DNA of 64,000 nucleotides from an uncultured Prevotellaceae bacterium (GTDB lineage: Bacteria; Bacteroidota; Bacteroidia; Bacteroidales; Bacteroidaceae): the NCBI GenBank assembly GCA_902776195.1, contig CACYPF010000012.1, positions 38,177 to 102,176 on the forward strand. The letters are read 5' to 3'. The notes under the pieces are model-generated. The model was not told the origin of the DNA, did not search any database, and saw only the letters and a list, made by a program, of their open reading frames with translations. Numbering within the stretch: the stretch's first letter is position 1; each line of letters begins with the position of its first letter. The position numbers and the translations under genes are program-made. Positions 1-64,000 of this stretch are shown in pieces.

Positions 1-117
1 TTTGACCTTGGTCATAAGAAACTTGCCCAACAGGAGCAGTATGACGTACAGAAGCTCAATGAGCGCATCAACCAACTGCAACAGCAATTAGATGAATTGA
101 AACAAAAAACAATGTAA
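1..117 (+). CDS. 3' end of an unidentified protein with a coiled-coil tail
   Basis: The window opens inside a reading frame that ends at TAA 115-117. The 38 visible residues are rich in Gln, Leu, Glu and Lys, with heptad-like spacing (ERINQLQQQLDELKQK), so the protein ends in a coiled coil. The imelysin-like gene starts only 19 bases after its stop, so the two probably share a transcript and this protein may belong to the same iron-related module. The family cannot be named from the tail. Reading frame: confident; function: unknown. Confidence 0.7.
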   Translation, partial: FDLGHKKLAQQEQYDVQKLNERINQLQQQLDELKQKTM

Positions 118-136
118 ACATAAATCACAAACAAAA

Positions 137-1465
137 ATGAAAAAGTACTTAATTTTCTCTTTCGCAGCCCTGATGGGTGCAATGACCTTCACTGCTTGCG
201 GTGATGATGACAACAAAAATGGTGGCAAAGAAGATGGTGGCGATAATACCGAGTTCAATATCGTGACAACATCTCCTATTGTTGACAAAGATTCTTATGC
301 CGACAATACAACAGGTTACAATGATAAATCTTTTGGTAATGCCGCCATTGAAGGTTGCACTGATCTCGTTGATGAGCTGACAGCTGCCAACGCTGTCATT
401 ACGGCTTCTAAGCTCACAGACGTTCAAGAGTCTTATCTGTATCTGGTACTCGACAACTTAGTTGACAATGTAATCGTACCAACTTATACCGATCTCGCTG
501 ACAATGTAGAGGACTTGGAAAAGACACTGAAGGGTCTCACCGTCAGCACCATCACACAGTCCCAGATTAACAAGGCATGTGAGGACTTCAAGGCTGCCCG
601 TCTTCATTGGGAGCGTTCTGAGGCATTCCTGATGGGTGCCGCCTCAGACTTCGATATCGACCCGACCATCGACTCATGGCCTCTGAACCGTTCTTTGCTG
701 TTGAGCTACTTCAACAATGGCATGAGTGAAGAGATGCTGAACGATGCCACCATCCTCGGTTTCCATGCTATGGAGTTCATCCTCTTCCGTGACGGTCAGC
801 CCCGTAAGGTCGCAGAGTTCCAAGGAACTGACACCTATAAGGGCTTCGAGAAGATTAAAGGTGAGCAAGAACTGACATACGCCCAGACCATCTGCACCCT
901 GTTGAAGCAGCGTTGCTTCCAGTTACAGGTAGCATGGGAGGGAGAGACAACGGCAAATGCCAGCCGTGTGTCTGTCGTAAAGGCTGCCGGTCTTGACTAT
1001 ACCACAGAGAACGGACTGAGCTATGGTGAGAATCTGGTAGGCGCTGGTGTTAACAGCAAGAGCACTTTCAAATCACTGAAGGCAGCGATTGCCCAGGTAC
1101 TCTCTGACGACGAGGGCAGCTGTGTAGGTATTGCCAATGAGGTAGGTACCGCAAAGATTGCCAATCCCTTCTCTGCCGGTGACGTGTCATACGTGGAGTC
1201 ACCTTACAGCTATAACTCTATTGCTGACTTCCGTGACAACATCCGCTCAATCCGTAATATCTGGTTGGGATCTACCGATAAGACAGCCAACAAATACAGT
1301 TTCCACACTTTCTTTGCCAGTGTGAAACAAGAGAGTGTCAACCAGGACTTAGAGAGCACCTATGTGCGCGCTATCGAGGCAATCAGCAATATGCCCTCTC
1401 CTTTCGTAAAGTATTGCTGCACCATCTGGAATATTAATTTCGAAGATGATAATGACTGGGAATAA
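137..1465 (+). CDS. Imelysin-like (peptidase M75/ICMP family) lipoprotein
   Basis: 442 residues. The N-terminus has a hydrophobic segment followed by a TACG lipobox (Cys about residue 21) and an Asp/Asn/Gly-rich linker, as in exported Bacteroidota lipoproteins. The imelysin signature GxHxxE is present as GFHAMEF around residue 210, followed by a helical C-terminal half. Members of this family bind iron in EfeO/IrpA-type uptake systems; proteolysis is doubtful for most. It is cotranscribed with a di-heme oxidoreductase (93-base gap containing a hairpin) and followed by a cytochrome c synthase, which suggests a periplasmic or surface iron-handling role. Family call is strong; the metal is inferred. 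Confidence 0.88.
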   Translation: MKKYLIFSFAALMGAMTFTACGDDDNKNGGKEDGGDNTEFNIVTTSPIVDKDSYADNTTGYNDKSFGNAAIEGCTDLVDELTAANAVITASKLTDVQESYLYLVLDNLVDNVIVPTYTDLADNVEDLEKTLKGLTVSTITQSQINKACEDFKAARLHWERSEAFLMGAASDFDIDPTIDSWPLNRSLLLSYFNNGMSEEMLNDATILGFHAMEFILFRDGQPRKVAEFQGTDTYKGFEKIKGEQELTYAQTICTLLKQRCFQLQVAWEGETTANASRVSVVKAAGLDYTTENGLSYGENLVGAGVNSKSTFKSLKAAIAQVLSDDEGSCVGIANEVGTAKIANPFSAGDVSYVESPYSYNSIADFRDNIRSIRNIWLGSTDKTANKYSFHTFFASVKQESVNQDLESTYVRAIEAISNMPSPFVKYCCTIWNINFEDDNDWE

Positions 1466-1492
1466 ATAGACAGACATAGACTATTTAGTGCT

Positions 1493-1523
1493 AAGCGCCT
1501 CACCCTAAAAAGGTGAGACGCTT
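1493..1523 (+). terminator. Intercistronic hairpin between imelysin and di-heme genes
   Basis: AAGCGCCTCACC (1493-1504) pairs with GGTGAGACGCTT (1512-1523) with one internal mismatch and a 7-base loop. No U-run follows, so it is more likely an mRNA-processing or stabilising structure, or a leaky attenuator setting the ratio of the flanking genes, than a full terminator. Confidence 0.5.
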
Positions 1524-1558
1524 CAGCCGTTAAAATAATAACCTTTAAAATAAGTAAT

Positions 1559-3340
1559 ATGATGAAATTGAAAAACCTATCAAAAGTGATGCTCGGACTT
1601 GCTGTCCTCTCACTGGCGGCATGCTCTGATGACAACACTCCAAGCGGAATCGGTGAACTGACACCAGAGGAGAGCGCCTTTGGTAAGGCAAACGACGTGT
1701 TTACCGCCGAGGAATGGTATCCTGGCGGTCAGTTGGGAACGACGGAGAAGGCAAGCTACTCAGCCATCACTCCTGCCGCTGAAGCCATGGAGGAAGACTT
1801 CAACACGGGTGAGGACTTCTTCGAGCATCTCTACACCTTCGACGTGGCACCCCGTAAGGGACTCGGTCCCGCATGGGTCCGCAACGGCTGTATTGCCTGC
1901 CACCCCAGTTACGGTCACGGCAAGCGCCAGACCGAATATCGCGCCAACACCATCGGCAACGGTTACCTGCTGGTTGTCTATCACCCCACAGAGGCATATA
2001 CCGAGGATGGGGTACGCTACACCACCAGCAACTCCCCTTATATCTCTGAGGTAACTGGTATGCCTCAGACACAGGCGATGTCTCCCTTCAAGGCTCCTAT
2101 CGACGAGAGTCAGATCAAGATTGAGTGGAAAGACGTGACCAAGATGCCAAGTGGTCTGTCCATGACCTTCCCTGACGGTGAGAAATATGCTTTGATCTAT
2201 CCTGAGGTGACCATCCCTGCCACCGCCTTCAACACCAATCCCGTACCTACCAACTACGAGGTACGCCTGGAGTCTACCATTGGTGTCTATGGCACTGGAC
2301 TTATTGATGCCATCAGCGATGATGACATGCGTGAGCAGTATCGCAAGGAGGCTCCTTACGTAGACCTGAACCCTGCTATGTGGGACAAGGCTGCCAATGA
2401 CTTCGCAGCCTCTGCTTACTATGGTGCTGGCTATAATGACACCAAAAGCCATAATGGCGGCAAGGGTATCGTGAAGAAGTTCACCTATGCCATGACCCGC
2501 GGCTCACTGCAGGATGGTGCCGGTGCCAACGCTATCTGGAACATCACCAATGTGACACGCTCCGACCGTCACTGGCTCTACAGCACGACAGCATGGGCTC
2601 AGGCTCAGAGTGAGGACGCTGAGGTCATCGCCTATATCAAGGAGCATGGTGCCTCTCCGCTGAGCATCCTGCACCCGTACTATGCCGACGGTACCGACGA
2701 GGGCATCAGGGCTCGTGTCTATGAGGTGCTGAATACTCCCAGCATAGCCTACAAAGACACCTTCGAGAAGTACCTGCTGAACGACGAGTACTATGGTGGT
2801 GAGGAGGAGATGTCCGACAAGCAGTACTACCAGTTCATGGTATGGCACCGCGGACTTGCCGTTCCTGCCGCCCGTAACCTCGACGACAAGGACGTGCAGC
2901 GTGGTAAGACGCTGTTCACACAGATGGGATGCGCCCAGTGTCACCGTCCTTCCTGGACAACAGGTGCCGACAATATGTGGGTGGATGCCAGCATCAAGGC
3001 TTATGCGCAGAGTATCGGCAAGGATGCCAGTGAGATGCTGCCCAAATATCCTTACCAGAAGATATGGCCTTATACCGACATGGTACAGCACCGTCTCTTC
3101 ATGGAGAACGACATCCGTACAGGCTGGTGCCGCACCACCCCACTCTGGGGACGTGGTTTGTCCCGTCAATTGACGGGTGCTGACGACCGTCTGCATGACT
3201 GCCGTGCCCGTACCGTCATCGAGGCGATTATGTGGCATGCCTACTCCAAGCAGTCGGATGCCTACAGCTCCGCCGTACAGTTCTATAACTTACCGAAAGC
3301 AGACCGTGACGCTGTCGTGAAGTTCATTGAATCTATTTAA
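1559..3340 (+). CDS. Di-heme c-type oxidoreductase (DUF1111/MauG-like) lipoprotein
   Basis: 593 residues with a lipobox at the end of the signal segment (SLAAC, Cys about 22). Two c-type heme sites are visible: CIACH around residue 116 and CAQCH around residue 463, the two-heme pattern of the di-heme oxidoreductase ('thiol oxidoreductase') family related to bacterial di-heme peroxidases. Its hemes must be attached outside the cytoplasm, and the gene directly downstream encodes the enzyme that does this. With the imelysin upstream, it may act as the redox partner of an iron-uptake or ferric-reduction step, by analogy with EfeO-EfeB pairing; that role is inference. Start: tandem ATGs at 1559 and 1562, either usable. 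Confidence 0.87.
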   Translation: MMKLKNLSKVMLGLAVLSLAACSDDNTPSGIGELTPEESAFGKANDVFTAEEWYPGGQLGTTEKASYSAITPAAEAMEEDFNTGEDFFEHLYTFDVAPRKGLGPAWVRNGCIACHPSYGHGKRQTEYRANTIGNGYLLVVYHPTEAYTEDGVRYTTSNSPYISEVTGMPQTQAMSPFKAPIDESQIKIEWKDVTKMPSGLSMTFPDGEKYALIYPEVTIPATAFNTNPVPTNYEVRLESTIGVYGTGLIDAISDDDMREQYRKEAPYVDLNPAMWDKAANDFAASAYYGAGYNDTKSHNGGKGIVKKFTYAMTRGSLQDGAGANAIWNITNVTRSDRHWLYSTTAWAQAQSEDAEVIAYIKEHGASPLSILHPYYADGTDEGIRARVYEVLNTPSIAYKDTFEKYLLNDEYYGGEEEMSDKQYYQFMVWHRGLAVPAARNLDDKDVQRGKTLFTQMGCAQCHRPSWTTGADNMWVDASIKAYAQSIGKDASEMLPKYPYQKIWPYTDMVQHRLFMENDIRTGWCRTTPLWGRGLSRQLTGADDRLHDCRARTVIEAIMWHAYSKQSDAYSSAVQFYNLPKADRDAVVKFIESI

Positions 3341-3375
3341 TACACTGTTTTCTTGCCTGAATGGCAGATAATGTG

Positions 3376-3383
3376 TATCTTTG
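3376..3383 (+). promoter_or_regulatory. Bacteroidota -7 box (TATCTTTG) directly before the ccsBA start
   Basis: TATCTTTG lies 20 bases after a TTG (3353-3355), matching the Bacteroidota -33/-7 layout. Only six bases separate the box from the ATG at 3390, so transcription would begin at or next to the start codon. Confidence 0.6.
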
Positions 3384-3389
3384 CACAAT

Positions 3390-5558
3390 ATGAAGAAAAC
3401 TGTCATAGCATTCTATATCGTGGTGATAGCCGTCATGGCTGTCGCCACGATTGTTGAGAAATACCAAGGTACCTCCTATGTCTCTGAGCATATCTACGGT
3501 TCCTGGTGGTTCTCTGCCCTTTGGGCTGTCCTCACCGCCTTTGCCGTCGGCTATTTTATCAGACAGCGGGTACGCCGTGCCTTTGCCGTCACCCTCCATC
3601 TGTCGTTTGTCGTCATCCTACTCGGTGCCATGCTGACGCATCTCACCGCCGAGAAGGGAATTGTCTACCTGCGCACCGGTCAGTCTACTGACCGTTATAT
3701 GACGGAGGACATGCAACTGCACCCCCTGCCCTTCTCAGTAAGGCTCGACCGCTTCGAGGTGGAGTATCATGAGGGGACGAGTGCCGCTGCCGACTATGTC
3801 TCTACCATCACGATGGATGACGGCAAGGAACAGAAGCAGGAGAGGATCTCCATGAATAATATCGCTTCCTTCCATTCCGTACGTCTCTATCAGAGCAGTT
3901 TCGACGAGGACATGCAAGGCAGTATCCTTGCTATGAACAGTGACCCCTGGGGCATCCCCGTTACCTATCTGGGCTATGCCCTTCTCTTCATCTCCCTCAT
4001 CTGGATGCTCTTTGACCCTCACGGCACTTACCGGCGACTGCTGCGCTCCCCGCTCCTGAAACGGGGAATGATGCTGCTGGCACTCTTCCATCTTACCTCT
4101 TCCATCTCACCTCTTCACGCCGCTCCCCGTGTACTGCCGAAAGAGACTGCCGAGAAGTTCGGACAACTCTTCATGGTATATAACGACCGGGTATGTCCGG
4201 TACAGACCTACGCCATCGACTTCACCAAGAAACTCTATGGCAAGCGCTCGTATGGGGAATATTCTGCCGAACAGGTACTCACCGGTTTTGTCTTCTTCCA
4301 CGACGACTGGGCAGAAGAGCCGGTCATCAAGGTGAAGGGCGGAGAACTGAAAGGTCGCCTCGGCATCCCCGACTATGCCAGCATGAACTATTTCTTCGGC
4401 AAGAACGGCTATATCCTCGGTCCTTACGTCCAGGAGTTCTACCAAGGACAGCAACAGGAGAGTTTCCACAAACAGGTGGCAAAGATGGACGAGAAACTCA
4501 TGCTCATCATGGACTTGCACAAGGGAACGCCCTTGAAACTCCTGCCCTATCAGGACAAAGGTACTATCACCTGGTATGCCCCCACTGACAACCTCCCTGA
4601 GCAGATGGACGAGGAACACCGGAAATACATCCGTGACGTGTTCACCCTCCTCAACGGAGAGATACAGGCAGGCAACTACCAGCGTGCCAATGCCTTCCTC
4701 GACAAGATGCAGGACTACCAGAAGACTTTCGGAGCCTCCTCCCTGCCTACTGACACACAGGTCAAGGCTGAGCGTATATATAATAAGGTGGCGTTTGCCA
4801 CCATCCTCTTCATGGCATGTCTCACCATGGGTATCCTCTCGTTCCTCTTGCTGATATTCAACAAGATGCGCCCCACGTTCTGGTGGCAGCGGGGTTTCCT
4901 GTTGCTGGCATTCCTCGCCCTGTCGTACGCTCTTGCCCTGCGATGGATCATCACAGGGACCATCCCCATGTCGAACGGTTACGAGACCATGCTCTTCCTT
5001 GCCTGGAGCATCATGCTGCTGTCACTCATCGTGTGCAGCTGGTTCCCTATCATGCTCACCTTCGGTTTCCTGTTGTCGGGCTTCTTCCTACTGGTGAGCC
5101 ATATCTCACAGATGGACCCGCAGATCAGTCATCTGATGCCCGTCCTCAACTCCCCCCTGCTGACCATCCATGTCAGCATCATCATGATGTCGTTCGCACT
5201 GCTGTCACTGACCTGTATCTGTGGCATCACCGCATTCATCATGCGCCGGCAGGCAGAGGAGTTGAAACTGCTGTCGCAGCTCTTCCTCTTCCCTGCCCTC
5301 ACCTGTCTGGGCTTCGGCATCTTCATCGGTGCCATCTGGGCGAATGTGTCATGGGGCACCTACTGGAACTGGGACCCGAAGGAGACATGGGCACTCATCA
5401 CCTTTATGATCTATGCCGTAGGTGTCCATGAGCAGTCCTTGCCTTTCCTCCGCAAGCCTACCCTGTACCATCTGTATATGACACTTGCCTTCCTGACCAT
5501 CCTTATGACCTACTTTGGTGTGAATTATTTCCTAGGTGGCATGCACAGCTATGCATAA
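3390..5558 (+). CDS. ccsBA: Fused ResB-CcsA (CcsBA) cytochrome c biogenesis protein
   Basis: 722 residues from ATG 3390. The upstream in-frame TTG at 3381 lies in the promoter box and is rejected as a start. The N-terminal part (about 1-230) has ResB-like membrane helices and a periplasmic stretch. The C-terminal part (about 470-722) is a multi-helix CcsA/CcmC-type domain with the Trp-rich heme-handling signature WGTYWNWDPKETWAL near residue 656 and His residues in neighbouring helices. CcsBA (system II) exports heme and ligates it to CxxCH motifs, so the di-heme protein upstream is the obvious local substrate. Confidence 0.9.
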   Translation: MKKTVIAFYIVVIAVMAVATIVEKYQGTSYVSEHIYGSWWFSALWAVLTAFAVGYFIRQRVRRAFAVTLHLSFVVILLGAMLTHLTAEKGIVYLRTGQSTDRYMTEDMQLHPLPFSVRLDRFEVEYHEGTSAAADYVSTITMDDGKEQKQERISMNNIASFHSVRLYQSSFDEDMQGSILAMNSDPWGIPVTYLGYALLFISLIWMLFDPHGTYRRLLRSPLLKRGMMLLALFHLTSSISPLHAAPRVLPKETAEKFGQLFMVYNDRVCPVQTYAIDFTKKLYGKRSYGEYSAEQVLTGFVFFHDDWAEEPVIKVKGGELKGRLGIPDYASMNYFFGKNGYILGPYVQEFYQGQQQESFHKQVAKMDEKLMLIMDLHKGTPLKLLPYQDKGTITWYAPTDNLPEQMDEEHRKYIRDVFTLLNGEIQAGNYQRANAFLDKMQDYQKTFGASSLPTDTQVKAERIYNKVAFATILFMACLTMGILSFLLLIFNKMRPTFWWQRGFLLLAFLALSYALALRWIITGTIPMSNGYETMLFLAWSIMLLSLIVCSWFPIMLTFGFLLSGFFLLVSHISQMDPQISHLMPVLNSPLLTIHVSIIMMSFALLSLTCICGITAFIMRRQAEELKLLSQLFLFPALTCLGFGIFIGAIWANVSWGTYWNWDPKETWALITFMIYAVGVHEQSLPFLRKPTLYHLYMTLAFLTILMTYFGVNYFLGGMHSYA

Positions 5559-5621
5559 AAAGAAGTTTTTCTTTGGTTCTGTGCATGTTTTTCATTACCT
5601 TTGCACGCAAATAAAAAAACA

Positions 5622-6767
5622 ATGGAAAATAGCACCCATACTATAACATTCGAGAAAGCATACGCTGAGATATATCAGTTTGACAACGGGACAGAAGTAA
5701 AGGAATTTCATGCAATGATTCACGTCAGTGAACCAGGACTTCCTTTCGCCAACCAGTTAGAAGCGGTACTCAATGCCTATAACTCACTGGTAGAGGAGAA
5801 GCTGCCTGGTGCACAGGCTGTTTTCAAACGCTATTTCCTCAGTGATGCCGCCAACCAGCAGGACGAGGTGATTGTCGCCGACATGACAGACTGTGCCAAG
5901 AGCATCATCCAGCAGGCTCCCCTTGACGGTACGAAGATTGCCTTGTGGGTTTATTTCATGACAGGTGTCAGGACATCTGTCACCCATGGCGGTCTCTATG
6001 CCGTTGAGCACAATGGCTTCAAGCACCTGTGGAACGGCAGTGCCCATAACCTTGCCGCCAATTCCGAATACCAGACACGTCTGCTCTTCAACGAGTATAA
6101 CATGCAACTGCTGGAGGAGGGCTGTACCCTGAAGGACAACTGCATCCGCACCTGGTTCTTCGTCAATGACGTGGACCTTAACTACGGGGGGGTCGTCCGT
6201 GCCCGTAACCAGTTCTTCTTCACACAGGGACTCACCGTCAACACACACTTCATCGCCTCTACGGGTATCGGTGGCAGACAGGCTGACCCTAACGTGCTGT
6301 CGCAGATGGACAACTATGCCATCGCAGGCATCGAGCAGGAGCAGATACACTACCTCTATGCCCCCACCCACCTCAACCGCACCAGCGACTACGGGGTGAG
6401 TTTCGAGCGTGGCACCCGTGTTGACTATCAGGACCGCCGCCATGTGTTTATCTCCGGTACGGCAAGTATCAACAACAAGGGCGAGATCAAATATCCCAAG
6501 AACATCGTCAAGCAGACGGAGCGTATGTGGGAGAATGTGGAGACCCTTCTTGCCGAGGCGGAATGCACCTACGACGACGTGTGCTATATGGTGGTCTATC
6601 TGCGTGACACCTCTGACTATCAGCTGGTACACAAGATGTATGAGACACGGTTCCATGGCAAGCCCTATGTCATCGTCCATGCTCCCGTCTGCCGTTCCGG
6701 CTGGCTGGTAGAGATGGAGTGTATGGCTATACGCAAGGTTGATAATCCATCATTCAAGGCATTTTAG
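5622..6767 (+). CDS. RidA-superfamily protein, chorismatase (FkbO/Hyg5)-like architecture
   Basis: 381 residues from ATG 5622, with a TACCTTTG box at 5596-5603. The C-terminal half (about 250-375) resembles the YjgF/RidA fold: FISGTASIN, a segment ending VYLRD, and a final PVCRSGWLVEMECMA. The N-terminal half ends in a conserved-looking block, IRTWFFVNDVDLNYGGVVRA followed by THFIASTGIGG, similar in layout to the pseudo-trimeric chorismatase family. Possible roles are chorismate hydrolysis or imine/enamine deamination; substrate not decidable here. It stands alone on its promoter. RidA-superfamily membership is fairly secure, chorismatase activity is a suggestion. Confidence 0.68.
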   Translation: MENSTHTITFEKAYAEIYQFDNGTEVKEFHAMIHVSEPGLPFANQLEAVLNAYNSLVEEKLPGAQAVFKRYFLSDAANQQDEVIVADMTDCAKSIIQQAPLDGTKIALWVYFMTGVRTSVTHGGLYAVEHNGFKHLWNGSAHNLAANSEYQTRLLFNEYNMQLLEEGCTLKDNCIRTWFFVNDVDLNYGGVVRARNQFFFTQGLTVNTHFIASTGIGGRQADPNVLSQMDNYAIAGIEQEQIHYLYAPTHLNRTSDYGVSFERGTRVDYQDRRHVFISGTASINNKGEIKYPKNIVKQTERMWENVETLLAEAECTYDDVCYMVVYLRDTSDYQLVHKMYETRFHGKPYVIVHAPVCRSGWLVEMECMAIRKVDNPSFKAF

Positions 6768-6896
6768 GCGAATACCTATCAGGATGGAAGGATGATTAAC
6801 TACGCATACAGTGCGACAGGAACTAAGTTGTCGGTAACCTATGAATCATTGAGAACTGTCCCCAAATTTCACTGGGGATATTATCCAAGTTTATGA
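6768..6896 (+). pseudogene. Decayed RHS-repeat protein fragment
   Basis: The same frame continues directly after the TAG of the RidA-like gene and reads YQDGRMINYAYSATGTKL, then SVTY. This is a classical RHS/YD-repeat segment (tyrosine-rich, 'DG..I.Y.Y.a.G.kL.v.Y'). After about 26 residues the similarity stops where a copy of the local repeat (ATCATTGAG..GTCCCCAAATTTC) begins, and the frame closes at 6894-6896. There is no start of its own. It marks the left edge of an accessory island and suggests that an RHS polymorphic-toxin gene once stood here. Confidence 0.6.
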
Positions 6897-6906
6897 ATAC
6901 GAAAAA

Positions 6907-6931
6907 TGGATCATTGAGTCCCCCAATTTCC
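6907..6931 (+). repeat. Island repeat, copy in forward orientation
   Basis: TGGATCATTGAGTCCCCC then AATTTCC. It is preceded by GAAAAA, which matches the flank of the reverse-orientation copies (reverse complement of CATTTTC). A more diverged relative lies just upstream at 6843-6868 (ATCATTGAG..GTCCCCAAATTTC). Confidence 0.65.
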
Positions 6932-7099
6932 TATTGGGTTAATTGGTTGTGCGCACTGTCGCTGGAATCAGTCGGTAACTGAGCATCCTTCAGTCGGTAA
7001 CCGACTTCCTTCCGTTGACAATGCATAAGGTACAACATTTAACATGCGATGTCAAAAGTTCCTGCCCCAAACGTGTACGAAAACGTGCACAATAAAAAC

Positions 7100-7174
7100 G
7101 GTGACGGTGACGGTTACAGTTTTCCAAAAATGAGAATCCCAAAATGCGAATAAAATGTAACCGTCACCGTCACC
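7100..7174. repeat. 19-bp perfect inverted repeat
   Basis: GGTGACGGTGACGGTTACA (7100-7118) is exactly complementary to 7156-7174, with a 37-base AT-rich spacer. The arms contain an internal tandem GGTGAC. It lies outside any gene; a poly-T tract is lacking, so it is not a normal terminator. It could be a REP/MITE-like element or a recombination or protein-binding site. Confidence 0.8.
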
Positions 7175-7237
7175 ACTTTACGTGCTTTCCTTTTCATAAA
7201 AAGTTGTAAAAGTGTTTGCAAATTGTAACTAATTTTA

Positions 7238-7245
7238 TACCTTTG
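7238..7245 (+). promoter_or_regulatory. Promoter of a truncated gene start
   Basis: TACCTTTG with TTTG at 7215-7218 (19-base spacing): a complete Bacteroidota promoter. It reads into an ATG at 7275 whose frame is broken after 9-10 codons by the island repeat. Confidence 0.65.
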
Positions 7246-7274
7246 CAGTATAAAAACTTAAAACAAAGATACTA

Positions 7275-7334
7275 ATGTCTCAAATACAAACATCTGTAAG
7301 TGGATCATTGAGAGTCCCCCCAAAATTTCCTTAA
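7275..7334 (+). pseudogene. Truncated gene start interrupted by the island repeat
   Basis: A properly spaced promoter precedes ATG 7275. The frame reads MSQIQTSVSGSLRVPPKFP and stops. Residues from about GSLRVPPKFP onward are simply the translation of the repeat at 7301-7330, so only the first nine or so codons belong to the lost gene. It could alternatively be a genuine 19-residue leader peptide. Confidence 0.45.
7301..7330 (+). repeat. Island repeat, forward copy upstream of orphan gene 1
   Basis: TGGATCATTGAGAGTCCCCC then CAAAATTTCC. The core TGGATCATTnAG..GTCCCC is the reverse complement of the copies at 8195-8213 and, less exactly, 8971-8988, so orphan gene 1 lies between inverted copies. 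A further AATGATCC is at 7360-7367. Confidence 0.7.
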
Positions 7335-7483
7335 ACCCCAAAAAGTCTTTTATGACCCTAATGATCCGAAATGGTTGCCAGAATCGCCCACATACATAGG
7401 TCCCCAAAAGAAATGATACATGGGAATATTGTATAATGCAATAAAATTCGTACCTTTGCTACTGAAAAAAATTTATTACAAAT

Positions 7484-8182
7484 ATGAAAGTAACAAGAAA
7501 GCAGTTGTTTAAGAAGCTTATTCCATTCTTTGAGAAGGAAATGGGATATACATATTTTAAGGACACAATCTCTCCTGCTAGTGGTTTATTTGCAAAGAAA
7601 ATTGATGAGAAAATTTATGTTTGTATAGGTATAGATACAAGTAACTTGTATGAAAATGCATTTGATTGTAATTATTATATGGGACTATCTCTGACTTATG
7701 CATTATTATATGAAGGAATTAGAGATGCCTATTTGCGATCTTGGCAATTGTTCTCAGAAGAGGAATTGAATAAATATCGTAGTATTGGCGCATTTTCTGA
7801 GTATTTTTGGTGGCACAGCGATGATGATAATTCTATCGAATCGTTTAAGGACGCAGTGCGACTAACCGAACCACGATTTATAAATAATTTATGCTTAAGA
7901 GAACGCATTGCTGCTAATGAAGAAGCTAAACATCAGCACGACCTAACAACAAAAGTCAGAATGCTTGTACAATGTGGAGTATCTGATTTTGAGACTCAAT
8001 TCGTCCCAGAAAAAGAAAAAGATGGTATCCCTTTAGTTTGGTTTACTGCTGCTGAGTTTGTCCAAAAAGATGAAAGATACTTCAATAAGCATACAGTGTT
8101 TAGACTTGCTGCAGAAGCATATCGGCAATACATACTTGACAATGGGAAAGCTATAGAATCTCATAGGAGAACTGGGGACTGA
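7484..8182 (+). CDS. Orphan protein of unknown function (232 aa)
   Basis: 232 residues with its own promoter (TACCTTTG 7451-7458). I do not recognise the family. It starts MKVTRKQLFKKLIPFFEKEM and is soluble, rich in aromatic and charged residues, with no signal peptide or membrane segment. It does not look like a transposase. Codon use is AT-rich compared with neighbours. The stop TGA (8180-8182) lies inside the repeat motif CTGGGGACTGA, so its last residues are encoded by repeat sequence. Given the RHS remnant upstream, an orphan immunity protein of a polymorphic toxin is a reasonable guess, without direct evidence. Confidence 0.7.
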   Translation: MKVTRKQLFKKLIPFFEKEMGYTYFKDTISPASGLFAKKIDEKIYVCIGIDTSNLYENAFDCNYYMGLSLTYALLYEGIRDAYLRSWQLFSEEELNKYRSIGAFSEYFWWHSDDDNSIESFKDAVRLTEPRFINNLCLRERIAANEEAKHQHDLTTKVRMLVQCGVSDFETQFVPEKEKDGIPLVWFTAAEFVQKDERYFNKHTVFRLAAEAYRQYILDNGKAIESHRRTGD

Positions 8183-8194
8183 ATCCATAAGAAA

Positions 8195-8250
8195 GCTGGG
8201 GACTGAATGATCCATTTTCTAGTGAAATATTTTGTCCTATGAAATAAAAG
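8195..8250 (+). repeat. Island repeat, reverse-type copy 1 (55-bp direct repeat)
   Basis: After one G, a 55-base unit (8196-8250) begins CTGGGGACTGAATGATCC and ends TATGAAATAAAAG. It matches 8971-9025 at 53 of 55 positions. A partial extra copy of its start (CTGGGGACTGAATCCA) lies at 8172-8187. The unit contains TTTG (8231-8234), which serves as the -33 element for the TACCTTTG box at 8254-8261, so the repeat supplies half a promoter for the next gene. Confidence 0.85.
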
Positions 8251-8282
8251 AAATACCTTTGCACAGTATTAATTAATATACA

Positions 8283-8348
8283 ATGACAAAAACTTGTTTC
8301 CAAATATACAAAAGGAGCTCCCCCAAATTTCCAGAACTGGTCTATTAA
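8283..8348 (+). pseudogene. Short frame after the cassette-2 promoter (21 codons)
   Basis: ATG 8283 follows the TACCTTTG promoter at 8254-8261. It reads MTKTCFQIYKRSSPKFPELV and stops one residue later. The latter part overlaps CTCCCCCAAATTTCC (8318-8332), the tail of the island repeat, exactly as at 7275-7334. It is likely another gene start truncated by the repeat, or a leader ORF of the downstream lipoprotein. Confidence 0.4.
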
Positions 8349-8397
8349 ATGGAGTATATAAAATATATCCTTGGCTTAAAAAACAAAAATTTTGAAA

Positions 8398-8943
8398 ATG
8401 AAAAAATTGGTTTTTCTGTTAATAACCTTAATAACAGGATGTAGAACAAGCGAGAACAGCATATCTACTGAAGATGGCAAAGCCGTCATATTGGCTATAA
8501 AGGAATATGTAAAAGATCATCCCGATTATGACCAGTTTTTACTAATAGATTCATGGAAAGAACGCTTTTCTATAGAGAAATATCCCTCTGGATATATTTT
8601 AGGACCATATTATCAAGGCATGCTAAAGAAGATTGACAAATATCAATGTATTGATATTAAAAAATCACGCATTTATATTAATAGTTCTACTCTAAAATTA
8701 AATAATGAGATATGTATATTATATCAATCTGGAGCAGAAACTTTTGACGAAGATTATTATATCATCAATGATTCGTGGTCAGATTATATATATAAAGCGG
8801 TTTTCCTGTATAATAAAGATGGTAATTGGTGTGTTAATCATAGACCAGATACTATTTTCGCTCCAAAACGTGTTGAATCTAACATTCATTTCCAAACAGA
8901 GGAAAATGGTGGGGAGACTGATTATACTAACTTTGGCAAGTGA
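8398..8943 (+). CDS. Orphan lipoprotein of unknown function (181 aa)
   Basis: The start is ATG 8398; a TTG six bases upstream is less likely. MKKLVFLLITLITGC is a short lipoprotein signal with Cys at 15, so the product is probably membrane-anchored in the periplasm or at the surface. The remainder is a 165-residue domain rich in Tyr, Ile and Asp that I do not recognise. AT-rich like orphan gene 1. It sits between two copies of the 55-bp repeat (8196-8250 and 8971-9025). An immunity role is possible but unproven. Confidence 0.7.
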   Translation: MKKLVFLLITLITGCRTSENSISTEDGKAVILAIKEYVKDHPDYDQFLLIDSWKERFSIEKYPSGYILGPYYQGMLKKIDKYQCIDIKKSRIYINSSTLKLNNEICILYQSGAETFDEDYYIINDSWSDYIYKAVFLYNKDGNWCVNHRPDTIFAPKRVESNIHFQTEENGGETDYTNFGK

Positions 8944-8970
8944 CTTCGTCGATAAAGAAAGCTGAAGAAA

Positions 8971-9025
8971 CTGGGGTCTAAATGATCCATTTTCTAGTGA
9001 AATATTTTGTCCTATGAAATAAAAG
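8971..9025 (+). repeat. Island repeat, reverse-type copy 2
   Basis: Direct repeat of 8196-8250 with two mismatches, both in the first ten bases (CTGGGGTCTA). The -33-like TTTG (9006-9009) is kept but no TAnnTTTG box follows at the right distance, so unlike copy 1 it does not complete a promoter. Confidence 0.85.
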
Positions 9026-9030
9026 ATTTA

Positions 9031-9107
9031 CTCCGATATCTCCTATGCCTCACTCTAATATCTCCCATAGCTCATTCCAATATCTCCCGTGGTGTACGGG
9101 AGATATT
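9031..9107. repeat. Three 22-bp tandem units ending in a 12-bp hairpin
   Basis: Units 9031-9052, 9053-9074 and 9075-9096 share the core AATATCTCC. The third unit's AATATCTCCCGT (9079-9090) is perfectly complementary to ACGGGAGATATT (9096-9107) across a 5-base loop. No unique spacers separate the units, so it is not a CRISPR array. It may end transcripts leaving the island. Confidence 0.7.
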
Positions 9108-9309
9108 CCTTTACCCTATTAGAGACTATTCCTTAGGGGGTATGTCTTAGCCTGAAACAGAACCCGTTTTCTCATGTAGTGGATCACTGAATGATCAATA
9201 GAACCGACCCCATGATTCTCAAGCGGTTTTTGCGCAAATTTTCCAAGATTCTCTTGCAAATATCAAGAAATTGTTATAACTTTGCAGTCTAACCATCCGA
9301 CCGACCGTT

Positions 9310-11256
9310 ATGACACAAAAACGCATATTCTTCTTCGCTGCGCTCATTATAGCGCTGGCTGGTCCGCTGTTGCTCTCATGCCAACACGGAACCGGCAGCA
9401 AGGCAGACACGTCAGGCGACTCCGTCAACTGGAACGACTCCTGCTTTGCACTCGTGAAGCATGCCCTTAACTATTATAATAATGACGAGACCGACTCGCT
9501 CGAAAAGTTTGCGGCATGGAGCATGGCAGTCTGTGCCGAGCATAACCAGCGCCAGTGGTATTACAATATCTGGGCAGTACTGGCAGAGGCTTACGTTTGG
9601 GACAACCAGTTCGACAAGGCAACGGACGAAGCCCACCGCATGCAGGAGGAAGCCGAGAAGCGCAAGGAGAATTATGGTCTGTTCTTATCGTATAAGACAC
9701 TGGGGGTAGGCTATGCCCATGCCAATAACCACAAAGAAGCAGAGGTACATTTGAAAAAGGCCATTGGATACTTCCCCAAAGGGGCTACACCGGGTGAACT
9801 GTTCTACTGCTATAATACGCTCTGCGAAGAACAGCTGAAGATGAAACACTATGCGGCTGTGGACAGTACATTGAAGGCATGGCAGAAAGAAATAGACCGC
9901 CATCCCGTCATCCCTAATGACTCGGATGCCGCAGCTTACGCCGATTTCCATTACTCTTTCCATTCGTCTCGTGCAAACTATCTGCTGGAGACAGGTAACT
10001 ATCAACAGGCGGAGGCTGCCATCGACTCTGCAGCATATTATGAGGGCACTGCAGGCAACAGTGTCCTTAACCTCATCGCTATCGCACAGCAACGCAGTCA
10101 ACTGGCAAGGGAACAAGGACGTATTGGAGAAGCCCTGCGGCACAGTGCCCATCTGTTAGAATTAGCCAGAAAAAGCACTGATAGCAGCAATGTAACTCTT
10201 GCCCTTGAGGAGTATGCCAGAGTCCTGGAGAAGGCAGGGCGTTTTGAGGATGCCCTGAAAACGTATCACCGGCTCGATGAGTTGAAAGACTCACTCACCG
10301 CCATCGACCAGCACGACCGGTTGAACCATCTGAACAAACAGTTTGCCGTCAACGAGTTGCAGGCTGCTAATGCTCAGCTCGAACAACGTTCGCGCTTCAC
10401 CACAGGCAGTATCGCCATGATCATGGGTATCTGTGCCATTCTCGTCTTCCTGGTCTATAACAGTCGCTGGAGCCGCCAGCTGGAAATCAAGAACAGGCAA
10501 TTGCAGCGAGAGCGCAACGTGGTAGTAGCACAGAACAAGCAACTTGCCATCGAGCGTGACCGTGCCGAGGCGGCATCGAAGGCGAAGACAGCCTTCATCC
10601 AGAGTATGACACACGAGATACGCACCCCGCTCAACCACATCAGTGGCTTCACCCAGGTGCTTGCCATGCCAGACATCGAACTGCCTGACGACGAGCGACT
10701 TGAAATCAGCCAGCGCATCCAGGACAGTACGCTTCATCTGACCAATATCCTCGACGACCTCATCCAGATTTCCGATCTGGAGAGCAGCAGCGAGTTGCCA
10801 CCGGCAAAGAACTATTATCCTGCCCTGATTGTGGCACAAGCCTTAGAAGCCGTCAGCCCGTCGGTAGTGGCTGATGTAGCCCTTGAGAACCATTGCCAGG
10901 TGCCCGACGATATGGAGGTCAGCACCTATCCGCACATGATACAGACTGTCCTCGCACGTCTGCTTGACAATGCCGCCAAGTTCACTCATCTGGGCAGCAT
11001 CACGCTCACGCTGACCCAAGAAGACGACAAGCTACATTTCTCTGTTGCCGACACAGGACCGGGTATTCCTGCCGACAAGCGCGAGTTTATCTTTGAGCGC
11101 TTTGCCAAACTGGACAGTTTTGCACAGGGCACCGGTCTCGGACTCTCTGTAGCACGCATGATCGCCGAACGCCTTGGAGGAACGCTCACCCTCGATGCCG
11201 ACTATACGGGAGGCTCCAAGTTCGACTTCATCATTCCCATATCATTTAAATCGTAA
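9310..11256 (+). CDS. TPR-containing sensor histidine kinase
   Basis: 648 residues with promoter box TAACTTTG at 9277-9284. A signal segment ends in a lipobox-like LLSC (Cys about 24). Residues about 60-350 are helical TPR-like repeats facing the periplasm, followed by one membrane helix (about 368-386), a coiled coil, the H-box MTHEIRTPLNH near 433 with the phospho-accepting His, and a HATPase domain with LLDNAAKFT (about 551), DTGPGIP (about 580) and GTGLGLSVAR (about 606). No receiver domain is fused and no response regulator gene is adjacent, so its partner lies elsewhere. The signal sensed is unknown. Confidence 0.9.
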   Translation: MTQKRIFFFAALIIALAGPLLLSCQHGTGSKADTSGDSVNWNDSCFALVKHALNYYNNDETDSLEKFAAWSMAVCAEHNQRQWYYNIWAVLAEAYVWDNQFDKATDEAHRMQEEAEKRKENYGLFLSYKTLGVGYAHANNHKEAEVHLKKAIGYFPKGATPGELFYCYNTLCEEQLKMKHYAAVDSTLKAWQKEIDRHPVIPNDSDAAAYADFHYSFHSSRANYLLETGNYQQAEAAIDSAAYYEGTAGNSVLNLIAIAQQRSQLAREQGRIGEALRHSAHLLELARKSTDSSNVTLALEEYARVLEKAGRFEDALKTYHRLDELKDSLTAIDQHDRLNHLNKQFAVNELQAANAQLEQRSRFTTGSIAMIMGICAILVFLVYNSRWSRQLEIKNRQLQRERNVVVAQNKQLAIERDRAEAASKAKTAFIQSMTHEIRTPLNHISGFTQVLAMPDIELPDDERLEISQRIQDSTLHLTNILDDLIQISDLESSSELPPAKNYYPALIVAQALEAVSPSVVADVALENHCQVPDDMEVSTYPHMIQTVLARLLDNAAKFTHLGSITLTLTQEDDKLHFSVADTGPGIPADKREFIFERFAKLDSFAQGTGLGLSVARMIAERLGGTLTLDADYTGGSKFDFIIPISFKS

Positions 11257-11280
11257 ATAGCTAATAGGTAAATCGTAAAT
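11247..11280. repeat. Imperfect tandem repeat before the permease start
   Basis: TAAATCGTAAAT occurs at 11247-11258 and again at 11269-11280, joined by AGCTAATAGG. The first copy runs over the kinase stop codon and the second ends inside the permease ATG. It is one of several short iterated repeats of unrelated sequence found at gene junctions in this window. Confidence 0.65.
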
Positions 11281-12553
11281 GAAGAGAATCTTTTTATCCC
11301 TCGTCGGTTTCTCACCACTGCGCGACAATCTCAAGACCGAAGTGCTGGCTGGTCTCACTACCTTCGCCACCATGTCATATATCCTGGCACTGCTGCCCGC
11401 CATGTTCAGTCCGCTGGCAAAGGTCGGATTTCCTATTGACACGGTATTCACCGCCACCGCCCTTGCAACCATAGTCGGCACACTGCTCATGGCATTTGTG
11501 GCACGCAAGCCTTTTGGTCAGGCGCCAGGACTTTCGCTCAACGTGTTCTTCATCGAGACCGTCTGCCTCTCAATGGGCTATTCGTGGCAGTTTGCCCTCA
11601 CCGCCGTGCTCATTGAGGGTATACTCTTTGTTCTTCTTTGCGTAAGCAACTTGCGACATGTCATCTTCGACATGGTGCCAGTCTCGCTGAAATATGCCAT
11701 CGCCGCAGGCATCGGTTTCTTTATCGCTATGATAGGTATGAAGAATAGCGGACTGCTTGCCACGGGAACCATCTTCAATCATATCAACACCCTGACCAGT
11801 CCCTCCTCGCTGCTCTTCCTGTTGGGTCTGGTGCTCACGGGAGCATTCGCTATCATGCGGTTTCGGGGAGGACTTTTGCTCAGCATCGTTATCGTCACGT
11901 TGGTGGGCATTCCTTTAGGCGTGACGACATTGCCCGACAGGCTGTTCTCACTACCCGACTCACCTGCCCCGCTGTTCTGCCAGTTCTCATGGAACGACTT
12001 GCTCTCGCCTGACCTCTGGGTATGTGTGCTGACGATGCTCTTCTTCGACATCTTCGACAGTCTCGGTACAATTGTCGGCGTAATGGCAACATCGGGCAGC
12101 ATCCGTAAGAACGGTCGGATACCCCACATGCAACGTATCATGCTCAGCGATGCCCTCGGCACCGTGGGCGGAGCCTGTCTGGGCACCAGTACCGTGACCA
12201 CTTACGTGGAGAGTGCCACCGGCGTTGCCGAAGGCGGACATACGGGACTCACAGCCCTTGTCGTTGCACTCTGCTTCACCCTGAGTCTGTTCTTCGCACC
12301 GCTATTCCTTGCCATCCCCGCCGTTGCCACCGCCCCAGTACTGGTTGTGGCAGGTTTCCACCTATTTGGCTCCATGCGCCATATCAGCATCTCACGTCCC
12401 AAGGAGGCTATGCCCGCCTTTCTCTGTATCCTGCTCATGCCTATCACGGGCAGTATCACCGACGGTATTATCATCGGACTCGCCACCTATATCTTACTCT
12501 CATTCATAGAGGACTGGACCGGTCGGTTCAAGAAGCCAACAGACAAGAACTGA
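11279..12553 (+). CDS. NCS2-family purine permease (AzgA-like)
   Basis: 424 residues, almost wholly hydrophobic with about 12 membrane helices. Family landmarks: PGLSLNVFFIETVC near residue 83 (the usual 'G.GlNa.F' substrate helix), a helix around 255 reading FFDIFDSLGT, and GTSTVTTYVESATGVAEGGHTG near 300. These fit the AzgA branch (adenine/guanine/hypoxanthine uptake by proton symport) better than the xanthine/uracil branch. It lies 22 bases after the sensor kinase and so is probably cotranscribed with it. Family confident; exact purine inferred. Confidence 0.88.
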   Translation: MKRIFLSLVGFSPLRDNLKTEVLAGLTTFATMSYILALLPAMFSPLAKVGFPIDTVFTATALATIVGTLLMAFVARKPFGQAPGLSLNVFFIETVCLSMGYSWQFALTAVLIEGILFVLLCVSNLRHVIFDMVPVSLKYAIAAGIGFFIAMIGMKNSGLLATGTIFNHINTLTSPSSLLFLLGLVLTGAFAIMRFRGGLLLSIVIVTLVGIPLGVTTLPDRLFSLPDSPAPLFCQFSWNDLLSPDLWVCVLTMLFFDIFDSLGTIVGVMATSGSIRKNGRIPHMQRIMLSDALGTVGGACLGTSTVTTYVESATGVAEGGHTGLTALVVALCFTLSLFFAPLFLAIPAVATAPVLVVAGFHLFGSMRHISISRPKEAMPAFLCILLMPITGSITDGIIIGLATYILLSFIEDWTGRFKKPTDKN

Positions 12554-12635
12554 ACTTATCACTTTGTCAATCAATTAACTAAACACTAAAATTGAAGTGA
12601 GACGCTTTTACAAAGTGAAGCGACTAAAAGAATTG

Positions 12636-12665
12636 AAAAAGGCTTGGATTTCTCCAAGCCTTTTG
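12636..12665. terminator. Bidirectional terminator between permease and rny
   Basis: AAAAAGGCTTGGA pairs with TCCAAGCCTTTT across ATTTC. T-runs on both sides let it serve the permease operon and rny, whose stop codon lies four bases away on the minus strand. Confidence 0.85.
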
Positions 12666-12668
12666 GTT

Positions 12669-14204
12669 TTATTTCGCATAAGCAACGGAACGCGTCTCAC
12701 GTATGACAGTGATCTTCACCTGTCCGGGGTACGTCATCTCGTTCTGTATCTTCGTGGCTATCTCACCGCTGAGTGCCTCCGTCTCAGCATCGTCCATCTT
12801 GTCGGCACCGACGATGACACGTAACTCACGACCAGCCTGGATGGCGTATGTCTTGGTGACACCAGGATAGCTCATGGCGATAGCCTCCAAGTCGTTCAGA
12901 CGCTTGATATAAGCCTCGACAATCTCACGGCGGGCACCGGGACGGGCACCGCTGATGGCATCACAGATCTGTACGATAGGAGCCAGCAGTGTCTGCATCT
13001 CCATCTCGTCATGGTGAGCACCAATGGCATTGCAGATATCGGGCTTCTCCTTGTACTTCTCTGCAATCTTGGCACCATAGATAGCGTGTGGATCATCTGT
13101 GTCCTCATCGGGCACCTTACCGATATCATGCAACAGTCCGGCACGCTTTGCCTTCTTCGGGTTCAGTCCCAGCTCAGCAGCCATGACAGCACAGAGGTTA
13201 GCGGTCTCACGGGCATGCTGCAACAGGTTCTGACCATAAGAGGAACGGTATTTCATCTTACCGATGATACGGATCAGTTCCGGGTGCAAGCCATGGATAC
13301 CCAGGTCGATGGCGGTACGCTTACCCGTCTCAATGACCTCATTCTCCAACTGTTTCTTCACCTTGGCAACGACCTCCTCAATACGGGCAGGATGGATACG
13401 GCCGTCGCTCACCAACTGGTGGAGGGCAAGACGACAGGTCTCACGACGGATGGGGTCGAAAGCAGAGATGACGATAGCCTCAGGAGTATCGTCCACCACA
13501 ATCTCGACACCACAGGCAGCCTCCAATGCACGGATGTTACGACCCTCACGACCGATGATACGGCCTTTCACGTCATCATTGTCGATATGGAAGACGCTGA
13601 CAGAGTTCTCGATGGCAGTCTCCGTGGCAACACGCTGGATGGTCTGGATGACAATCTTCTTAGCCTGTGCATTGGCATTGAGCTTCGCCTCGTCCATAAT
13701 CTCATTGATATAGCTGGCGGCATCCGTCTTAGCCTCATCCTTCATCGCCTCCACCAGACGAGCCTTCGCCTCCTCGGCACTCAGTCCGGAGAGTTCCTCC
13801 AGTTTGGTGCGCTCCTGCAGCTGCATCTTCTCCAACTCCTCATTCTTGAGGGCAAGGAGTTTCTTCTCGTTGTCGATACGTGTCTGCTGGTTGTCCAAGT
13901 CGTTCTTACGGCGACCCAGTTCCTCCTGACGCTGGTTGAGGGAGATCTCACGCTGTTTCAAGCGGTTCTCGTTCTGCTGGATATGCTGGTTGCGCTGCTG
14001 CACCTCCTTCTCCAGCTCGCTCTTCTTGTTGAGGAATTTCTCCTTGACTTCCAACAGCTTTTTCTCCTTAATCACTTCTGCCTCTTTCTTGGCAGCCTTT
14101 ACCATTTCGTTATATTTCCCGGTAATGACATAACGGAAAATCAAAAATCCGCACAATCCTCCCAAAATGAGAGAGACCACGGCTGTAATAATGACAATAA
14201 TCAT
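12669..14204 (-). CDS. rny: Ribonuclease Y
   Basis: 511 residues. One N-terminal membrane helix (about 1-24) is followed by a long Glu/Lys/Gln coiled coil (about 30-200), a KH domain with [15 protein letters not shown] near 215, and an HD domain with the metal-binding HDIGK near 350. This is the full RNase Y architecture: a membrane-anchored endoribonuclease that starts mRNA decay. It follows zapA by 37 bases in the same orientation and ends at its own terminator. Length and domain order are normal. Confidence 0.97.
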
Positions 14205-14241
14205 AAATTATATTATATATTGAGTTAATGTTCTCATATCA

Positions 14242-14541
14242 TCAACGCGACGAACCCAAGGCATCCTCAATCTCTTTGGTGAGGCGGGTAAGAACATTAT
14301 CATAGGGGGCAGTATCATTGTGTGAGCGCTCCTTCTGGTATAACAACGCTATATCAACCAGCGTCATTAACGAGATGATGTGCTCACTCTTCCGACCTTT
14401 ATAGGCTTGTGCATAGGCATTATAGCGGTCGGTGATGAGTTTGGCTGCCGAACGATAGTACTCCTCGTCCTCACGCTTGACGGTGACTTCGATTTCCTCA
14501 TCGTAGACATGCAGCCTGATATGTAGTTTGTCTTCTGCCAT
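14242..14541 (-). CDS. zapA: Cell division protein ZapA
   Basis: 99 residues with the ZapA layout: a beta-rich N-terminal part (KLHIRLHVYDEEIEVTV), the 'EEYYRSAAKLITDRYNAYA' helix, then a long helix for dimerisation. ZapA binds FtsZ filaments and bundles the Z-ring at midcell. It sits between a small coiled-coil protein and rny, in one minus-strand unit. Confidence 0.9.
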   Translation of the reverse strand: MAEDKLHIRLHVYDEEIEVTVKREDEEYYRSAAKLITDRYNAYAQAYKGRKSEHIISLMTLVDIALLYQKERSHNDTAPYDNVLTRLTKEIEDALGSSR

Positions 14542-14555
14542 GTTGCTTGTTTTCC

Positions 14556-14855
14556 CTATTGTTCTTCGTCACTTAGGATTGCAATGCACTTATTGACATC
14601 CCGTATGAGCTTCGACAACCGTTCCTTGGCACCGTCCAGGTCACCATCGGTAATCTCGATCATCTTAGCCATTTTAAGAGAGTTATAGTCATTCTGCCTC
14701 TGTTCCAACTTCTCCTGCAGCAGTTTAATGTCCTGCTCGTTCTTCTCAACCATCGCATAAAGCTCCTCGTTCTCCCTCTTCAGCTCTTGAAAACGGAGAA
14801 TCATCTGCCTCAGGCGTGTCTCGAACGCAGTGATTGTTTTCTCATTAGGCGTCAT
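14556..14855 (-). CDS. Small coiled-coil protein, ZapB-like partner of ZapA
   Basis: 99 residues, nearly all predicted coiled coil (about 5-75: many Glu, Gln, Lys and Leu), followed by a short C-terminal helix. It is the first gene of the zapA-rny unit, 14 bases before zapA. In Bacteroidota a coiled-coil protein of this size regularly precedes zapA, and a ZapB-like Z-ring role is plausible from size, structure and position, but sequence alone does not prove it. Confidence 0.7.
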   Translation of the reverse strand: MTPNEKTITAFETRLRQMILRFQELKRENEELYAMVEKNEQDIKLLQEKLEQRQNDYNSLKMAKMIEITDGDLDGAKERLSKLIRDVNKCIAILSDEEQ

Positions 14856-14875
14856 AATTTCCTCACTTTATTTTA

Positions 14876-14883
14876 CAAAGGTA
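14876..14883 (-). promoter_or_regulatory. -7 box for the zapB-like/zapA/rny unit
   Basis: On the minus strand this reads TACCTTTG, 20 bases before the ATG at 14855. Confidence 0.7.
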
Positions 14884-14932
14884 GTATATTTTTGGGTATC
14901 CACCTTCCTTTAAGTAAAGATTTAACGTTTTT

Positions 14933-15565
14933 TTATTTCGTTTCGGTATCAGCAGGGCGTTTTTCCTTCTTAGCGAGCATCACTACCTTGTAAACGAAAT
15001 CTGTTACCCACTGCTGGGAGAAGCCCAGTTTCTGGTCGTATTGACGGATGGCAACGACGGTCTTCATCACACCGGCATCAGAGAAGTCATTCTTATGGAA
15101 GATGTCATTGACGGTCTTCTCCGTCATCGTATACAGCGCTTTCTTCAAGAAACCCGGCAGGCGTAACTTGAACTTCATCAGGTTACCTGTCAACATCAGT
15201 AAGTCCTGTGAGAAAGCTGAGAACTGGATCATATAGGTCTGGATATCCTGCGGCTTCTTACAACGCTTACGGATGCTCTGGTCTATCTCTTTGGTGAAGT
15301 CATCACTCATACCATAGATTTCCTTGAGCATCTTTTTGCAGCGCGATTTCTCCGCCAAGCCCAACTTATTGTTCTGAGTCGGTACATGCAAGGTTGCCTT
15401 AAACACACGCAAGTCAGGCAACGCTGCCATATTGGTAATACCCAGGTCAGACGCCATCACAGCCTGAAAATATACACGGATAAGGGTCATGAAATCCTCC
15501 ATGCCTCCCGCTTTCTGTTGTCCTTCGTCGTCTTTACGACCGAACAGTTTTGAAAAAAATCCCAT
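14933..15565 (-). CDS. Conserved-looking hypothetical protein (210 aa)
   Basis: I do not recognise a named family. 210 residues, starting MGFFSKLFGRKDDEG, cytoplasmic, mostly helical and basic, without membrane segments. A promoter box (TACCTTTG read on minus, 15587-15594) lies 22 bases before the ATG. The gene is separated from the zapB-like gene by 77 bases that contain that gene's promoter. Base composition matches neighbours, so it is probably a core gene of the lineage. Confidence 0.8.
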   Translation of the reverse strand: MGFFSKLFGRKDDEGQQKAGGMEDFMTLIRVYFQAVMASDLGITNMAALPDLRVFKATLHVPTQNNKLGLAEKSRCKKMLKEIYGMSDDFTKEIDQSIRKRCKKPQDIQTYMIQFSAFSQDLLMLTGNLMKFKLRLPGFLKKALYTMTEKTVNDIFHKNDFSDAGVMKTVVAIRQYDQKLGFSQQWVTDFVYKVVMLAKKEKRPADTETK

Positions 15566-15601
15566 AATAAATTGAATTTAACGGTGCAAAGGTACTAAAT
15601 A

Positions 15602-15629
15602 ATTCATAATTCATAGTTCATAATTCATA
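15602..15629. repeat. Four 7-bp tandem units (ATTCATA)
   Basis: ATTCATA, ATTCATA, GTTCATA, ATTCATA without spacing. It lies between the divergent promoters of the 210-aa gene (box 15587-15594, minus) and rfbA (box 15639-15646, plus), in the expected -33 region of rfbA. A change in unit number would shift promoter spacing. Confidence 0.8.
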
Positions 15630-15675
15630 AATATTTTATAACTTTGCCATCAAAATCAAATAAAACAGGATTATT

Positions 15676-16548
15676 ATGAAAGGAATTGTATTAGCGGGAG
15701 GCAGCGGCACACGTCTCTACCCTATCACCAAAGGAATCAGCAAACAACTGATTCCCATCTTCGACAAGCCGATGATCTACTACCCCATCTCTGCCTTGAT
15801 GCTGGCAGGTATCCGTGAGATTCTGATCATCTCCACCCCCTATGACTTACCAGGGTTCAAGCGACTGCTGGGTGACGGCTCTGAACTCGGTGTGCGTTTT
15901 GAGTATGCGGAGCAACCTTCTCCTGACGGACTGGCTCAAGCATTCATCATCGGTGAGCAATTCATTGGTAAGGACTGTGCCTGCTTAGTATTGGGCGACA
16001 ACATTTTCTATGGCAGTGGATTCACGGGATTACTCAAACAGAGTGTGGAGAATGCAGAGAAATACGGACAGGCAACTGTTTTCGGCTATTACGTGAATGA
16101 CCCTGAGCGCTATGGCGTGGCAGAATTTGATGCAGAAGGAAACTGTCTGAGCATTGAGGAGAAACCTGCCAACCCCAAGTCCAACTATGCAGTGGTAGGT
16201 CTCTATTTCTACCCCAACAGCGTGGTAGAGATTGCCAAGAACATCAAACCCAGTGCTCGCGGTGAATTGGAAATCACTACAGTCAACCAGGAATACCTGA
16301 GACAGAAGAACCTGAAAGTACAGACCCTGCAACGTGGGTTCGCATGGCTTGACACTGGAACACACGACTCCCTGTCCGAGGCTTCCACTTTCATCGAGGT
16401 GATAGAGAAACGGCAAGGCCTCAAGGTCGCCTGTCTGGAGGAAATCGCTTTCAAGCGGGGATGGATTACCAAAGAGCAGTTACGGGCAATTGCCGAACCG
16501 ATGGCAAAGAACGATTACGGCAAATACTTGTTACAGTTAGCAAAATAA
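15676..16548 (+). CDS. rfbA: Glucose-1-phosphate thymidylyltransferase
   Basis: 290 residues, the usual RfbA length. The nucleotide-binding signature [18 protein letters not shown] is at residues 8-25, and LGDNIFYG (about 108) and a downstream EKP mark the sugar-nucleotide site. It makes dTDP-glucose from dTTP and glucose-1-phosphate, the first step to dTDP-rhamnose for surface polysaccharide. rfbD, the last enzyme of that pathway, is 7 kb away on the other strand; rfbB and rfbC are not in the window. Promoter TAACTTTG at 15639-15646. Confidence 0.96.
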
Positions 16549-16551
16549 GTC

Positions 16552-16577
16552 AAAGGGCAGCGAAAAGGCTGCTCTTT
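16552..16577 (+). terminator. rfbA terminator
   Basis: AAAGGGCAGC pairs with GCTGCTCTTT (one G-U pair) across GAAAAG, followed by GAGCTTTTT. Confidence 0.85.
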
Positions 16578-16726
16578 GAGCTTTTTACCTTCCTTTATGT
16601 CACTTTTTTACTATTTTTTTTGGTAGAAAGAATTTATTTACTTACTTTTGCACACAAATAACAGTTAATAACTTAAACAGATTGCCTATCGAACAAACTT
16701 CTACTTCAATATTAAAACGTTAAAGT

Positions 16727-17326
16727 ATGAAGACATATGCAAACCGCACAGACGAGGAGCTTGCCCTTCTCTATACGGCGGGAGACAACAAGGCTTTTGA
16801 TGAGTTATTAGCAAGAAACCAGCAGAAGTTGTTTAATTATATTCTGTTCGTTGTCCGCGACCAGGACATAGCGAATGATATATTCCAAGACACTTTCATC
16901 AAGGCTATCACGAAGTTGCAAGAAGGGAAATACGCAGACTCAGGGAAGTTCTCTTTCTGGCTGACACGTATTGCCCATAATGTCATCATCGACAAGTTCC
17001 GCCGTACCAAGAGCGAACACATCATAGAGCCTAACGTTGACAACGACCTCAGTCATCTGAGTAATGACACATTGACGGAAGGAAGCAGAGAGAGCGAGTA
17101 TGTCAACACTCAAATCATGGATGACGTACGACACTTGATGGACACACTTCCTGCAACCCAAAGAGAAGTGGTATATATGCGTTACTATCAAGAGCTATCC
17201 TTCAAGGAGATCGCAGAACTCACAGGAGTGAGCATCAACACCTCTTTGGGACGGATGCGTTATGCCCTCATCAACATGCGGCGCATGGCAAAACAGCATC
17301 AAATGTTTCTTGACTTGGATATTTAA
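16727..17326 (+). CDS. ECF-type RNA polymerase sigma factor
   Basis: 199 residues. Region 2 is at about 22-95 (DIFQDTFIKAITKL, then FSFWLTRIAHNVIIDKFRR) and region 4 at about 130-190 (VVYMRYYQELSFKEIAELTG, a helix-turn-helix). Regions 1 and 3 are absent, as in extracytoplasmic-function sigma factors. No anti-sigma gene follows, since the next gene is convergent rpe. It has its own promoter (TTTG, 20 bases, TACTTTTG 16643-16650). The 3' end overlaps rpe by four bases. Confidence 0.9.
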   Translation: MKTYANRTDEELALLYTAGDNKAFDELLARNQQKLFNYILFVVRDQDIANDIFQDTFIKAITKLQEGKYADSGKFSFWLTRIAHNVIIDKFRRTKSEHIIEPNVDNDLSHLSNDTLTEGSRESEYVNTQIMDDVRHLMDTLPATQREVVYMRYYQELSFKEIAELTGVSINTSLGRMRYALINMRRMAKQHQMFLDLDI

Positions 17327-17970
17327 AGACTTCGCAGTCCTTTGATAACTTGCTCAGGATTGGGAGCCTTAAACACATAGCTTCCACTGACCAATACGTC
17401 GACCCCTGCCTTTACTAAGCGAGGAGCAGTCTCCGCCTGTACACCACCATCTACCTCTATCAAGGTATGATAGCCACCCTCATCTATCATCCGACGCAGT
17501 CGCTGGACTTTCTGAATGGTATTCTCTATAAACTTCTGTCCGCCAAAACCTGGGTTGACACTCATGAGCAATACCATATCGACATCACCGAGGATATCCT
17601 CCAACATACCGACTGGTGTTGCCGGATTCAGCGTCACACCAGCCTTCATCCCTGCATCATGGATTTCCTGAACGGTACGGTGCAAATGACCACATGCCTC
17701 ATAATGCACATTCATCATCATCGCACCTAACTTTGCCGTCTGTTGGATATACTGCTCGGGATGCACAATCATATAATGTACGTCCAGAGGTTTCTTACAC
17801 AACGAGGCGACTGCCTCTAATACAGGAAAACCAAACGAGATGTTAGGCACAAACACGCCATCCATCACATCCAGATGAAGCCAGTCGGCTTCACTCCGGT
17901 TAATCATTTCAATGTCTTTGTCGAGATGCAGGAAATCGGCAGCAAGCAATGAAGGAGATACTTTCGTCAT
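17323..17970 (-). CDS. rpe: Ribulose-phosphate 3-epimerase
   Basis: 215 residues, a TIM-barrel enzyme. Signatures: SLLAADFLHLDKD at the start, HLDVMDGVFVPNISFG near 32 (catalytic Asp and metal His), HYMIVHPEQYI near 66, and the C-terminal VDGGV phosphate loop. It interconverts ribulose-5-phosphate and xylulose-5-phosphate in the pentose phosphate pathway. It is the last gene of a long minus-strand run, ten bases after a 43-codon gene. Confidence 0.97.
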   Translation of the reverse strand: MTKVSPSLLAADFLHLDKDIEMINRSEADWLHLDVMDGVFVPNISFGFPVLEAVASLCKKPLDVHYMIVHPEQYIQQTAKLGAMMMNVHYEACGHLHRTVQEIHDAGMKAGVTLNPATPVGMLEDILGDVDMVLLMSVNPGFGGQKFIENTIQKVQRLRRMIDEGGYHTLIEVDGGVQAETAPRLVKAGVDVLVSGSYVFKAPNPEQVIKGLRSL

Positions 17971-17980
17971 TTTTCTTTCT

Positions 17981-18112
17981 TTAATTCAGACCTTGCACCA
18001 TGTAGGTATTGTCTGGTTGTCTAACAGTTCTGTACATACGAGCCAGTTGCTTGATAAACAAGATGGTTGACTCACGAGGCTGAATTAAGTTTTCTTGAGT
18101 AGAAATTTGCAT
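17981..18112 (-). CDS. Small 43-residue protein between fmt and rpe
   Basis: ATG at 18112-18110, TAA at 17983-17981. The product (start MQISTQENLIQPREST) contains QPRESTILFIKQLARMYR, a well-formed amphipathic basic helix that looks like selected protein. It stops ten bases before rpe starts, in the same orientation, as expected of an operon gene. I have the impression of similar 'QPRE.T...I.Q.AR.YR' micro-proteins elsewhere in Bacteroidales but cannot verify it. Function unknown. Confidence 0.62.
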   Translation of the reverse strand: MQISTQENLIQPRESTILFIKQLARMYRTVRQPDNTYMVQGLN

Positions 18113-18183
18113 AGGCAATATATTTAAATGTTCCTACTCTTGAAACGTTCAGCTAAGTTGTTTTATTTTACTATTAACAATAT

Positions 18184-19146
18184 TTATTTTATACTATACG
18201 ACTCCATGTCTTTCATCCCATTGAGGAAGTCATGCGTCGCCATCCGTTTTTTTCCTGCAAGTTGCAGTTCTTCAATGGCGAGCCATTCATTGCTGGCAGC
18301 AACCAACAGCGACTTACCTTCTACTGTTATACTACCCTTCCCTGCGGTTGTAGGCTTTCCGGTCTTTCTTGTCTTAAAGATCTTAAGAACAGTTTCTTTC
18401 CCATCAGGGGCGACCAAGGTCGTCCATGCCCCAGGATAGGGACTAAGTCCTCGAATGAAGTCATATACCTGCTTAGCGGTCTTCGACCAATCAATCTCAC
18501 AAGTCTCCTTGAAGATTTTAGGAGCAGGATGAAGTGAAGAATCGTCTTGTGCCACCGTTTCCGGATGACCGTCAGCGGTGATAATACGTTCTAAGGTTTG
18601 CAGGCAGATGTCTGCGCCCAAGTGCATCAGCCCATCATAGACGTATTCCACATCAGCATCGTCAGGAATATCGAAAGGCAGTTGCATGATGACACGACCC
18701 GTATCGATGTCATGATCAAGGAAGAACGTAGTCACACCTGTCCGTGTCTCGCCATTAATGACTGCCCAGTTGATGGGTGCCGCCCCACGATATTGTGGTA
18801 ACAAGGCGGCATGGACATTGAAAGTTCCGTATTCTGGCATAGCCCACACGACTTCCGGCAGCATACGGAAAGCTACGACCACCTGCAGGTTTGCCTGATA
18901 AGAGCGCAACTGCTCCACAAATACCGGGTCTTTCATCTTCTCTGGTTGTAAGACTGGGAGTCCTTTCTCCAAAGCATATTGCTTTACGGCTGAAGGCTGT
19001 AGCACCGAGCCATGCCGCCCTACGGGCTTGTCTGGCTGTGTCACCACCGCCACTACATGATAACCATTCTCCACCAGAGCCTTCAGTGTCTCCACGGCAA
19101 ACTCAGGGGTTCCCATAAATACAATTCGCAGATCTTCTTTCTTCAT
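18184..19146 (-). CDS. fmt: Methionyl-tRNA formyltransferase
   Basis: 320 residues. FMGTPEFAV at the start, DKPVGRHGSVLQPSAVKQYA near 40, and HAALLPQYRGAAPINWAVIN near 110 followed by GVTTFFLDHDIDTG are the formyl-tetrahydrofolate and catalytic motifs of Fmt. It formylates initiator Met-tRNA. In most genomes fmt adjoins def; here it stands 12 bases after a chloride channel gene. Confidence 0.97.
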   Translation of the reverse strand: MKKEDLRIVFMGTPEFAVETLKALVENGYHVVAVVTQPDKPVGRHGSVLQPSAVKQYALEKGLPVLQPEKMKDPVFVEQLRSYQANLQVVVAFRMLPEVVWAMPEYGTFNVHAALLPQYRGAAPINWAVINGETRTGVTTFFLDHDIDTGRVIMQLPFDIPDDADVEYVYDGLMHLGADICLQTLERIITADGHPETVAQDDSSLHPAPKIFKETCEIDWSKTAKQVYDFIRGLSPYPGAWTTLVAPDGKETVLKIFKTRKTGKPTTAGKGSITVEGKSLLVAASNEWLAIEELQLAGKKRMATHDFLNGMKDMESYSIK

Positions 19147-19158
19147 ACAACAAAATCC

Positions 19159-20967
19159 TTAGTCTTGACTAAAATCATGCACCATCTTACGATAGGCGCT
19201 GTACATTCGCTTACGGGAGATATACCCTTTCAGATGGCGGTCCTCATCCAACACAGGAAGCCAGTCTGCCTGCGTCCGCTCAAAGGTTTTCATCACCTCC
19301 GTCATCGAAGTACCATCATCCAGCACTGCGGCAGGAGCCGTCATCAACTGACTTGCCTTAAAATGATGATACAACTCCGTACGGAACATGACATGACGTA
19401 TCCTAACGATATTAATCTCTCCCAACAGACTGCCAGCGGCATCTACCACAGGCAGGACACTGTGACGGGAACGACTGATCTTATGAACCATCTGTCCTAA
19501 CTCCATGTCTGGGTCAACCCCCTGGTAGTCACGGTCAATCACTGAGTCCAGACTCATCAATGTCAGCACGGCATGGTCGGTATGATGGGTAATGAGTTTA
19601 CCCTGTCGCGCCAGTCGCATGCCATAGATACTATGAGGTTCAAAGATGATAATCGTCAGATAGGCGAATACCGACACGATCATCAAAGGTACAAAAAGAT
19701 TATAACCACTCGTTATCTCCGCGATGAGGAAGATACCAGTCAATGGAGCATGCATCACGCCAGACATCACTCCTGCCATTCCCAGTAAAGCGAAATTCTT
19801 CTCAGGAACATAGACACCTATCTGATTCATGTTCCACAAACGGGAGAACAAGAAACCGGTAAAACAGCCGATAAACAAAGAGGGCGCAAACGTACCGCCG
19901 CAGCCGCCTCCTCCATTAGTCGCACTGGTGGCAAAAACCTTTGTAAAAAGTACCAAAGCAAGATAACCTATCAGGTATTCATGATGACCATAGAACAGAG
20001 AGTTGTCCAGTATCTGGTTCCAGTCTGCCTCTGTCTTACCATTCAACAGGAGGTTAATGGCATGATAACCTTCTCCGTATAATGAAGGGAAGAGGAAAAT
20101 CAAGGTACTCAAAATGGCACCACCAATAACCAGGCGCACATAGGGTTTGTCCTTAAAGCGGGCGAACATATCCTCACAAGCATTCATCGTCCGGATGAAA
20201 TAAAGACTCACCAGACCACAACTGACACCTAACAAGATGGTGGCTGGAACACGCTGAACCGTCCAGTCTGAGTCAAGATGAAAGGAGAACAGCACTGCAT
20301 TACCACTGAAAATATAGGTAAAACAGGTCGCTGTGACACAAGACACCAATATCGGCAACAACGATGCCATGGTCAGATCGATCATCAAGACCTCCAAGGT
20401 GAATACCAGTCCTGCTATCGGTGCCTTAAAAATGCCGGCAATGGCACCGGCAGCACCGCATCCTACCAATGTCATCAGTGTCTTACTATCCAACTTGAAC
20501 AGCTGTCCTAAATTCGAGCCAATGGCAGAACCCGTCAAGACAATAGGTGCCTCGGCACCCACAGAGCCACCGAACCCGATGGTGATGGCGGAGGCTATCA
20601 CACTCGACCATGTATTATGTGCCTTCAGTCTTGACTTATTCGATGAGATAGCATACAGAATACGGGTAATACCATGAGAAATATTATCTTTGACGATATG
20701 ACGAACAAAGAGAGAGGTAAGATAGATACCTATCACAGGATAGACCAGATACAGCCAGTTATAACTTGTTGCGGTAAACTGCCCTGTCAACAGAGCGACA
20801 ATCTGGTTAATCATCCCATGCAACACAAATGCCGCCACAGCAGCAAACAAGCCCACAAAAAAGGCAAGGACCAGTAAGAACATTTTGTCACTTACATGCT
20901 CCACCCGCCATTCGTGCAGCCTCTGCACCCATGTAGCTCTTGCAGTATCCTCTGGTTGACGACTCAT
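19159..20967 (-). CDS. CLC-type chloride channel/antiporter with CBS pair
   Basis: 602 residues. Membrane core about 30-445 with GSVGAEAPIVLTGSAIGS near 134, which carries the gating Glu of the G-x-E-x-P motif, and GGGCGGTFAPSLFIGCF near 353, the G-x-F-x-P selectivity motif. The C-terminal 150 residues form a tandem CBS domain that usually binds adenine nucleotides. Retention of the gating Glu leaves both channel and Cl-/H+ exchange possible. Its ATG overlaps the stop of the sua5 gene (TAATG), indicating translational coupling. Confidence 0.93.
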   Translation of the reverse strand: MSRQPEDTARATWVQRLHEWRVEHVSDKMFLLVLAFFVGLFAAVAAFVLHGMINQIVALLTGQFTATSYNWLYLVYPVIGIYLTSLFVRHIVKDNISHGITRILYAISSNKSRLKAHNTWSSVIASAITIGFGGSVGAEAPIVLTGSAIGSNLGQLFKLDSKTLMTLVGCGAAGAIAGIFKAPIAGLVFTLEVLMIDLTMASLLPILVSCVTATCFTYIFSGNAVLFSFHLDSDWTVQRVPATILLGVSCGLVSLYFIRTMNACEDMFARFKDKPYVRLVIGGAILSTLIFLFPSLYGEGYHAINLLLNGKTEADWNQILDNSLFYGHHEYLIGYLALVLFTKVFATSATNGGGGCGGTFAPSLFIGCFTGFLFSRLWNMNQIGVYVPEKNFALLGMAGVMSGVMHAPLTGIFLIAEITSGYNLFVPLMIVSVFAYLTIIIFEPHSIYGMRLARQGKLITHHTDHAVLTLMSLDSVIDRDYQGVDPDMELGQMVHKISRSRHSVLPVVDAAGSLLGEINIVRIRHVMFRTELYHHFKASQLMTAPAAVLDDGTSMTEVMKTFERTQADWLPVLDEDRHLKGYISRKRMYSAYRKMVHDFSQD

Positions 20968-21548
20968 TACTTTCTGATAATAGTTACCTCACCATTCTCT
21001 TTCAGACGAATGATACTGGATGGTTTATGAGGTTTATGCTCCTGACGGCGGCTCCAACATACATAGTCGACCGCCTCAACAATACGAGGATCAATATCAC
21101 AATAATTCTGGGCAGCAGGTTCCCCACTGATATTCGCCGAAGTGGATACCAATGCTTTCTGGAAACGATAACACAATTCTTTTGAGAAAGCCTCCTGAGT
21201 GATGCGCATTCCAATACTGCCATCCTCCGCGATCAGATTCGGAGCCAGATTGATAGCACCGTCGAGAATCAAGGTCGTTGGTTTGGCATCACCGTCTTTT
21301 AAGCTATCTATGAGTTGCCATGCCACGTCAGGAACATTTCTGACATAACGTTGCAAACGAGCATCGGAGTCGACCAGGCAAATCAATGCCTTTGAGTCAT
21401 CACGCTGTTTGATCTCATACACCCGTTTTACAGCTTCCTCATTAGTGGCATCACAACCAATGCCCCATACCGTATCCGTAGGATAGAGTATCACCCCACC
21501 CTTTCGCAGTACCTCGACCGCATTCTTAATATCTTCTTCTCTTGTCAT
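20967..21548 (-). CDS. L-threonylcarbamoyladenylate synthase (Sua5/YciO/YrdC)
   Basis: 193 residues. YPTDTVWGIGCDA near 22 and YEIKQRDDSKALICL near 45 are the ATP/threonine-binding KxR and PTDT motifs of the YrdC domain. The enzyme makes threonylcarbamoyl-AMP for the t6A37 modification of ANN-decoding tRNAs. The protein has only the YrdC domain, not the extra Sua5 domain. Start and stop codons overlap those of the genes on both sides (TGATG with prfC, TAATG with the CLC gene). Confidence 0.93.
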   Translation of the reverse strand: MTREEDIKNAVEVLRKGGVILYPTDTVWGIGCDATNEEAVKRVYEIKQRDDSKALICLVDSDARLQRYVRNVPDVAWQLIDSLKDGDAKPTTLILDGAINLAPNLIAEDGSIGMRITQEAFSKELCYRFQKALVSTSANISGEPAAQNYCDIDPRIVEAVDYVCWSRRQEHKPHKPSSIIRLKENGEVTIIRK

Positions 21549-23134
21549 CAGAACTCACTGGTAAAATGGAACTTAATGTGTTTGAAGTCTTCCTGAGCCA
21601 TAGAGAGCACATAACCGGAGTCGGCAAGGAATACATCACGTCCCTCCTTGTCTTTCGCCATATACTGGTACTTACGTTTCTTGAAGTTTTCCAACTCAGC
21701 GGCATCGTCACTCTCTATCCAGCAAGCCTTATAGAGATGGACGGGTTCCCAACGACACTTGGCATTATACTCGTTCTCTAAACGATATTGGATGACCTCA
21801 AACTGCAACTGTCCGACAGTACCGATAATCTTGCGACCATTGAACTGGTTGACAAACAACTGGGCGACACCCTCGTCCATCAACTGGTCGATACCCTTCT
21901 GGAGTTGTTTAGACTTCATCGGGTCGTCATTCTCTATATACTTGAAGAGCTCTGGGGAGAACGAGGGTAAGCCACGGAAATGCAACTGCTCCCCCTCCGT
22001 CAGGGTGTCACCAATCTTAAAGATACCATTGTCTGGCAATCCCACGATATCTCCAGGCCAAGCCTCATCAATAGTAGACTTACGCTGAGCCATAAACTGG
22101 GTAGGACTTGAGAAACGCAATGTCTTACCCTGACGCACATGCAGATAGGGTTGGTTGCGCTGGAACTTTCCGCTACATACCTTACAGAAGGCGATACAAG
22201 AACGGTGATTGGGGTCGATATTGGCAGTAATCTTAAAGATAAAACCTGTGAACTTCGGTTCCTCTGGCTTCACCATACGCTCCTCCGCTTTGGTATCGCG
22301 AGGACTGGGAGCAATCTCCACAAAACAGTTCAGCAGTTCCTGCACACCAAAGTTATTCAAAGCAGAACCAAAAAAGACAGGAGCCACTTCGGCAGAACGA
22401 TACGTCTCCACCTCAAACTCAGGATAGACACCATCCACCAGTTCCAAGTCCTCACGCAGTTTAGCGGCATCCTGCTCTCCTACCCGCTCGTCAAGGACAG
22501 AACTGTTGACATCCACTTCCACCTTCTCTGTTACCCGTTGCTTGTCAGGAGTAAACAAATCCAGTTTCTGCTCATAGATATTATAAACGCCCTTAAATTT
22601 CGCACCTTGGTTGATAGGCCATGACAAGGGACGTACCTTAATCTCCAGTTCCTGCTCTAACTCGTCCAACAAATCGAACGGGTCACGACCTTCACGGTCC
22701 ATCTTGTTAATGAAGATAATAACAGGAGTGTTACGCATCCGGCAGACAGACATCAGCTTACGTGTCTGTGTCTCCACACCTTTTGCGCCATCCACCACGA
22801 TAATAGCAGAATCCACAGCAGTCAGTGTCCGATAAGTATCCTCGGCAAAGTCTTGGTGACCTGGGGTATCCAGAATATTCACCTTATACTCTATATTGGA
22901 ACCGTCAGGAGTGTAGTCGAACTCCATCACCGAGGTAGACACAGAGATACCACGTTGTTTCTCTATATCCATCCAGTCGGAGGTCGCCGTTTTCTTAATC
23001 TTGTTGTTCTTGACAGCACCCGCAACCTGTATCTGTCCACCAAACAAAAGGAATTTCTCCGTCAGTGTGGTCTTACCTGCATCTGGGTGCGATATAATCG
23101 CAAACGTCCGTCTTCTTTCTATCTCTTGATTCAT
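21548..23134 (-). CDS. prfC: Peptide chain release factor 3
   Basis: 528 residues from the ATG at 23134; a start 15 bases further upstream is possible, but 23134 gives the usual N-terminus ([20 protein letters not shown]) and an ATGA overlap with rfbD. GTPase motifs: HPDAGKTT (G1), DTPGHQDF (G3), NKMDR (G4). The length matches RF3, a translational GTPase that removes RF1/RF2 from the ribosome after peptide release. Confidence 0.97.
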
Positions 23135-23979
23135 AATTTCTCTATACAATCTTTTAAACTATCTTCCCAATAAGGAATCTCAATACCATATACCTTTTTG
23201 ATCTTTGTCTTATCCAATACAGAATAATGGGGGCGGCGGGCTGGTGTCGGATACTCCGCTGTATGCAAAGGCTTCACATGACAGGTAGTAATACCAGCGA
23301 TACGATGAATCGCCTTGGCAAAATCATACCATGAGATGACACCCTCATTAGAGAAATGATACAAACCTGGTACAATACCTTTATTAATAGCGGTCATAAT
23401 AGCCACAGCCAAGTCACGGGCATAGGTGGGTGTTCCTATCTGGTCGAAGATGACACCCAGTTCCGGACGTTCCTTTCCCAACCGGATCATCGTCTTCACG
23501 AAGTTATTGCCAAAAGCACTATAGAGCCATGCGGTACGGATGATCATTGACTGCTCGCAAAGTTTCTGCACATTCAGTTCTCCAACCAGTTTTGTACGAC
23601 CATAGACACTATTGGGACATGTCTCGTCATCCTCGACGTAAGGAATGTGACTGGTACCATCAAAAACGTAATCGGTGGATATCTGAATCATCCACCCTCC
23701 ACGGCTACCCACCGCAGAAGCAAGATAAGCAGGAGCCTCCGCATTCAGTTTGGTACATAGCTCTTCATTTTCCTCTGCCTTATCGACTGCTGTATAAGCA
23801 GCACAATTGACGACACCATCTATCTGATGCTCTTGAACGAACGACCTGATAGCATCCACGTCAGTGATGTCTAATTCCTGCACATCGGTATTAAACCACT
23901 GATGCTGGGGATTATCCTTCTCCAGCAACTGCATCTCATTACCCAACTGACCATTACAGCCTGTTATCAATATATTCAT
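23131..23979 (-). CDS. rfbD: dTDP-4-dehydrorhamnose reductase
   Basis: 282 residues. An N-terminal Rossmann motif ([10 protein letters not shown]) and the short-chain-dehydrogenase YxxxK as [10 protein letters not shown] near 129, with STDYVFDG just before, identify RfbD/RmlD. It completes dTDP-L-rhamnose synthesis using NAD(P)H. It overlaps prfC by four bases and lies one base after DUF4924. Confidence 0.95.
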
Positions 23980-23980
23980 C

Positions 23981-24526
23981 TTACTCGAATTCTAACGGTT
24001 CTTGCTTATCTTTCAAATAATAATCATTTAACATACCTATAAAAGTGGATATCTCTTTGATGGCGTGCTGAGTCTCCAATGAGACCTCCTTTTTCTGAAG
24101 ACGCAGCATCATGACCCCATATAAGGAATTAAAACAAGTCTCTATCTCATTCTCTTCCTTATTGGCACCATGATTACGCAACTCCACGATATATGGCAGA
24201 ACCTTATAATATTCAGAGTTATAGAAAGGAAACTTAGAACTTCCCAACAACTGGACATGCAACTCCTCCAACTGCTGAAGAACTACTTTATTAATTTGGA
24301 TATGTCCCTTTTCCCTACAACCCTCTTCATTCATCATACGTATCAGATTCCCAAACCAATCGGCCTCATCCTCTTTCTGCTCGTCAGTATAGTCAAACCG
24401 GTCAATATATTCACGGCGGATACGACTCAAAGAACAACCAAAGGCACGGATAGTGTCCTCCACCTGCCACATATAAAGCAGATATTCCGCTATATTCTTT
24501 CTTCTTAACTCTTGCGCTATTAACAT
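23981..24526 (-). CDS. DUF4924 family protein
   Basis: 181 residues, all-helical, starting MLIAQELRRKNIAEYLLYMWQ, the recognisable opening of the Bacteroidota-specific DUF4924 family. No catalytic motif is apparent; cytoplasmic. It is packed two bases after the LysE gene and one base before rfbD, so part of one transcript. Function unknown. Confidence 0.85.
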   Translation of the reverse strand: MLIAQELRRKNIAEYLLYMWQVEDTIRAFGCSLSRIRREYIDRFDYTDEQKEDEADWFGNLIRMMNEEGCREKGHIQINKVVLQQLEELHVQLLGSSKFPFYNSEYYKVLPYIVELRNHGANKEENEIETCFNSLYGVMMLRLQKKEVSLETQHAIKEISTFIGMLNDYYLKDKQEPLEFE

Positions 24527-24528
24527 TT

Positions 24529-25191
24529 CTAAAATCTCAACAGGTTTGTTGTCGTTCCCAATAACATAATAATAGAACCAATAATCACCGCAACACCGAT
24601 AATCTGATTGATCAGGCGAATACCAAAATCATCAAACTTCGCCCGTATTTTGTCCACCAGCCATGTCAGCCCCCACCACCAAAGCAATGCACCTCCTACA
24701 ATACTCATAAAACCTACCAACATCTCAAAAGGATGGTTTGGCAAGACAAATGCGAACTGAGCGTACATTGCCAAGAAAAGGAAAACGATGAGAGGATTGG
24801 AGAATGTCACAAGGAATGCCGTCCACGTGTTATACCATAGGGAGCCTTTTTGTTGCCCAGACTGGTGCATCTTCTTAGTAGGATCTGTGTAATAAGTAAA
24901 AAGTCCAAAGCACAGAAGCATTACACTACCAACGATTTGTAAGTAGAACCGATTCTGGTCATTAGTGATAAAGTCCATCACAAACGACATACCAAATCCC
25001 GCGATTCCAGCATAGATGATATCACTGATAGCCGCGCCCAGACCTGTAGCAAATCCATACCAGCGCCCTTTGTTCAACGTTCGCTGCACACAAAGGATGC
25101 CAACAGGACCCATTGGGGCTGAGGCTATCATACCAATCAGCATGCCCTTGAAGATGAAATCTAATATATTAATAGGTATATGTAATGGCAT
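24529..25191 (-). CDS. LysE-family transporter
   Basis: 220 residues from ATG 25191. An open frame extends 10 codons further but runs through the promoter box, so it is rejected. Six membrane helices, with the LysE signature APMGPVGILCVQRTLNKGR near 35. The family exports amino acids or similar small molecules; substrate not predictable. The -7 box TATCTTTG (minus, 25200-25207) is only eight bases from the ATG. This gene heads the long minus-strand run that ends with rpe. Confidence 0.88.
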   Translation of the reverse strand: MPLHIPINILDFIFKGMLIGMIASAPMGPVGILCVQRTLNKGRWYGFATGLGAAISDIIYAGIAGFGMSFVMDFITNDQNRFYLQIVGSVMLLCFGLFTYYTDPTKKMHQSGQQKGSLWYNTWTAFLVTFSNPLIVFLFLAMYAQFAFVLPNHPFEMLVGFMSIVGGALLWWWGLTWLVDKIRAKFDDFGIRLINQIIGVAVIIGSIIMLLGTTTNLLRF

Positions 25192-25292
25192 ATCGGATGC
25201 AAAGATACGAAAAAATAACAACAGAACGCACAGATTTATTAGTTTTTATATTTTTTAATCGGTATATTTTTCGATTTCTCTAATTTCTTTCG

Positions 25293-25300
25293 TACCTTTG
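25293..25300 (+). promoter_or_regulatory. -7 box for the glucokinase
   Basis: TACCTTTG, 46 bases before the ATG. Confidence 0.65.
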
Positions 25301-25346
25301 CAAAATCATAAGCTAAATATTCTATAACTTAAAACATATATTAATT

Positions 25347-26327
25347 ATGAACGAACAACAAGGAATCAAGCCGTATGTTATCGGCTTAGACTTAGGAGGA
25401 ACCAATTCCGTCTTCGGTATTGTTGACGCTCGTGGCGACATCAAGGCTACAACAGCTATCAAAACAGGCGGCTTTGAGAAAGTTGAAGACTATGTCAAGG
25501 CATCAGTAGAAGCACTACAGCCTATCATAGAGCAAGTTGGCGGTACCGACAAGATCAAGGCGATGGGTATTGGCGCTCCTAACGGGAACTACTATAATGG
25601 CACTATTGAGTTTGCCCCAAACCTTCCTTGGGCTCACAATGGTATCGTACCATTGGCAAAATTGTTCAGTGACCAGCTGGGTATTCCCGTCGCACTGACA
25701 AATGACGCTAACGCTGCTGCTATCGGCGAGATGGTATACGGTGTTGCTCGTGGTATGAAGAACTTTATTGTTATCACCCTTGGTACTGGCGTAGGCTCTG
25801 GTATCGTGGTTAACGGACAATTGCTGTATGGACACGACGGCTTTGCCGGTGAGTTAGGACATGTCACCATGGTACGTGGCGCAGAAGGTCGCACCTGCGG
25901 TTGCGGACGTACTGGCTGTCTGGAAGCCTATTGCTCCGCTACTGGTGTCGCTCGCACTGCACGGGAGCTGTTGGAAAAGACAGACCGTCCTTCAATACTT
26001 CGTGAGATGAACCCTGCCGACATCACCTCACTTGATGTCAGCATTGCAGCAGGCAAGGGTGATGAACTTGCCAAGGAAATCTATGAGTTCACAGGACACA
26101 TGCTTGGTGAGGCATGTGCTGACTTTGCGGCATTCTCCTCTCCAGAGGCATTTATTTTCTTCGGAGGAATGGCAAAAGCCGGTGATTTGATTATGGAACC
26201 TATCAAGAAGGCATACAATGAACACGTTCTTCCTATTTTCCGTAATAAAGCACAGTTCCTTGTAAGTGGACTTGACGGGGCTTCCGCAGCCGTTCTTGGC
26301 GCTTCCGCCATTGGCTGGGAGGTTTAA
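25347..26327 (+). CDS. ROK-family glucokinase
   Basis: 326 residues. The phosphate-binding loop GLDLGGTNSVFGIVDARG is at 14-31, a second nucleotide-binding stretch TLGTGVGSGIV at about 148, and the ROK zinc motif CGCGRTGCLEAYC near 188. The Asp of NDANAA near 116 is the expected catalytic base. ROK kinases phosphorylate glucose (or related hexoses) with ATP; in Bacteroidales this type is usually the main glucokinase. Single-gene unit with its own promoter, ending before a GC hairpin. Confidence 0.9.
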   Translation: MNEQQGIKPYVIGLDLGGTNSVFGIVDARGDIKATTAIKTGGFEKVEDYVKASVEALQPIIEQVGGTDKIKAMGIGAPNGNYYNGTIEFAPNLPWAHNGIVPLAKLFSDQLGIPVALTNDANAAAIGEMVYGVARGMKNFIVITLGTGVGSGIVVNGQLLYGHDGFAGELGHVTMVRGAEGRTCGCGRTGCLEAYCSATGVARTARELLEKTDRPSILREMNPADITSLDVSIAAGKGDELAKEIYEFTGHMLGEACADFAAFSSPEAFIFFGGMAKAGDLIMEPIKKAYNEHVLPIFRNKAQFLVSGLDGASAAVLGASAIGWEV

Positions 26328-26354
26328 TAAACGCTTATAAACATATTATGAAAA

Positions 26355-26382
26355 GAGGTTGGTGCAGGACGCTACCAACCTC
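26355..26382 (+). terminator. Hairpin downstream of glucokinase
   Basis: GAGGTTGGT (26355-26363) pairs with ACCAACCTC (26374-26382). There is no strong U-run, so it may be a weak terminator. The rest of the gap to 26506 shows nothing further. Confidence 0.6.
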
Positions 26383-26506
26383 ACTTCATAATATAATGAT
26401 AAGATAGTAGGCAATTGCCAACAATGACTTATCGGTGGCAAATATAGTATTTAATCATCAGAAATGCAAATTTTTAACTAAGTTTTTACATTTCCGCCTA
26501 ATAATC

Positions 26507-26905
26507 CTATTTCAAAGACTCTGGTTTTCGGTAAGCCATCCCTGTAACATGACACAATAGTTTTCCTTGCTGATTGGTAATCCGCACCTCCACAGCAGGA
26601 ATCTTATGATGGTTAAAGACCTCTATTGCCTCTGCTGTCAGAAGGTCCCCTTCACGAGCTGAGGAAAGATACATAATATTATTCTGAATACCAAAGGTCA
26701 ATTGCCCCCGACTGTTCATCACTGCGGCAAGAGCCAAATCCGCCAAGGTAAAGAGTGCACCTCCTTGACAGACACCTCCTGCATTCAAGTGTCCCTTTGT
26801 TACTGTCATAGTAGCCACGGCACGACCTTCTGTTATCTCAATAATGCGACATCCCGCACCTGCGGCAAAATGATCATTCGCATTTAGGAATTGTTGAATA
26901 TCCAT
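26507..26905 (-). CDS. PaaI-type hotdog thioesterase
   Basis: 132 residues with the hotdog-fold signature around residues 45-60 (LNAGGVCQGGALFTLADLA), as in PaaI-like acyl-CoA thioesterases, where the Gly/Gln-rich loop leads into the central helix. Substrate not predictable. Single gene with promoter box TAATTTTG (minus, 26931-26938), back-to-back with the trp promoter. Confidence 0.88.
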   Translation of the reverse strand: MDIQQFLNANDHFAAGAGCRIIEITEGRAVATMTVTKGHLNAGGVCQGGALFTLADLALAAVMNSRGQLTFGIQNNIMYLSSAREGDLLTAEAIEVFNHHKIPAVEVRITNQQGKLLCHVTGMAYRKPESLK

Positions 26906-27001
26906 CCTCAGATTCTTTTCGCTTTGGCGGCAAAATTACACTTTTTATTTCAAATCGTAAAAAAAACAACAAAAAAGTTTGCAGATTAAAAGAATTATAT
27001 C

Positions 27002-27009
27002 TACTTTTG
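27002..27009 (+). promoter_or_regulatory. trp operon promoter (-7 box)
   Basis: TACTTTTG with TTTG at 26978-26981, a 20-base spacing. The leader peptide ATG is 31 bases downstream. Confidence 0.75.
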
Positions 27010-27040
27010 CAGACGTAAACATAAAAACTTCGAATATAAT

Positions 27041-27091
27041 ATGACAAATATGGCGAATGCATGGTGGTGGCGTAGCTCGAGATTGAAATAG
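27041..27091 (+). CDS. trpL: trp leader peptide with three consecutive Trp codons
   Basis: ATG 27041 to TAG 27091 encodes MTNMANAWWWRSSRLK. Three adjacent TGG codons (27062-27070) are the hallmark of ribosome-mediated attenuation: when charged tRNA-Trp is scarce the ribosome stalls here and lets an antiterminator form. It lies between the promoter and a strong terminator 41 bases downstream, just before trpB. Confidence 0.92.
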   Translation: MTNMANAWWWRSSRLK

Positions 27092-27131
27092 TCGCGGGGT
27101 ACGATGCCGTATATGTGTTCATAAAGATAAC

Positions 27132-27164
27132 AAGGGCTCGTCGTTAACGCGACGAGCCCTTTTA
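27132..27164 (+). promoter_or_regulatory. trp attenuator terminator
   Basis: AAGGGCTCGTCG (27132-27143) pairs perfectly with CGACGAGCCCTT (27150-27161) across TTAACG, ending in a short T-run. A candidate antiterminator is ACGATGCC (27101-27108) pairing with GGCTCGT (27135-27141) with one bulge; it would compete with the terminator stem. The terminator is certain from sequence, the antiterminator tentative. Confidence 0.88.
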
Positions 27165-27196
27165 ACGTCAGACAGCAAGAACTTAACAAAACAAAT

Positions 27197-28405
27197 ATGG
27201 AAAAATCATTTTTAGTAGACGAGAAAGGATTCTATGGTGAATTCGGCGGAGCGTATGTTCCAGAGATTCTTTATGCTACCGTTCAAAAGTTGCAAGAAGA
27301 ATACCTGCCTATCATAGAATCAGAAGCTTTCAAGAAAGAGTATATGGAACTCCTGCGTGATTATGTGGGACGCCCTTCCCCACTCTACTTGGCAAAGCGT
27401 ATGAGTGAGAAGTATGGGTGCCAGCTTTATCTGAAAAGGGAAGACCTGAACCACACAGGTGCTCATAAGATCAACAACACGATAGGACAAATCCTGCTTG
27501 CCAAGAAAATGGGCAAGAAGAGAATCATCGCAGAGACAGGAGCAGGGCAACATGGTGTGGCGACTGCTACGGTATGTGCCTTGATGGACATGCCATGCGT
27601 CGTTTACCAAGGAGCTTTAGACGTTGAACGCCAACATGTCAATGTAGAGCGCATGAAGATGCTGGGAGCTGAGGTACGCCCAGTCAAGACAGGTAACTGG
27701 ACTTTGAAGGATGCCACGAACGAGGCGATACGTGACTGGTGCTGCCATCCTGCCGACACATTTTATATCATAGGAAGTACCGTGGGACCGCATCCCTACC
27801 CTGACATGGTGGCACGCCTGCAAAGCATTATCTCCGCAGAGATAAAGGAACAATTGCAAGAAAAGATTGGGAGAGACTATCCTGATATCCTGATGGCATG
27901 TGTCGGTGGAGGCAGTAATGCTGCAGGAACCATCTATCATTATATTGACGATGAACGTGTAAGGATCGTTCTTGCGGAAGCTGGTGGACTTGGAGCTGAC
28001 ACAGGGCATACTGCAGCTACCATCCATGCTGGAAGACTCGGAATCTTACATGGTGCCAAGACACTCGTCATGCAGACACCAGACGGACAAATCATCGAAG
28101 CGGAGTCGATTTCTGCAGGTTTGGACTACCCAGGCATTGGTCCGATGCATGCGAATCTTGCCTCACGACATCGAGCCACCGTATATTCTATCAATGATGA
28201 TGAGGCGGTGAAAGCAGCCTATGAACTGACACGCATGGAGGGTATCATCCCTGCTTTGGAGAGTGCCCATGCCATTGCTGCCCTAAGCAAGATGACTTTC
28301 AAGAAAGACGATATCGTCGTCCTGACCGTCAGCGGACGTGGCGACAAAGACGTAGAGACCTATTTATCTCATAAAGAAATGGCTGGAGAATATGGAAACT
28401 TTTAA
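27197..28405 (+). CDS. trpB: Tryptophan synthase beta subunit
   Basis: 402 residues. The PLP lysine lies in HTGAHKINN near 90, the GGGSNA phosphate loop near 236, and the N-terminus GEFGGAYVPE is typical of the standard TrpB1 type that works with TrpA. It condenses indole with serine. First gene after the attenuator; its last 14 bases overlap trpE. Confidence 0.98.
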   Translation: MEKSFLVDEKGFYGEFGGAYVPEILYATVQKLQEEYLPIIESEAFKKEYMELLRDYVGRPSPLYLAKRMSEKYGCQLYLKREDLNHTGAHKINNTIGQILLAKKMGKKRIIAETGAGQHGVATATVCALMDMPCVVYQGALDVERQHVNVERMKMLGAEVRPVKTGNWTLKDATNEAIRDWCCHPADTFYIIGSTVGPHPYPDMVARLQSIISAEIKEQLQEKIGRDYPDILMACVGGGSNAAGTIYHYIDDERVRIVLAEAGGLGADTGHTAATIHAGRLGILHGAKTLVMQTPDGQIIEAESISAGLDYPGIGPMHANLASRHRATVYSINDDEAVKAAYELTRMEGIIPALESAHAIAALSKMTFKKDDIVVLTVSGRGDKDVETYLSHKEMAGEYGNF

Positions 28406-29792
28406 CTATACCACTACCTGCAAGACGATTCTTGCTGACCTGTATACCCCCGTTGGTGTATATATGCGACTGCGTGATATTTACCCACAAAGTGCATTGA
28501 TGGAGAGCTCTGACTATCATGACAAGGACAATTCCCGCTCTTTTATCGGTATCAACCCCATTGCCTCTGTTGCCATCGGGCATGGCGAGGCTACCATCAA
28601 CTTTCCGGATGGCAGCCATGAGCAACACGCTATCAACGCCAACTACGGCACGGCAGATGCCATTCATGCGCTCACCGACCGAGTCCATGTAGAGGGAGAC
28701 TACGCAACATTCTGCGGCTTATACGGTTATACATCATTCAATGCCGTTCGTTATTTTGAGAATATAGCCGTCAAAGACGAAACGCAAGAGAAGAACGATG
28801 CTCCTGATATGCTCTATATATTATATAAGGATATCATCGTCTTCGATCATTTCAACAACTTGTTGACAATCATCTGTCTTTCTGAACACTCGGATGGTTC
28901 AGGCATCTCCGAGATTATCCGCGCAATGAATAAAACGAACGTACAGGCTTATGGTTTTCATCCAGTAGGAGATGTCTGCAGCCCGATAACAGATGAAGAG
29001 CATAAGGCAAATATCCGTAAAGGCATTAAACATTGTCTGCGTGGTGATGTTTTCCAGATTGTTCTCTCCCGTCGCTTTATCCAGAAATATGAGGGAGATG
29101 ATTTCAAACTCTACCGCGCCCTAAGGAGCATCAACCCCTCACCCTATCTCTTCTACTTTGACTTCGGTGGTTTCCGCATCTTCGGTTCCTCCCCAGAAAC
29201 ACACTGTCGCATTGAGAACCGAAAAGCTTATATTGATCCGATAGCCGGCACCACCAAGCGCACCGGTGATGCGGAGAAGGATCATGAAGGGGCGGAGTTC
29301 CTTCGCAACGACCCAAAAGAGAATGCAGAACATGTCATGTTGGTAGACCTCGCACGAAATGACCTCTCCCGTAACTGTCATGATGTGAAGGTGGATTTTT
29401 ACAAAGACCTGCAATATTACTCGCACGTCATCCATCTTGTTTCCCGGGTGAGTGGAGAACTGGATGAGGGAGCAGATCCTATCAAGGCATTTATCGACAC
29501 CTTCCCTGCTGGTACTTTAAGCGGTGCGCCAAAGGTGCGTGCCATGCAACTTATCAGTGAGTACGAGCCACATAACCGGGGAGCCTATGGCGGATGTATA
29601 GGCTATATCGGACTGAATGGAGACCTCAACCAAGCAATTACTATCCGTACTTTCGTCTCTCGCAATGGCGAGCTTTGGTTTCAGGCTGGTGGTGGCATTG
29701 TGGCAAAGAGCAATGAGGAATATGAGCTACAAGAAGTAAACAATAAACTTGGTGCTTTGCGCCGTGCAATTTTAATGGCAGAAAGGATGTAA
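28392..29792 (+). CDS. trpE: Anthranilate synthase component I
   Basis: 466 residues of the chorismate-binding family. The C-terminal catalytic part contains GDVFQIVLSRRF near 218, the block IDPIAGTTKRTGD near 281, and GTLSGAPKVRAM near 375. It makes anthranilate from chorismate with ammonia from TrpG. An N-terminal LMESSDYHDKD near 36 fits the Trp-feedback site (the conserved ES region). It overlaps trpB and is three bases from trpG, so the two subunits are made together. Confidence 0.97.
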   Translation: METFNYTTTCKTILADLYTPVGVYMRLRDIYPQSALMESSDYHDKDNSRSFIGINPIASVAIGHGEATINFPDGSHEQHAINANYGTADAIHALTDRVHVEGDYATFCGLYGYTSFNAVRYFENIAVKDETQEKNDAPDMLYILYKDIIVFDHFNNLLTIICLSEHSDGSGISEIIRAMNKTNVQAYGFHPVGDVCSPITDEEHKANIRKGIKHCLRGDVFQIVLSRRFIQKYEGDDFKLYRALRSINPSPYLFYFDFGGFRIFGSSPETHCRIENRKAYIDPIAGTTKRTGDAEKDHEGAEFLRNDPKENAEHVMLVDLARNDLSRNCHDVKVDFYKDLQYYSHVIHLVSRVSGELDEGADPIKAFIDTFPAGTLSGAPKVRAMQLISEYEPHNRGAYGGCIGYIGLNGDLNQAITIRTFVSRNGELWFQAGGGIVAKSNEEYELQEVNNKLGALRRAILMAERM

Positions 29793-29795
29793 GAT

Positions 29796-30362
29796 ATGGT
29801 TAAAATAGTTATCATCGACAATTACGACTCGTTTACCTATAATCTCGCCCATTTAGTGAAGCAACTTGGTGCAGAGGTCACGGTATTCAGAAACGACCAG
29901 TTTGAACTGTCTCAACTGGAGCCTTTTAGTAAGATTATCCTGTCGCCTGGACCTGGCATTCCCTCCGAGGCAGGACTCTTGTTAGATGTCATCAAGACTT
30001 ATGCAGGCAAGAAGCCCATCCTCGGTATCTGTCTGGGACATCAAGCTATTGGTGAGGCTTTCGGTGGCAAATTAGAGAACCTGAGTGAGGTCTATCATGG
30101 TGTGGCTACTGAAGGAACCCAGTTCGGCAATGATGCCATTTTCTCCGGATTACCCAGCCGCATCACCATGGGGCGTTATCACTCATGGGTGGTCAGCAGA
30201 GACGGTTTCCCAGATTGTCTTGAGATAACGGCAGAGAGTGACGAAGGGCAGATCATGGCACTCAAGCACAAGACATTCAATATCCGTGGCATCCAGTTCC
30301 ACCCAGAGAGTGTGCTCACACCTGACGGCAAGAAGATGCTCCAGAACTGGCTCTTTCTATAG
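29796..30362 (+). CDS. trpG: Anthranilate synthase component II (glutamine amidotransferase)
   Basis: 188 residues of class I glutamine amidotransferase. The nucleophile Cys lies in LGICLGHQAIGEAFGG near 78, and the His-Glu pair in IQFHPESVLT near 170. N-terminal IIDNYDSFTYNL is typical. It supplies ammonia to TrpE and could also serve a PabB encoded elsewhere. Its TAG stop is followed directly by a 36-base tandem repeat before trpD. Confidence 0.97.
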   Translation: MVKIVIIDNYDSFTYNLAHLVKQLGAEVTVFRNDQFELSQLEPFSKIILSPGPGIPSEAGLLLDVIKTYAGKKPILGICLGHQAIGEAFGGKLENLSEVYHGVATEGTQFGNDAIFSGLPSRITMGRYHSWVVSRDGFPDCLEITAESDEGQIMALKHKTFNIRGIQFHPESVLTPDGKKMLQNWLFL

Positions 30363-30363
30363 A

Positions 30364-30399
30364 CTATAGTATATATAGTCACTATAGTAACTATAATTA
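30364..30399. repeat. Four 9-bp tandem units (CTATAGTNN) between trpG and trpD
   Basis: Units CTATAGTAT, ATATAGTCA, CTATAGTAA, CTATAATTA. It begins one base after the trpG stop and ends 14 bases before trpD. The same array, with different N bases, recurs between trpD and trpC. Confidence 0.88.
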
Positions 30400-30413
30400 T
30401 AAAAACAAAATAT

Positions 30414-31424
30414 ATGGAACAAACAATGAAAGACATCCTTAACAGGATGCTCAACCACGAGGAACTTTCTCGTGAGGAGATGAAGAACATCTTGATTGGA
30501 ATCACACACAGTGAATTCCCCAATGAGCAGATCACTGCCTTGCTGACAGCATTGCAGATGCGTGGTGTCACCGTTGACGAACTGCTCGGTTTCCGTGATG
30601 GCATCTTAGAGACAGGTGTCCCTGCCATCCTCAACGCTGACCGCTATATTGACGTGGTAGGAACTGGCGGGGACCGCAAGAACACTTTCAATATCTCTAC
30701 GACTTCATGCTTCGTCATCGCAGGAGCAGGCTACAAGGTGGCAAAACATGGCAACTATGCGGCGACCTCCGTGTCGGGAGCCTCTAATGTCATCCAGCAT
30801 CATGGTATCAAGTTCACGGATGATATCGACAAGCTGAACCGTAGTCTCAATGAGGCAGGTATCGTCTATCTTCACGCCCAGCTCTTTGCCAAGGCGATGA
30901 AGTTTGTCGGTCCTATCCGTAAGGCATTACAGTTCCCTACCATCTTCAACCTGTTAGGTCCGCTGGTGAATCCCAGTCAGCCGAAATGTCAGTTGTTAGG
31001 AGTGGCAAACCTCGACCAGATGCGTTTATATAACAATGTGTACCAGAAAATCGGTATTGACTATGGTATCGTTAATAGCATTGACGGCTATGACGAGATT
31101 TCCCTGACCAGCGATTTCAAAGTGACAACGAACCAGTATGAGCGTATCTTCAAACCACAGGACTTAGGGTTTGAGATCGCAAAGCCTGAGGAACTGGTAG
31201 GTGGTGCCACTGAGGAAGAGGCTGCCGCGATCTTCGATGCAGTATTGGAGAACCGTGCCCTTCCTGCCCAGAAGAATATCGTCCTTGCGAATGCCGCCTT
31301 TGGTATTCAGGTACTGGAGAAAGGACAGAAATCCATCGAGGAATGTATCGACATTGCCCGTGAGAGTATCGACAGCGGCAAGGCATTAGCTACCTTTAAG
31401 AAATTTGCGGAACTTAACTCGTAA
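30414..31424 (+). CDS. trpD: Anthranilate phosphoribosyltransferase
   Basis: 336 residues. VVGTGGDRKNTFNIST near 79 is the PRPP-binding glycine loop, followed by KHGNYAATSVSGASN near 111, the anthranilate/metal region. It transfers phosphoribose to anthranilate. Not fused to trpG, unlike in enterics. Flanked on both sides by CTATAGTNN repeat arrays. Confidence 0.97.
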   Translation: MEQTMKDILNRMLNHEELSREEMKNILIGITHSEFPNEQITALLTALQMRGVTVDELLGFRDGILETGVPAILNADRYIDVVGTGGDRKNTFNISTTSCFVIAGAGYKVAKHGNYAATSVSGASNVIQHHGIKFTDDIDKLNRSLNEAGIVYLHAQLFAKAMKFVGPIRKALQFPTIFNLLGPLVNPSQPKCQLLGVANLDQMRLYNNVYQKIGIDYGIVNSIDGYDEISLTSDFKVTTNQYERIFKPQDLGFEIAKPEELVGGATEEEAAAIFDAVLENRALPAQKNIVLANAAFGIQVLEKGQKSIEECIDIARESIDSGKALATFKKFAELNS

Positions 31425-31425
31425 A

Positions 31426-31461
31426 CTATAGTACCTATAGTCACTATAGTCCCTATAATAA
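31426..31461. repeat. Four 9-bp tandem units (CTATAGTNN) between trpD and trpC
   Basis: Units CTATAGTAC, CTATAGTCA, CTATAGTCC, CTATAATAA, starting one base after the trpD stop and ending one base before the trpC ATG. Same period and same degenerate final unit as 30364-30399. Confidence 0.9.
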
Positions 31462-31462
31462 T

Positions 31463-32248
31463 ATGGATATATTACAAGAAATCGTAGCTCACAAGCGGAT
31501 AGAGGTAGAGCGTTTCAAGCAACAGCTCTCAGAACAAGAGATACACCGACGTGTAGAGCCTCTCCTTGACTTCAGCGTACCTTCCATGTCGAAGGCACTG
31601 ACAGCTTCGGAGACTGGAATCATCGCTGAGTTCAAGCGTCGCTCTCCCTCTAAAGGATGGATCAAGGAGGAAGGTAAGGCAGAAGAGATTCCTCTCTCTT
31701 ACCAGGAGCATGGTGCCGCTGCACTCTCCATCCTCACCGACGAACAGTATTTCGGAGGGAAGGACGACTTTATCCGCACCGCCAGACATGCTGGGGTACA
31801 CATTCCCATTCTTTACAAGAACTTCATCATTGACGAGTACCAACTCTTTCAGGCACGCCTCTGTGGGGCTTCCGCAGTCCTGTTGATTGCTGCCGACTTG
31901 TCCAAGAAAGAATGCAAGGCATTACTCCATACAGCCCATGAACTGGGGATGGAAGTCTTGCTGGAAATGCACAGCGAGGAAGAACTGGAGTATGCGGAAC
32001 TGGAACCGGACATGTATGGCATTAACAACCGTAACCTCGGGACATTCATCACCGATATCCAAAACAGTTTCCGATTGGCAGAACTACTCCCTAAGGACAG
32101 TGTCAAAGTCAGTGAGAGCGGTATCTCTAACCCCGATACGGTCAAGGCACTCCGCATAGCAGGATTCCGTGGTTTTCTCATCGGCGAGACTTTCATGAAG
32201 ACCTCTGCCCCGGGTGAAGCATTAAAGGATTTCATCTCTAAACTCTAA
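31463..32248 (+). CDS. trpC: Indole-3-glycerol phosphate synthase
   Basis: 261 residues, TIM barrel. IIAEFKRRSPSKGWI near 53 holds the catalytic Lys and the conserved SPS; later ALSILTDEQYFGG, GINNRNLGTF and VSESGIS complete the family signature. It closes the indole ring. Not fused to TrpF, which follows by three bases. The ATG is set directly against the CTATAGTNN array, without room for a separate upstream ribosome-binding region. Confidence 0.97.
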   Translation: MDILQEIVAHKRIEVERFKQQLSEQEIHRRVEPLLDFSVPSMSKALTASETGIIAEFKRRSPSKGWIKEEGKAEEIPLSYQEHGAAALSILTDEQYFGGKDDFIRTARHAGVHIPILYKNFIIDEYQLFQARLCGASAVLLIAADLSKKECKALLHTAHELGMEVLLEMHSEEELEYAELEPDMYGINNRNLGTFITDIQNSFRLAELLPKDSVKVSESGISNPDTVKALRIAGFRGFLIGETFMKTSAPGEALKDFISKL

Positions 32249-32251
32249 ACG

Positions 32252-32893
32252 ATGAACGCTAAACTCATAAAAGTATGTGGGATGCGCGATCCTGAGAACA
32301 TCCGCAAGGTGGAGGAACTCGCTGTCGACCTGATGGGTTTTATCTTTTGGTCCAAATCAAGTCGTTACGTAAGTGATAAACCCTCCTACCTACCCACCAG
32401 ACAGAAACGTGTCGGTGTCTTCGTCGATGCCAGTATCGAAGAAGTAGCAGAGAAGACAAAAGAGTATGCCCTCGACCTCATCCAACTACACGGCAAGGAG
32501 ACACCCGACTATATCCAGCGTCTCCGTTCCCTTTGTCCCCTGCGCGGTGACCATGCCACCGCCATCATCAAGGCGCTGAACATCGCCGACGCTGAGGACT
32601 TGGCACAAACAGCACAATACGAGGGAATCGTTGACTACTTCCTCTTCGACACGAAATCGAAACTGGTGGGCGGTAACGGCACTCAGTTCGACTGGTCGGT
32701 ACTCAAAGCCTACCATGGGGGCACTCCCTTTATACTTAGCGGAGGCATCGGTCCCGATGACGCGGAGAAAGTCAAGAACTTTCAGCACCCCATGTTAGCC
32801 GGTATCGACCTTAACTCCCGCTTTGAGACTGCACCTGCCCTAAAAGATATCCATTTAATCAATGACTTTCTAGAACAATCTAGAATAATCTAA
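32252..32893 (+). CDS. trpF: Phosphoribosylanthranilate isomerase
   Basis: 213 residues, TIM barrel. KVCGMRDPENI at 7-17 carries the catalytic Cys, VGVFVDAS near 51 and LIQLHGKETPDYI near 74 are family blocks, and LSGGIGPDDA near 166 is the phosphate loop. Amadori isomerisation step between TrpD and TrpC. Confidence 0.95.
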   Translation: MNAKLIKVCGMRDPENIRKVEELAVDLMGFIFWSKSSRYVSDKPSYLPTRQKRVGVFVDASIEEVAEKTKEYALDLIQLHGKETPDYIQRLRSLCPLRGDHATAIIKALNIADAEDLAQTAQYEGIVDYFLFDTKSKLVGGNGTQFDWSVLKAYHGGTPFILSGGIGPDDAEKVKNFQHPMLAGIDLNSRFETAPALKDIHLINDFLEQSRII

Positions 32894-32903
32894 CAAAAAC
32901 ACT

Positions 32904-33680
32904 ATGAATAAAATCAACAAACTGTTCTCCGAGAACAAAGACAAGAAACTACTGAGTCTCTATTTCTGTGCTGGATGCCCTACCCTTGAGGGAACCGCCG
33001 ATGTCATCAAGACATTAGAGCGACGAGGCATCTCCATGATAGAGGTTGGCATCCCCTTCAGCGACCCAATGGCTGACGGTCCCGTCATTCAGGATGCTGC
33101 AACGACAGCGTTAAAGAACGGCATGACCCTTCGTAAGTTATTTTCACAACTGGAGACCATCAAGGATGAAGTATCCATTCCACTCGTCCTGATGGGTTAC
33201 CTGAACCCTATCATGCAGTATGGTATCGAAGCCTTTTGCCAGAGTTGTGTGGAGAGCGGTGTGAGTGGTGTCATCATCCCCGACCTACCTTTCAAAGACT
33301 ATCAGGACATCGTGAAACCAGTCGCCGACCGTTACGACATCCGTGTCATCATGCTCATCACCCCAGAGACTTCCGAAGAGCGTATCCGCTTCATCGATGA
33401 GCATACCGATGGTTTCATCTATATGGTATCCTCGGCTGCCATCACAGGAGCGCAGAAGAGTTTCGACGAGGCAAAACAAGAGTATTTCCGTCGTATCAAT
33501 GGCATGAACCTGCGTAATCCCCGCATGATCGGCTTCGGCATCTCCAACAAGCAGACCTTAGAGGCTGCTCAGCAAAATGCCGCCGGTGCCATTATCGGTT
33601 CCAAGTTTGTCACTCTGCTCAGCGAGAGCAAGAGTGCCGACGAGGCATTGGACAAATTGTTCGATGCCCTTGAACAATAA
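32904..33680 (+). CDS. trpA: Tryptophan synthase alpha subunit
   Basis: 258 residues. The catalytic Glu lies in MIEVGIPFSDPMADGPVIQ near 48, the second catalytic Asp in IIPDLPFKDY near 129, and MVSSAAITGAQ near 174 is the phosphate-site loop. It releases indole from indole-3-glycerol phosphate and feeds it to TrpB. Although TrpA works in a complex with TrpB, the two genes sit at opposite ends of the operon. It ends at a strong terminator. Confidence 0.97.
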   Translation: MNKINKLFSENKDKKLLSLYFCAGCPTLEGTADVIKTLERRGISMIEVGIPFSDPMADGPVIQDAATTALKNGMTLRKLFSQLETIKDEVSIPLVLMGYLNPIMQYGIEAFCQSCVESGVSGVIIPDLPFKDYQDIVKPVADRYDIRVIMLITPETSEERIRFIDEHTDGFIYMVSSAAITGAQKSFDEAKQEYFRRINGMNLRNPRMIGFGISNKQTLEAAQQNAAGAIIGSKFVTLLSESKSADEALDKLFDALEQ

Positions 33681-33704
33681 TTATATTTATAAATAATGTA
33701 AAAT

Positions 33705-33729
33705 AAGAGCGAGTTATCGCTCTTTTTTT
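33705..33729 (+). terminator. trp operon terminator
   Basis: AAGAGCGA pairs with TCGCTCTT across GTTA, followed by T5. Only a base or so separates it from the -7 box of the next operon (TACCTTTG 33731-33738), so the end of one unit and the promoter of the next are merged. Confidence 0.92.
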
Positions 33730-33763
33730 GTACCTTTGTCGGCAAACTACTAAAACGACAAAT

Positions 33764-36430
33764 ATGAAAAAACTATTTACTTTGTTGGTACTGTGTATCA
33801 CAGTTCTCTCCATACAAGCCAAAGGCTGGGATGAGCAGCAGTACAAACAGATAGAGCAGAGTATCCGTGTCCCCCAGTTCGTGGACAAAGTGTATGACAT
33901 CACCAAGTATGGTGCCAAGCCTGATGCTATAGCATCCAAGAACCAGAAGTCCATACAGAAAGCCATTGACCAATGCTCCAAGAAAGGAGGCGGTCGGGTA
34001 GTCGTTCCCGCAGGAAAGCGTTTCCTCACTGGAGCCATCCAACTCAAGAGTGGTGTCAATCTGGTCGTTGAGGAAGGCGCTGTCTTGGAGTTTGCCTTTG
34101 AGCCAGAGTTATATCCTATCGTACCGACACGCTGGGAAGGACTTGACTGCTGGAATGTCTCCCCCCTCATCTATGCCTATCAGGCAAAAGACATTGCCGT
34201 CACGGGCAAGGGTACCATCGACGGAGGAGGTTCGCAGGACACATGGTGGCCCTGGGTTGGCAATAAGCGTTTCGGTTACAAAGACGGAATGGCTGTCACC
34301 CAATGGAACGAGCACAGCCGTCCTCTCCTGATGAAGCAGGCAGAAGATGGTGTCGACATGGACAAGCGTCGTTTTGGTCCCAAGGACGGTCTGCGCCCGC
34401 AGATGATCAACTTCAACCAATGTGAAGGTATCCTCATTGAGGATGTCACCCTGTTACGCTCACCATTCTGGGTCATCCATCCCCTGTTGTCGACGGACAT
34501 CACTGTCCGTGGCGTACATATCAACAATGACGGTCCCAATGGTGACGGCTGCGATCCCGAAAGCTGTGATCGTGTGCTGATAGAGAACTGTTACTTCAAC
34601 ACTGGTGACGACTGTATCGCCATCAAGAGTGCCCGTAACAATGATGGTCGTGAGGGTGGACAGGGGCGTTATGCCGGAAGACCGTCCAAGAACATCATCA
34701 TCCGCAACTGCAAAATGCAGAACGGTCACGGTGGTGTCGTTATCGGTTCCGAGATCTCAGGTGGTTGTAAGAATGTCTATGCCCATGACTGTGTAATGGA
34801 CTCTCCTAACCTCGACCGCGTGCTCCGCATCAAGACCAACTCTTGCCGCGGCGGTGTCATCGAGAACATCAATATGCGCAATGTGACTGTCGGACAATGC
34901 AAGGAAGCTGTCCTGAAGATAAACACCGACTATGAGCCCCGTGAGATCTGTTGCCGTGGCTTCTACCCCACGGTGCGCAATGTCACCATGGAGAATGTCA
35001 CCTGCCAGAAGTCACGATATGGTGTGATGATTGTCGGTTATGACGACCCCAAACTTGCCTATACCGTCAATAACATCACCGTCCGCAACTGTCAGTTTGA
35101 CGGGGTATACGACAAGCCTGTCCATCAGGTAGGACTGGCACAGGATGTCACTTACGAGAACCTCATCGTCAACGGCAACCTCGTTCTGCAGGAGATGCCT
35201 TACAAACACTATTCCGAATGGCTCACCTACTCCGAGATGAAAAGGGTTCCTGAGAGTTACATGCTCGATTTCGCCAAGAAGCCTAAGTGGAGCTATGTCA
35301 TGGGTATCGAACTGGAGAGCATGCTCGACACCTACCTGTGCTATGGCGGTGAGGATATTCTGAAATACTGCAAGATGTATACCGACAAGATGATTGACCA
35401 GCAAGGTAACATCACGGGCTATAACATTTTGGACTACAACCTCGACAATATCCGTACGGGACATTTCGTGACCCGTATGTATCAGAACTGGCCGGAGCCG
35501 AAGAACCTGCTTGCCATGCAGACCATGATGAAGCAACTCCAGGACCAGCCTCGCACCATTGCCGACAAGGTTTACTGGCACAAGGCGATCTATGCCTACC
35601 AGGTATGGCTCGACGGTATCTTCATGGGACTCCCCTTCCGCACACTGACGGCTCCGATCACTGAGAAGGTAAAAGGTAAGAAGGTAAAAAAGAATCCCAT
35701 TACTGCTATCTATGATGACGCTGTCAACCAGTTGAAGATCACCTATAACCGTACGCTCGACCCCAAGACAGGACTCAACCGTCATGCTTATGATGAGACA
35801 CGTAAGACGTTCTGGGCTGACAAGGAGACAGGACTCTCACAGCACTGTTGGGGACGCGCCCAGGGCTGGTATACCATGGCACTTATCGAGGTACTCGATG
35901 CACTGCCCAAGGACTACGCCCGCCGTTCGGAGGTTCTCGACCTGCTGCAAAAAGACTTCGATGCCATCCTGAAATGGCAGGATAAGAAGACCGGACTATG
36001 GTACCAGGTGATGGACAGTCCTGGTAAGGAAGGCAATTACCTGGAATCCACCTGTTCATCTATGTTCACCTATGCCCTTCTGAAGGCATACCGTATGGGG
36101 TATGTCAGTGAGAAATACCGTGATGCCGGTCTCAAGGCATACAAGGGTATCATCAAGAACTTCATCAAGGTACACCCTGACAAGACCATCTCGCTGACCC
36201 AGTGCTGTGAGGTGGCAGGTCTTGGTCCTGCTGCCACCGACGAGGTAGTAGCTGCCATGAAAAAGATCAACCCCAAAGGCTCTGTCAAGGAGAACAAACG
36301 TCGTGACGGCAGCTACGCTTACTATCTCAGCGAACCCATCCGCAACAACGATGCCAAGGGTGTCGGTCCGTTCATCTGGGCTTCCCTCGAGATGGAAAAG
36401 TTGGGATATACGACGGAAAACATGAAATAA
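33764..36430 (+). CDS. GH28-GH105 fusion: polygalacturonase plus unsaturated uronyl hydrolase
   Basis: 888 residues from ATG 33764 (an upstream TTG lies before the promoter box). Signal peptide 1-20. The GH28 beta-helix domain (about 40-440) shows all four family motifs: NDGPNGDGCD near 254, NTGDDCIAIKS near 280, NGHGGVVIGSE near 320, and RIK near 356. The GH105 domain (about 495-885) carries the catalytic-type Asp region YNLDNIRTGHF near 557 and QHCWGRAQGWY near 690. The pair would hydrolyse polygalacturonan or rhamnogalacturonan and remove the unsaturated uronic acid left by lyases such as the PL1 enzymes downstream. The interdomain stretch at 35666-35687 contains a short in-frame repeat. 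Confidence 0.9.
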   Translation: MKKLFTLLVLCITVLSIQAKGWDEQQYKQIEQSIRVPQFVDKVYDITKYGAKPDAIASKNQKSIQKAIDQCSKKGGGRVVVPAGKRFLTGAIQLKSGVNLVVEEGAVLEFAFEPELYPIVPTRWEGLDCWNVSPLIYAYQAKDIAVTGKGTIDGGGSQDTWWPWVGNKRFGYKDGMAVTQWNEHSRPLLMKQAEDGVDMDKRRFGPKDGLRPQMINFNQCEGILIEDVTLLRSPFWVIHPLLSTDITVRGVHINNDGPNGDGCDPESCDRVLIENCYFNTGDDCIAIKSARNNDGREGGQGRYAGRPSKNIIIRNCKMQNGHGGVVIGSEISGGCKNVYAHDCVMDSPNLDRVLRIKTNSCRGGVIENINMRNVTVGQCKEAVLKINTDYEPREICCRGFYPTVRNVTMENVTCQKSRYGVMIVGYDDPKLAYTVNNITVRNCQFDGVYDKPVHQVGLAQDVTYENLIVNGNLVLQEMPYKHYSEWLTYSEMKRVPESYMLDFAKKPKWSYVMGIELESMLDTYLCYGGEDILKYCKMYTDKMIDQQGNITGYNILDYNLDNIRTGHFVTRMYQNWPEPKNLLAMQTMMKQLQDQPRTIADKVYWHKAIYAYQVWLDGIFMGLPFRTLTAPITEKVKGKKVKKNPITAIYDDAVNQLKITYNRTLDPKTGLNRHAYDETRKTFWADKETGLSQHCWGRAQGWYTMALIEVLDALPKDYARRSEVLDLLQKDFDAILKWQDKKTGLWYQVMDSPGKEGNYLESTCSSMFTYALLKAYRMGYVSEKYRDAGLKAYKGIIKNFIKVHPDKTISLTQCCEVAGLGPAATDEVVAAMKKINPKGSVKENKRRDGSYAYYLSEPIRNNDAKGVGPFIWASLEMEKLGYTTENMK
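35666..35687. repeat. In-frame AAGGTAA repeat inside the GH105 domain
   Basis: AAGGTAA, AAGGTAA, GAAGGTAA in succession, coding KVKGKKVKK. It makes a Lys/Val-rich insertion that does not look like enzyme core and resembles the other short iterated repeats of this window. Confidence 0.55.
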
Positions 36431-36448
36431 CTAATAAGGAAAGGAAAT

Positions 36449-38365
36449 ATGAAAAAGTATCTATTAACACTCACAGCGACTTTGCTGTCAATGACAGCCG
36501 TGGCAGATGGGTACGACCTGGACAAGCCCTTCGGCTTCTGTACTGTTTCATCCCGTACGGATGCCAGCAGCACCTATAATATTACTGGAGGAGGAGTATA
36601 TACCTACCCCATACCAGACAGCTTTACTGGTAAGGTGACCACCCTGAAATCTAATGGTCAGGACATGAAGGGAACCATCCAAAATGCCATCAAAAACAAT
36701 GATGTCGTTATCCTCGATGGTGCAGATGGTGAGTTCATCGTATCGAGCAACATCGGAATCACCGGTTCTGGCAAGACGATTATCGGCATCAATAATGCTA
36801 TTATCAGCACCAAATGGTATGTGACGGACGAGATTAAGAAGGCTCTTAACGATGCCGGCGTTTCTAAGATGAGTACCAGCGGTGGTGGTGGAACCCTTCC
36901 CAACGGACAGTCTGTCTCTGAAGAGGCGGAGTATAATACCCGCAAGATTATCATTGAGATGACAAGTGACAATAGTGAGAACTACCGTAAGTCGGGATGT
37001 ATCTCCTTGAGCAGTTGTCAGAATATCATCATCCGCAACATAACGTTCAAGGGACCCGGTGCTATCGACGTGGGTGGTTACGACCTCATCTCCTGCACTG
37101 GTGCCAAGAACTGCTGGGTGGACCACTGCGAGTTCATGGATGGTATGGATGGTAACTTCGACATCACGAATGCTGCCGACTTCAACACCGTCAGCTGGTG
37201 TGTCTTCCGTTATACCGACCGTTCCTACATGCACCAGAACACCAACCTTATCGGCAGTAGCGACAGTGAAACAACAGGCAAGCTGAACACCACCTTCGCC
37301 TTCAACTGGTGGGCACCTGGTTGTAATCAGCGTATGCCGCTGGGACGTGTAGGAAAGATCCACATGCTGAACAACTACTATAGCTGCAGTGGTGCCAGCC
37401 TCTGCATGAACCCCCGCAAGAACTCGGAGTTCCTCATTGAGGGCAACTACTTCGCATCGGGAGTGAGGAACTGCTACAAGAACAATGATGCCACTGCGGT
37501 AACATGGGCTGACAATAACATCATCAAAGAGAATGTTACAAAGCCGACCTCCTTCGGTACTACCGTCACTGTACCTTATTCTTATACAGTGGCAACCACA
37601 AACGATGTCCCTGATGCGGTACAGAATGGTGCCGGTGCTACCCTCCCTTACGGTGACAGCGGCAGTGGCAGTGAGACCACTGGTAGCAAAGGGAGCATTT
37701 TATGGGCGATGTCTTCAAATACCAATGCGGAGGTAAGCAGTGCACTGACAAGTGAAATCACCACGACAACATTTGACCTGGGCAGTAATCTGTCCCAAAA
37801 CAACACATCCAATTCTGGTGGCATTACTTTTAGAAAGTTCACTGCCGAGAACCCTATTACCGCACCATCTGAAAATGACATCGTCACTTTTTCGATCACC
37901 TCAAAAAGTGGTTACAAGTTCAAGGCAACAGACATCTCTTTCTATGCCTGCAAGTTTGGTACGGATAATGGTACCATCGATGCCAAGTGGACGGATGCCG
38001 GAGGAACGAGCACAATCCTTGAGAAGTCCTCACCAAGTCGCAATACTGCCGATGCCACAAAAGGATACAATTACTATACCTTGTATGAGTTGCCACTGAC
38101 AGGTATTGCCAAAGAGACTGAAGGAACGTGTACGCTGAAAATCTACCTCTATAACGTAGGATTTATCAAGGAGGGAACAGTCACAAAGAAGGACCTGGGT
38201 CTCGCACAAGTGATGATCAAAGGTACCATCACGGAAGCCACAGGTATCAGCACCCCAGTCATCATCAAGGGCGACGGACATATCTACAACCTCCGTGGTC
38301 AGCGGGTAGACGAGAACTACAAAGGTATCGTGATTAAGAACGGAAAGAAGTATATACAGAAATAA
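36449..38365 (+). CDS. Pectate lyase family 1 with extra C-terminal domain
   Basis: 638 residues; signal peptide 1-19. The PL1 beta-helix (about 40-390) includes the calcium-binding segment WVDHCEFMDGMDGNFDI near 224 and the strand NWWAPGCNQRMPLGR near 286, which contains the catalytic-type Arg. Residues about 410-595 form an additional beta-rich domain I do not recognise, also seen in style in the CE8 protein. The last 27 residues (IYNLRGQRV to KKYIQK) match the tails of the next PL1 and of CE8. It starts 18 bases after the GH28-GH105 gene. It cleaves demethylated homogalacturonan by beta-elimination. Confidence 0.88.
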   Translation: MKKYLLTLTATLLSMTAVADGYDLDKPFGFCTVSSRTDASSTYNITGGGVYTYPIPDSFTGKVTTLKSNGQDMKGTIQNAIKNNDVVILDGADGEFIVSSNIGITGSGKTIIGINNAIISTKWYVTDEIKKALNDAGVSKMSTSGGGGTLPNGQSVSEEAEYNTRKIIIEMTSDNSENYRKSGCISLSSCQNIIIRNITFKGPGAIDVGGYDLISCTGAKNCWVDHCEFMDGMDGNFDITNAADFNTVSWCVFRYTDRSYMHQNTNLIGSSDSETTGKLNTTFAFNWWAPGCNQRMPLGRVGKIHMLNNYYSCSGASLCMNPRKNSEFLIEGNYFASGVRNCYKNNDATAVTWADNNIIKENVTKPTSFGTTVTVPYSYTVATTNDVPDAVQNGAGATLPYGDSGSGSETTGSKGSILWAMSSNTNAEVSSALTSEITTTTFDLGSNLSQNNTSNSGGITFRKFTAENPITAPSENDIVTFSITSKSGYKFKATDISFYACKFGTDNGTIDAKWTDAGGTSTILEKSSPSRNTADATKGYNYYTLYELPLTGIAKETEGTCTLKIYLYNVGFIKEGTVTKKDLGLAQVMIKGTITEATGISTPVIIKGDGHIYNLRGQRVDENYKGIVIKNGKKYIQK

Positions 38366-39607
38366 ATGGAAATGAAGAAATATCTATTAGCAATCCTTGC
38401 AGTGGTGGCAGTCAACACCTGTATTGCGCAGACCATTGATGCCAGCAAACTGTCAGAGTATGACAAGAACGCACCTGTCGGCTTTGGTGCCAGTGTGACT
38501 GGTGGTGAGGGCGGTACGACTGTTACCGTGGAGAACTTCTCACAATTAAAAGCACAACTAAGTGCTTTTAGTACGACGAAGACTATTATCTACGTCAAAG
38601 GGACCATCACCTTCGACGGACAATACGAGATGCGTGGTGTGAAGAACAAGACCATCATCGGACTGCCCGGTACTACGTTTGAGAATATGAATGAGGACAT
38701 CCCCACCAGCGAGAGTGACAAGAATGCGAAAATCAAGAAGACGGGCATTCTGCTCGTCCGTGAGTGCGACAACATCGCCATCCGCAACATCACCTTCAAA
38801 AGTGCGGGAGCTTGCGACTTCAATGGCAACGACAACCTGTATCTGCAAGGCAGTACCAACGTCTGGGTCGACCACTGCGACTTCCAGGATGGTGTCGACG
38901 GCAATTTGGACATCTGTATCGCTGCTGACAACATCTGTGTCTCCTGGTGCCGCTTCCGCTACCTCCTTCCTGCCCGTGGCAAAGGCTACGGTGGCAGTTC
39001 TGAGGATCACCGCTTCACCAACCTGATAGGCAACGGTGATAAGCAGACGGGTGACCAAGGCAAGCTGAATGTCACCTTCGCCAACTGCTGGTGGGACAAT
39101 GGTTGTAAGGAGCGCATGCCCCGTGTCCGTTTCGGTAAGGTGCATACCCTCAACTGCCTCTATAGCAGTGAGAATGCCAACTACTGCGTGGGTGGTGGCT
39201 ATAAGAGTAATGTCTACATCGAGAAATGTGCCTTCACCAGTGACAAGGCGAAGAAGACTCCATGGAAGAAATATGCCACTTCAAGTGGTTATACCGACTA
39301 TAACGTCACCATTAAGGACTGTCTGAATGCAGCAGACAAGCAAGAGCGTTCGGGAGATATCGACTATTTCGTACCAACGGATGTCTATACCTATACCTCC
39401 TATGCCGCTAATCTGGTGGAGAGTGTAGTGAGCAATGCCGACAATGGTGCCGGTCCCACCCTGCAGTTTACTTCCTCTGACGGTATCAATACCATCAAGA
39501 CCAACCAGCGTTCTGATATGCCACGCTACAACATAAAAGGGCAACAAGTGGACAGCAGCTACAAGGGACTGGTCATCCAAGGAGGTAAAAAATACATTCA
39601 GAAGTGA
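38366..39607 (+). CDS. Pectate lyase family 1
   Basis: 413 residues, from an ATG that directly follows the previous stop; a second ATG (38372) would give the neater signal peptide MKKYLLAILAVVAVNTCIAQ. PL1 motifs: VWVDHCDFQDGVDGNLDI near 166 and CWWDNGCKERMPRVRFGKVH near 236. It ends with the same tail type as its neighbour (YNIKGQQV to KKYIQK) but lacks the 185-residue extra domain. Translationally coupled to the first PL1. Confidence 0.9.
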   Translation: MEMKKYLLAILAVVAVNTCIAQTIDASKLSEYDKNAPVGFGASVTGGEGGTTVTVENFSQLKAQLSAFSTTKTIIYVKGTITFDGQYEMRGVKNKTIIGLPGTTFENMNEDIPTSESDKNAKIKKTGILLVRECDNIAIRNITFKSAGACDFNGNDNLYLQGSTNVWVDHCDFQDGVDGNLDICIAADNICVSWCRFRYLLPARGKGYGGSSEDHRFTNLIGNGDKQTGDQGKLNVTFANCWWDNGCKERMPRVRFGKVHTLNCLYSSENANYCVGGGYKSNVYIEKCAFTSDKAKKTPWKKYATSSGYTDYNVTIKDCLNAADKQERSGDIDYFVPTDVYTYTSYAANLVESVVSNADNGAGPTLQFTSSDGINTIKTNQRSDMPRYNIKGQQVDSSYKGLVIQGGKKYIQK

Positions 39608-39737
39608 GCGGAGAACTAAGTTTACTTAGATTCTTCCGAGCGAAAATGTATTCCTGAGGGCAAATACATCCAGGAATAAGAATGGATATTACCTGTATTT
39701 TAAAATTCGCAAAATAAGTGTCAATCTATCAGAAATA

Positions 39738-39770
39738 GTTGCAACCGACTGTGCTATAGTCGGTTGCAAC
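39738..39770. repeat. 13-bp perfect hairpin
   Basis: GTTGCAACCGACT pairs exactly with AGTCGGTTGCAAC across GTGCTAT. Outer flanks (TCAATCTATC and GATAGAT) can extend the fold. Possibly the terminator of the GH28/PL1 operon, although no T-run follows. Confidence 0.8.
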
Positions 39771-39893
39771 TTGACAGATAGGCTGACAGATTGATAGATA
39801 TTCCGTCGTTTGCACGTTATTCTTTTACCTTTTAGCTTGTTTCCTTATTGGTAATCGTTGTATTCGCTGAGGGCAACCAGTGGATTCCTACGT

Positions 39894-39953
39894 GGAAACC
39901 ATCGGTTTCCTTATGGGAACCCATCGGTTTCCTCCGTTGGAACCGATGTTTTC
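39894..39953. repeat. Iterated GGAAACC-ATC-GGTTTCC palindromes
   Basis: GGAAACCATCGGTTTCC (39894-39910), then GGGAACCCATCGGTTTCC (39915-39932), then a half unit GGAACCGATG (39939-39948). Each unit is self-complementary. Extragenic; REP-like. Confidence 0.75.
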
Positions 39954-40162
39954 CGCTATCCGGACTCCCAGTTAGCTTAAGTTTCGCATACTCAACGGTT
40001 ACCTGCGTTGCTCTCACCTCTTACCCCTCTCCAAAGAAACGGCAGTTGGTGACAACGAGTGACATCGATTTTTCGTCCTTGCCACCTGTAACAAACTGAT
40101 TATCAAGTAGTCTTGCAAGGCGGCAACGGTAACAAGGGTTAAAAAAATACATGTAGGGAGCA

Positions 40163-40176
40163 CGTAAACGTTTACG
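40163..40176. promoter_or_regulatory. LacI-type operator candidate upstream of CE8
   Basis: CGTAAACGTTTACG is a perfect 14-bp palindrome with the AAACGTTT centre typical of LacI/GalR-family operators. It lies about 54 bases upstream of the -7 box of the CE8 gene. A close variant lies upstream of susC. Confidence 0.5.
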
Positions 40177-40295
40177 GACTTTTTGTTGATTTTTAACCAC
40201 CCACTTTCACCTTATTATATTTTTATGCGTATCTTTGCAGACAAACAAGCTACTACGACATATTTTAATCAATTAATAACTAAAAATAAGCATTT

Positions 40296-43200
40296 ATGAA
40301 GTACAAATTTTTACGCATGTCGCTTCTGAGCGCTTTCGCCATACTCTTTGGTGGAGCCGCATTAGGAGCATTGATGGGTGCTGATGGTGAGGGCACGACC
40401 ATCTATTCGTGGGACAGTGGGACTGAGACTGGCGGCACTGCAGCTGGCTCTGCCGATGGATTAGTCGGAGCGAGGAATGCCAATAACACTACCATCAAAT
40501 TGGATGGAAAAGCCGATTTCTCAACTAACACTGTAACTATTACATTGGACAAAGCACTTAGTGCTGGCGACAAAATATCAGTTACTGCTTACAGAAACAA
40601 GAATGCCGTAGACAAAACATCTGGTTTTAAGGCAAAGTTTGAAAAAGGAGAAAGCATTGTTGCCAGCTCCACAGGTTTAGAGTTTGTGAATATTGATGCC
40701 TCCGACGCTTCCGCAGAGGACAGCAACCGTGGTACAGAGCCCAACACCTGCACTTTTGAGGTTCCTACTGACGCTGCAGGTAGCAAGACTATCACCATGA
40801 CACGCTCACACCAGGGAACAAACCTTTTCATCACCAAAATAGTGATTACGACCCCTGCCTCTGGTGACGAAGGCGGCTCTGGCGAAGGCGAAGGCGAAGT
40901 AAGCTTCCCTATCACTGCTACATGGAGTTTCACTGATGCAGACGTAGTAGCTGCAGCAGTAGCTATTTCAGGTACCTCAAACTCTACACAGATTGAGAAC
41001 AATGGTCTGAAACTAACTGTTGAGGCAAATGGCAAGACCATTAGAGATAATGGAAACAGTATCCAGACTGGTGACGGTGTCGTATTCAAAGTACCTGTTC
41101 AGGGTAAGAAGGACGAGGTGACCGTCGTAGGATACTCCTCTCCTTATTTTGCATATTCTATTGCTGGCGTAGATGCTACAGAGGCAACAACAAAGTATAC
41201 TGCTACTGCCGCTGATGTCGCCCAAGGATATGTAGAGGTTGTCAACAAGGGACAGTACCTTATTTCTATCAGTGTGACTCAGAATGAGGATGACAATGCA
41301 GACGAAGGTGGTGATACTCCTGCCACTGATGTGACTGCCACTTGGGACTTCGTCAAGAACTGTGCGAACCTCGCTCCAAAGGCTGAGGGCGGAGCATACA
41401 CGGCAACCACCATGGCTTCTGATGTAGAGGGTATTGAGATGACGATTGTATACAATGGTGGTCAGATTAAGAACAACGACAACAGCTACTATGTCGGAAC
41501 CGGTGTGGAAATGCAGATACCTGTGAAGAACGTTGGTGACGAGGTTACTGTAGTAGGTTATCCCGGTTATTTCCACTATAGCATAGCTGGCGTAGAAGCA
41601 GAGAACCAGACCACAACTTATAAAGCAAAGAGTACAGATGTCTCCCAGGGTTATGTTGCTGTTGTCGCTACAGCATCCAACAACTACATCAACTCTATCT
41701 CTGTGACGCAATATGCTCCAAAGTCTGAGAACATCGTCGAGAAGTCTATCTACAAGACTGACTTCAGTGACTGGGAGAAAGCTTCCCCCAGTGACCCCGC
41801 TACTACTATCACAAAGACCACTAAGTACACTAAGCAGGATTTGGTATTCACCCTGTTCCAGACCTCTGTCATGGCTACAGAAGACACGAAGTTCTCCGCT
41901 TATACCACTCTGCCCCGCATGACCGTCCGGGCTGAGAAGAAAAGTGGATCTTATTTCACCACCAGTGCATTGGCTGAGATTACCAAGATCCGTTTCATCC
42001 ATGGTGCTACCGGTAGCAACCGCGGTTGGAAGGTTGAGGCTAAGGGTGACGGCGATGCTGACTGGGTTGTCGTCTCAAGTGATGCCGCTAACCCACAGAA
42101 CTGGTGTGAGGTGACCAAGAATATCAACAAGAAGAACTGCCAGTTACGCTTCACCAACCTTGCTGACGCACAGAATGCATTCTTGTTTGAACTCGAGATC
42201 TTCGGTAATGTTGACTTGGCGGGCGAGCCGCTGTTGGGATCCTTCAAGGCTAATGGTGAGGCTTATGCCGCAGAAGATATCTTCGAGATGAACAGTGCAG
42301 GCAACTATGAGGGAACCATCGAGGTCAGCAAGACGGCTGAGATGATTAGTGAGAGTAATCCTTTGACCGACATCAATGCCGACAATGGTGAGATTGGCAC
42401 TGTCACATACACAACCACTGGTGAGGGTGCTGACCAGAAGACTGTCGTCACCATCCCTGTTACTGCAGAAAAGGGTACTGTCAACTATATCCTGACCGTT
42501 GCCAAGAAGCCAGACTTCACCCTGACCTATTATGATTTGGCAGGTAAGGAGATTGGAACACAGAAAGTGGAGAAGGATGCCAAGATCGGTAAGTTCGAAG
42601 TGAATATCGATGAGGTAAAGGCTGCCACAGAGGGCTACAAGGCACGTGGCTGGTTCAAGAACAACTATGTCGGTGAGAAATACTCCGTTGACGATGTCAT
42701 TACTGGCGATACCAAGTTGTATTCAGTAGAGACAGAAATCGAGGTATCCAGCGACAGCCGCAAATATGAGTTTGACCTGAGAAGCAAGACCTTCTATGCA
42801 GAAGACCATGAGGCATTCAACGTTATCAGTGAAAAGGCAAAATGGCATGATACCACTCACGGATGGTCATTCTATAATGGTGACAAGATTGAGCTGCTCG
42901 TTGGTAAGAAAGCCACCATCTCTGTCGCACTTTGCCAATATGGCTCAGGAACCAATATTCTCGTAAAGAATGCTGCTGGTGAGACCTTGGAGACATTAGC
43001 TGCCAAGAGTGAGACTGACGGTGCTTTGGTAAGTTACAACTACGAGGGTGTGGCTGGAACATTGACATTGGAAATGGAAGCAGGCGGAGAGATGTATATC
43101 CACAGTGTGAAGATTTTCAATACTACGACGACCAACTACGACATGGCAGGTCAGTGGATCTACGTGAAGCAAGGTGATGCCAGCAGCTTTATCGACGCTA

Positions 43201-44465
43201 TTGACGCAGCCAATGGTATGACTGGTACGGAAAGAGTATTCATCTATGTTCCAAAAGGTACTTACGACCTCGGTCAAAAGACACTGACCACTATCGGACG
43301 TAACAATATCTCTATCATCGGTGAGTCGATGGAGGGTACGATTATCAAGAACCGTCCTGCAAAGGAAGGCATTGCCATCACAGCTACCCTGCTGAATACG
43401 GCAACCAATACCTACCTGCAGGATCTGACCCTCGACTGTATCGCTCCCTATGGAACTGGTGACGACACCAAGAGTGCTGAGCGTGGTGTCTGCTTCCAGG
43501 ACAAGGGTAACCAGACCGTCATGAAGAATGTCTACCTGAAAGGTCTGCAGGACACCTATTACAGTAACGGTGCTGAAGGAATGACCGGTTACTTCGAGAC
43601 CTGTAAGATTGAGGGTACCGTTGACTTCATCTGCGGTAGCGGCTCAATCCTCTTCAACCAGTGCGACCTCTATGTGGCTGACCGTAGTCAGAGCAAGACA
43701 TCCGCTAATGTCATCACCGCTCCTGCCACATACGCTTCTGAAAAGGGTTATGCCTTCTCTGGCTGTACTATCGATGGCACGGACAACCAGAAGGACAAAT
43801 ACAACCTTGGTCGTCCATGGCAGAAGTCACCTGCAGCAACCTACGTAAACACCACGATGAAGATCAATGCATCGGCTGCTGGCTGGACAAGCATGAACAA
43901 GGCAGATGCTATCCGATTCCATGAGTTCAACACGAAGAACGCAGAAGGCACAGAAGTTAAATCTCATAATGTGAATACCTGTGAGACAACTGGTACGAAG
44001 GATGAGCTCTACCTGACAGCGGAACAGGCTGCCAACTATGCTCCTGACAAGTTCTTCACTTCATGGACTCCTGCTACTGCCGCTGCTCAGTTCGATGCTC
44101 CTACGGATGCTACGCTGAAGGACGGCACCATCACATGGACTGCCGTAGAGGGTGCTGCCGGCTATGCTATCTTCGCTAATGACGAGTTGCTGGGCATCAC
44201 CGAGACAACTTCTTACACCATCACCGAGGCTGCCGGTGCCCGTCGTGCCGATGGTGAGGTAGTCTACACCATCCGTACCGTCAATGCGATGGGTGGATTC
44301 GGTGAGGCACGCGCCGTGACTGATGCCACTGCCATCAGCAAGGTGAAGGCTGACGAGAAGATTGACTGGAACAACCAAATGGTTTACGACCTGCAGGGCC
44401 GTCGTGTGAAGAATGCCTCCAAGGGTGTCTTCATCATCAATGGTCATAAGGTAATCATCAAATAA
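40296..44465 (+). CDS. Multidomain pectin methylesterase (CE8)
   Basis: 1389 residues with an N-terminal signal/hydrophobic segment (about 1-30). Residues about 30-190, 205-330 and 345-480 are beta-rich modules; the latter two are clear repeats of each other (each has VTVVGY, YSIAGV and INSISVTQ-like strands). A related module occurs at about 820-945. The CE8 domain is about 950-1240, with GLQDTYYSN near 1083, VDFICGSGSILFN near 1108 and LGRPWQKS near 1171, which supply both catalytic Asp residues and the Arg. A fibronectin-like stretch precedes the C-terminal tail VYDLQGRRV to HKVIIK. It demethylates pectin for the PL1 and GH28 enzymes; the modules probably bind polysaccharide. Confidence 0.88.
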   Translation: MKYKFLRMSLLSAFAILFGGAALGALMGADGEGTTIYSWDSGTETGGTAAGSADGLVGARNANNTTIKLDGKADFSTNTVTITLDKALSAGDKISVTAYRNKNAVDKTSGFKAKFEKGESIVASSTGLEFVNIDASDASAEDSNRGTEPNTCTFEVPTDAAGSKTITMTRSHQGTNLFITKIVITTPASGDEGGSGEGEGEVSFPITATWSFTDADVVAAAVAISGTSNSTQIENNGLKLTVEANGKTIRDNGNSIQTGDGVVFKVPVQGKKDEVTVVGYSSPYFAYSIAGVDATEATTKYTATAADVAQGYVEVVNKGQYLISISVTQNEDDNADEGGDTPATDVTATWDFVKNCANLAPKAEGGAYTATTMASDVEGIEMTIVYNGGQIKNNDNSYYVGTGVEMQIPVKNVGDEVTVVGYPGYFHYSIAGVEAENQTTTYKAKSTDVSQGYVAVVATASNNYINSISVTQYAPKSENIVEKSIYKTDFSDWEKASPSDPATTITKTTKYTKQDLVFTLFQTSVMATEDTKFSAYTTLPRMTVRAEKKSGSYFTTSALAEITKIRFIHGATGSNRGWKVEAKGDGDADWVVVSSDAANPQNWCEVTKNINKKNCQLRFTNLADAQNAFLFELEIFGNVDLAGEPLLGSFKANGEAYAAEDIFEMNSAGNYEGTIEVSKTAEMISESNPLTDINADNGEIGTVTYTTTGEGADQKTVVTIPVTAEKGTVNYILTVAKKPDFTLTYYDLAGKEIGTQKVEKDAKIGKFEVNIDEVKAATEGYKARGWFKNNYVGEKYSVDDVITGDTKLYSVETEIEVSSDSRKYEFDLRSKTFYAEDHEAFNVISEKAKWHDTTHGWSFYNGDKIELLVGKKATISVALCQYGSGTNILVKNAAGETLETLAAKSETDGALVSYNYEGVAGTLTLEMEAGGEMYIHSVKIFNTTTTNYDMAGQWIYVKQGDASSFIDAIDAANGMTGTERVFIYVPKGTYDLGQKTLTTIGRNNISIIGESMEGTIIKNRPAKEGIAITATLLNTATNTYLQDLTLDCIAPYGTGDDTKSAERGVCFQDKGNQTVMKNVYLKGLQDTYYSNGAEGMTGYFETCKIEGTVDFICGSGSILFNQCDLYVADRSQSKTSANVITAPATYASEKGYAFSGCTIDGTDNQKDKYNLGRPWQKSPAATYVNTTMKINASAAGWTSMNKADAIRFHEFNTKNAEGTEVKSHNVNTCETTGTKDELYLTAEQAANYAPDKFFTSWTPATAAAQFDAPTDATLKDGTITWTAVEGAAGYAIFANDELLGITETTSYTITEAAGARRADGEVVYTIRTVNAMGGFGEARAVTDATAISKVKADEKIDWNNQMVYDLQGRRVKNASKGVFIINGHKVIIK

Positions 44466-44491
44466 GGTACATACCTTATTAATAATATTAT

Positions 44492-44532
44492 AGCAGTGGC
44501 TGTTTTCCCACACGGGGAGAGCAGCCACTGCT
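44492..44532 (+). terminator. Terminator after CE8
   Basis: AGCAGTGGCTG (44492-44502) pairs exactly with CAGCCACTGCT (44522-44532), followed by GTTTT. It separates CE8 from the susC operon. Confidence 0.88.
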
Positions 44533-44555
44533 GTTTTAGTTAAAAAACACCTTTC

Positions 44556-44568
44556 CGTAAACGTTTGC
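44556..44568. promoter_or_regulatory. LacI-type operator candidate upstream of susC
   Basis: CGTAAACGTTTGC shares the GTAAACGTTT core of 40163-40176 but is an imperfect palindrome. It lies about 45 bases before the susC -7 box (TAAATTTG 44613-44620, with TTTG at 44589-44592). Confidence 0.42.
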
Positions 44569-44669
44569 AGGAAAAAGTAATAAGATTCTTTTGCAGTTTT
44601 AAGATTTATTTGTAAATTTGCATCCAGAATCATAAAAATATTTTTATTAATTTTAAAACTACTAATTTT

Positions 44670-47600
44670 ATGTCTGTTAAATTTAAGAGTATGCGAATTG
44701 CGCTTACACTTACATTCCTACTTATCGTGGGTAGTTTGTCAGCGCAGAACGTTACTGGTACAGTGAAGGATGCAACGGGCGAGGCCGTCATCGGAGCCAC
44801 TGTTCAGGAACAAGGTACCCAAAATGCAACAGTGACCGACTTTGACGGTAACTTCACATTGAAGGTATCAGGAAACAAACCAATCGTTATCTCATACATT
44901 GGTATGAAGCCCCAGACGATTGACGTAAAAGGTAAGAGCCGTGTTGACGTAACACTGCAAGACGACAACACCCAGCTCGAAGAGCTCGTGGTCATCGGTT
45001 ACGGTTCCGTTAAGAAGAAAGACATCACTGGTTCTGTAGCCACAGTTGGAGCAGACGCTATCGCAGCCGTTCCTGTTGCCAATGCCTCTGAAGCACTGAC
45101 TGGTAAGATGGCTGGTGTACAGGTAACGACAACGGAAGGTTCTCCAGATGCCGATGTGTCTATCCGCGTTCGTGGTGGCGGTTCTATCACCCAGTCAAAC
45201 GAGCCATTATACATCGTTGACGGATTCCCTGTTGAGAGCATTAGTGATATTGCTCCTTCTGACATTGAGGACATCACCGTACTGAAAGATGCTTCTTCTA
45301 CCGCTATCTATGGTAGCCGTGGTGCTAATGGTGTTATCATGGTAACCACTAAGGGTGGTAAGGAAGGCAAGACCAATGTCAGCTATAATGTTTACTACAG
45401 CTGGAAGAAAATTGCAAAGAAGTACGATGTGCTTAGTGCAAGAGACTATGCATCCTGGCAGTATGAGTTATGGCAGTTGAGAGGAAAACCCGAGAAGTAC
45501 AATGAGTATTTTGGTAATTTTGAGGATCTCGACATGTACAACAATGTTCCTACTAATGATTGGCAGGATCAAGCTTACGGTCGTATTGGTCACACCTTTA
45601 ACCACAACTTGAGCATCACGGGTGGAGCAGAGAAGTTGAAGTATGCTTTCAGCTATGCTCATATTGACGACAAGGCTATCATGCAGGGGTCTAGTTTCAA
45701 ACGTGACAACATCTCTTTCAAGCTGAACCACAAGCCTCATAAGAAAGTGTCAATAGATTTGACTGCCCGCTTCTCTCGCACAAAGATTAATGGTGGTGGT
45801 GCCAATGAGCAGAGCAGTTCCTACAATACCGACAAGCGTCTGCGTTATGCAGTACAGTACACACCAATCCCCGTAGCCGGTCTGACTGGTGACGATGAGG
45901 ATCTGAGTGCTGGAAACAGTTTCATTAGCCCTCTGACTTCTATTAGAGATAATGATAAGAAACAAGAGCGCATGCAGTTGAATCTGGGTGGAGCTTTCAC
46001 ATGGGAAGTTTACAAGAACTTGAAGTTCAAGACGGAGATTGGTTATGACTACTATCGTGGAGACAACAAGTTATACTATGGTCTTTCTACCTATAAGATT
46101 CAGAATGAGCCCAAAGGTGACGACCAGAACAAGCCTGGTATTACACTGACAAAGCAGTATCGCTCTAAACTCCGCAACACTAATACCTTGACATATGACT
46201 TCAAGGAGATTTTCGGTAAGGACAGTAAGCACCACTTGGATGCTCTGTTCGGTGAAGAATATGTTATTCAAAAGAATGAGGTGCTGAGAAATACCGTATA
46301 CGGTTTCCCAACAAACTTCTCGGCAGAGGATTGCTGGAACCTGACGACTCAGGGTACTCCATTCGAGATTACTGACTACTTCTACCCCAATGATGTGTTA
46401 TTGTCTTGGTTCGGTCGTCTGAACTACAATTTTGACAGCAAATATTTGTTGAGCTTTACTTTCCGTGCAGACGGTAGCTCTAAGTTCGCTGACGGCAAAC
46501 GTTGGGGTTACTTCCCCTCTGCAGCTCTTGCTTGGCGTATATCTTCTGAGAAGTTCATGGAGAAGACTCAAAGCTGGCTCGACGACTTGAAACTGCGCTT
46601 CAGTTTCGGTACTGCTGGTAACAACAACATCCCTGCTGGCATGGCTTCACTGACTCCAGAATTCCAGTCAATCGCCACTTCATGGATTAACGGTTATTCT
46701 TCTGTTTGGATTCCCGTAAGAGACGATTCCGGCAACAGTACAATGAGTAATAAGAACCTAAAGTGGGAGACTACTATCACTCGTAACATCGGTTTGGATT
46801 ATGTCATGTTTGGTGGTAAGTTAAACGGATCGTTCGAGTTCTACTGGAACAACACGAAAGACCTGCTGATAGCCTTCCCTGTTGCAGGAACTGGTTATAC
46901 CACTCAGTACCGCAACATGGGTGAGACTAAGAATACTGGTTTTGAAGCATCTGTTACGTGGAATGCCGTTAACAAGAAAGACTGGGGACTGAGTATCGGT
47001 GCTAACGTATCCTTCAACAAGAACAAGGTTGTCTCACTGGGTGACCTTGATGAGATTGACAACATCGCTACAGGATGGGCTTCTACCGAAATTGACAAGG
47101 ACTTCATGATTAAAGTCGGTGAGCCTATCGGACAGATTTACGGTTATGTAGCTGACGGACGTTATGAAGTGAGCGACTTCGATATTGAAGCTTCTCAAGC
47201 TCAAAACAAGTGGGTGCTGAAAGAAGGTGTAGCAGACGCTAGTGATGTATTAGGCACTACTGTAATGCCTGGTATGATGAAGATCAAAGAGACCAAAGAC
47301 GAGAAGACTGGCAAGATTACCGTTGCTGACCGTCAGGTTATTGGTGACACTAATCCAAAGTGCATCGGTGGTTTCAACATCAATGCTCGTGCATATGGCT
47401 TTGACCTCGCTGCCAATTTCAACTGGAGTATCGGTAATGATGTTTACAATGCCAATAAACTTCAGTTCACTCAGACTGGTAAATCCACAACCTACTGGAA
47501 TCTGATAGACGAGATGGCTGCTGGCAAGCGTTGGACATACATCAATGCTGATGGTGAGTTGCTTGACTACAATAATGCAGAGGAACTTGCCGCTCTTAAC

Positions 47601-47912
47601 GCCAACACATCCATGTGGACTCCTTACACCACCAAGTATGTCCTGACCAGTTATGGTGTAGAGAAAGCATCCTTCTTCCGTTTGGGCACTCTGACCCTCG
47701 GCTACACACTGCCAAAGTCACTGCTTAAGAAAATGTATATCAACTCTCTTCGCATTTATGCTACATGCTACAATGTATTCTGCATCACCAACTATAGCGG
47801 TTCTGACCCAGAGGTTTCTTCTATTCGTAAGACCAACTTGACTCCTGGTGTAGACTATTCTGCATATCCAAAGAGCCGTCAGTTTGTGATTGGTATGAAT
47901 GTGAATTTCTAA
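44670..47912 (+). CDS. SusC-like TonB-dependent outer membrane receptor
   Basis: 1080 residues. Signal peptide 1-26 (an internal ATG at 44691 would also give a good one). The CarboxypepD-regulatory-like domain opens with GTVKDATGEAVIGATVQEQG, then the plug carries LEELVVIGYGSVKKKDITGS near 105 and ends in a 22-strand barrel finishing with QFVIGMNVNF. It forms the import channel with the SusD partner 20 bases downstream. From context the substrate would be pectin oligosaccharides. Confidence 0.96.
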   Translation: MSVKFKSMRIALTLTFLLIVGSLSAQNVTGTVKDATGEAVIGATVQEQGTQNATVTDFDGNFTLKVSGNKPIVISYIGMKPQTIDVKGKSRVDVTLQDDNTQLEELVVIGYGSVKKKDITGSVATVGADAIAAVPVANASEALTGKMAGVQVTTTEGSPDADVSIRVRGGGSITQSNEPLYIVDGFPVESISDIAPSDIEDITVLKDASSTAIYGSRGANGVIMVTTKGGKEGKTNVSYNVYYSWKKIAKKYDVLSARDYASWQYELWQLRGKPEKYNEYFGNFEDLDMYNNVPTNDWQDQAYGRIGHTFNHNLSITGGAEKLKYAFSYAHIDDKAIMQGSSFKRDNISFKLNHKPHKKVSIDLTARFSRTKINGGGANEQSSSYNTDKRLRYAVQYTPIPVAGLTGDDEDLSAGNSFISPLTSIRDNDKKQERMQLNLGGAFTWEVYKNLKFKTEIGYDYYRGDNKLYYGLSTYKIQNEPKGDDQNKPGITLTKQYRSKLRNTNTLTYDFKEIFGKDSKHHLDALFGEEYVIQKNEVLRNTVYGFPTNFSAEDCWNLTTQGTPFEITDYFYPNDVLLSWFGRLNYNFDSKYLLSFTFRADGSSKFADGKRWGYFPSAALAWRISSEKFMEKTQSWLDDLKLRFSFGTAGNNNIPAGMASLTPEFQSIATSWINGYSSVWIPVRDDSGNSTMSNKNLKWETTITRNIGLDYVMFGGKLNGSFEFYWNNTKDLLIAFPVAGTGYTTQYRNMGETKNTGFEASVTWNAVNKKDWGLSIGANVSFNKNKVVSLGDLDEIDNIATGWASTEIDKDFMIKVGEPIGQIYGYVADGRYEVSDFDIEASQAQNKWVLKEGVADASDVLGTTVMPGMMKIKETKDEKTGKITVADRQVIGDTNPKCIGGFNINARAYGFDLAANFNWSIGNDVYNANKLQFTQTGKSTTYWNLIDEMAAGKRWTYINADGELLDYNNAEELAALNANTSMWTPYTTKYVLTSYGVEKASFFRLGTLTLGYTLPKSLLKKMYINSLRIYATCYNVFCITNYSGSDPEVSSIRKTNLTPGVDYSAYPKSRQFVIGMNVNF

Positions 47913-47932
47913 TTCGTAAAAAAGAGAACAAT

Positions 47933-49786
47933 ATGAACAAGTATAAATATATTTTAGGTGTGATGCTCGCTGGAAGCATGATGGTTTCTTGTAGCGATCC
48001 TCTGACCGTAGAGAGTCCATCATCACTGGAAGCCGGATTCCTCTATTCTGAAATGAATGAGCAGATGGCTGATGCGGCGGTTATGGGTATCTATGAAGCT
48101 ATTGCCCACGTAAATTCATATCGTGGTCGTTTCATTCCCTATTTCGGAACGAATACCGACTGTGAGATTTTCAACAACTATGGTGGTGTTGCAGATCCTT
48201 CTACCGACAAGGAAGCTTCTTTGGCTGTGTACTCTGCAAAAGTAGATAATACCTATATGAACACAAATAATAACGTATATGCTAAACTATACGAAGCTAT
48301 TGAGCGTGCAAATTTAGGTATTGAGGCAATCAAGGCTAATGGCAATATTGAAAATAATGAGAACATGCGTCAGCTATATGGTGAGTTACTCACCCTACGT
48401 GGTATGATGTATTTTGATCTAGTAAAGGCATGGGGTGATGTTCCTTACCGCTTCGAGCCTGTAGGTAACATGTCTTCTCCATACGCAGAGAAGACAGACC
48501 GCGTCACTATCCTGAAGAAAGTTATGGATGACTTGCTGGAGGCTGAGGACTGCCTGGGATGGCCTAACGAGAATAAATACACCTCATCTGTAGAACGTGC
48601 CAGCAAATCATTTGCAAAAGGACTTCGCGCACGTTGTGCCATGTTCCTTGCTGGTTATTCTCAGTGGCCTACTGCCGAAGGAGACCATACAAACTCTGAG
48701 CTGCGCTACAACATCGCTGATGCCTCAGAGCGCCAGCAGATGTACACGATTGCCCGTGACGAGTGTGTCAGTATCCTGAACTCAGGAAAACATACATTTG
48801 GTACTTTCGAGGAAAATTTCCGTTCTCTGTGCCAAGAAGATGTTACTGCTGGTAGGGAGTCTATATACGAAATTCCATTCTCTGACGGTCGTGGACGTGT
48901 TCTTTATACATGGGGCGGCAAGCATGGTGATGCTGACCAATGGACAAAATTAGCAAAGGGTGGTGTTAATGGTCCTGCACCAACTCTTTGGTATGATTAT
49001 GACAAAGACGATGTTCGCCGTAATATCACCTGTCTTCCCTACCAGTGGAAAGGTGGCGTGAAAGTCATCTCTGGTGGTTCTGGTGGTGGTTGGAGCTTCG
49101 GTAAACTCCGCTTCGAGTGGATGAACCGTATCGTTACATCAACCAACGACGATGGTATCAACTGGCAGGTTATCCGTCTTGCTGATATCTACATGATGGC
49201 AGCCGAGGCAGAGAACCAACTTAGTGGACCTTCAACGGCAAAGAATTATCTGCTTCCTGTTATGAACCGTGCCTATGGTTCTACAAAAGCTAACACTTTG
49301 ATTTCAGCCGCTTCTTCTCAGAGTGCTTTCCAACTCCTAATCGAGGATGAGCGCAAGTTTGAGTTTGCAGGTGAGGCTATCCGTAAGATTGACTTGATGC
49401 GCTGGGGTAAGTTAACAGAGAAACTTGCTGAGACCAAGCAGAAGATGATTGCACTTGCTAATCGTACAGGTGCATATGCTGATTATCCAACGAAGGTGTA
49501 CTATAACGACGGTTTGGATGCAGCCGCTGATGACGCTGACGGATATACACTCTACGGATTGGAGAAAGGTCAGACTGACGAGGAGGGAATGAACTTGTAT
49601 GCCAATAACTCTCGTCTATTCAACTTGACAGGTGATGCCACAAGTGATAATGACAAGAAGATTAACAATATGATTAACAACTTGTATATTGGCGATCCTA
49701 ACACCTATATGTTCTGGCCTATATGGCGTTACTTCATACAGAACAGCAACAACACGCTCTTTAACGATTACGGTTACGGCGAATAA
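47933..49786 (+). CDS. SusD/RagB-like glycan-binding lipoprotein
   Basis: 617 residues with lipobox VSCS (Cys about 21). The helical SusD body follows, with LYGELLTLRGMMYFDLVKAWG near 146, typical of the TPR-like segment that docks on SusC, and the C-terminal DERKFEFAGEAIRKIDLMRWG near 474. Surface lid protein of the SusCD transporter. Confidence 0.95.
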   Translation: MNKYKYILGVMLAGSMMVSCSDPLTVESPSSLEAGFLYSEMNEQMADAAVMGIYEAIAHVNSYRGRFIPYFGTNTDCEIFNNYGGVADPSTDKEASLAVYSAKVDNTYMNTNNNVYAKLYEAIERANLGIEAIKANGNIENNENMRQLYGELLTLRGMMYFDLVKAWGDVPYRFEPVGNMSSPYAEKTDRVTILKKVMDDLLEAEDCLGWPNENKYTSSVERASKSFAKGLRARCAMFLAGYSQWPTAEGDHTNSELRYNIADASERQQMYTIARDECVSILNSGKHTFGTFEENFRSLCQEDVTAGRESIYEIPFSDGRGRVLYTWGGKHGDADQWTKLAKGGVNGPAPTLWYDYDKDDVRRNITCLPYQWKGGVKVISGGSGGGWSFGKLRFEWMNRIVTSTNDDGINWQVIRLADIYMMAAEAENQLSGPSTAKNYLLPVMNRAYGSTKANTLISAASSQSAFQLLIEDERKFEFAGEAIRKIDLMRWGKLTEKLAETKQKMIALANRTGAYADYPTKVYYNDGLDAAADDADGYTLYGLEKGQTDEEGMNLYANNSRLFNLTGDATSDNDKKINNMINNLYIGDPNTYMFWPIWRYFIQNSNNTLFNDYGYGE

Positions 49787-49810
49787 TTCACCTAATTAAT
49801 AATAAGAACT

Positions 49811-51460
49811 ATGAATAAGATATTCAATAAAATCACAATGGCTTTTGCAATCGGTCTTTCCCTATCAGGGATGACCGCTTGCTCAGACCCTGGCGATCCC
49901 ATCACCAGTATGGAGTTTAGCCGTCTGTTCAGCCCAACAACGCTGGAGGCTAAGGTTCAGAGCACCACTGGAGTAAAACTGACTTGGTTTGCCATCTCTG
50001 CCGCTGAGAATTATCAGATAGAGATTTATGCTGATGATCCTAATATGGAGTTCAGCGGTACCCCTGCATACCAGATAACAGCAGTTCCTGAGACAGGTGA
50101 CACCCAAGCTGCAAGGTCAGAATGCACGTGGACACTGCCCGCTGGCACTCTGGAAGGCGAGACCACTTACTCTATACGCCTGAAAGCTATTGGTGACAAT
50201 ATGGAGTCTAATTGGGCAGCTACTACTTTTGAGACTGGAACAGAACAGATTTTCTATGATGTTCCGACGACAGACATTACTAAGACTTCTGTCACTCTGA
50301 AATGGCCTGCTGGAACTTCTGTTACAAAGATTACAGTTGAAAAGAGCAGTGAGGTGATTCAGGAGCACACTCTGACAGCAGACGAAATTGCTGCTGGTGA
50401 GGCAACTATTGAAGATTTAAAGGTTGAAAGTACCTATACCTTCTACATCTACAACGGAGAGAAACAGCGTGGTAAGATCAAGGTTGCTACCCTGCCTAAC
50501 TACACTCCTGCTACTTCATGCACAGAACTGCTTGATGCTATTGAGGCTGCTGAGCCCGGTGAGGTTATCATGTTGACAGAAAACATGGTTTATGACTTCA
50601 CTGATGCAGCTGCAATGGGTAAGGAAGAGGCTGTTAAATCAATTAAGATTGAGAAAGATATCGTACTTAACACCAATAACGGTGCTACCATTAAGGGCGT
50701 GTACTTCCAAATCTTTGCTGGCGCAAGCCTTGAGATAGCAAACATCACTTTGGACGGTGAGAATGGCTCAGGTGACCAAGCATTCAATTATAAGGATGCA
50801 GGTAATTATGCAAAACTTTACATCCATAATGCAGAAATCAAGAACTACACTAAGGGATTCTTCTATATCAATGTAGCTGCTGTAATCGACAACATCACTA
50901 TTGATAAGTGTACCATCCACAATATTGTATGTTCTGGTGGTGACTTGTTCGATAGCCGTTCTGGTGGATACAACACATTCAACCTGACAAACAACACTAT
51001 CTATGAGTGTGCTTTAAGTCGTGACTTTATCCGTATGGACGATGCTTCAGGTTCTGTAACAGCTACTCCTGTTATAAATATTGACCACAATACTCTGTAT
51101 AATGTAGGTAGTGCAGGTGCTAACTATCGTCTATTGTATGTTCGTTTTGCCGGAAACGTCATCAACTGGACGAACAATGTGGTAGCTAACACCAATTACA
51201 AACGTGGTTTCTCAAATCAGAAGAACACAGCGATTCCAACCTTTAAGAACAACTTCTACTTCAACACAGTGAACTTGTTAAGCGCTGGTAGCACTGCTGA
51301 TGCAACTATCACATTCTACGACAATGACACCTTCGGTGGTAATGGTACTGAGGTAACTGCAGATCCATTCAAGGATGCTGCTAATGGTGATTTCACCATC
51401 ACAGACACGAAGATTATGGATAAGGAAGCTGGTGACCCACGCTGGTATACAGCTCAGTAA
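49811..51460 (+). CDS. DUF4957/DUF5123-like surface lipoprotein of the pectin locus
   Basis: 549 residues. Lipobox TACS (Cys about 24). Two fibronectin-III-like stretches (about 40-140 and 150-230) precede a parallel beta-helix region (about 240-540) rich in Asn and Thr with repeating 'I.N.T/I.' turns. This is the layout of the DUF4957/DUF5123 proteins that accompany SusCD pairs in pectin loci, where they are thought to bind the polymer at the surface. No lyase catalytic motif is seen. Its stop codon is the first triplet of repeat R1. Confidence 0.8.
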   Translation: MNKIFNKITMAFAIGLSLSGMTACSDPGDPITSMEFSRLFSPTTLEAKVQSTTGVKLTWFAISAAENYQIEIYADDPNMEFSGTPAYQITAVPETGDTQAARSECTWTLPAGTLEGETTYSIRLKAIGDNMESNWAATTFETGTEQIFYDVPTTDITKTSVTLKWPAGTSVTKITVEKSSEVIQEHTLTADEIAAGEATIEDLKVESTYTFYIYNGEKQRGKIKVATLPNYTPATSCTELLDAIEAAEPGEVIMLTENMVYDFTDAAAMGKEEAVKSIKIEKDIVLNTNNGATIKGVYFQIFAGASLEIANITLDGENGSGDQAFNYKDAGNYAKLYIHNAEIKNYTKGFFYINVAAVIDNITIDKCTIHNIVCSGGDLFDSRSGGYNTFNLTNNTIYECALSRDFIRMDDASGSVTATPVINIDHNTLYNVGSAGANYRLLYVRFAGNVINWTNNVVANTNYKRGFSNQKNTAIPTFKNNFYFNTVNLLSAGSTADATITFYDNDTFGGNGTEVTADPFKDAANGDFTITDTKIMDKEAGDPRWYTAQ

Positions 51461-51565
51461 TCCATCCCCTACGCTATAACTTAAACGGGCAGACATGCAG
51501 ATTGTCTGCCCGTTTGTTTTTTCCCGAAAAGTTTTGTTTATTTATATTTATATTGTATCTTTGCA
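51458..51565 (+). repeat. Terminator+promoter repeat, copy R1
   Basis: Begins with the TAA of the upstream lipoprotein gene. It contains the terminator hairpin ACGGGCAGAC/GTCTGCCCGT (51485-51494 with 51504-51513) and T-run, then an AT-rich spacer and the -7 box TATCTTTG (51556-51563) that drives mntA. R2 copies almost all of it; R3 copies the terminator part. Confidence 0.93.
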
Positions 51566-51578
51566 AATAAAATACGAA

Positions 51579-51869
51579 ATGAATACGAAGATAAAAAATA
51601 CAATAAGTGATTATTTCAAGACTCAACCTGTAGAGAAGGCATGGGTATTTGGATCATTCTCCCGAGGTGAGGAAAGGCTTGATAGTGATGTGGATATCCT
51701 TGTTTCTCTCATCCCCGGAACACGCTTAGGACTAAGATTCTTTGCCATGAGTTTGGAATTAGAACAATTACTTAATCGCCCTGTTGACCTCGTAATAGAA
51801 GGTGACATACTTCCGTTTGCTGAAAAGACTGTCAACAAGGATAAAATATTAGTATATGCGAGAGCCTGA
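51579..51869 (+). CDS. mntA: MntA-type antitoxin nucleotidyltransferase
   Basis: 96 residues from ATG 51579 (longer upstream reading would start in the terminator). It has the exact minimal-nucleotidyltransferase signature GS-x10-D-x-D: GSFSRGEERLDSDVDI near 25, with a third acidic residue in VDLVIEGD. In known MntA-HepT pairs this enzyme AMPylates a Tyr on HepT and so neutralises it. The gene overlaps the HepT gene by 14 bases. Promoter and terminator both come from flanking repeats. Confidence 0.9.
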   Translation: MNTKIKNTISDYFKTQPVEKAWVFGSFSRGEERLDSDVDILVSLIPGTRLGLRFFAMSLELEQLLNRPVDLVIEGDILPFAEKTVNKDKILVYARA

Positions 51870-52218
51870 AAGAGATTTTTCACGATTACAGCATATCCTC
51901 ACAGCAATTACCTGTGTGGAAGAGTATATTAATGGAATTAGCGAGGAAGAGTTAAAGAATGACAGACTACGCCTTCATGCCACAATTTATAACGTACAGA
52001 TCATAGGAGAGGCCGTTTATAAATTGACAGATGATTTCAAACAAAAGCATCCTATGACTCCATGGGCTGTCATTGAGAAAATGAGACACATCTTGGTACA
52101 TGATTATTTCAGAATTAATTTTGATGTGCTTTGGGACGTAATTACCAAAGACATACCCTTACTGAACTCACAAATCAAGAAGTATATTACTGAATTTAAT
52201 CCATCCCCTACTCTATAA
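51856..52218 (+). CDS. hepT: HepT-type toxin (DUF86, HEPN RNase)
   Basis: 120 residues, helical HEPN fold. The toxin motif R-x4-H-x-Y appears as RHILVHDY near 76, with the Tyr that MntA modifies. The last six residues (NPSPTL) and the stop are encoded by repeat R2: the upstream copy has TAA where HepT reads on, so the natural 3' end of hepT has been replaced by repeat sequence. The motif is intact and the pair looks functional. Confidence 0.9.
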   Translation: MREPERDFSRLQHILTAITCVEEYINGISEEELKNDRLRLHATIYNVQIIGEAVYKLTDDFKQKHPMTPWAVIEKMRHILVHDYFRINFDVLWDVITKDIPLLNSQIKKYITEFNPSPTL

Positions 52219-52303
52219 CTCTAACGGGCAGACATGCAGATTGTCTGCCCGTTTGTTTTCCCCGAAAAGTTTTGTTTATTTATATTTATATTGTATCTTT
52301 GCA
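52197..52303 (+). repeat. Terminator+promoter repeat, copy R2
   Basis: Nearly identical to R1 over its whole length, with a few substitutions and one indel, including the terminator hairpin and the -7 box TATCTTTG (52294-52301) of the next small gene. Its first 20 or so bases code for the HepT C-terminus. Confidence 0.93.
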
Positions 52304-52319
52304 GAAAATATATAGCATA

Positions 52320-52552
52320 ATGGCTAAGAAACGTATAAGAATAGATAGTAATACGAAGAGAGATTTATATGATAAATTCAGCGATTACACACTGGATTTA
52401 TCAAAGTTAGTCTTTGGAGGTGTTATTCTTGCAGGCATTATGGGCTGAGCGTTAATCCCAACATACTATTTGGACTGGGAGCTGTATCTGTTATTATATT
52501 AACATTAGTAGGATTTGTATTTATAATTTTGAAACATAACAATAGGAGGTAA
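52320..52552 (+). pseudogene. DUF6722-like small membrane protein with a -1 frameshift
   Basis: ATG 52320 opens a frame (MAKKRIRIDSNTKRDLYDKF..) that reaches LSKLVFGGVILAGIMG and stops at TGA 52446-52448. In another frame the protein plainly continues from GLSVNPNILFGLGAVSVIIL to KHNNRR and TAA 52550-52552. Restoring one G in the ATGGGCTG run (52440-52447) gives a 77-residue protein with two membrane helices, resembling the Bacteroidota DUF6722 family. It is either a real disruption, a sequencing error in a G-run, or a programmed shift. Confidence 0.7.
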
Positions 52553-52555
52553 ACT

Positions 52556-52666
52556 ATGGGACTTATTTATTTTATATCCTTTTTCACTATTATTGCTGCC
52601 TTCATACTTATATGGGCACTATACCAATTACATAACATGTCAGACAATCAAGTAGAGACGAAATAA
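52556..52666 (+). CDS. 36-residue single-pass membrane micro-protein
   Basis: MGLIYFISFFTIIAAFILIW then a short polar tail ending NQVETK. One membrane helix. It has a textbook Shine-Dalgarno GGAGG (52545-52549) seven bases before the ATG, rare in Bacteroidota, and the SD overlaps the last codons of the upstream frame, implying coupling. The TAA is the first triplet of repeat R3. Confidence 0.62.
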   Translation: MGLIYFISFFTIIAAFILIWALYQLHNMSDNQVETK

Positions 52667-52726
52667 TTCATCCCCTACGCTATAACTCAAACGGGCAGAC
52701 ATGCAGATTGTCTGCCCGTTTGTTTG
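52664..52726 (+). repeat. Terminator repeat, copy R3
   Basis: Matches R1 from the TAA through the terminator hairpin (ACGGGCAGAC/GTCTGCCCGT) and GTTTGTTT, then diverges into the GH3 promoter (TATCTTTG 52746-52753). Confidence 0.9.
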
Positions 52727-52774
52727 TATATAAAGAAAAAAGTATTATCTTTGCAAGTACTAGATAATACTTAT

Positions 52775-55399
52775 ATGATGAAACATAAACTGATGGCAAT
52801 CCTATGGATAGGATTTCAAACGGTCATGGCAAGTGCACAGATGCTACCTTACCAGAATCCGCAACTAAGTGCTGAGGAGCGTGCGGAAGACTTATTAGGA
52901 CGACTGACGTTAGAGGAGAAGACGCAATTGATGATGGATGTATCACCAGCCATTCCCCGACTGGGCATCCCTGAGTTTCATTGGTGGAGTGAGGCACTGC
53001 ATGGAATCGGACGAAACGGCATCGCCACAGTATTCCCCATCACAATGGGTATGGCTGCCACCTTCAATGACTATTTAGTATATCAGGCATTCACTGCTGC
53101 CAGTGATGAGGCACGAGCCAAGAACACTGAGGCTCGACAAAAGAACGACATCAGACGCTACAGAGGTTTGTCGTTCTGGACTCCGAATATTAATATCTTC
53201 CGTGATCCACGATGGGGACGCGGACAGGAGACATATGGTGAGGATCCCTACCTCACCACTCGCATGGGACTTGCTGTGGTGAATGGACTGCAGGGACAAG
53301 AGTTTTCCAGAAGCGCTAGTAGTACTAGTAGCACTAGAAAATACAAGAAACTCTTTGCTTGCGCTAAGCATTACGCTGTGCATAGCGGACCGGAATGGAA
53401 CCGCCATGAGTTCAATATTGAACAACTGCCTGAGCGTGACCTTTGGGAAACTTATCTACCCGCTTTTAAGGCATTGGTAAAGGAAGGAAACGTCAAGGAG
53501 ATTATGTGTGCTTACCAAGCTATCGACGGAGAACCGTGCTGTGGCAACACTCGCTACTTACACCGGATCCTGCGAGACGAATGGGGATTTCAGGGCATCG
53601 TGACAAGTGACTGCGGTGCCATCGATGATTTCTACAAACCGGGACGCCATCATTTTGTCAAGACGGAGGAAGATGCTGCCGCACAAGCTGTCATTGCAGG
53701 AACAGACGTGGAGTGTGGCAGTGTATACCGGTCGTTACCCGAAGCGGTGAGAACGGGTAAGATCACCGAGCAGCAACTGGACATCTCACTGCGCCGTCTG
53801 CTAATAGGACGTTTTGAGCTGGGTGACTTTGACCCTGACGAACTGGTGGAATGGACCAAGATTCCTATGAGTGTCGTGGCAAGCAAGGAACACAAGCAGA
53901 TTGCCCTTGAAGCTGCTCAACAAAGCATCGTATTGTTGAAGAACAACGGCATACTGCCACTAAACCCTAAACTCGCAACTCGCAACCCTAAACTCGTTGT
54001 CATGGGTCCTAATGCCAATGACTCTACCATGATGTGGGGAAACTACAATGGGCAACCTACTCAGACAATAACAATCCTACAGGGTATCCGCCAGTATCTG
54101 CCAAATGTACCATTCATACAAGGATGCACCTGGACAAGAAAAGAAGTGCCCACGAGCATGTTCAACCAGGTATTCACCGACGATGGGCGTCCGGGACTGC
54201 AAGCCAACTACTGGAATAATGAGCGAATGGAGGGACTGCCTGCCATTGCCATCCGTCTCACGGAACCTCTCCATCTGGACAATGGTGGCAACACCGCTTT
54301 TGCACCCGGTGTGAACCTGGAGCATTTCACTGCCCGCTACGAGGGTGTGTTCCGTCCGCAACAGGATGGTGAGGTGACCTTTGATATGCTCAATGATGAC
54401 TACTCCATGCTTGTCTTCAACGGTGACACACTTCTCAACCGGACAAATGGACACGGTGTACGTGATGCTCATCTGACCTACAAGGTAGAAGCAGGAAAAA
54501 GCTATCCCCTGCAACTGGTCTATGTGCAACATACAGGACATGCCATGCTGCAGTTCGACATCAACATGACCGATCACTCTGCTGAAGCCCTCTCCCCCCT
54601 TACAGCACCACAATCCCCATTAAAAGATGCTGATATTGTCATCTTTGTGGGAGGCATCTCGCCCCGTTTGGAAGGTGAGGAGATGAAGGTCAGCGAGGAT
54701 GGCTTCAAAGGCGGCGACCGCACCAGTATCGAACTGCCACAGGTACAGCGTGAGTGGCTTGCCAACCTCAAGAAAGCTGGTAAGCGCATCATCTATGTCA
54801 ACTGCTCTGGCTCTGCTATCGCATTGACTCCAGAAGACGAGATTGCCGACGCAATCGTACAGGGATGGTACGGTGGAGAGAAAGGTGGACAGGCTGTGGC
54901 TGATGTTCTTTTCGGAACATATAACCCTTGTGGAAAACTGCCCATAACATTCTATAAGAGCACTAACGACTTACCCGACTTCCTTGACTATCGGATGACG
55001 AACCGCACTTACAGATATTTCAAAGGCGAGCCCCTCTACCCCTTCGGCTATGGACTAAGCTACACCACGTTTGAGATTGGTGAGCCGCAGTATATATATA
55101 ATAAGGTACGCGTGAGAGTCAAGAATACCGGCAAACGGGAGGGCACGGAAGTCGTTCAGGTCTATATGCGGAATACCGCTGATACGGAAGGACCGCTGAA
55201 GACGCTGCGTGCCTATCAGCGTGTCAACCTGAAAGCTGGTGAGAGCAAGACAGTGGAGATTGATTTCCCACGCGAGCGCTTCGAGGGTTGGGATACAGCC
55301 ACCAACACCATGCGGGTTGTACCAGGAAAGTACGAACTGATGGTAGGCTCGTCAAGTGCTGACAACGATTTAAGGAAAATCATGGTTGATATCCAATAA
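52775..55399 (+). CDS. GH3 glycosidase with PA14 insertion (beta-xylosidase-like)
   Basis: 874 residues from ATG 52775. Signal peptide about 1-22. The GH3 N-terminal barrel has EFHWWSEALHGIGR near 67 and the nucleophile Asp in IVTSDCGAIDDF near 274. A PA14 domain (about 465-595) is inserted in the second GH3 domain, and a fibronectin-III-like domain ends the protein. The sequence style is that of GH3 beta-xylosidases/arabinofuranosidases; in a pectin locus it may act on xylogalacturonan or arabinan side chains. Two in-frame repeat insertions (53316-53342 and 53963-53996) lengthen loops. Lipid anchor absent. Confidence 0.87.
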   Translation: MMKHKLMAILWIGFQTVMASAQMLPYQNPQLSAEERAEDLLGRLTLEEKTQLMMDVSPAIPRLGIPEFHWWSEALHGIGRNGIATVFPITMGMAATFNDYLVYQAFTAASDEARAKNTEARQKNDIRRYRGLSFWTPNINIFRDPRWGRGQETYGEDPYLTTRMGLAVVNGLQGQEFSRSASSTSSTRKYKKLFACAKHYAVHSGPEWNRHEFNIEQLPERDLWETYLPAFKALVKEGNVKEIMCAYQAIDGEPCCGNTRYLHRILRDEWGFQGIVTSDCGAIDDFYKPGRHHFVKTEEDAAAQAVIAGTDVECGSVYRSLPEAVRTGKITEQQLDISLRRLLIGRFELGDFDPDELVEWTKIPMSVVASKEHKQIALEAAQQSIVLLKNNGILPLNPKLATRNPKLVVMGPNANDSTMMWGNYNGQPTQTITILQGIRQYLPNVPFIQGCTWTRKEVPTSMFNQVFTDDGRPGLQANYWNNERMEGLPAIAIRLTEPLHLDNGGNTAFAPGVNLEHFTARYEGVFRPQQDGEVTFDMLNDDYSMLVFNGDTLLNRTNGHGVRDAHLTYKVEAGKSYPLQLVYVQHTGHAMLQFDINMTDHSAEALSPLTAPQSPLKDADIVIFVGGISPRLEGEEMKVSEDGFKGGDRTSIELPQVQREWLANLKKAGKRIIYVNCSGSAIALTPEDEIADAIVQGWYGGEKGGQAVADVLFGTYNPCGKLPITFYKSTNDLPDFLDYRMTNRTYRYFKGEPLYPFGYGLSYTTFEIGEPQYIYNKVRVRVKNTGKREGTEVVQVYMRNTADTEGPLKTLRAYQRVNLKAGESKTVEIDFPRERFEGWDTATNTMRVVPGKYELMVGSSSADNDLRKIMVDIQ
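53316..53342. repeat. In-frame 9-bp repeat (CTAGTAGNA) inside the GH3 gene
   Basis: CTAGTAGTA, CTAGTAGCA, CTAGAAAAT. In frame it codes a Ser/Thr loop (SASSTSSTRK) in the GH3 barrel that has no obvious counterpart in the enzyme core. Same 9-bp period as the trp intergenic arrays. Confidence 0.7.
53963..53996. repeat. In-frame 21-bp direct repeat inside the GH3 gene
   Basis: AACCCTAAACTCG at 53963-53975 and again at 53984-53996, joined by CAACTCGC. It codes NPKLATRNPKL, a 7-residue duplication between the first and second GH3 domains. Confidence 0.75.
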
Positions 55400-55400
55400 A

Positions 55401-55439
55401 AAAAGAAATCCTCTCCAGAGTTCGGAGAGGATTTCTTTT
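55401..55439. terminator. Bidirectional terminator between GH3 and GH57
   Basis: AAAAGAAATCCTCTCC pairs exactly with GGAGAGGATTTCTTTT, 16 bp, with T/A runs on both sides. It serves the convergent GH3 and GH57 units. Confidence 0.95.
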
Positions 55440-55446
55440 TAACTAT

Positions 55447-56835
55447 TTACTTCTTAGGAGCAGCCTTTTTGGCTGGAGCTTTCTTTGCCGCAGGCTTCTT
55501 AGCTGGAGCCTTCTTGGCGGGTTTCTCCTCCTCAGGAGCCTCATACTTAGCAAGACGGGCTCTCAGACGTGTAATCTCCTCATCCTTATACTCAATTTCA
55601 TCACCCTGGTTACGGATAGTAGTCAGCAGGGCATTCAACTCCTCGTTGTCAATCTCTGCAGGGTAGAGCGCATTGACTCTGTTGATGAAGTCACCAAGGA
55701 TATTCATATAGTTGGTGAAAGCATCAAACGGTCCGCTATAGATACCACGATCCAATCCTACATTAGAGGCTTTAGTCGTCATGAAACGGAAGTTGTTGGA
55801 AGCCTGCAGATAGTCCCAGTCCTGATTGATACGTGGCTCATTGGCTATACGTACACGGTCGGCAACACTATAGAGTTTATTGAAAGCCTCACGCTGCATA
55901 GCATTACCCAACCAGCAGGAAACATCACGCTCCTCGTCAACCCATGACAAGGTATCGGGCACGTCAAGGTTACCAACACTCTTCACCTTCATACAGATCT
56001 CTGTAGGTGTAGAGAAAGTGATGCCCTTTTCCTTAGCGCATGCAGGAAGAGCCTTCAGGAAATCAAGGATGTTACTGCTGAGTGGCTGAGCGATACCCAA
56101 TGCCGACAGCTCCATGAAGATATTGATGATCTGCTCCTCCTCTGGAAAACGAGCAATGCGATCAATATAAGCATCAGCAAACAAGGGATAACCATCCCAG
56201 TCGGAATTATTGAAACGCAGTGAGATGTCATCTGACAACTCTACGTCACGCAACAATAATTTCAGATTGGGGGCTATATTACAGTTATAGACATAATGAG
56301 GTGACTTCCAACCCAGCACATGCTTGGCTCCCTCGGTCAGCATACCCTTGAAGCCCATGGCTGCTACCTGACCGCCGATGTCGTCACTATAAATAAGAGA
56401 AGAGTTACGGAGAACAGTTGGTTTCTTTCCAAAATACTCCTCTATCTTCTGACACTGTTTCTTCACATCCATGGCAAAGGACTCCTCGTTGGCAAGCGAG
56501 GACAGACCATGAGAGTATGGCTCAGCGAGGAACTCCACACATCCTGTATTGTTCAGTTCCTGTAATTTCTCCAATACCTGTGGAGCATGCATCTCCAACT
56601 GCTCAATACCCACACCCGACAGAGAGAAGGCAACCTTAAAGTCCTTACCATTTTCACGAATCATATCGCCAATGGTATTCAGTGCCGGCATATAACTGCG
56701 CTCGGCAATATCGCTGATACTACGCTCGTTCTCATAATCATCATAGTAATAATGATCGGTACCGATATCGAAGAAACGATAACGCTTCAGATGAATAATC
56801 TGATGTATCTCGAAATATAAACAAATTGTTTTCAT
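55447..56835 (-). CDS. GH57-family alpha-glucan hydrolase with Lys/Ala/Pro tail
   Basis: 462 residues from ATG 56835. The GH57 catalytic domain opens with ICLYFEIHQ (the conserved HQP-like strand), includes FSLSGVGIEQLE near 72 and GCVEFLAEPYSHGLSS near 100 (family motif GxVE), and RNSSLIYSDDIG near 146, which should hold the acid/base Asp. It acts on alpha-1,4-glucans. The last 25 residues are a repeated PAKKA/KKAPA tail, like a histone H1 or nucleic-acid-binding tail, unusual on a glycosidase. It follows a glycogen synthase-like gene and a debranching enzyme. Confidence 0.87.
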   Translation of the reverse strand: MKTICLYFEIHQIIHLKRYRFFDIGTDHYYYDDYENERSISDIAERSYMPALNTIGDMIRENGKDFKVAFSLSGVGIEQLEMHAPQVLEKLQELNNTGCVEFLAEPYSHGLSSLANEESFAMDVKKQCQKIEEYFGKKPTVLRNSSLIYSDDIGGQVAAMGFKGMLTEGAKHVLGWKSPHYVYNCNIAPNLKLLLRDVELSDDISLRFNNSDWDGYPLFADAYIDRIARFPEEEQIINIFMELSALGIAQPLSSNILDFLKALPACAKEKGITFSTPTEICMKVKSVGNLDVPDTLSWVDEERDVSCWLGNAMQREAFNKLYSVADRVRIANEPRINQDWDYLQASNNFRFMTTKASNVGLDRGIYSGPFDAFTNYMNILGDFINRVNALYPAEIDNEELNALLTTIRNQGDEIEYKDEEITRLRARLAKYEAPEEEKPAKKAPAKKPAAKKAPAKKAAPKK

Positions 56836-56836
56836 A

Positions 56837-56864
56837 ATTATCAATTTTCAATTATCAATTTTCA
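56837..56864. repeat. Two 14-bp tandem units between GT4 and GH57
   Basis: ATTATCAATTTTCA twice, then a partial third unit (ATTAAATTCA) that runs into the end of the glycosyltransferase gene. It fills nearly the whole gap just before the GH57 ATG (56835). Confidence 0.85.
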
Positions 56865-56871
56865 ATTAAAT

Positions 56872-58143
56872 TCACTGTTCCCAACCAAGGGTTCTCTTAT
56901 AAAGGGTAGCAATCCATGCACCAACTTTCTCCCATGTAATCTGGTCAACCTCTTTCTTACCTTCCTCCTTGAGATACTGGAAGAGAGAATCGTTGGCACA
57001 GATGCTATAGATGGCATCGGCAAGTGCGTGGATATCCCAATAGTCAACCTTGATACAGTTGTGGAGAATCTCGGCACAACCAGACTGTTTCGAGATAATA
57101 GAGGGGGTTCCGCATTGCATAGCCTCCAACGGTGAGATACCGAAAGGCTCAGAAACGGAAGGCATCACATAGACATCAGAATCTTTCAGACACTCATAGA
57201 CCTGCTTGCCTCGCATAAATCCTGGGAAGTGGAAACGGTCAGCAATACCACGCTCAGCCGCCAGATGAATCATTGCATCCATCATATCACCAGAACCAGC
57301 CATACAGAAACGTACATTACGGGTACGGCGAATCACCATATTAGCAGCCTCAACAAAGTATTCCGGTCCCTTCTGCATGGTGATACGACCAAGGAAAGTC
57401 ACCACCTTGTCCTTACCCGTATGGTCAGGACGTGGGATAGCCTGATACTCCTCGGGCAGCGGATATACGGCATTATGCACCGTGAAGCACTTACGTGGAT
57501 CCTGATGGTACTGGTGGATAACGGTCTGACGAGTCAGTTCCGATACACACATAATGCAGTCCGCCCAGTCCATACCGTTTTTCTCTATTGAGTAGACCGT
57601 CGGGTTCACCTTACCGCGGGAACGGTCAAAGTCGGTAGCATGTACGTGGATGCAAAGTGGCTTACCACTTACCTGCTTGGCATGGATACCGGCAGGATAG
57701 GTCAACCAGTCATGAGCATGGATGATATCGAAATCAAATGTACGAGCTACTACACCAGCGATGATAGAGTAGTTATTAATCTCCTCATGAAGGTTACCAG
57801 GATAGCCACCGGCGAACTCCATAGCTCCCAAATCATTGACATGCATGTAGTTGAAGTCGGCATAGATGTGGTCACGTAACTTAAAATACAAGTCGGGGTC
57901 CATGATGTTACCCACACGGTCACGGACATAGTCGTAGTTAACATCACGCCATGCAATAGGCACAGCGTTCATCGCTACAATGTTACAAGCCGTGCGGTCT
58001 TCATCACCAAAAGGTTTTGGCAGACATAATGTGATATCCATATCACCCTGGGCATGCAAACCCTGAGAGATACCATAGTTCGCGGTAGCGAGTCCACCGA
58101 ATACGTGAGGAGGATACTCCCATCCAAACATTAATACTTTCAT
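56872..58143 (-). CDS. GT4 glycosyltransferase, glycogen synthase type
   Basis: 423 residues. The N-terminus MKVLMFGWEYPPHVFGGLA is the acceptor/ADP-glucose loop of bacterial and archaeal glycogen synthases, IIHAHDWLTYPAG near 149 is the second conserved block, and the GT4 donor site reads MPSVSEPFGISPLEAMQCG near 323. It transfers glucose from a nucleotide sugar to alpha-1,4-glucan. Middle gene of a debranching enzyme / synthase / GH57 operon, the standard Bacteroidales glycogen cluster. Confidence 0.9.
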   Translation of the reverse strand: MKVLMFGWEYPPHVFGGLATANYGISQGLHAQGDMDITLCLPKPFGDEDRTACNIVAMNAVPIAWRDVNYDYVRDRVGNIMDPDLYFKLRDHIYADFNYMHVNDLGAMEFAGGYPGNLHEEINNYSIIAGVVARTFDFDIIHAHDWLTYPAGIHAKQVSGKPLCIHVHATDFDRSRGKVNPTVYSIEKNGMDWADCIMCVSELTRQTVIHQYHQDPRKCFTVHNAVYPLPEEYQAIPRPDHTGKDKVVTFLGRITMQKGPEYFVEAANMVIRRTRNVRFCMAGSGDMMDAMIHLAAERGIADRFHFPGFMRGKQVYECLKDSDVYVMPSVSEPFGISPLEAMQCGTPSIISKQSGCAEILHNCIKVDYWDIHALADAIYSICANDSLFQYLKEEGKKEVDQITWEKVGAWIATLYKRTLGWEQ

Positions 58144-58160
58144 AGTCTTCTCCTCCTATT

Positions 58161-60143
58161 TTACTTTTGATATGAATATTTCTCCAACAGTTTCAGCGTA
58201 CGGAGAATCTCAGCGACATTCATGGCAAATGCCATGGCACCACGTCCGTGGAATGGCGGGTTACCGTCGAACAACTCACTGATGGTTCCCAGTGCGTGAT
58301 AGTTGATCTCATCCTCATAGCCTACCATCTGACGCTCTACGAAACTCAAACGGGTGCGCTTGTAAATCTTCAGACAGGCCTCCATATAGAATCCACCAAG
58401 CCATGGCCATGCAGTACCCTGGTGGTAAGCATAGTCACGCTGTGTCTGCGGACCGACATACATCGGGTTATACCCACCGCTCTTCGGGGAGAGGGAACGC
58501 AATCCTTTCGGGGTCAGCAGTTCACGGGTACATATATCAAGTACGCCTTTCTTCTGCTCCTGTGACAAAGGAGAGTAATCCAATGCGACAGCAAAGATCA
58601 TGTTCGGACGTACACTCCAGTCCATCATATTGCCATCCACATAGTCAAGCAGGTAACCATACTCATTAAGGAAAGTATCCACAAACGACACTTTGCAGAG
58701 TTCTGCACGCTCCTCCAGTTTCTTGGCATATTTCTTGTCACCAAACTCTTCCTCCAATGAGGCACAGAATTTCAAAGCATTATACCACAGGGCATTGAAC
58801 TCAACAATATAACCTGAACGCGGAACTACAGGATGACCATTGGCGGTGGAGTTCATCCATGTAATCGCCTTGTCACGACCATTGGCATACAGCAAGCCGT
58901 TATCGTCCAGACGCATATTGGAGTTACCACCATCAATAATATAATCTACGATGTCACGAACCAATTTGCCGTACATCTTATATCCCTTTTCTATTCCTGC
59001 ATCCTTGGCATACTGCTGAATAGCCCAAATAGCCCACAGCGGAACATCCGGATGTTCGATCTCGTAAATCTTCACACTGAGGGGTTTGTCCTCCATGAAC
59101 TCACGAAGTCCCTTCTCAGCCGTCTTCATCACATGCTCGAAGTAATCCTGTTCACCAATAGCAAGCGTCAGACCAGGCAGGGCGATAAACGTATCACGGG
59201 CACGAGCCTTGAACCAAGGATAACCAGCTAACAGATAGCGGTCGTCATTGTCGTCAAGTTCTTCTGCAGAACTGCCACTGCGACGATCACGGAAATGGAA
59301 CTGGTGGGCGGCAGCAACCAGACAATGATAGAAATTATCACGGGGCTGACGTACGTCAATCTCCTTCTGGAACAAAGTCTTCAGACTGCTGCTCTTAATC
59401 TCTTTGGTAGAGGCTGCGAAGATAATGCTCTCACCTTTCTTGATAGATACCTCGAAATAACCGGGAACATAGAGATCCTCATTAGAGGCATATCCGCGCT
59501 CCTGTTCTTTCGGATACTCCACGCCACGATACCAGTCAGGCTGGAACACGAACTCATTCTTCTTGTTGAACTGCATGTACAGGTCAGGATACCCGGCATA
59601 CATACAAGTCTTGATACCGTTATCCACCTCATGATACTCACGGGATGCCGTTGAGTTCTCATGGGTAAACTGCCTTACAGAACGGAAGGCGAGGAAGGGA
59701 CGGAATCTCAACGTTGTAGCAGAATGAGCATCTTCCAAGGTATAACGAATCAGGATTCGATCCTCATAAGCCTGGAAGATAGTCTCTCGTTTTAATAACA
59801 CACCGCCTACACGATAAAGGGTGGTAGGCACTACGTCACAAGTAAACTCACGGATATACTTATGACCCTTCGGGCTGAAATTGTTGCCCTGGTACTTATG
59901 AAGTCCGAGATTGAACTCAGCACCGTGCTGAATCACCGTACAGTCGAAAGACGACAAAAGAACATGATTCTCATCATCGAGCTCTGGTACGGGAACAACG
60001 AGCAGACCATGATACTTACGCGTATTGCAGTCAACGAGTGTCGAACTGCTATAGGCACCAGAACGGTTTGTTCGAAGTAATTCACGACGGAGCGACTCCT
60101 CCAGGTTAGTCATTACAGCTTTTTCTAATCGCAAATAACTCAT
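58161..60143 (-). CDS. Glycogen debranching enzyme (amylo-alpha-1,6-glucosidase type)
   Basis: 660 residues. The N-terminal domain (about 1-270) starts with NRSGAYSSSTLVDCNTRKYHGLL near 26, characteristic of this debranching family; the C-terminal (alpha/alpha)6 domain (about 290-650) has GYPWFKARARDTFIALPGL near 307 and HQGTAWPWLGGFYMEA near 583. It removes alpha-1,6 branches from glycogen. First gene of the cluster, with promoter box TACTTTTG (minus, 60188-60195). Confidence 0.92.
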   Translation of the reverse strand: MSYLRLEKAVMTNLEESLRRELLRTNRSGAYSSSTLVDCNTRKYHGLLVVPVPELDDENHVLLSSFDCTVIQHGAEFNLGLHKYQGNNFSPKGHKYIREFTCDVVPTTLYRVGGVLLKRETIFQAYEDRILIRYTLEDAHSATTLRFRPFLAFRSVRQFTHENSTASREYHEVDNGIKTCMYAGYPDLYMQFNKKNEFVFQPDWYRGVEYPKEQERGYASNEDLYVPGYFEVSIKKGESIIFAASTKEIKSSSLKTLFQKEIDVRQPRDNFYHCLVAAAHQFHFRDRRSGSSAEELDDNDDRYLLAGYPWFKARARDTFIALPGLTLAIGEQDYFEHVMKTAEKGLREFMEDKPLSVKIYEIEHPDVPLWAIWAIQQYAKDAGIEKGYKMYGKLVRDIVDYIIDGGNSNMRLDDNGLLYANGRDKAITWMNSTANGHPVVPRSGYIVEFNALWYNALKFCASLEEEFGDKKYAKKLEERAELCKVSFVDTFLNEYGYLLDYVDGNMMDWSVRPNMIFAVALDYSPLSQEQKKGVLDICTRELLTPKGLRSLSPKSGGYNPMYVGPQTQRDYAYHQGTAWPWLGGFYMEACLKIYKRTRLSFVERQMVGYEDEINYHALGTISELFDGNPPFHGRGAMAFAMNVAEILRTLKLLEKYSYQK

Positions 60144-60346
60144 AGTTCCTATTTTAAGGTTTTCGTTTTAGATTTGTATTCAATTTCCAAAAGTACACAA
60201 TTTCATCGTGATGACAAAATAATTAATGATATTTTTTGTGAAAAGTATTGATTTTTATAGGAGTCGAAGAATATTAACTCGAATAATATTGTCATTTTAT
60301 TCTTTTTTTATTACTTTTGCAGCGTTTAAGAGAGATTGCATTATTC

Positions 60347-61054
60347 ATGGTAATATCAGGAAAGGAAATAGAAAAGGAACAAATCAGGCAGGCAATCAAA
60401 GAACTGTGGGAACTTCTCACGGAGCAGCAACGTCTATTCCTGATGTCTCATGCCTCTCTGGTGAGATTCAAGAAGAATGAGTTCATTTACCATGAAGATG
60501 AGACACCTGAGTTTCTTTTCTGTCTTGCAAAAGGAAAAGTCAAGATATTCAAAGAAGGTATTGGCGGTCGTCCCCAGATTGTGCGAATGGCTAAACCTGA
60601 GGGATTTTTCGGTTACCGTGCTGGTTTTGCCGGTGACCAGTACAGCACTTCTGCCGCTGCTTTCGAGACGGCTTCTGTTTGTAAGATTCCTCTGTCTGTC
60701 ATCATGGAGATCATCCATGAGAACAATGATGTTGCCATATACTTTATCAAGCAACTGGCAAATTTGCTAGGTCATGCTGACGAACAAACTGTCAACCTTA
60801 CACAGAAGCACATTCGTGGAAGACTGGCAGAGGCGCTGCTTCGGCTGAAGAGCAAATATGGCACAGAAGAAGACGGCATGACACTGTCCATCAGTCTCAG
60901 CCGTGAGGATCTTGCGAATCTTTCCAACATGACGACAAGCAACGCTATCCGTACCTTATCGGCTTTTGCCTCTGAAAGTCTGATAGCCATTGACGGAAAG
61001 AACATCAAATTGCTTGACGAAGACAAGCTGCACAAAACCTCTAAGAACGGTTAA
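60347..61054 (+). CDS. Crp/Fnr-family transcription regulator
   Basis: 235 residues from ATG 60347; an upstream TTG lies in the -7 box (TACTTTTG 60312-60319). A cNMP-binding-like beta-roll (about 35-150) leads to a C-terminal helix-turn-helix (about 165-220) with ISLSREDLANLSNMTTSNAIRTLSAF. There is no Cys cluster, so it is not a classical Fe-S Fnr. Ligand unknown. Its promoter is divergent from the glycogen cluster promoter about 120 bases away, so regulation of that cluster is plausible. It overlaps the lipid kinase gene end-to-end by four bases. Confidence 0.9.
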   Translation: MVISGKEIEKEQIRQAIKELWELLTEQQRLFLMSHASLVRFKKNEFIYHEDETPEFLFCLAKGKVKIFKEGIGGRPQIVRMAKPEGFFGYRAGFAGDQYSTSAAAFETASVCKIPLSVIMEIIHENNDVAIYFIKQLANLLGHADEQTVNLTQKHIRGRLAEALLRLKSKYGTEEDGMTLSISLSREDLANLSNMTTSNAIRTLSAFASESLIAIDGKNIKLLDEDKLHKTSKNG

Positions 61055-61977
61055 TCCGGTATCAGGAAATTAATCACCTCTTGCTCCACACTAATCTGAT
61101 AGGCTCCGACAGGAGTCCCCATCAACCTGCCGTCAATACTGACCAGTGCATGTTTCGCCTCTTCGACCCTCACCTCCCGGGTACGATAGGGATGCACACT
61201 GTGATGGTTCAGAAACCGCCCGGTTACTAACAACCACAAGCCTGCGAAGACCTGCAAGATACCTGCATGATAAACGACAGAGACATCCAACAATCCATTA
61301 TAAGGCACCGCATTAGGAGTCTGTCCGTACCCCGGTCCGCTACCAATGCACATCGTCATTACCTTCCTGTTGATGACATCAGAGTTGATTTTCACATTCA
61401 TCTTATAATCCATGCGATGGAAGATCATCAGGAATATGGAGGCAATAAAAGACAAGGTACGAGAACCTAACAACGAACGTGCCTGCCGACGCATATTCAT
61501 CACGTCAGCAATCAGTCCTATATTAACGCAATTCAGGAAATAACGATGACAGGACTCACCTTTCTTGTTGGTATAACGTATACACCCCAAGTCAACAGGA
61601 CGGACACGGTGTTTGATAAGCCAGTCAACGGTTTGTTCCATATTTCCCTCCTTAAAGTCCCAATAGCGGGCAAAGTCATTCATCACTCCATTAGGGATCA
61701 CGCCCAGGGCAATAGTGTCACGCACCTGCTTCTCCTCTTTCATCAGGCAGTTGACGGCATCATTCAGTGCTGAGTCACCACCCATGACGATGATGGTCTT
61801 ATAGCCATTATGTATCAACATGGACATCAGCCGCTCCACACTGTCTGTCGTCTCACTCTGAACAAAGTCATACTGAACATGGCGTTCGTCTAATACGGAC
61901 TGTATTTTCTCCCGCTGCTTACTTGATCGTCCTTTGGGACAATACAAGATTCCCCATCTCGTCTCTTCTACTGCCAT
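61051..61977 (-). CDS. Diacylglycerol/lipid kinase family protein
   Basis: 308 residues. The DAGK catalytic motif appears as VMGGDSALNDAVN near 79, in place of the canonical GGDGT(L)N, and GVIPNGVMNDFAR near 106 replaces the usual 'P.GT.NDfar'. Thus both Gly-Thr positions are altered, while the NDFAR motif is kept. It resembles YegS-type kinases; substrate could be diacylglycerol, ceramide or another lipid. It overlaps miaA by ten bases. Confidence 0.82.
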   Translation of the reverse strand: MAVEETRWGILYCPKGRSSKQREKIQSVLDERHVQYDFVQSETTDSVERLMSMLIHNGYKTIIVMGGDSALNDAVNCLMKEEKQVRDTIALGVIPNGVMNDFARYWDFKEGNMEQTVDWLIKHRVRPVDLGCIRYTNKKGESCHRYFLNCVNIGLIADVMNMRRQARSLLGSRTLSFIASIFLMIFHRMDYKMNVKINSDVINRKVMTMCIGSGPGYGQTPNAVPYNGLLDVSVVYHAGILQVFAGLWLLVTGRFLNHHSVHPYRTREVRVEEAKHALVSIDGRLMGTPVGAYQISVEQEVINFLIPD

Positions 61978-62888
61978 AGTGCTATTATCTCCTTTACTTT
62001 TTCTTCCATCGGCTGCATTGCCTCTACCCAGTGTATCTTGAACCCCCGGCGCTCCATCCCCCTGAACCAGGTCATCTGCCGTTTGGCAAACTGATGAATG
62101 GCTATCTCCAGACGTTGGAACATCTCGTCGTAGGTTGTCTTACCAATCAGGTATTCCGTGACAAACTTATACTCCAGACCATAGTATATCAGGTCCTCTG
62201 CGGGAATACCACTCTCGAGCAATGCTTTTACCTCTTCCACCATCCCTTCTTCCAACCGTGCCTTCAACCGTCGGGTAATCTTCTCACGACGCTGTTCCCT
62301 GTCAATATTCACACCAATGATCAGTGAGTCGACAGGAGGCAGCTCCCTGCGAGGAGTGGGATGCTCCAGATTATAAGTCTCTATCTCTATGGCACGGATG
62401 GCACGCTGACAGGAATCCACGTCTGTCTTGTTATGCATGTTCGAGTTGTTCTTTGTTTTCAGCTCCACCAGCATCTGTGTCAGCTCATCCAACGTCTTGC
62501 CTTCGAGCTGTTGGCGAAGAACTGGATTCTGCGGTACAGGCGAGAGATGGTAGCCTTTCAATACCGCTTCGATATAAAGTCCTGTACCTCCACAGAGGAT
62601 AGGCTGTGCTCCTCGGCTCAGGATATCCTGATAGGCATCAAAGAAGTCCTGCTGGTATTGGAAGAGGTTGTATTTCGTTCCCGGTTCACAGATGTCTATC
62701 AGATGATAGGGTACGCCATCATAGTCGGCAAGATCCTTACCTGTTCCGATATCCATACGACGATATACCTGACGGGAGTCGGCGGAGATAATCTCTCCCC
62801 CCACCTCTTTCGCCAGTGCAGCTGCCAGCGGTGTCTTGCCGCTTGCTGTCGGACCGAGTATGGTAATCATCTGCTTTCCCACCTTCAT
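61968..62888 (-). CDS. miaA: tRNA dimethylallyltransferase
   Basis: 306 residues from ATG 62888 (a TTG one codon upstream is less likely). P-loop GPTASGKTPLAAALAKE near 12, IISADSRQVYRRMDIGTGK near 34 and GGTGLYIEAVLKG near 106 are the MiaA signatures. It adds an isopentenyl group to A37 of UNN-decoding tRNAs. Between luxS (five bases upstream) and the lipid kinase. Confidence 0.96.
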   Translation of the reverse strand: MKVGKQMITILGPTASGKTPLAAALAKEVGGEIISADSRQVYRRMDIGTGKDLADYDGVPYHLIDICEPGTKYNLFQYQQDFFDAYQDILSRGAQPILCGGTGLYIEAVLKGYHLSPVPQNPVLRQQLEGKTLDELTQMLVELKTKNNSNMHNKTDVDSCQRAIRAIEIETYNLEHPTPRRELPPVDSLIIGVNIDREQRREKITRRLKARLEEGMVEEVKALLESGIPAEDLIYYGLEYKFVTEYLIGKTTYDEMFQRLEIAIHQFAKRQMTWFRGMERRGFKIHWVEAMQPMEEKVKEIIALWQ

Positions 62889-62893
62889 CAATA

Positions 62894-63388
62894 TTATGCG
62901 TCAGCAAATACCTTACCGTCATCAAGGGTTACCTGCAACGGTGTATACTCACAATGGAAGTCGTTCTGTAAACGGTCCAGATACCTCTTACACTCCCACT
63001 TACACATCGGCAGGTCGTGCAGCAGGTAGTTACCACAGGTCTCTGGGGTCGTGGCAGGCACCTCACTCTGGGTCAGTATCCATTCCAAGCACTCGACAGT
63101 CAGTTTCCTCATGTCCTGGGCACTATACTTACCTGTCATGACGATATACATACCTGTCAGACAGCCCATCGGTCCGACATACACCACATCGTCCTTCACG
63201 CAGGAGTTACGGAACCATGTCGCCATCAGGTGTTCGATACTATGCATGGCAGCAGGAGCCACCGCCGGTTCCTTGTTGGGCTCCGTGATACGCAGGTCAA
63301 AGGTACGGAACCGTTTGTCATCCCTTGAGATATAGATACCCGGTTTCAAACGGGTATGGTCAATCGTAAAACTCTGTATTACTTCCAC
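62894..63388 (-). CDS. luxS: S-ribosylhomocysteine lyase
   Basis: 164 residues. Metal site HSIEHL near 49-54 plus a Cys in PMCKWEC near 127, and the N-terminal SFTIDHTRLKPGIYIS are LuxS hallmarks. The start is GTG (63388), fixed by the conserved N-terminus. It splits S-ribosylhomocysteine to homocysteine and the AI-2 precursor DPD. The promoter box TACCTTTG (minus, 63416-63423) lies 27 bases upstream. Confidence 0.96.
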   Translation of the reverse strand: MEVIQSFTIDHTRLKPGIYISRDDKRFRTFDLRITEPNKEPAVAPAAMHSIEHLMATWFRNSCVKDDVVYVGPMGCLTGMYIVMTGKYSAQDMRKLTVECLEWILTQSEVPATTPETCGNYLLHDLPMCKWECKRYLDRLQNDFHCEYTPLQVTLDDGKVFADA

Positions 63389-63432
63389 AATATCAGTTCT
63401 TAGTTTCTATGACTGCAAAGGTAAATAAAAAA

Positions 63433-63457
63433 AGCCGTCCGACAAAATCGGACGGCT
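63433..63457 (-). terminator. gapA terminator
   Basis: On minus: AGCCGTCCGA pairs with TCGGACGGCT across a 5-base loop, followed by T7. It lies 23 bases after the gapA stop, and the luxS promoter box begins ten bases beyond the hairpin. Confidence 0.93.
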
Positions 63458-63479
63458 AATATTTTAGTTGAGCATTCTC

Positions 63480-64000
<521 letters not shown>

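Follow-up and report, generated by a model that had tools for sequence, protein, structure and literature searches.

Putative toxin–antitoxin cassettes between duplicated terminators in a pectin gene cluster of Prevotella

Gene content of the locus

The site studied lies in a sugar-digestion (pectin) gene cluster of a Prevotella genome (G000; contig C12 of the analysis). The window, i.e., the whole stretch of DNA analysed, is 64,000 nucleotides long and contains the following genes of the array and its borders:

49811..51460, + strand: pectin-locus gene for a DUF4957/DUF5123 lipoprotein, with the landing site at its 3' end (Pfam, over cut-off)
51431..51460, + strand: 3'-terminal 30 bp of this lipoprotein gene (GGTGACCCACGCTGG...TAA; sequence comparison with G035, G167, G358 and G162)
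51579..51869, + strand: MntA-like antitoxin (nucleotidyltransferase), cassette 1 (Pfam NTP_transf_2 over cut-off; NCBIfam MntA under cut-off)
51856..52218, + strand: HepT-like toxin (HEPN), cassette 1 (Pfam HepT-like over cut-off; NCBIfam HepT under cut-off)
52320..52448, + strand: DUF6722-like small protein, cassette 2 (Pfam DUF6722 over cut-off, model positions 1–23 of 49)
52556..52666, + strand: hydrophobic ORF of 36 aa, cassette 2, its stop being the TAA of R3 (ORF without a Pfam match)
52775..55399, + strand: glycoside hydrolase of family GH3, bordering the array on the right (Pfam)

The MNT and HEPN domains of cassette 1, encoded by overlapping genes of one operon, were found over the Pfam cut-offs and below the stricter NCBIfam equivalog cut-offs, in agreement with the MntA–HepT unit of the original prediction. 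In the HEPN/MNT family an RNase toxin is neutralised by adenylylation (PMC7641770), and the pair of cassette 1 is, by its domains, a predicted HEPN/MNT toxin–antitoxin. The DUF6722-like gene of cassette 2 was likewise recognised over the Pfam cut-off, although only by the first half of the model: the frame encodes 42 aa and stops at 52446–52448, before the remaining model part, and the piece 3' of it, searched alone, matches nothing. The GC content of the two units is 0.36 and 0.31 vs. 0.43 and 0.50 in the 2-kb flanks, which bears out their description as low-GC units.

Repeated terminator modules

The cassettes are separated by a repeated module, represented by three copies:

51458..51522, + strand: module R1, with stop codon, conserved box and terminator hairpin at 51482–51516 (repeat comparison, terminator scan)
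51523..51574, + strand: promoter-like segment after R1 (repeat comparison; putative promoter by its motif)
52197..52261, + strand: module R2, terminator hairpin at 52223–52253 (repeat comparison, terminator scan)
52262..52312, + strand: promoter-like segment of R2 (repeat comparison)
52664..52728, + strand: module R3, terminator hairpin at 52688–52722, without the shared promoter segment after it (repeat comparison, terminator scan)

The core common to R1–R3 is 62–65 bp long and consists of a stop codon, CCATCCCCTACKCTATAAC and a terminator hairpin of 12–14 bp. Ungapped identity to R1 over 77 nt is 88% for R2 and 83% for R3. A BLAST search of the whole genome with R1 detected R2 (95% over 107 bp, E 4.5e-43) and R3 (97% over 62 bp, E 1.7e-23), and no further copies of the core elsewhere. 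The three hairpins are the longest terminator-like stems in the region 51300–52900, in which 8 such sites were found (0.8 ± 0.8 in shuffles). The repeat family is therefore real. As had been proposed, R1 and R3 begin with genuine TAA stop codons, but the TAA of R2 is out of the HepT frame; this frame continues for six codons inside the module (NPSPTL), to end at the module's CTATAA.

R1 and R2 were also predicted to contain a complete promoter. A segment with 93% identity (51518–51574 and 52256–52312) is indeed common to these two copies only; by its motif it is a putative Bacteroidetes-type promoter, and it is absent from the sites listed by the sigma-70 scan.

A pattern search of the genome returned the three copies, one match with 2 mismatches (C4) and five with 3 mismatches, vs. 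5 matches of the reversed control pattern. Dispersal of the module through the genome, and with it the expectation of more copies at other genes, was rejected on these counts.

Empty and occupied sites in related genomes

A module after a DUF5123-type lipoprotein gene was found in eleven Prevotella genomes. Three sites, namely, G333, G440 and G441, are empty, containing one module and no cassette, as anticipated; eight are occupied, and besides G000 these are G167, G035, G358, G234, G302, G439 and G162, in which the modules enclose cassettes that are either the same or different. The occupied loci contain 1–4 cassettes between copies, the longest array being that of G162 with four, and 13 cassettes in all, of 404–816 bp and low GC. 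The number and kind of cassettes vary, so that no fixed arrangement is common to all relatives.

The contents are mostly toxin–antitoxin-like, including MntA–HepT, HigBA, 50-aa+GNAT, VapD-like and p40+DUF6169 cassettes. Five of the seven kinds of content are toxin–antitoxin-like by sequence and may be addictive; the DUF6722 pair, p40+DUF6169 and a gene for a 106-aa protein have no known toxin function. Small captured genes are thus present, as proposed, but are better read as toxin–antitoxin-like than as defence genes.

In the site count, most of the BLAST matches, which came from 100 of 399 genomes, were not taken as modules, since they align with the promoter half only. Weak matches of the module model (L078, L080, L081, L083 and L128), in which a similar box precedes another hairpin after other genes, were not counted, nor were the unrelated or weak matches L079, L082, L084, L086 and L129, the match L126, and those in G183, G385, G051, G203, G391 and G201. 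Locus L085 (G220) is cut off by a contig end within the hairpin, and the GH3 gene to which it leads has 67% identity to that of the window; the locus is probably a further site and was also left uncounted. The model had no matches in the 88 genomes searched outside the genus, which belong to 21 genera; among the 8 genomes of the genus in that search, G000 alone matched.

Comparison of pairs of sites showed breaks at the module. The sites of G333 (one module) and G167 (two modules) are 97.2% identical over 4356 bp from module base 1, the cassette being present in G167 only; the last ~970 bp left of the module also diverge, and this is therefore not a clean one-step insertion. Between G035 and G167, 91% identity extends for 3472 bp and as far as the left module reaches; unlike cassettes follow. 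A block of 908 bp with 96.6% identity, comprising one cassette and both module cores, is common to G000 and G035, and a block of 891 bp with 98.4% identity, comprising HigBA and both modules, is common to G162 and G302. The DUF5123 proteins of G000 and G035 are only 34% identical; the final 30 bp of the gene are identical in G000, G035 and G167, vs. 41% in the adjoining 30 bp upstream. The presence of one cassette beside such diverged host genes, with breaks at the module, indicates that cassettes move between species.

The genome of the window is a draft, as are those of many relatives, and the array of G234 is split by a contig end inside a module, as might be expected if the repeats were an assembly artefact or unrelated terminators alike by chance. 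Such an origin is highly improbable: arrays recur in independent assemblies, for example on contigs of 444 kb in Prevotella sp. tf2-5 (G167) and of 273 kb in RUG037, and chance terminators were rejected on this recurrence together with the BLAST E-values for R2 and R3.

Module copies are more alike within a locus (identity 0.945) than between loci (0.775), a difference reached in 0 of 5000 label shuffles, and do not differ as unrelated terminators would; the test covered 20 of 21 copies, one being a contig-end overlap, with the copies of G439–G441 left out. Hairpin pairing is kept in 98.5% of the compared cells although the sequence changes, while two of five measures (pairs changed on both sides, further pair types) were not above shuffles. 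Likeness within loci and preserved pairing would also be seen if cassettes had arrived by any route and the local terminator had later been copied behind each gene, through selection for insulation and gene conversion. However, the blocks common to two species hold cassette and modules together, and the sequence copied at other loci is often no terminator, a hairpin being present in 18 of 38 upstream repeat copies. Later copying of this kind is accordingly judged quite improbable.

Direct repeats around the same gene families

Of 123 loci of DUF6169, HepT and HigB from across the genus and outside arrays, 38 are spanned by direct repeats, vs. 1 of 100 control loci. The counts were made with low-complexity filtering off. 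Some genomes contribute several loci, so that p-values are only rough. The DUF6169 set of 67 loci includes 27 non-array loci and 40 taken down the E-value list, i.e., part of the places listed; the HepT and HigB sets of 28 loci each are 30 loci minus two array loci. Of the controls L011–L035, 20 were kept, and L012 (array), L015, L016, L021 and L035 (too short) were excluded. No direct repeat was found at 85 of the 123 loci, and lower rates were obtained for HepT (7/28) and HigB (4/28).

The repeats at the 38 loci are 36–196 bp long, compared with 62–107 bp at the array, and some are short or simple in sequence (e.g., L163 and L164). They are local in origin, copying gene ends, terminators, promoters and a tRNA end, with terminators enriched. 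Between loci, the repeat sequences are mostly unrelated, which argues against one att site. The rule in the genus is duplication of whichever local sequence is present, with terminators over-represented, and not of one special module.

Recombinases and vehicles

Eight tyrosine-recombinase-like matches were found in the genome with the integron-integrase model, the only one applied, and none of them is on contig C12, in line with the predicted absence of a recombinase nearby. None of the eight exceeds the TIGR02249 cut-off for IntI integrase (genome 93.6% complete), and an integron was rejected on this basis. Among the ORFs of the 13 inserts no recombinase genes were found.

A site-specific recombinase acting in trans could instead integrate the cassettes where the DUF5123 gene ends, with the repeats as att sites and the gene 3' end restored. 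The conservation of the core over eleven loci is as expected of an att site, the second repeat in G358 and G162 includes ~30 bp of a DUF5123 3' end, the repeat of L135 copies the end of tRNA-Arg, and tyrosine-recombinase-like matches are present elsewhere in the genome. Against this stand the inserts without recombinases, the variable ends of the repeats, which extend from ~30 bp within the gene to the promoter, and the absence of a common core from the repeats that surround these gene families elsewhere. We regard a recombinase in trans as unlikely.

Exact-pattern search of viral contigs and blastn search of plasmids gave no matches to the module, and its carriage by phages or plasmids was rejected. 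DUF6169 occurs in two plasmid and two phage records at 33–37% identity and in none of the viral contigs; no vehicle was found among the plasmid, phage and viral-contig records.

Proposed origin of the array

The site behaves as a slot for cassette swapping, beside which no recombinase was seen. On balance, it is probably a recombinase-free cassette array formed by long target duplication, exchanged through homology and retained by addiction. The empty sites and the other arrays support the original suggestion that cassettes were inserted where an existing terminator was duplicated or served for recombination. We infer the manner in which the first joint formed, homologous recombination as the agent of exchange, and addiction as the cause of retention. 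A small toxin–antitoxin operon would have joined the end of the DUF5123 gene in such a manner that gene end and terminator were repeated beyond the operon, an insertion with long target duplication. The copied terminators may then serve as homology for recombination between modules, by which cassettes would be swapped across species, added in series and deleted again, while duplication or gene conversion would keep copies within a locus alike. Deletion between direct repeats would be expected to remove most inserts soon; toxin–antitoxin cassettes would persist because cells losing them are poisoned. Each unit may be insulated from the pectin genes by its own terminator and promoter.

Insertion with long target duplication is described for restriction-modification genes (Nobusato et al. 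2000; Furuta et al. 2010; PMC1643837, PMC3874152, PMC3031569). As in these reports, a two-gene system, addictive there, lies between local direct repeats of ~100 bp and variable length without a mobile element, and the repeats of the array are likewise local and variable, with lengths on the order of 100 bp. Here, in contrast, the genes are toxin–antitoxin-like operons of Prevotella, terminators are over-represented, and one terminator is reused, giving an array of up to four cassettes exchanged between species.

Integron arrays include toxin–antitoxin cassettes with their own promoters (PMC2654758). The present array resembles integrons and super-integrons in having small cassettes in series between repeats, common to several species. 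It differs from them in the lack of a genomic match over the integrase cut-off, in a repeat made up of a stop codon and a simple terminator hairpin with a perfect stem of 12–14 bp, and in the several different repeat sequences across the genus. R boxes of the attC consensus were not seen by eye.

Two other kinds of element also bear comparison. In pdif modules of Acinetobacter plasmids, toxin–antitoxin and other small genes are moved without their own recombinase between Xer sites of ~28 bp, whereas the direct repeats here are 60–110 bp long and contain a terminator. Elements integrated at gene 3' ends by tyrosine recombinases are likewise flanked by two copies of the gene end; in contrast to these, the inserts here are 404–816 bp long and lack a recombinase gene.

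Implications for Prevotella

How chromosomal toxin–antitoxin operons enter without a visible vehicle, and why they are kept, is an old question, and a defined site that is empty, singly occupied or multiply occupied across eleven Prevotella genomes makes entry and retention testable. The signature of long target duplication is known; in Prevotella it is seen with toxin–antitoxin-like genes, recurs at one terminator and gives rise to an integron-like array. Tentatively, Prevotella may possess a recombinase-free counterpart of the integron, in which terminators would be general docking sites capturing toxin–antitoxin operons with terminator duplication, exchange, stacking and addiction, and p40+DUF6169 could be an undescribed toxin–antitoxin family adapted to such capture. 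If the proposed origin is true, the terminator acts as an insulated landing place within a metabolic locus.

Repeated module and cassettes of the window

Three copies of a module are present between the DUF5123 lipoprotein gene and the GH3 gene of the pectin locus, and the window sequence bears out the positions originally predicted for them:

R1, 51458, module copy
Unit 1 (cassette), between R1 and R2, MntA-HepT pair, above Pfam cut-offs and below NCBIfam equivalog cut-offs
R2, 52197, module copy
Unit 2, between R2 and R3, DUF6722-like protein (frame stop at 52446-52448) plus a hydrophobic ORF of 36 aa
R3, 52664, module copy

The core common to the three copies (62-65 bp) consists of TAA, the conserved box CCATCCCCTACKCTATAAC, a perfect 12-14 bp stem and a tail rich in T. 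Of the 8 terminator-like sites detected in 51300-52900 (0.8 in shuffled sequences), these three hairpins have the longest stems. A promoter was also predicted in R1 and R2: an additional segment of ~50 bp is indeed common to both and absent from R3, and it resembles a Bacteroidetes promoter (TATCTTTGC). The segment was not among the sites of a sigma-70 scan. The units have GC contents of 0.36 and 0.31, versus 0.43 and 0.50 in the flanks, in agreement with the predicted low GC. At 52320-52552, the DUF6722-like frame stops after 42 aa, with a hydrophobic frame directly 3'; the gene may be interrupted here, or the sequence may be in error. Searched alone, the second piece matched no Pfam family.

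Among 21 module copies, 17 of them distinct, that come from eight genomes, the stem is paired in 98.5% of cells, and both sides are changed in 17 cells versus 6.1 in shuffles; no excess was found in stem pairs changed on both sides (3 versus 2.7) or in pair types (5 versus 7.7). The module hairpin is retained while its own sequence drifts. A similar box, a stop codon followed by CCCTACTCTAT or a close sequence, precedes unrelated hairpins 3' of other Prevotella genes in four extracted loci (L078:5042, reverse strand; L081:3117; L083:3006; L128:2710), which suggests that the module box may be part of a wider terminator family.

Arrays in related genomes

Whole-genome search for further copies, advised with the original prediction, detected none in the genome of the window (G000), where this array is the sole site, and arrays were found in relatives. 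The genus Prevotella was covered by a DNA search (399 genomes), a covariance model (399) and a refined model (387, at least 85% complete), in overlapping draws. The module is located 3' of a DUF5123-type gene in eleven genomes, namely, G000, G035, G167, G358, G234, G333, G162, G302, G439, G440 and G441. The upstream gene is above the Pfam DUF5123 cut-off in G000 and nine of the ten relatives, G440 scoring 28.7 versus 35.1; in G234 it lies on a separate contig, the end of which is the same module. The names of G035 (RUG037), G167 (Prevotella sp. tf2-5), G234 (Reindeer_2_mag_97) and G333 (Tb.RUG.517) point to a rumen origin. No module was found among 88 genomes of 21 other genera.

Empty sites, anticipated in relatives, are represented by a single module without a cassette in G333, G440 and G441. 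The DUF5123 C-terminus is GDPRW plus a few residues in all eight occupied loci and also in G440 and G441; in G333 it is GAEKWYK. Contig G452:C120 (L126), with just two weak module matches, carries a 182-aa ORF and an XRE protein 3' of a related, weaker terminator, between two large ORFs.

Table. Occupied arrays (p40, 40-42-aa ORF before the DUF6169 gene; HigBA, HigB/Gp49 + XRE)
One cassette: G167, G439; 40-42 aa + DUF6169
One cassette: G358; second MntA-HepT type
One cassette: G302; HigB/Gp49 + XRE
One cassette: G234; p40 + DUF6169, followed by a gene of 106 aa that has a module on its left side only
Two cassettes: G000, G035
Four cassettes: G162; 50 aa + GNAT; HigBA; p40 + DUF6169; 59 aa + VapD/Cas2-like

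In total, 13 units of 404-816 bp lie between modules, with GC 0.31-0.40 and seven kinds of content. The pair of a 40-42-aa ORF and, after it, a DUF6169 protein of 165 aa (L076:7247-7866 and relatives) occurs in four arrays and is a candidate for an undescribed toxin-antitoxin family; neither DUF6169 nor DUF6722 was named in the literature searched.

Joints and exchange breakpoints

In 9 of 13 units, the last cassette gene terminates in frame at the module's first TAA. In two units (the same HepT, G000 and G035) the frame extends six codons past this TAA, and in two (G358; unit 1 of G162) the cassette has a stop of its own, with ~30 bp of a DUF5123 3' end between this stop and the module. The cassette DUF6169 gene ends near the residue at which seven relatives from elsewhere end, and is thus not truncated.

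G035 and G167 share 91% identity over 3472 bp, through the end of the left module, beyond which the cassettes differ. G167 and G333 share 97.2% over 4356 bp starting at module base 1, the cassette before this module being present only in G167; the final ~970 bp left of the left module also differ, which speaks against a simple picture. A single 908 bp block (96.6%) common to G000 and G035 spans the MntA-HepT unit and both cores, and an 891 bp block (98.4%) common to G162 and G302 contains HigBA and both modules. Between G000 and G035/G167, the DUF5123 gene is identical in its last 30 bp, with 41, 81 (few columns, gaps), 50 and 41% in bins further upstream. These comparisons indicate that the histories of neighbouring sequence switch at the module.

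Module identity is 0.945 within loci versus 0.775 between loci, a difference reached in 0 of 5000 label shuffles (20 copies). The exception is G167, in which the left and right copies belong to the two different types, as would be expected from exchange of one side.

Direct repeats around similar genes

DUF6169 genes were found in 88 of 298 genus genomes, often near contig ends. Direct repeats (at least 35 bp, at least 80%, E ≤ 1e-4, within 1.5 kb either side) span the gene in 27 of 67 sampled DUF6169 loci outside arrays, 7 of 28 HepT and 4 of 28 HigB loci. Controls gave 0/20 (same-contig regions 18-31 kb off), 0/20 (weak promoter matches), 1/30 (glyoxalase) and 0/30 (HTH_17). Pooled, this is 38/123 versus 1/100 (p 1.6e-10, with some dependence between loci), and 23/123 versus 1/100 (p 5.7e-6) for repeats of at least 60 bp and at least 85%. 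The latter are unrelated across loci, with the exception of L151-L153, L270/L271 and one 26-bp match. Inverted repeats were detected at 3/67 DUF6169, 1/28 HepT and 0/28 HigB loci. A DUF6169 gene of G000 outside the array (L160:104-2080, contig C3), near a contig end, is spanned by a 54-bp direct repeat (91%).

The duplicated sequence is local. Terminator-like hairpins are present in 18/38 upstream copies (p 1.4e-4) and 16/38 downstream copies, versus 32/190 random segments, and in both copies in 15/38 versus 7/190 random pairs.

Table. Examples of duplicated local sequence
L135:1110-2549 (G117): two tandem tRNA-Arg genes; end of the second and its terminator repeated beyond the DUF6169 gene
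L169: apparent gene end and terminator
L152, L153: terminator and promoter 3' of a 356-386-aa ORF
L228: terminator overlapping the HepT stop

Proposed mechanism

Judging from the sequences, the constant features are a toxin-antitoxin-like operon, direct repeats of local sequence, a bias towards terminators and the ends of genes, and an insert without a recombinase. For restriction-modification genes, such a pattern has been termed insertion with long target duplication (PMC1643837, PMC3874152, PMC3031569); the direct repeats of local sequence are alike, whereas the genes here are toxin-antitoxin-like. Repeated use of a terminator, giving a growing array shuffled between species, was not found in a literature search with subscription papers and preprints mostly outside its scope.

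Cassettes would be exchanged by homologous recombination, since no recombinase is encoded in the inserts, a scan with an integron-integrase model gave no match on this contig (in line with the original remark on the vicinity), the repeat ends are variable and the repeats elsewhere are unrelated. A trans-acting enzyme for this one site is the less likely alternative. Super-integrons are described as cassette arrays stabilised by toxin-antitoxin operons (PMC2654758). The putative toxin-antitoxin cassettes of the Prevotella arrays might, hypothetically, be retained through addiction.
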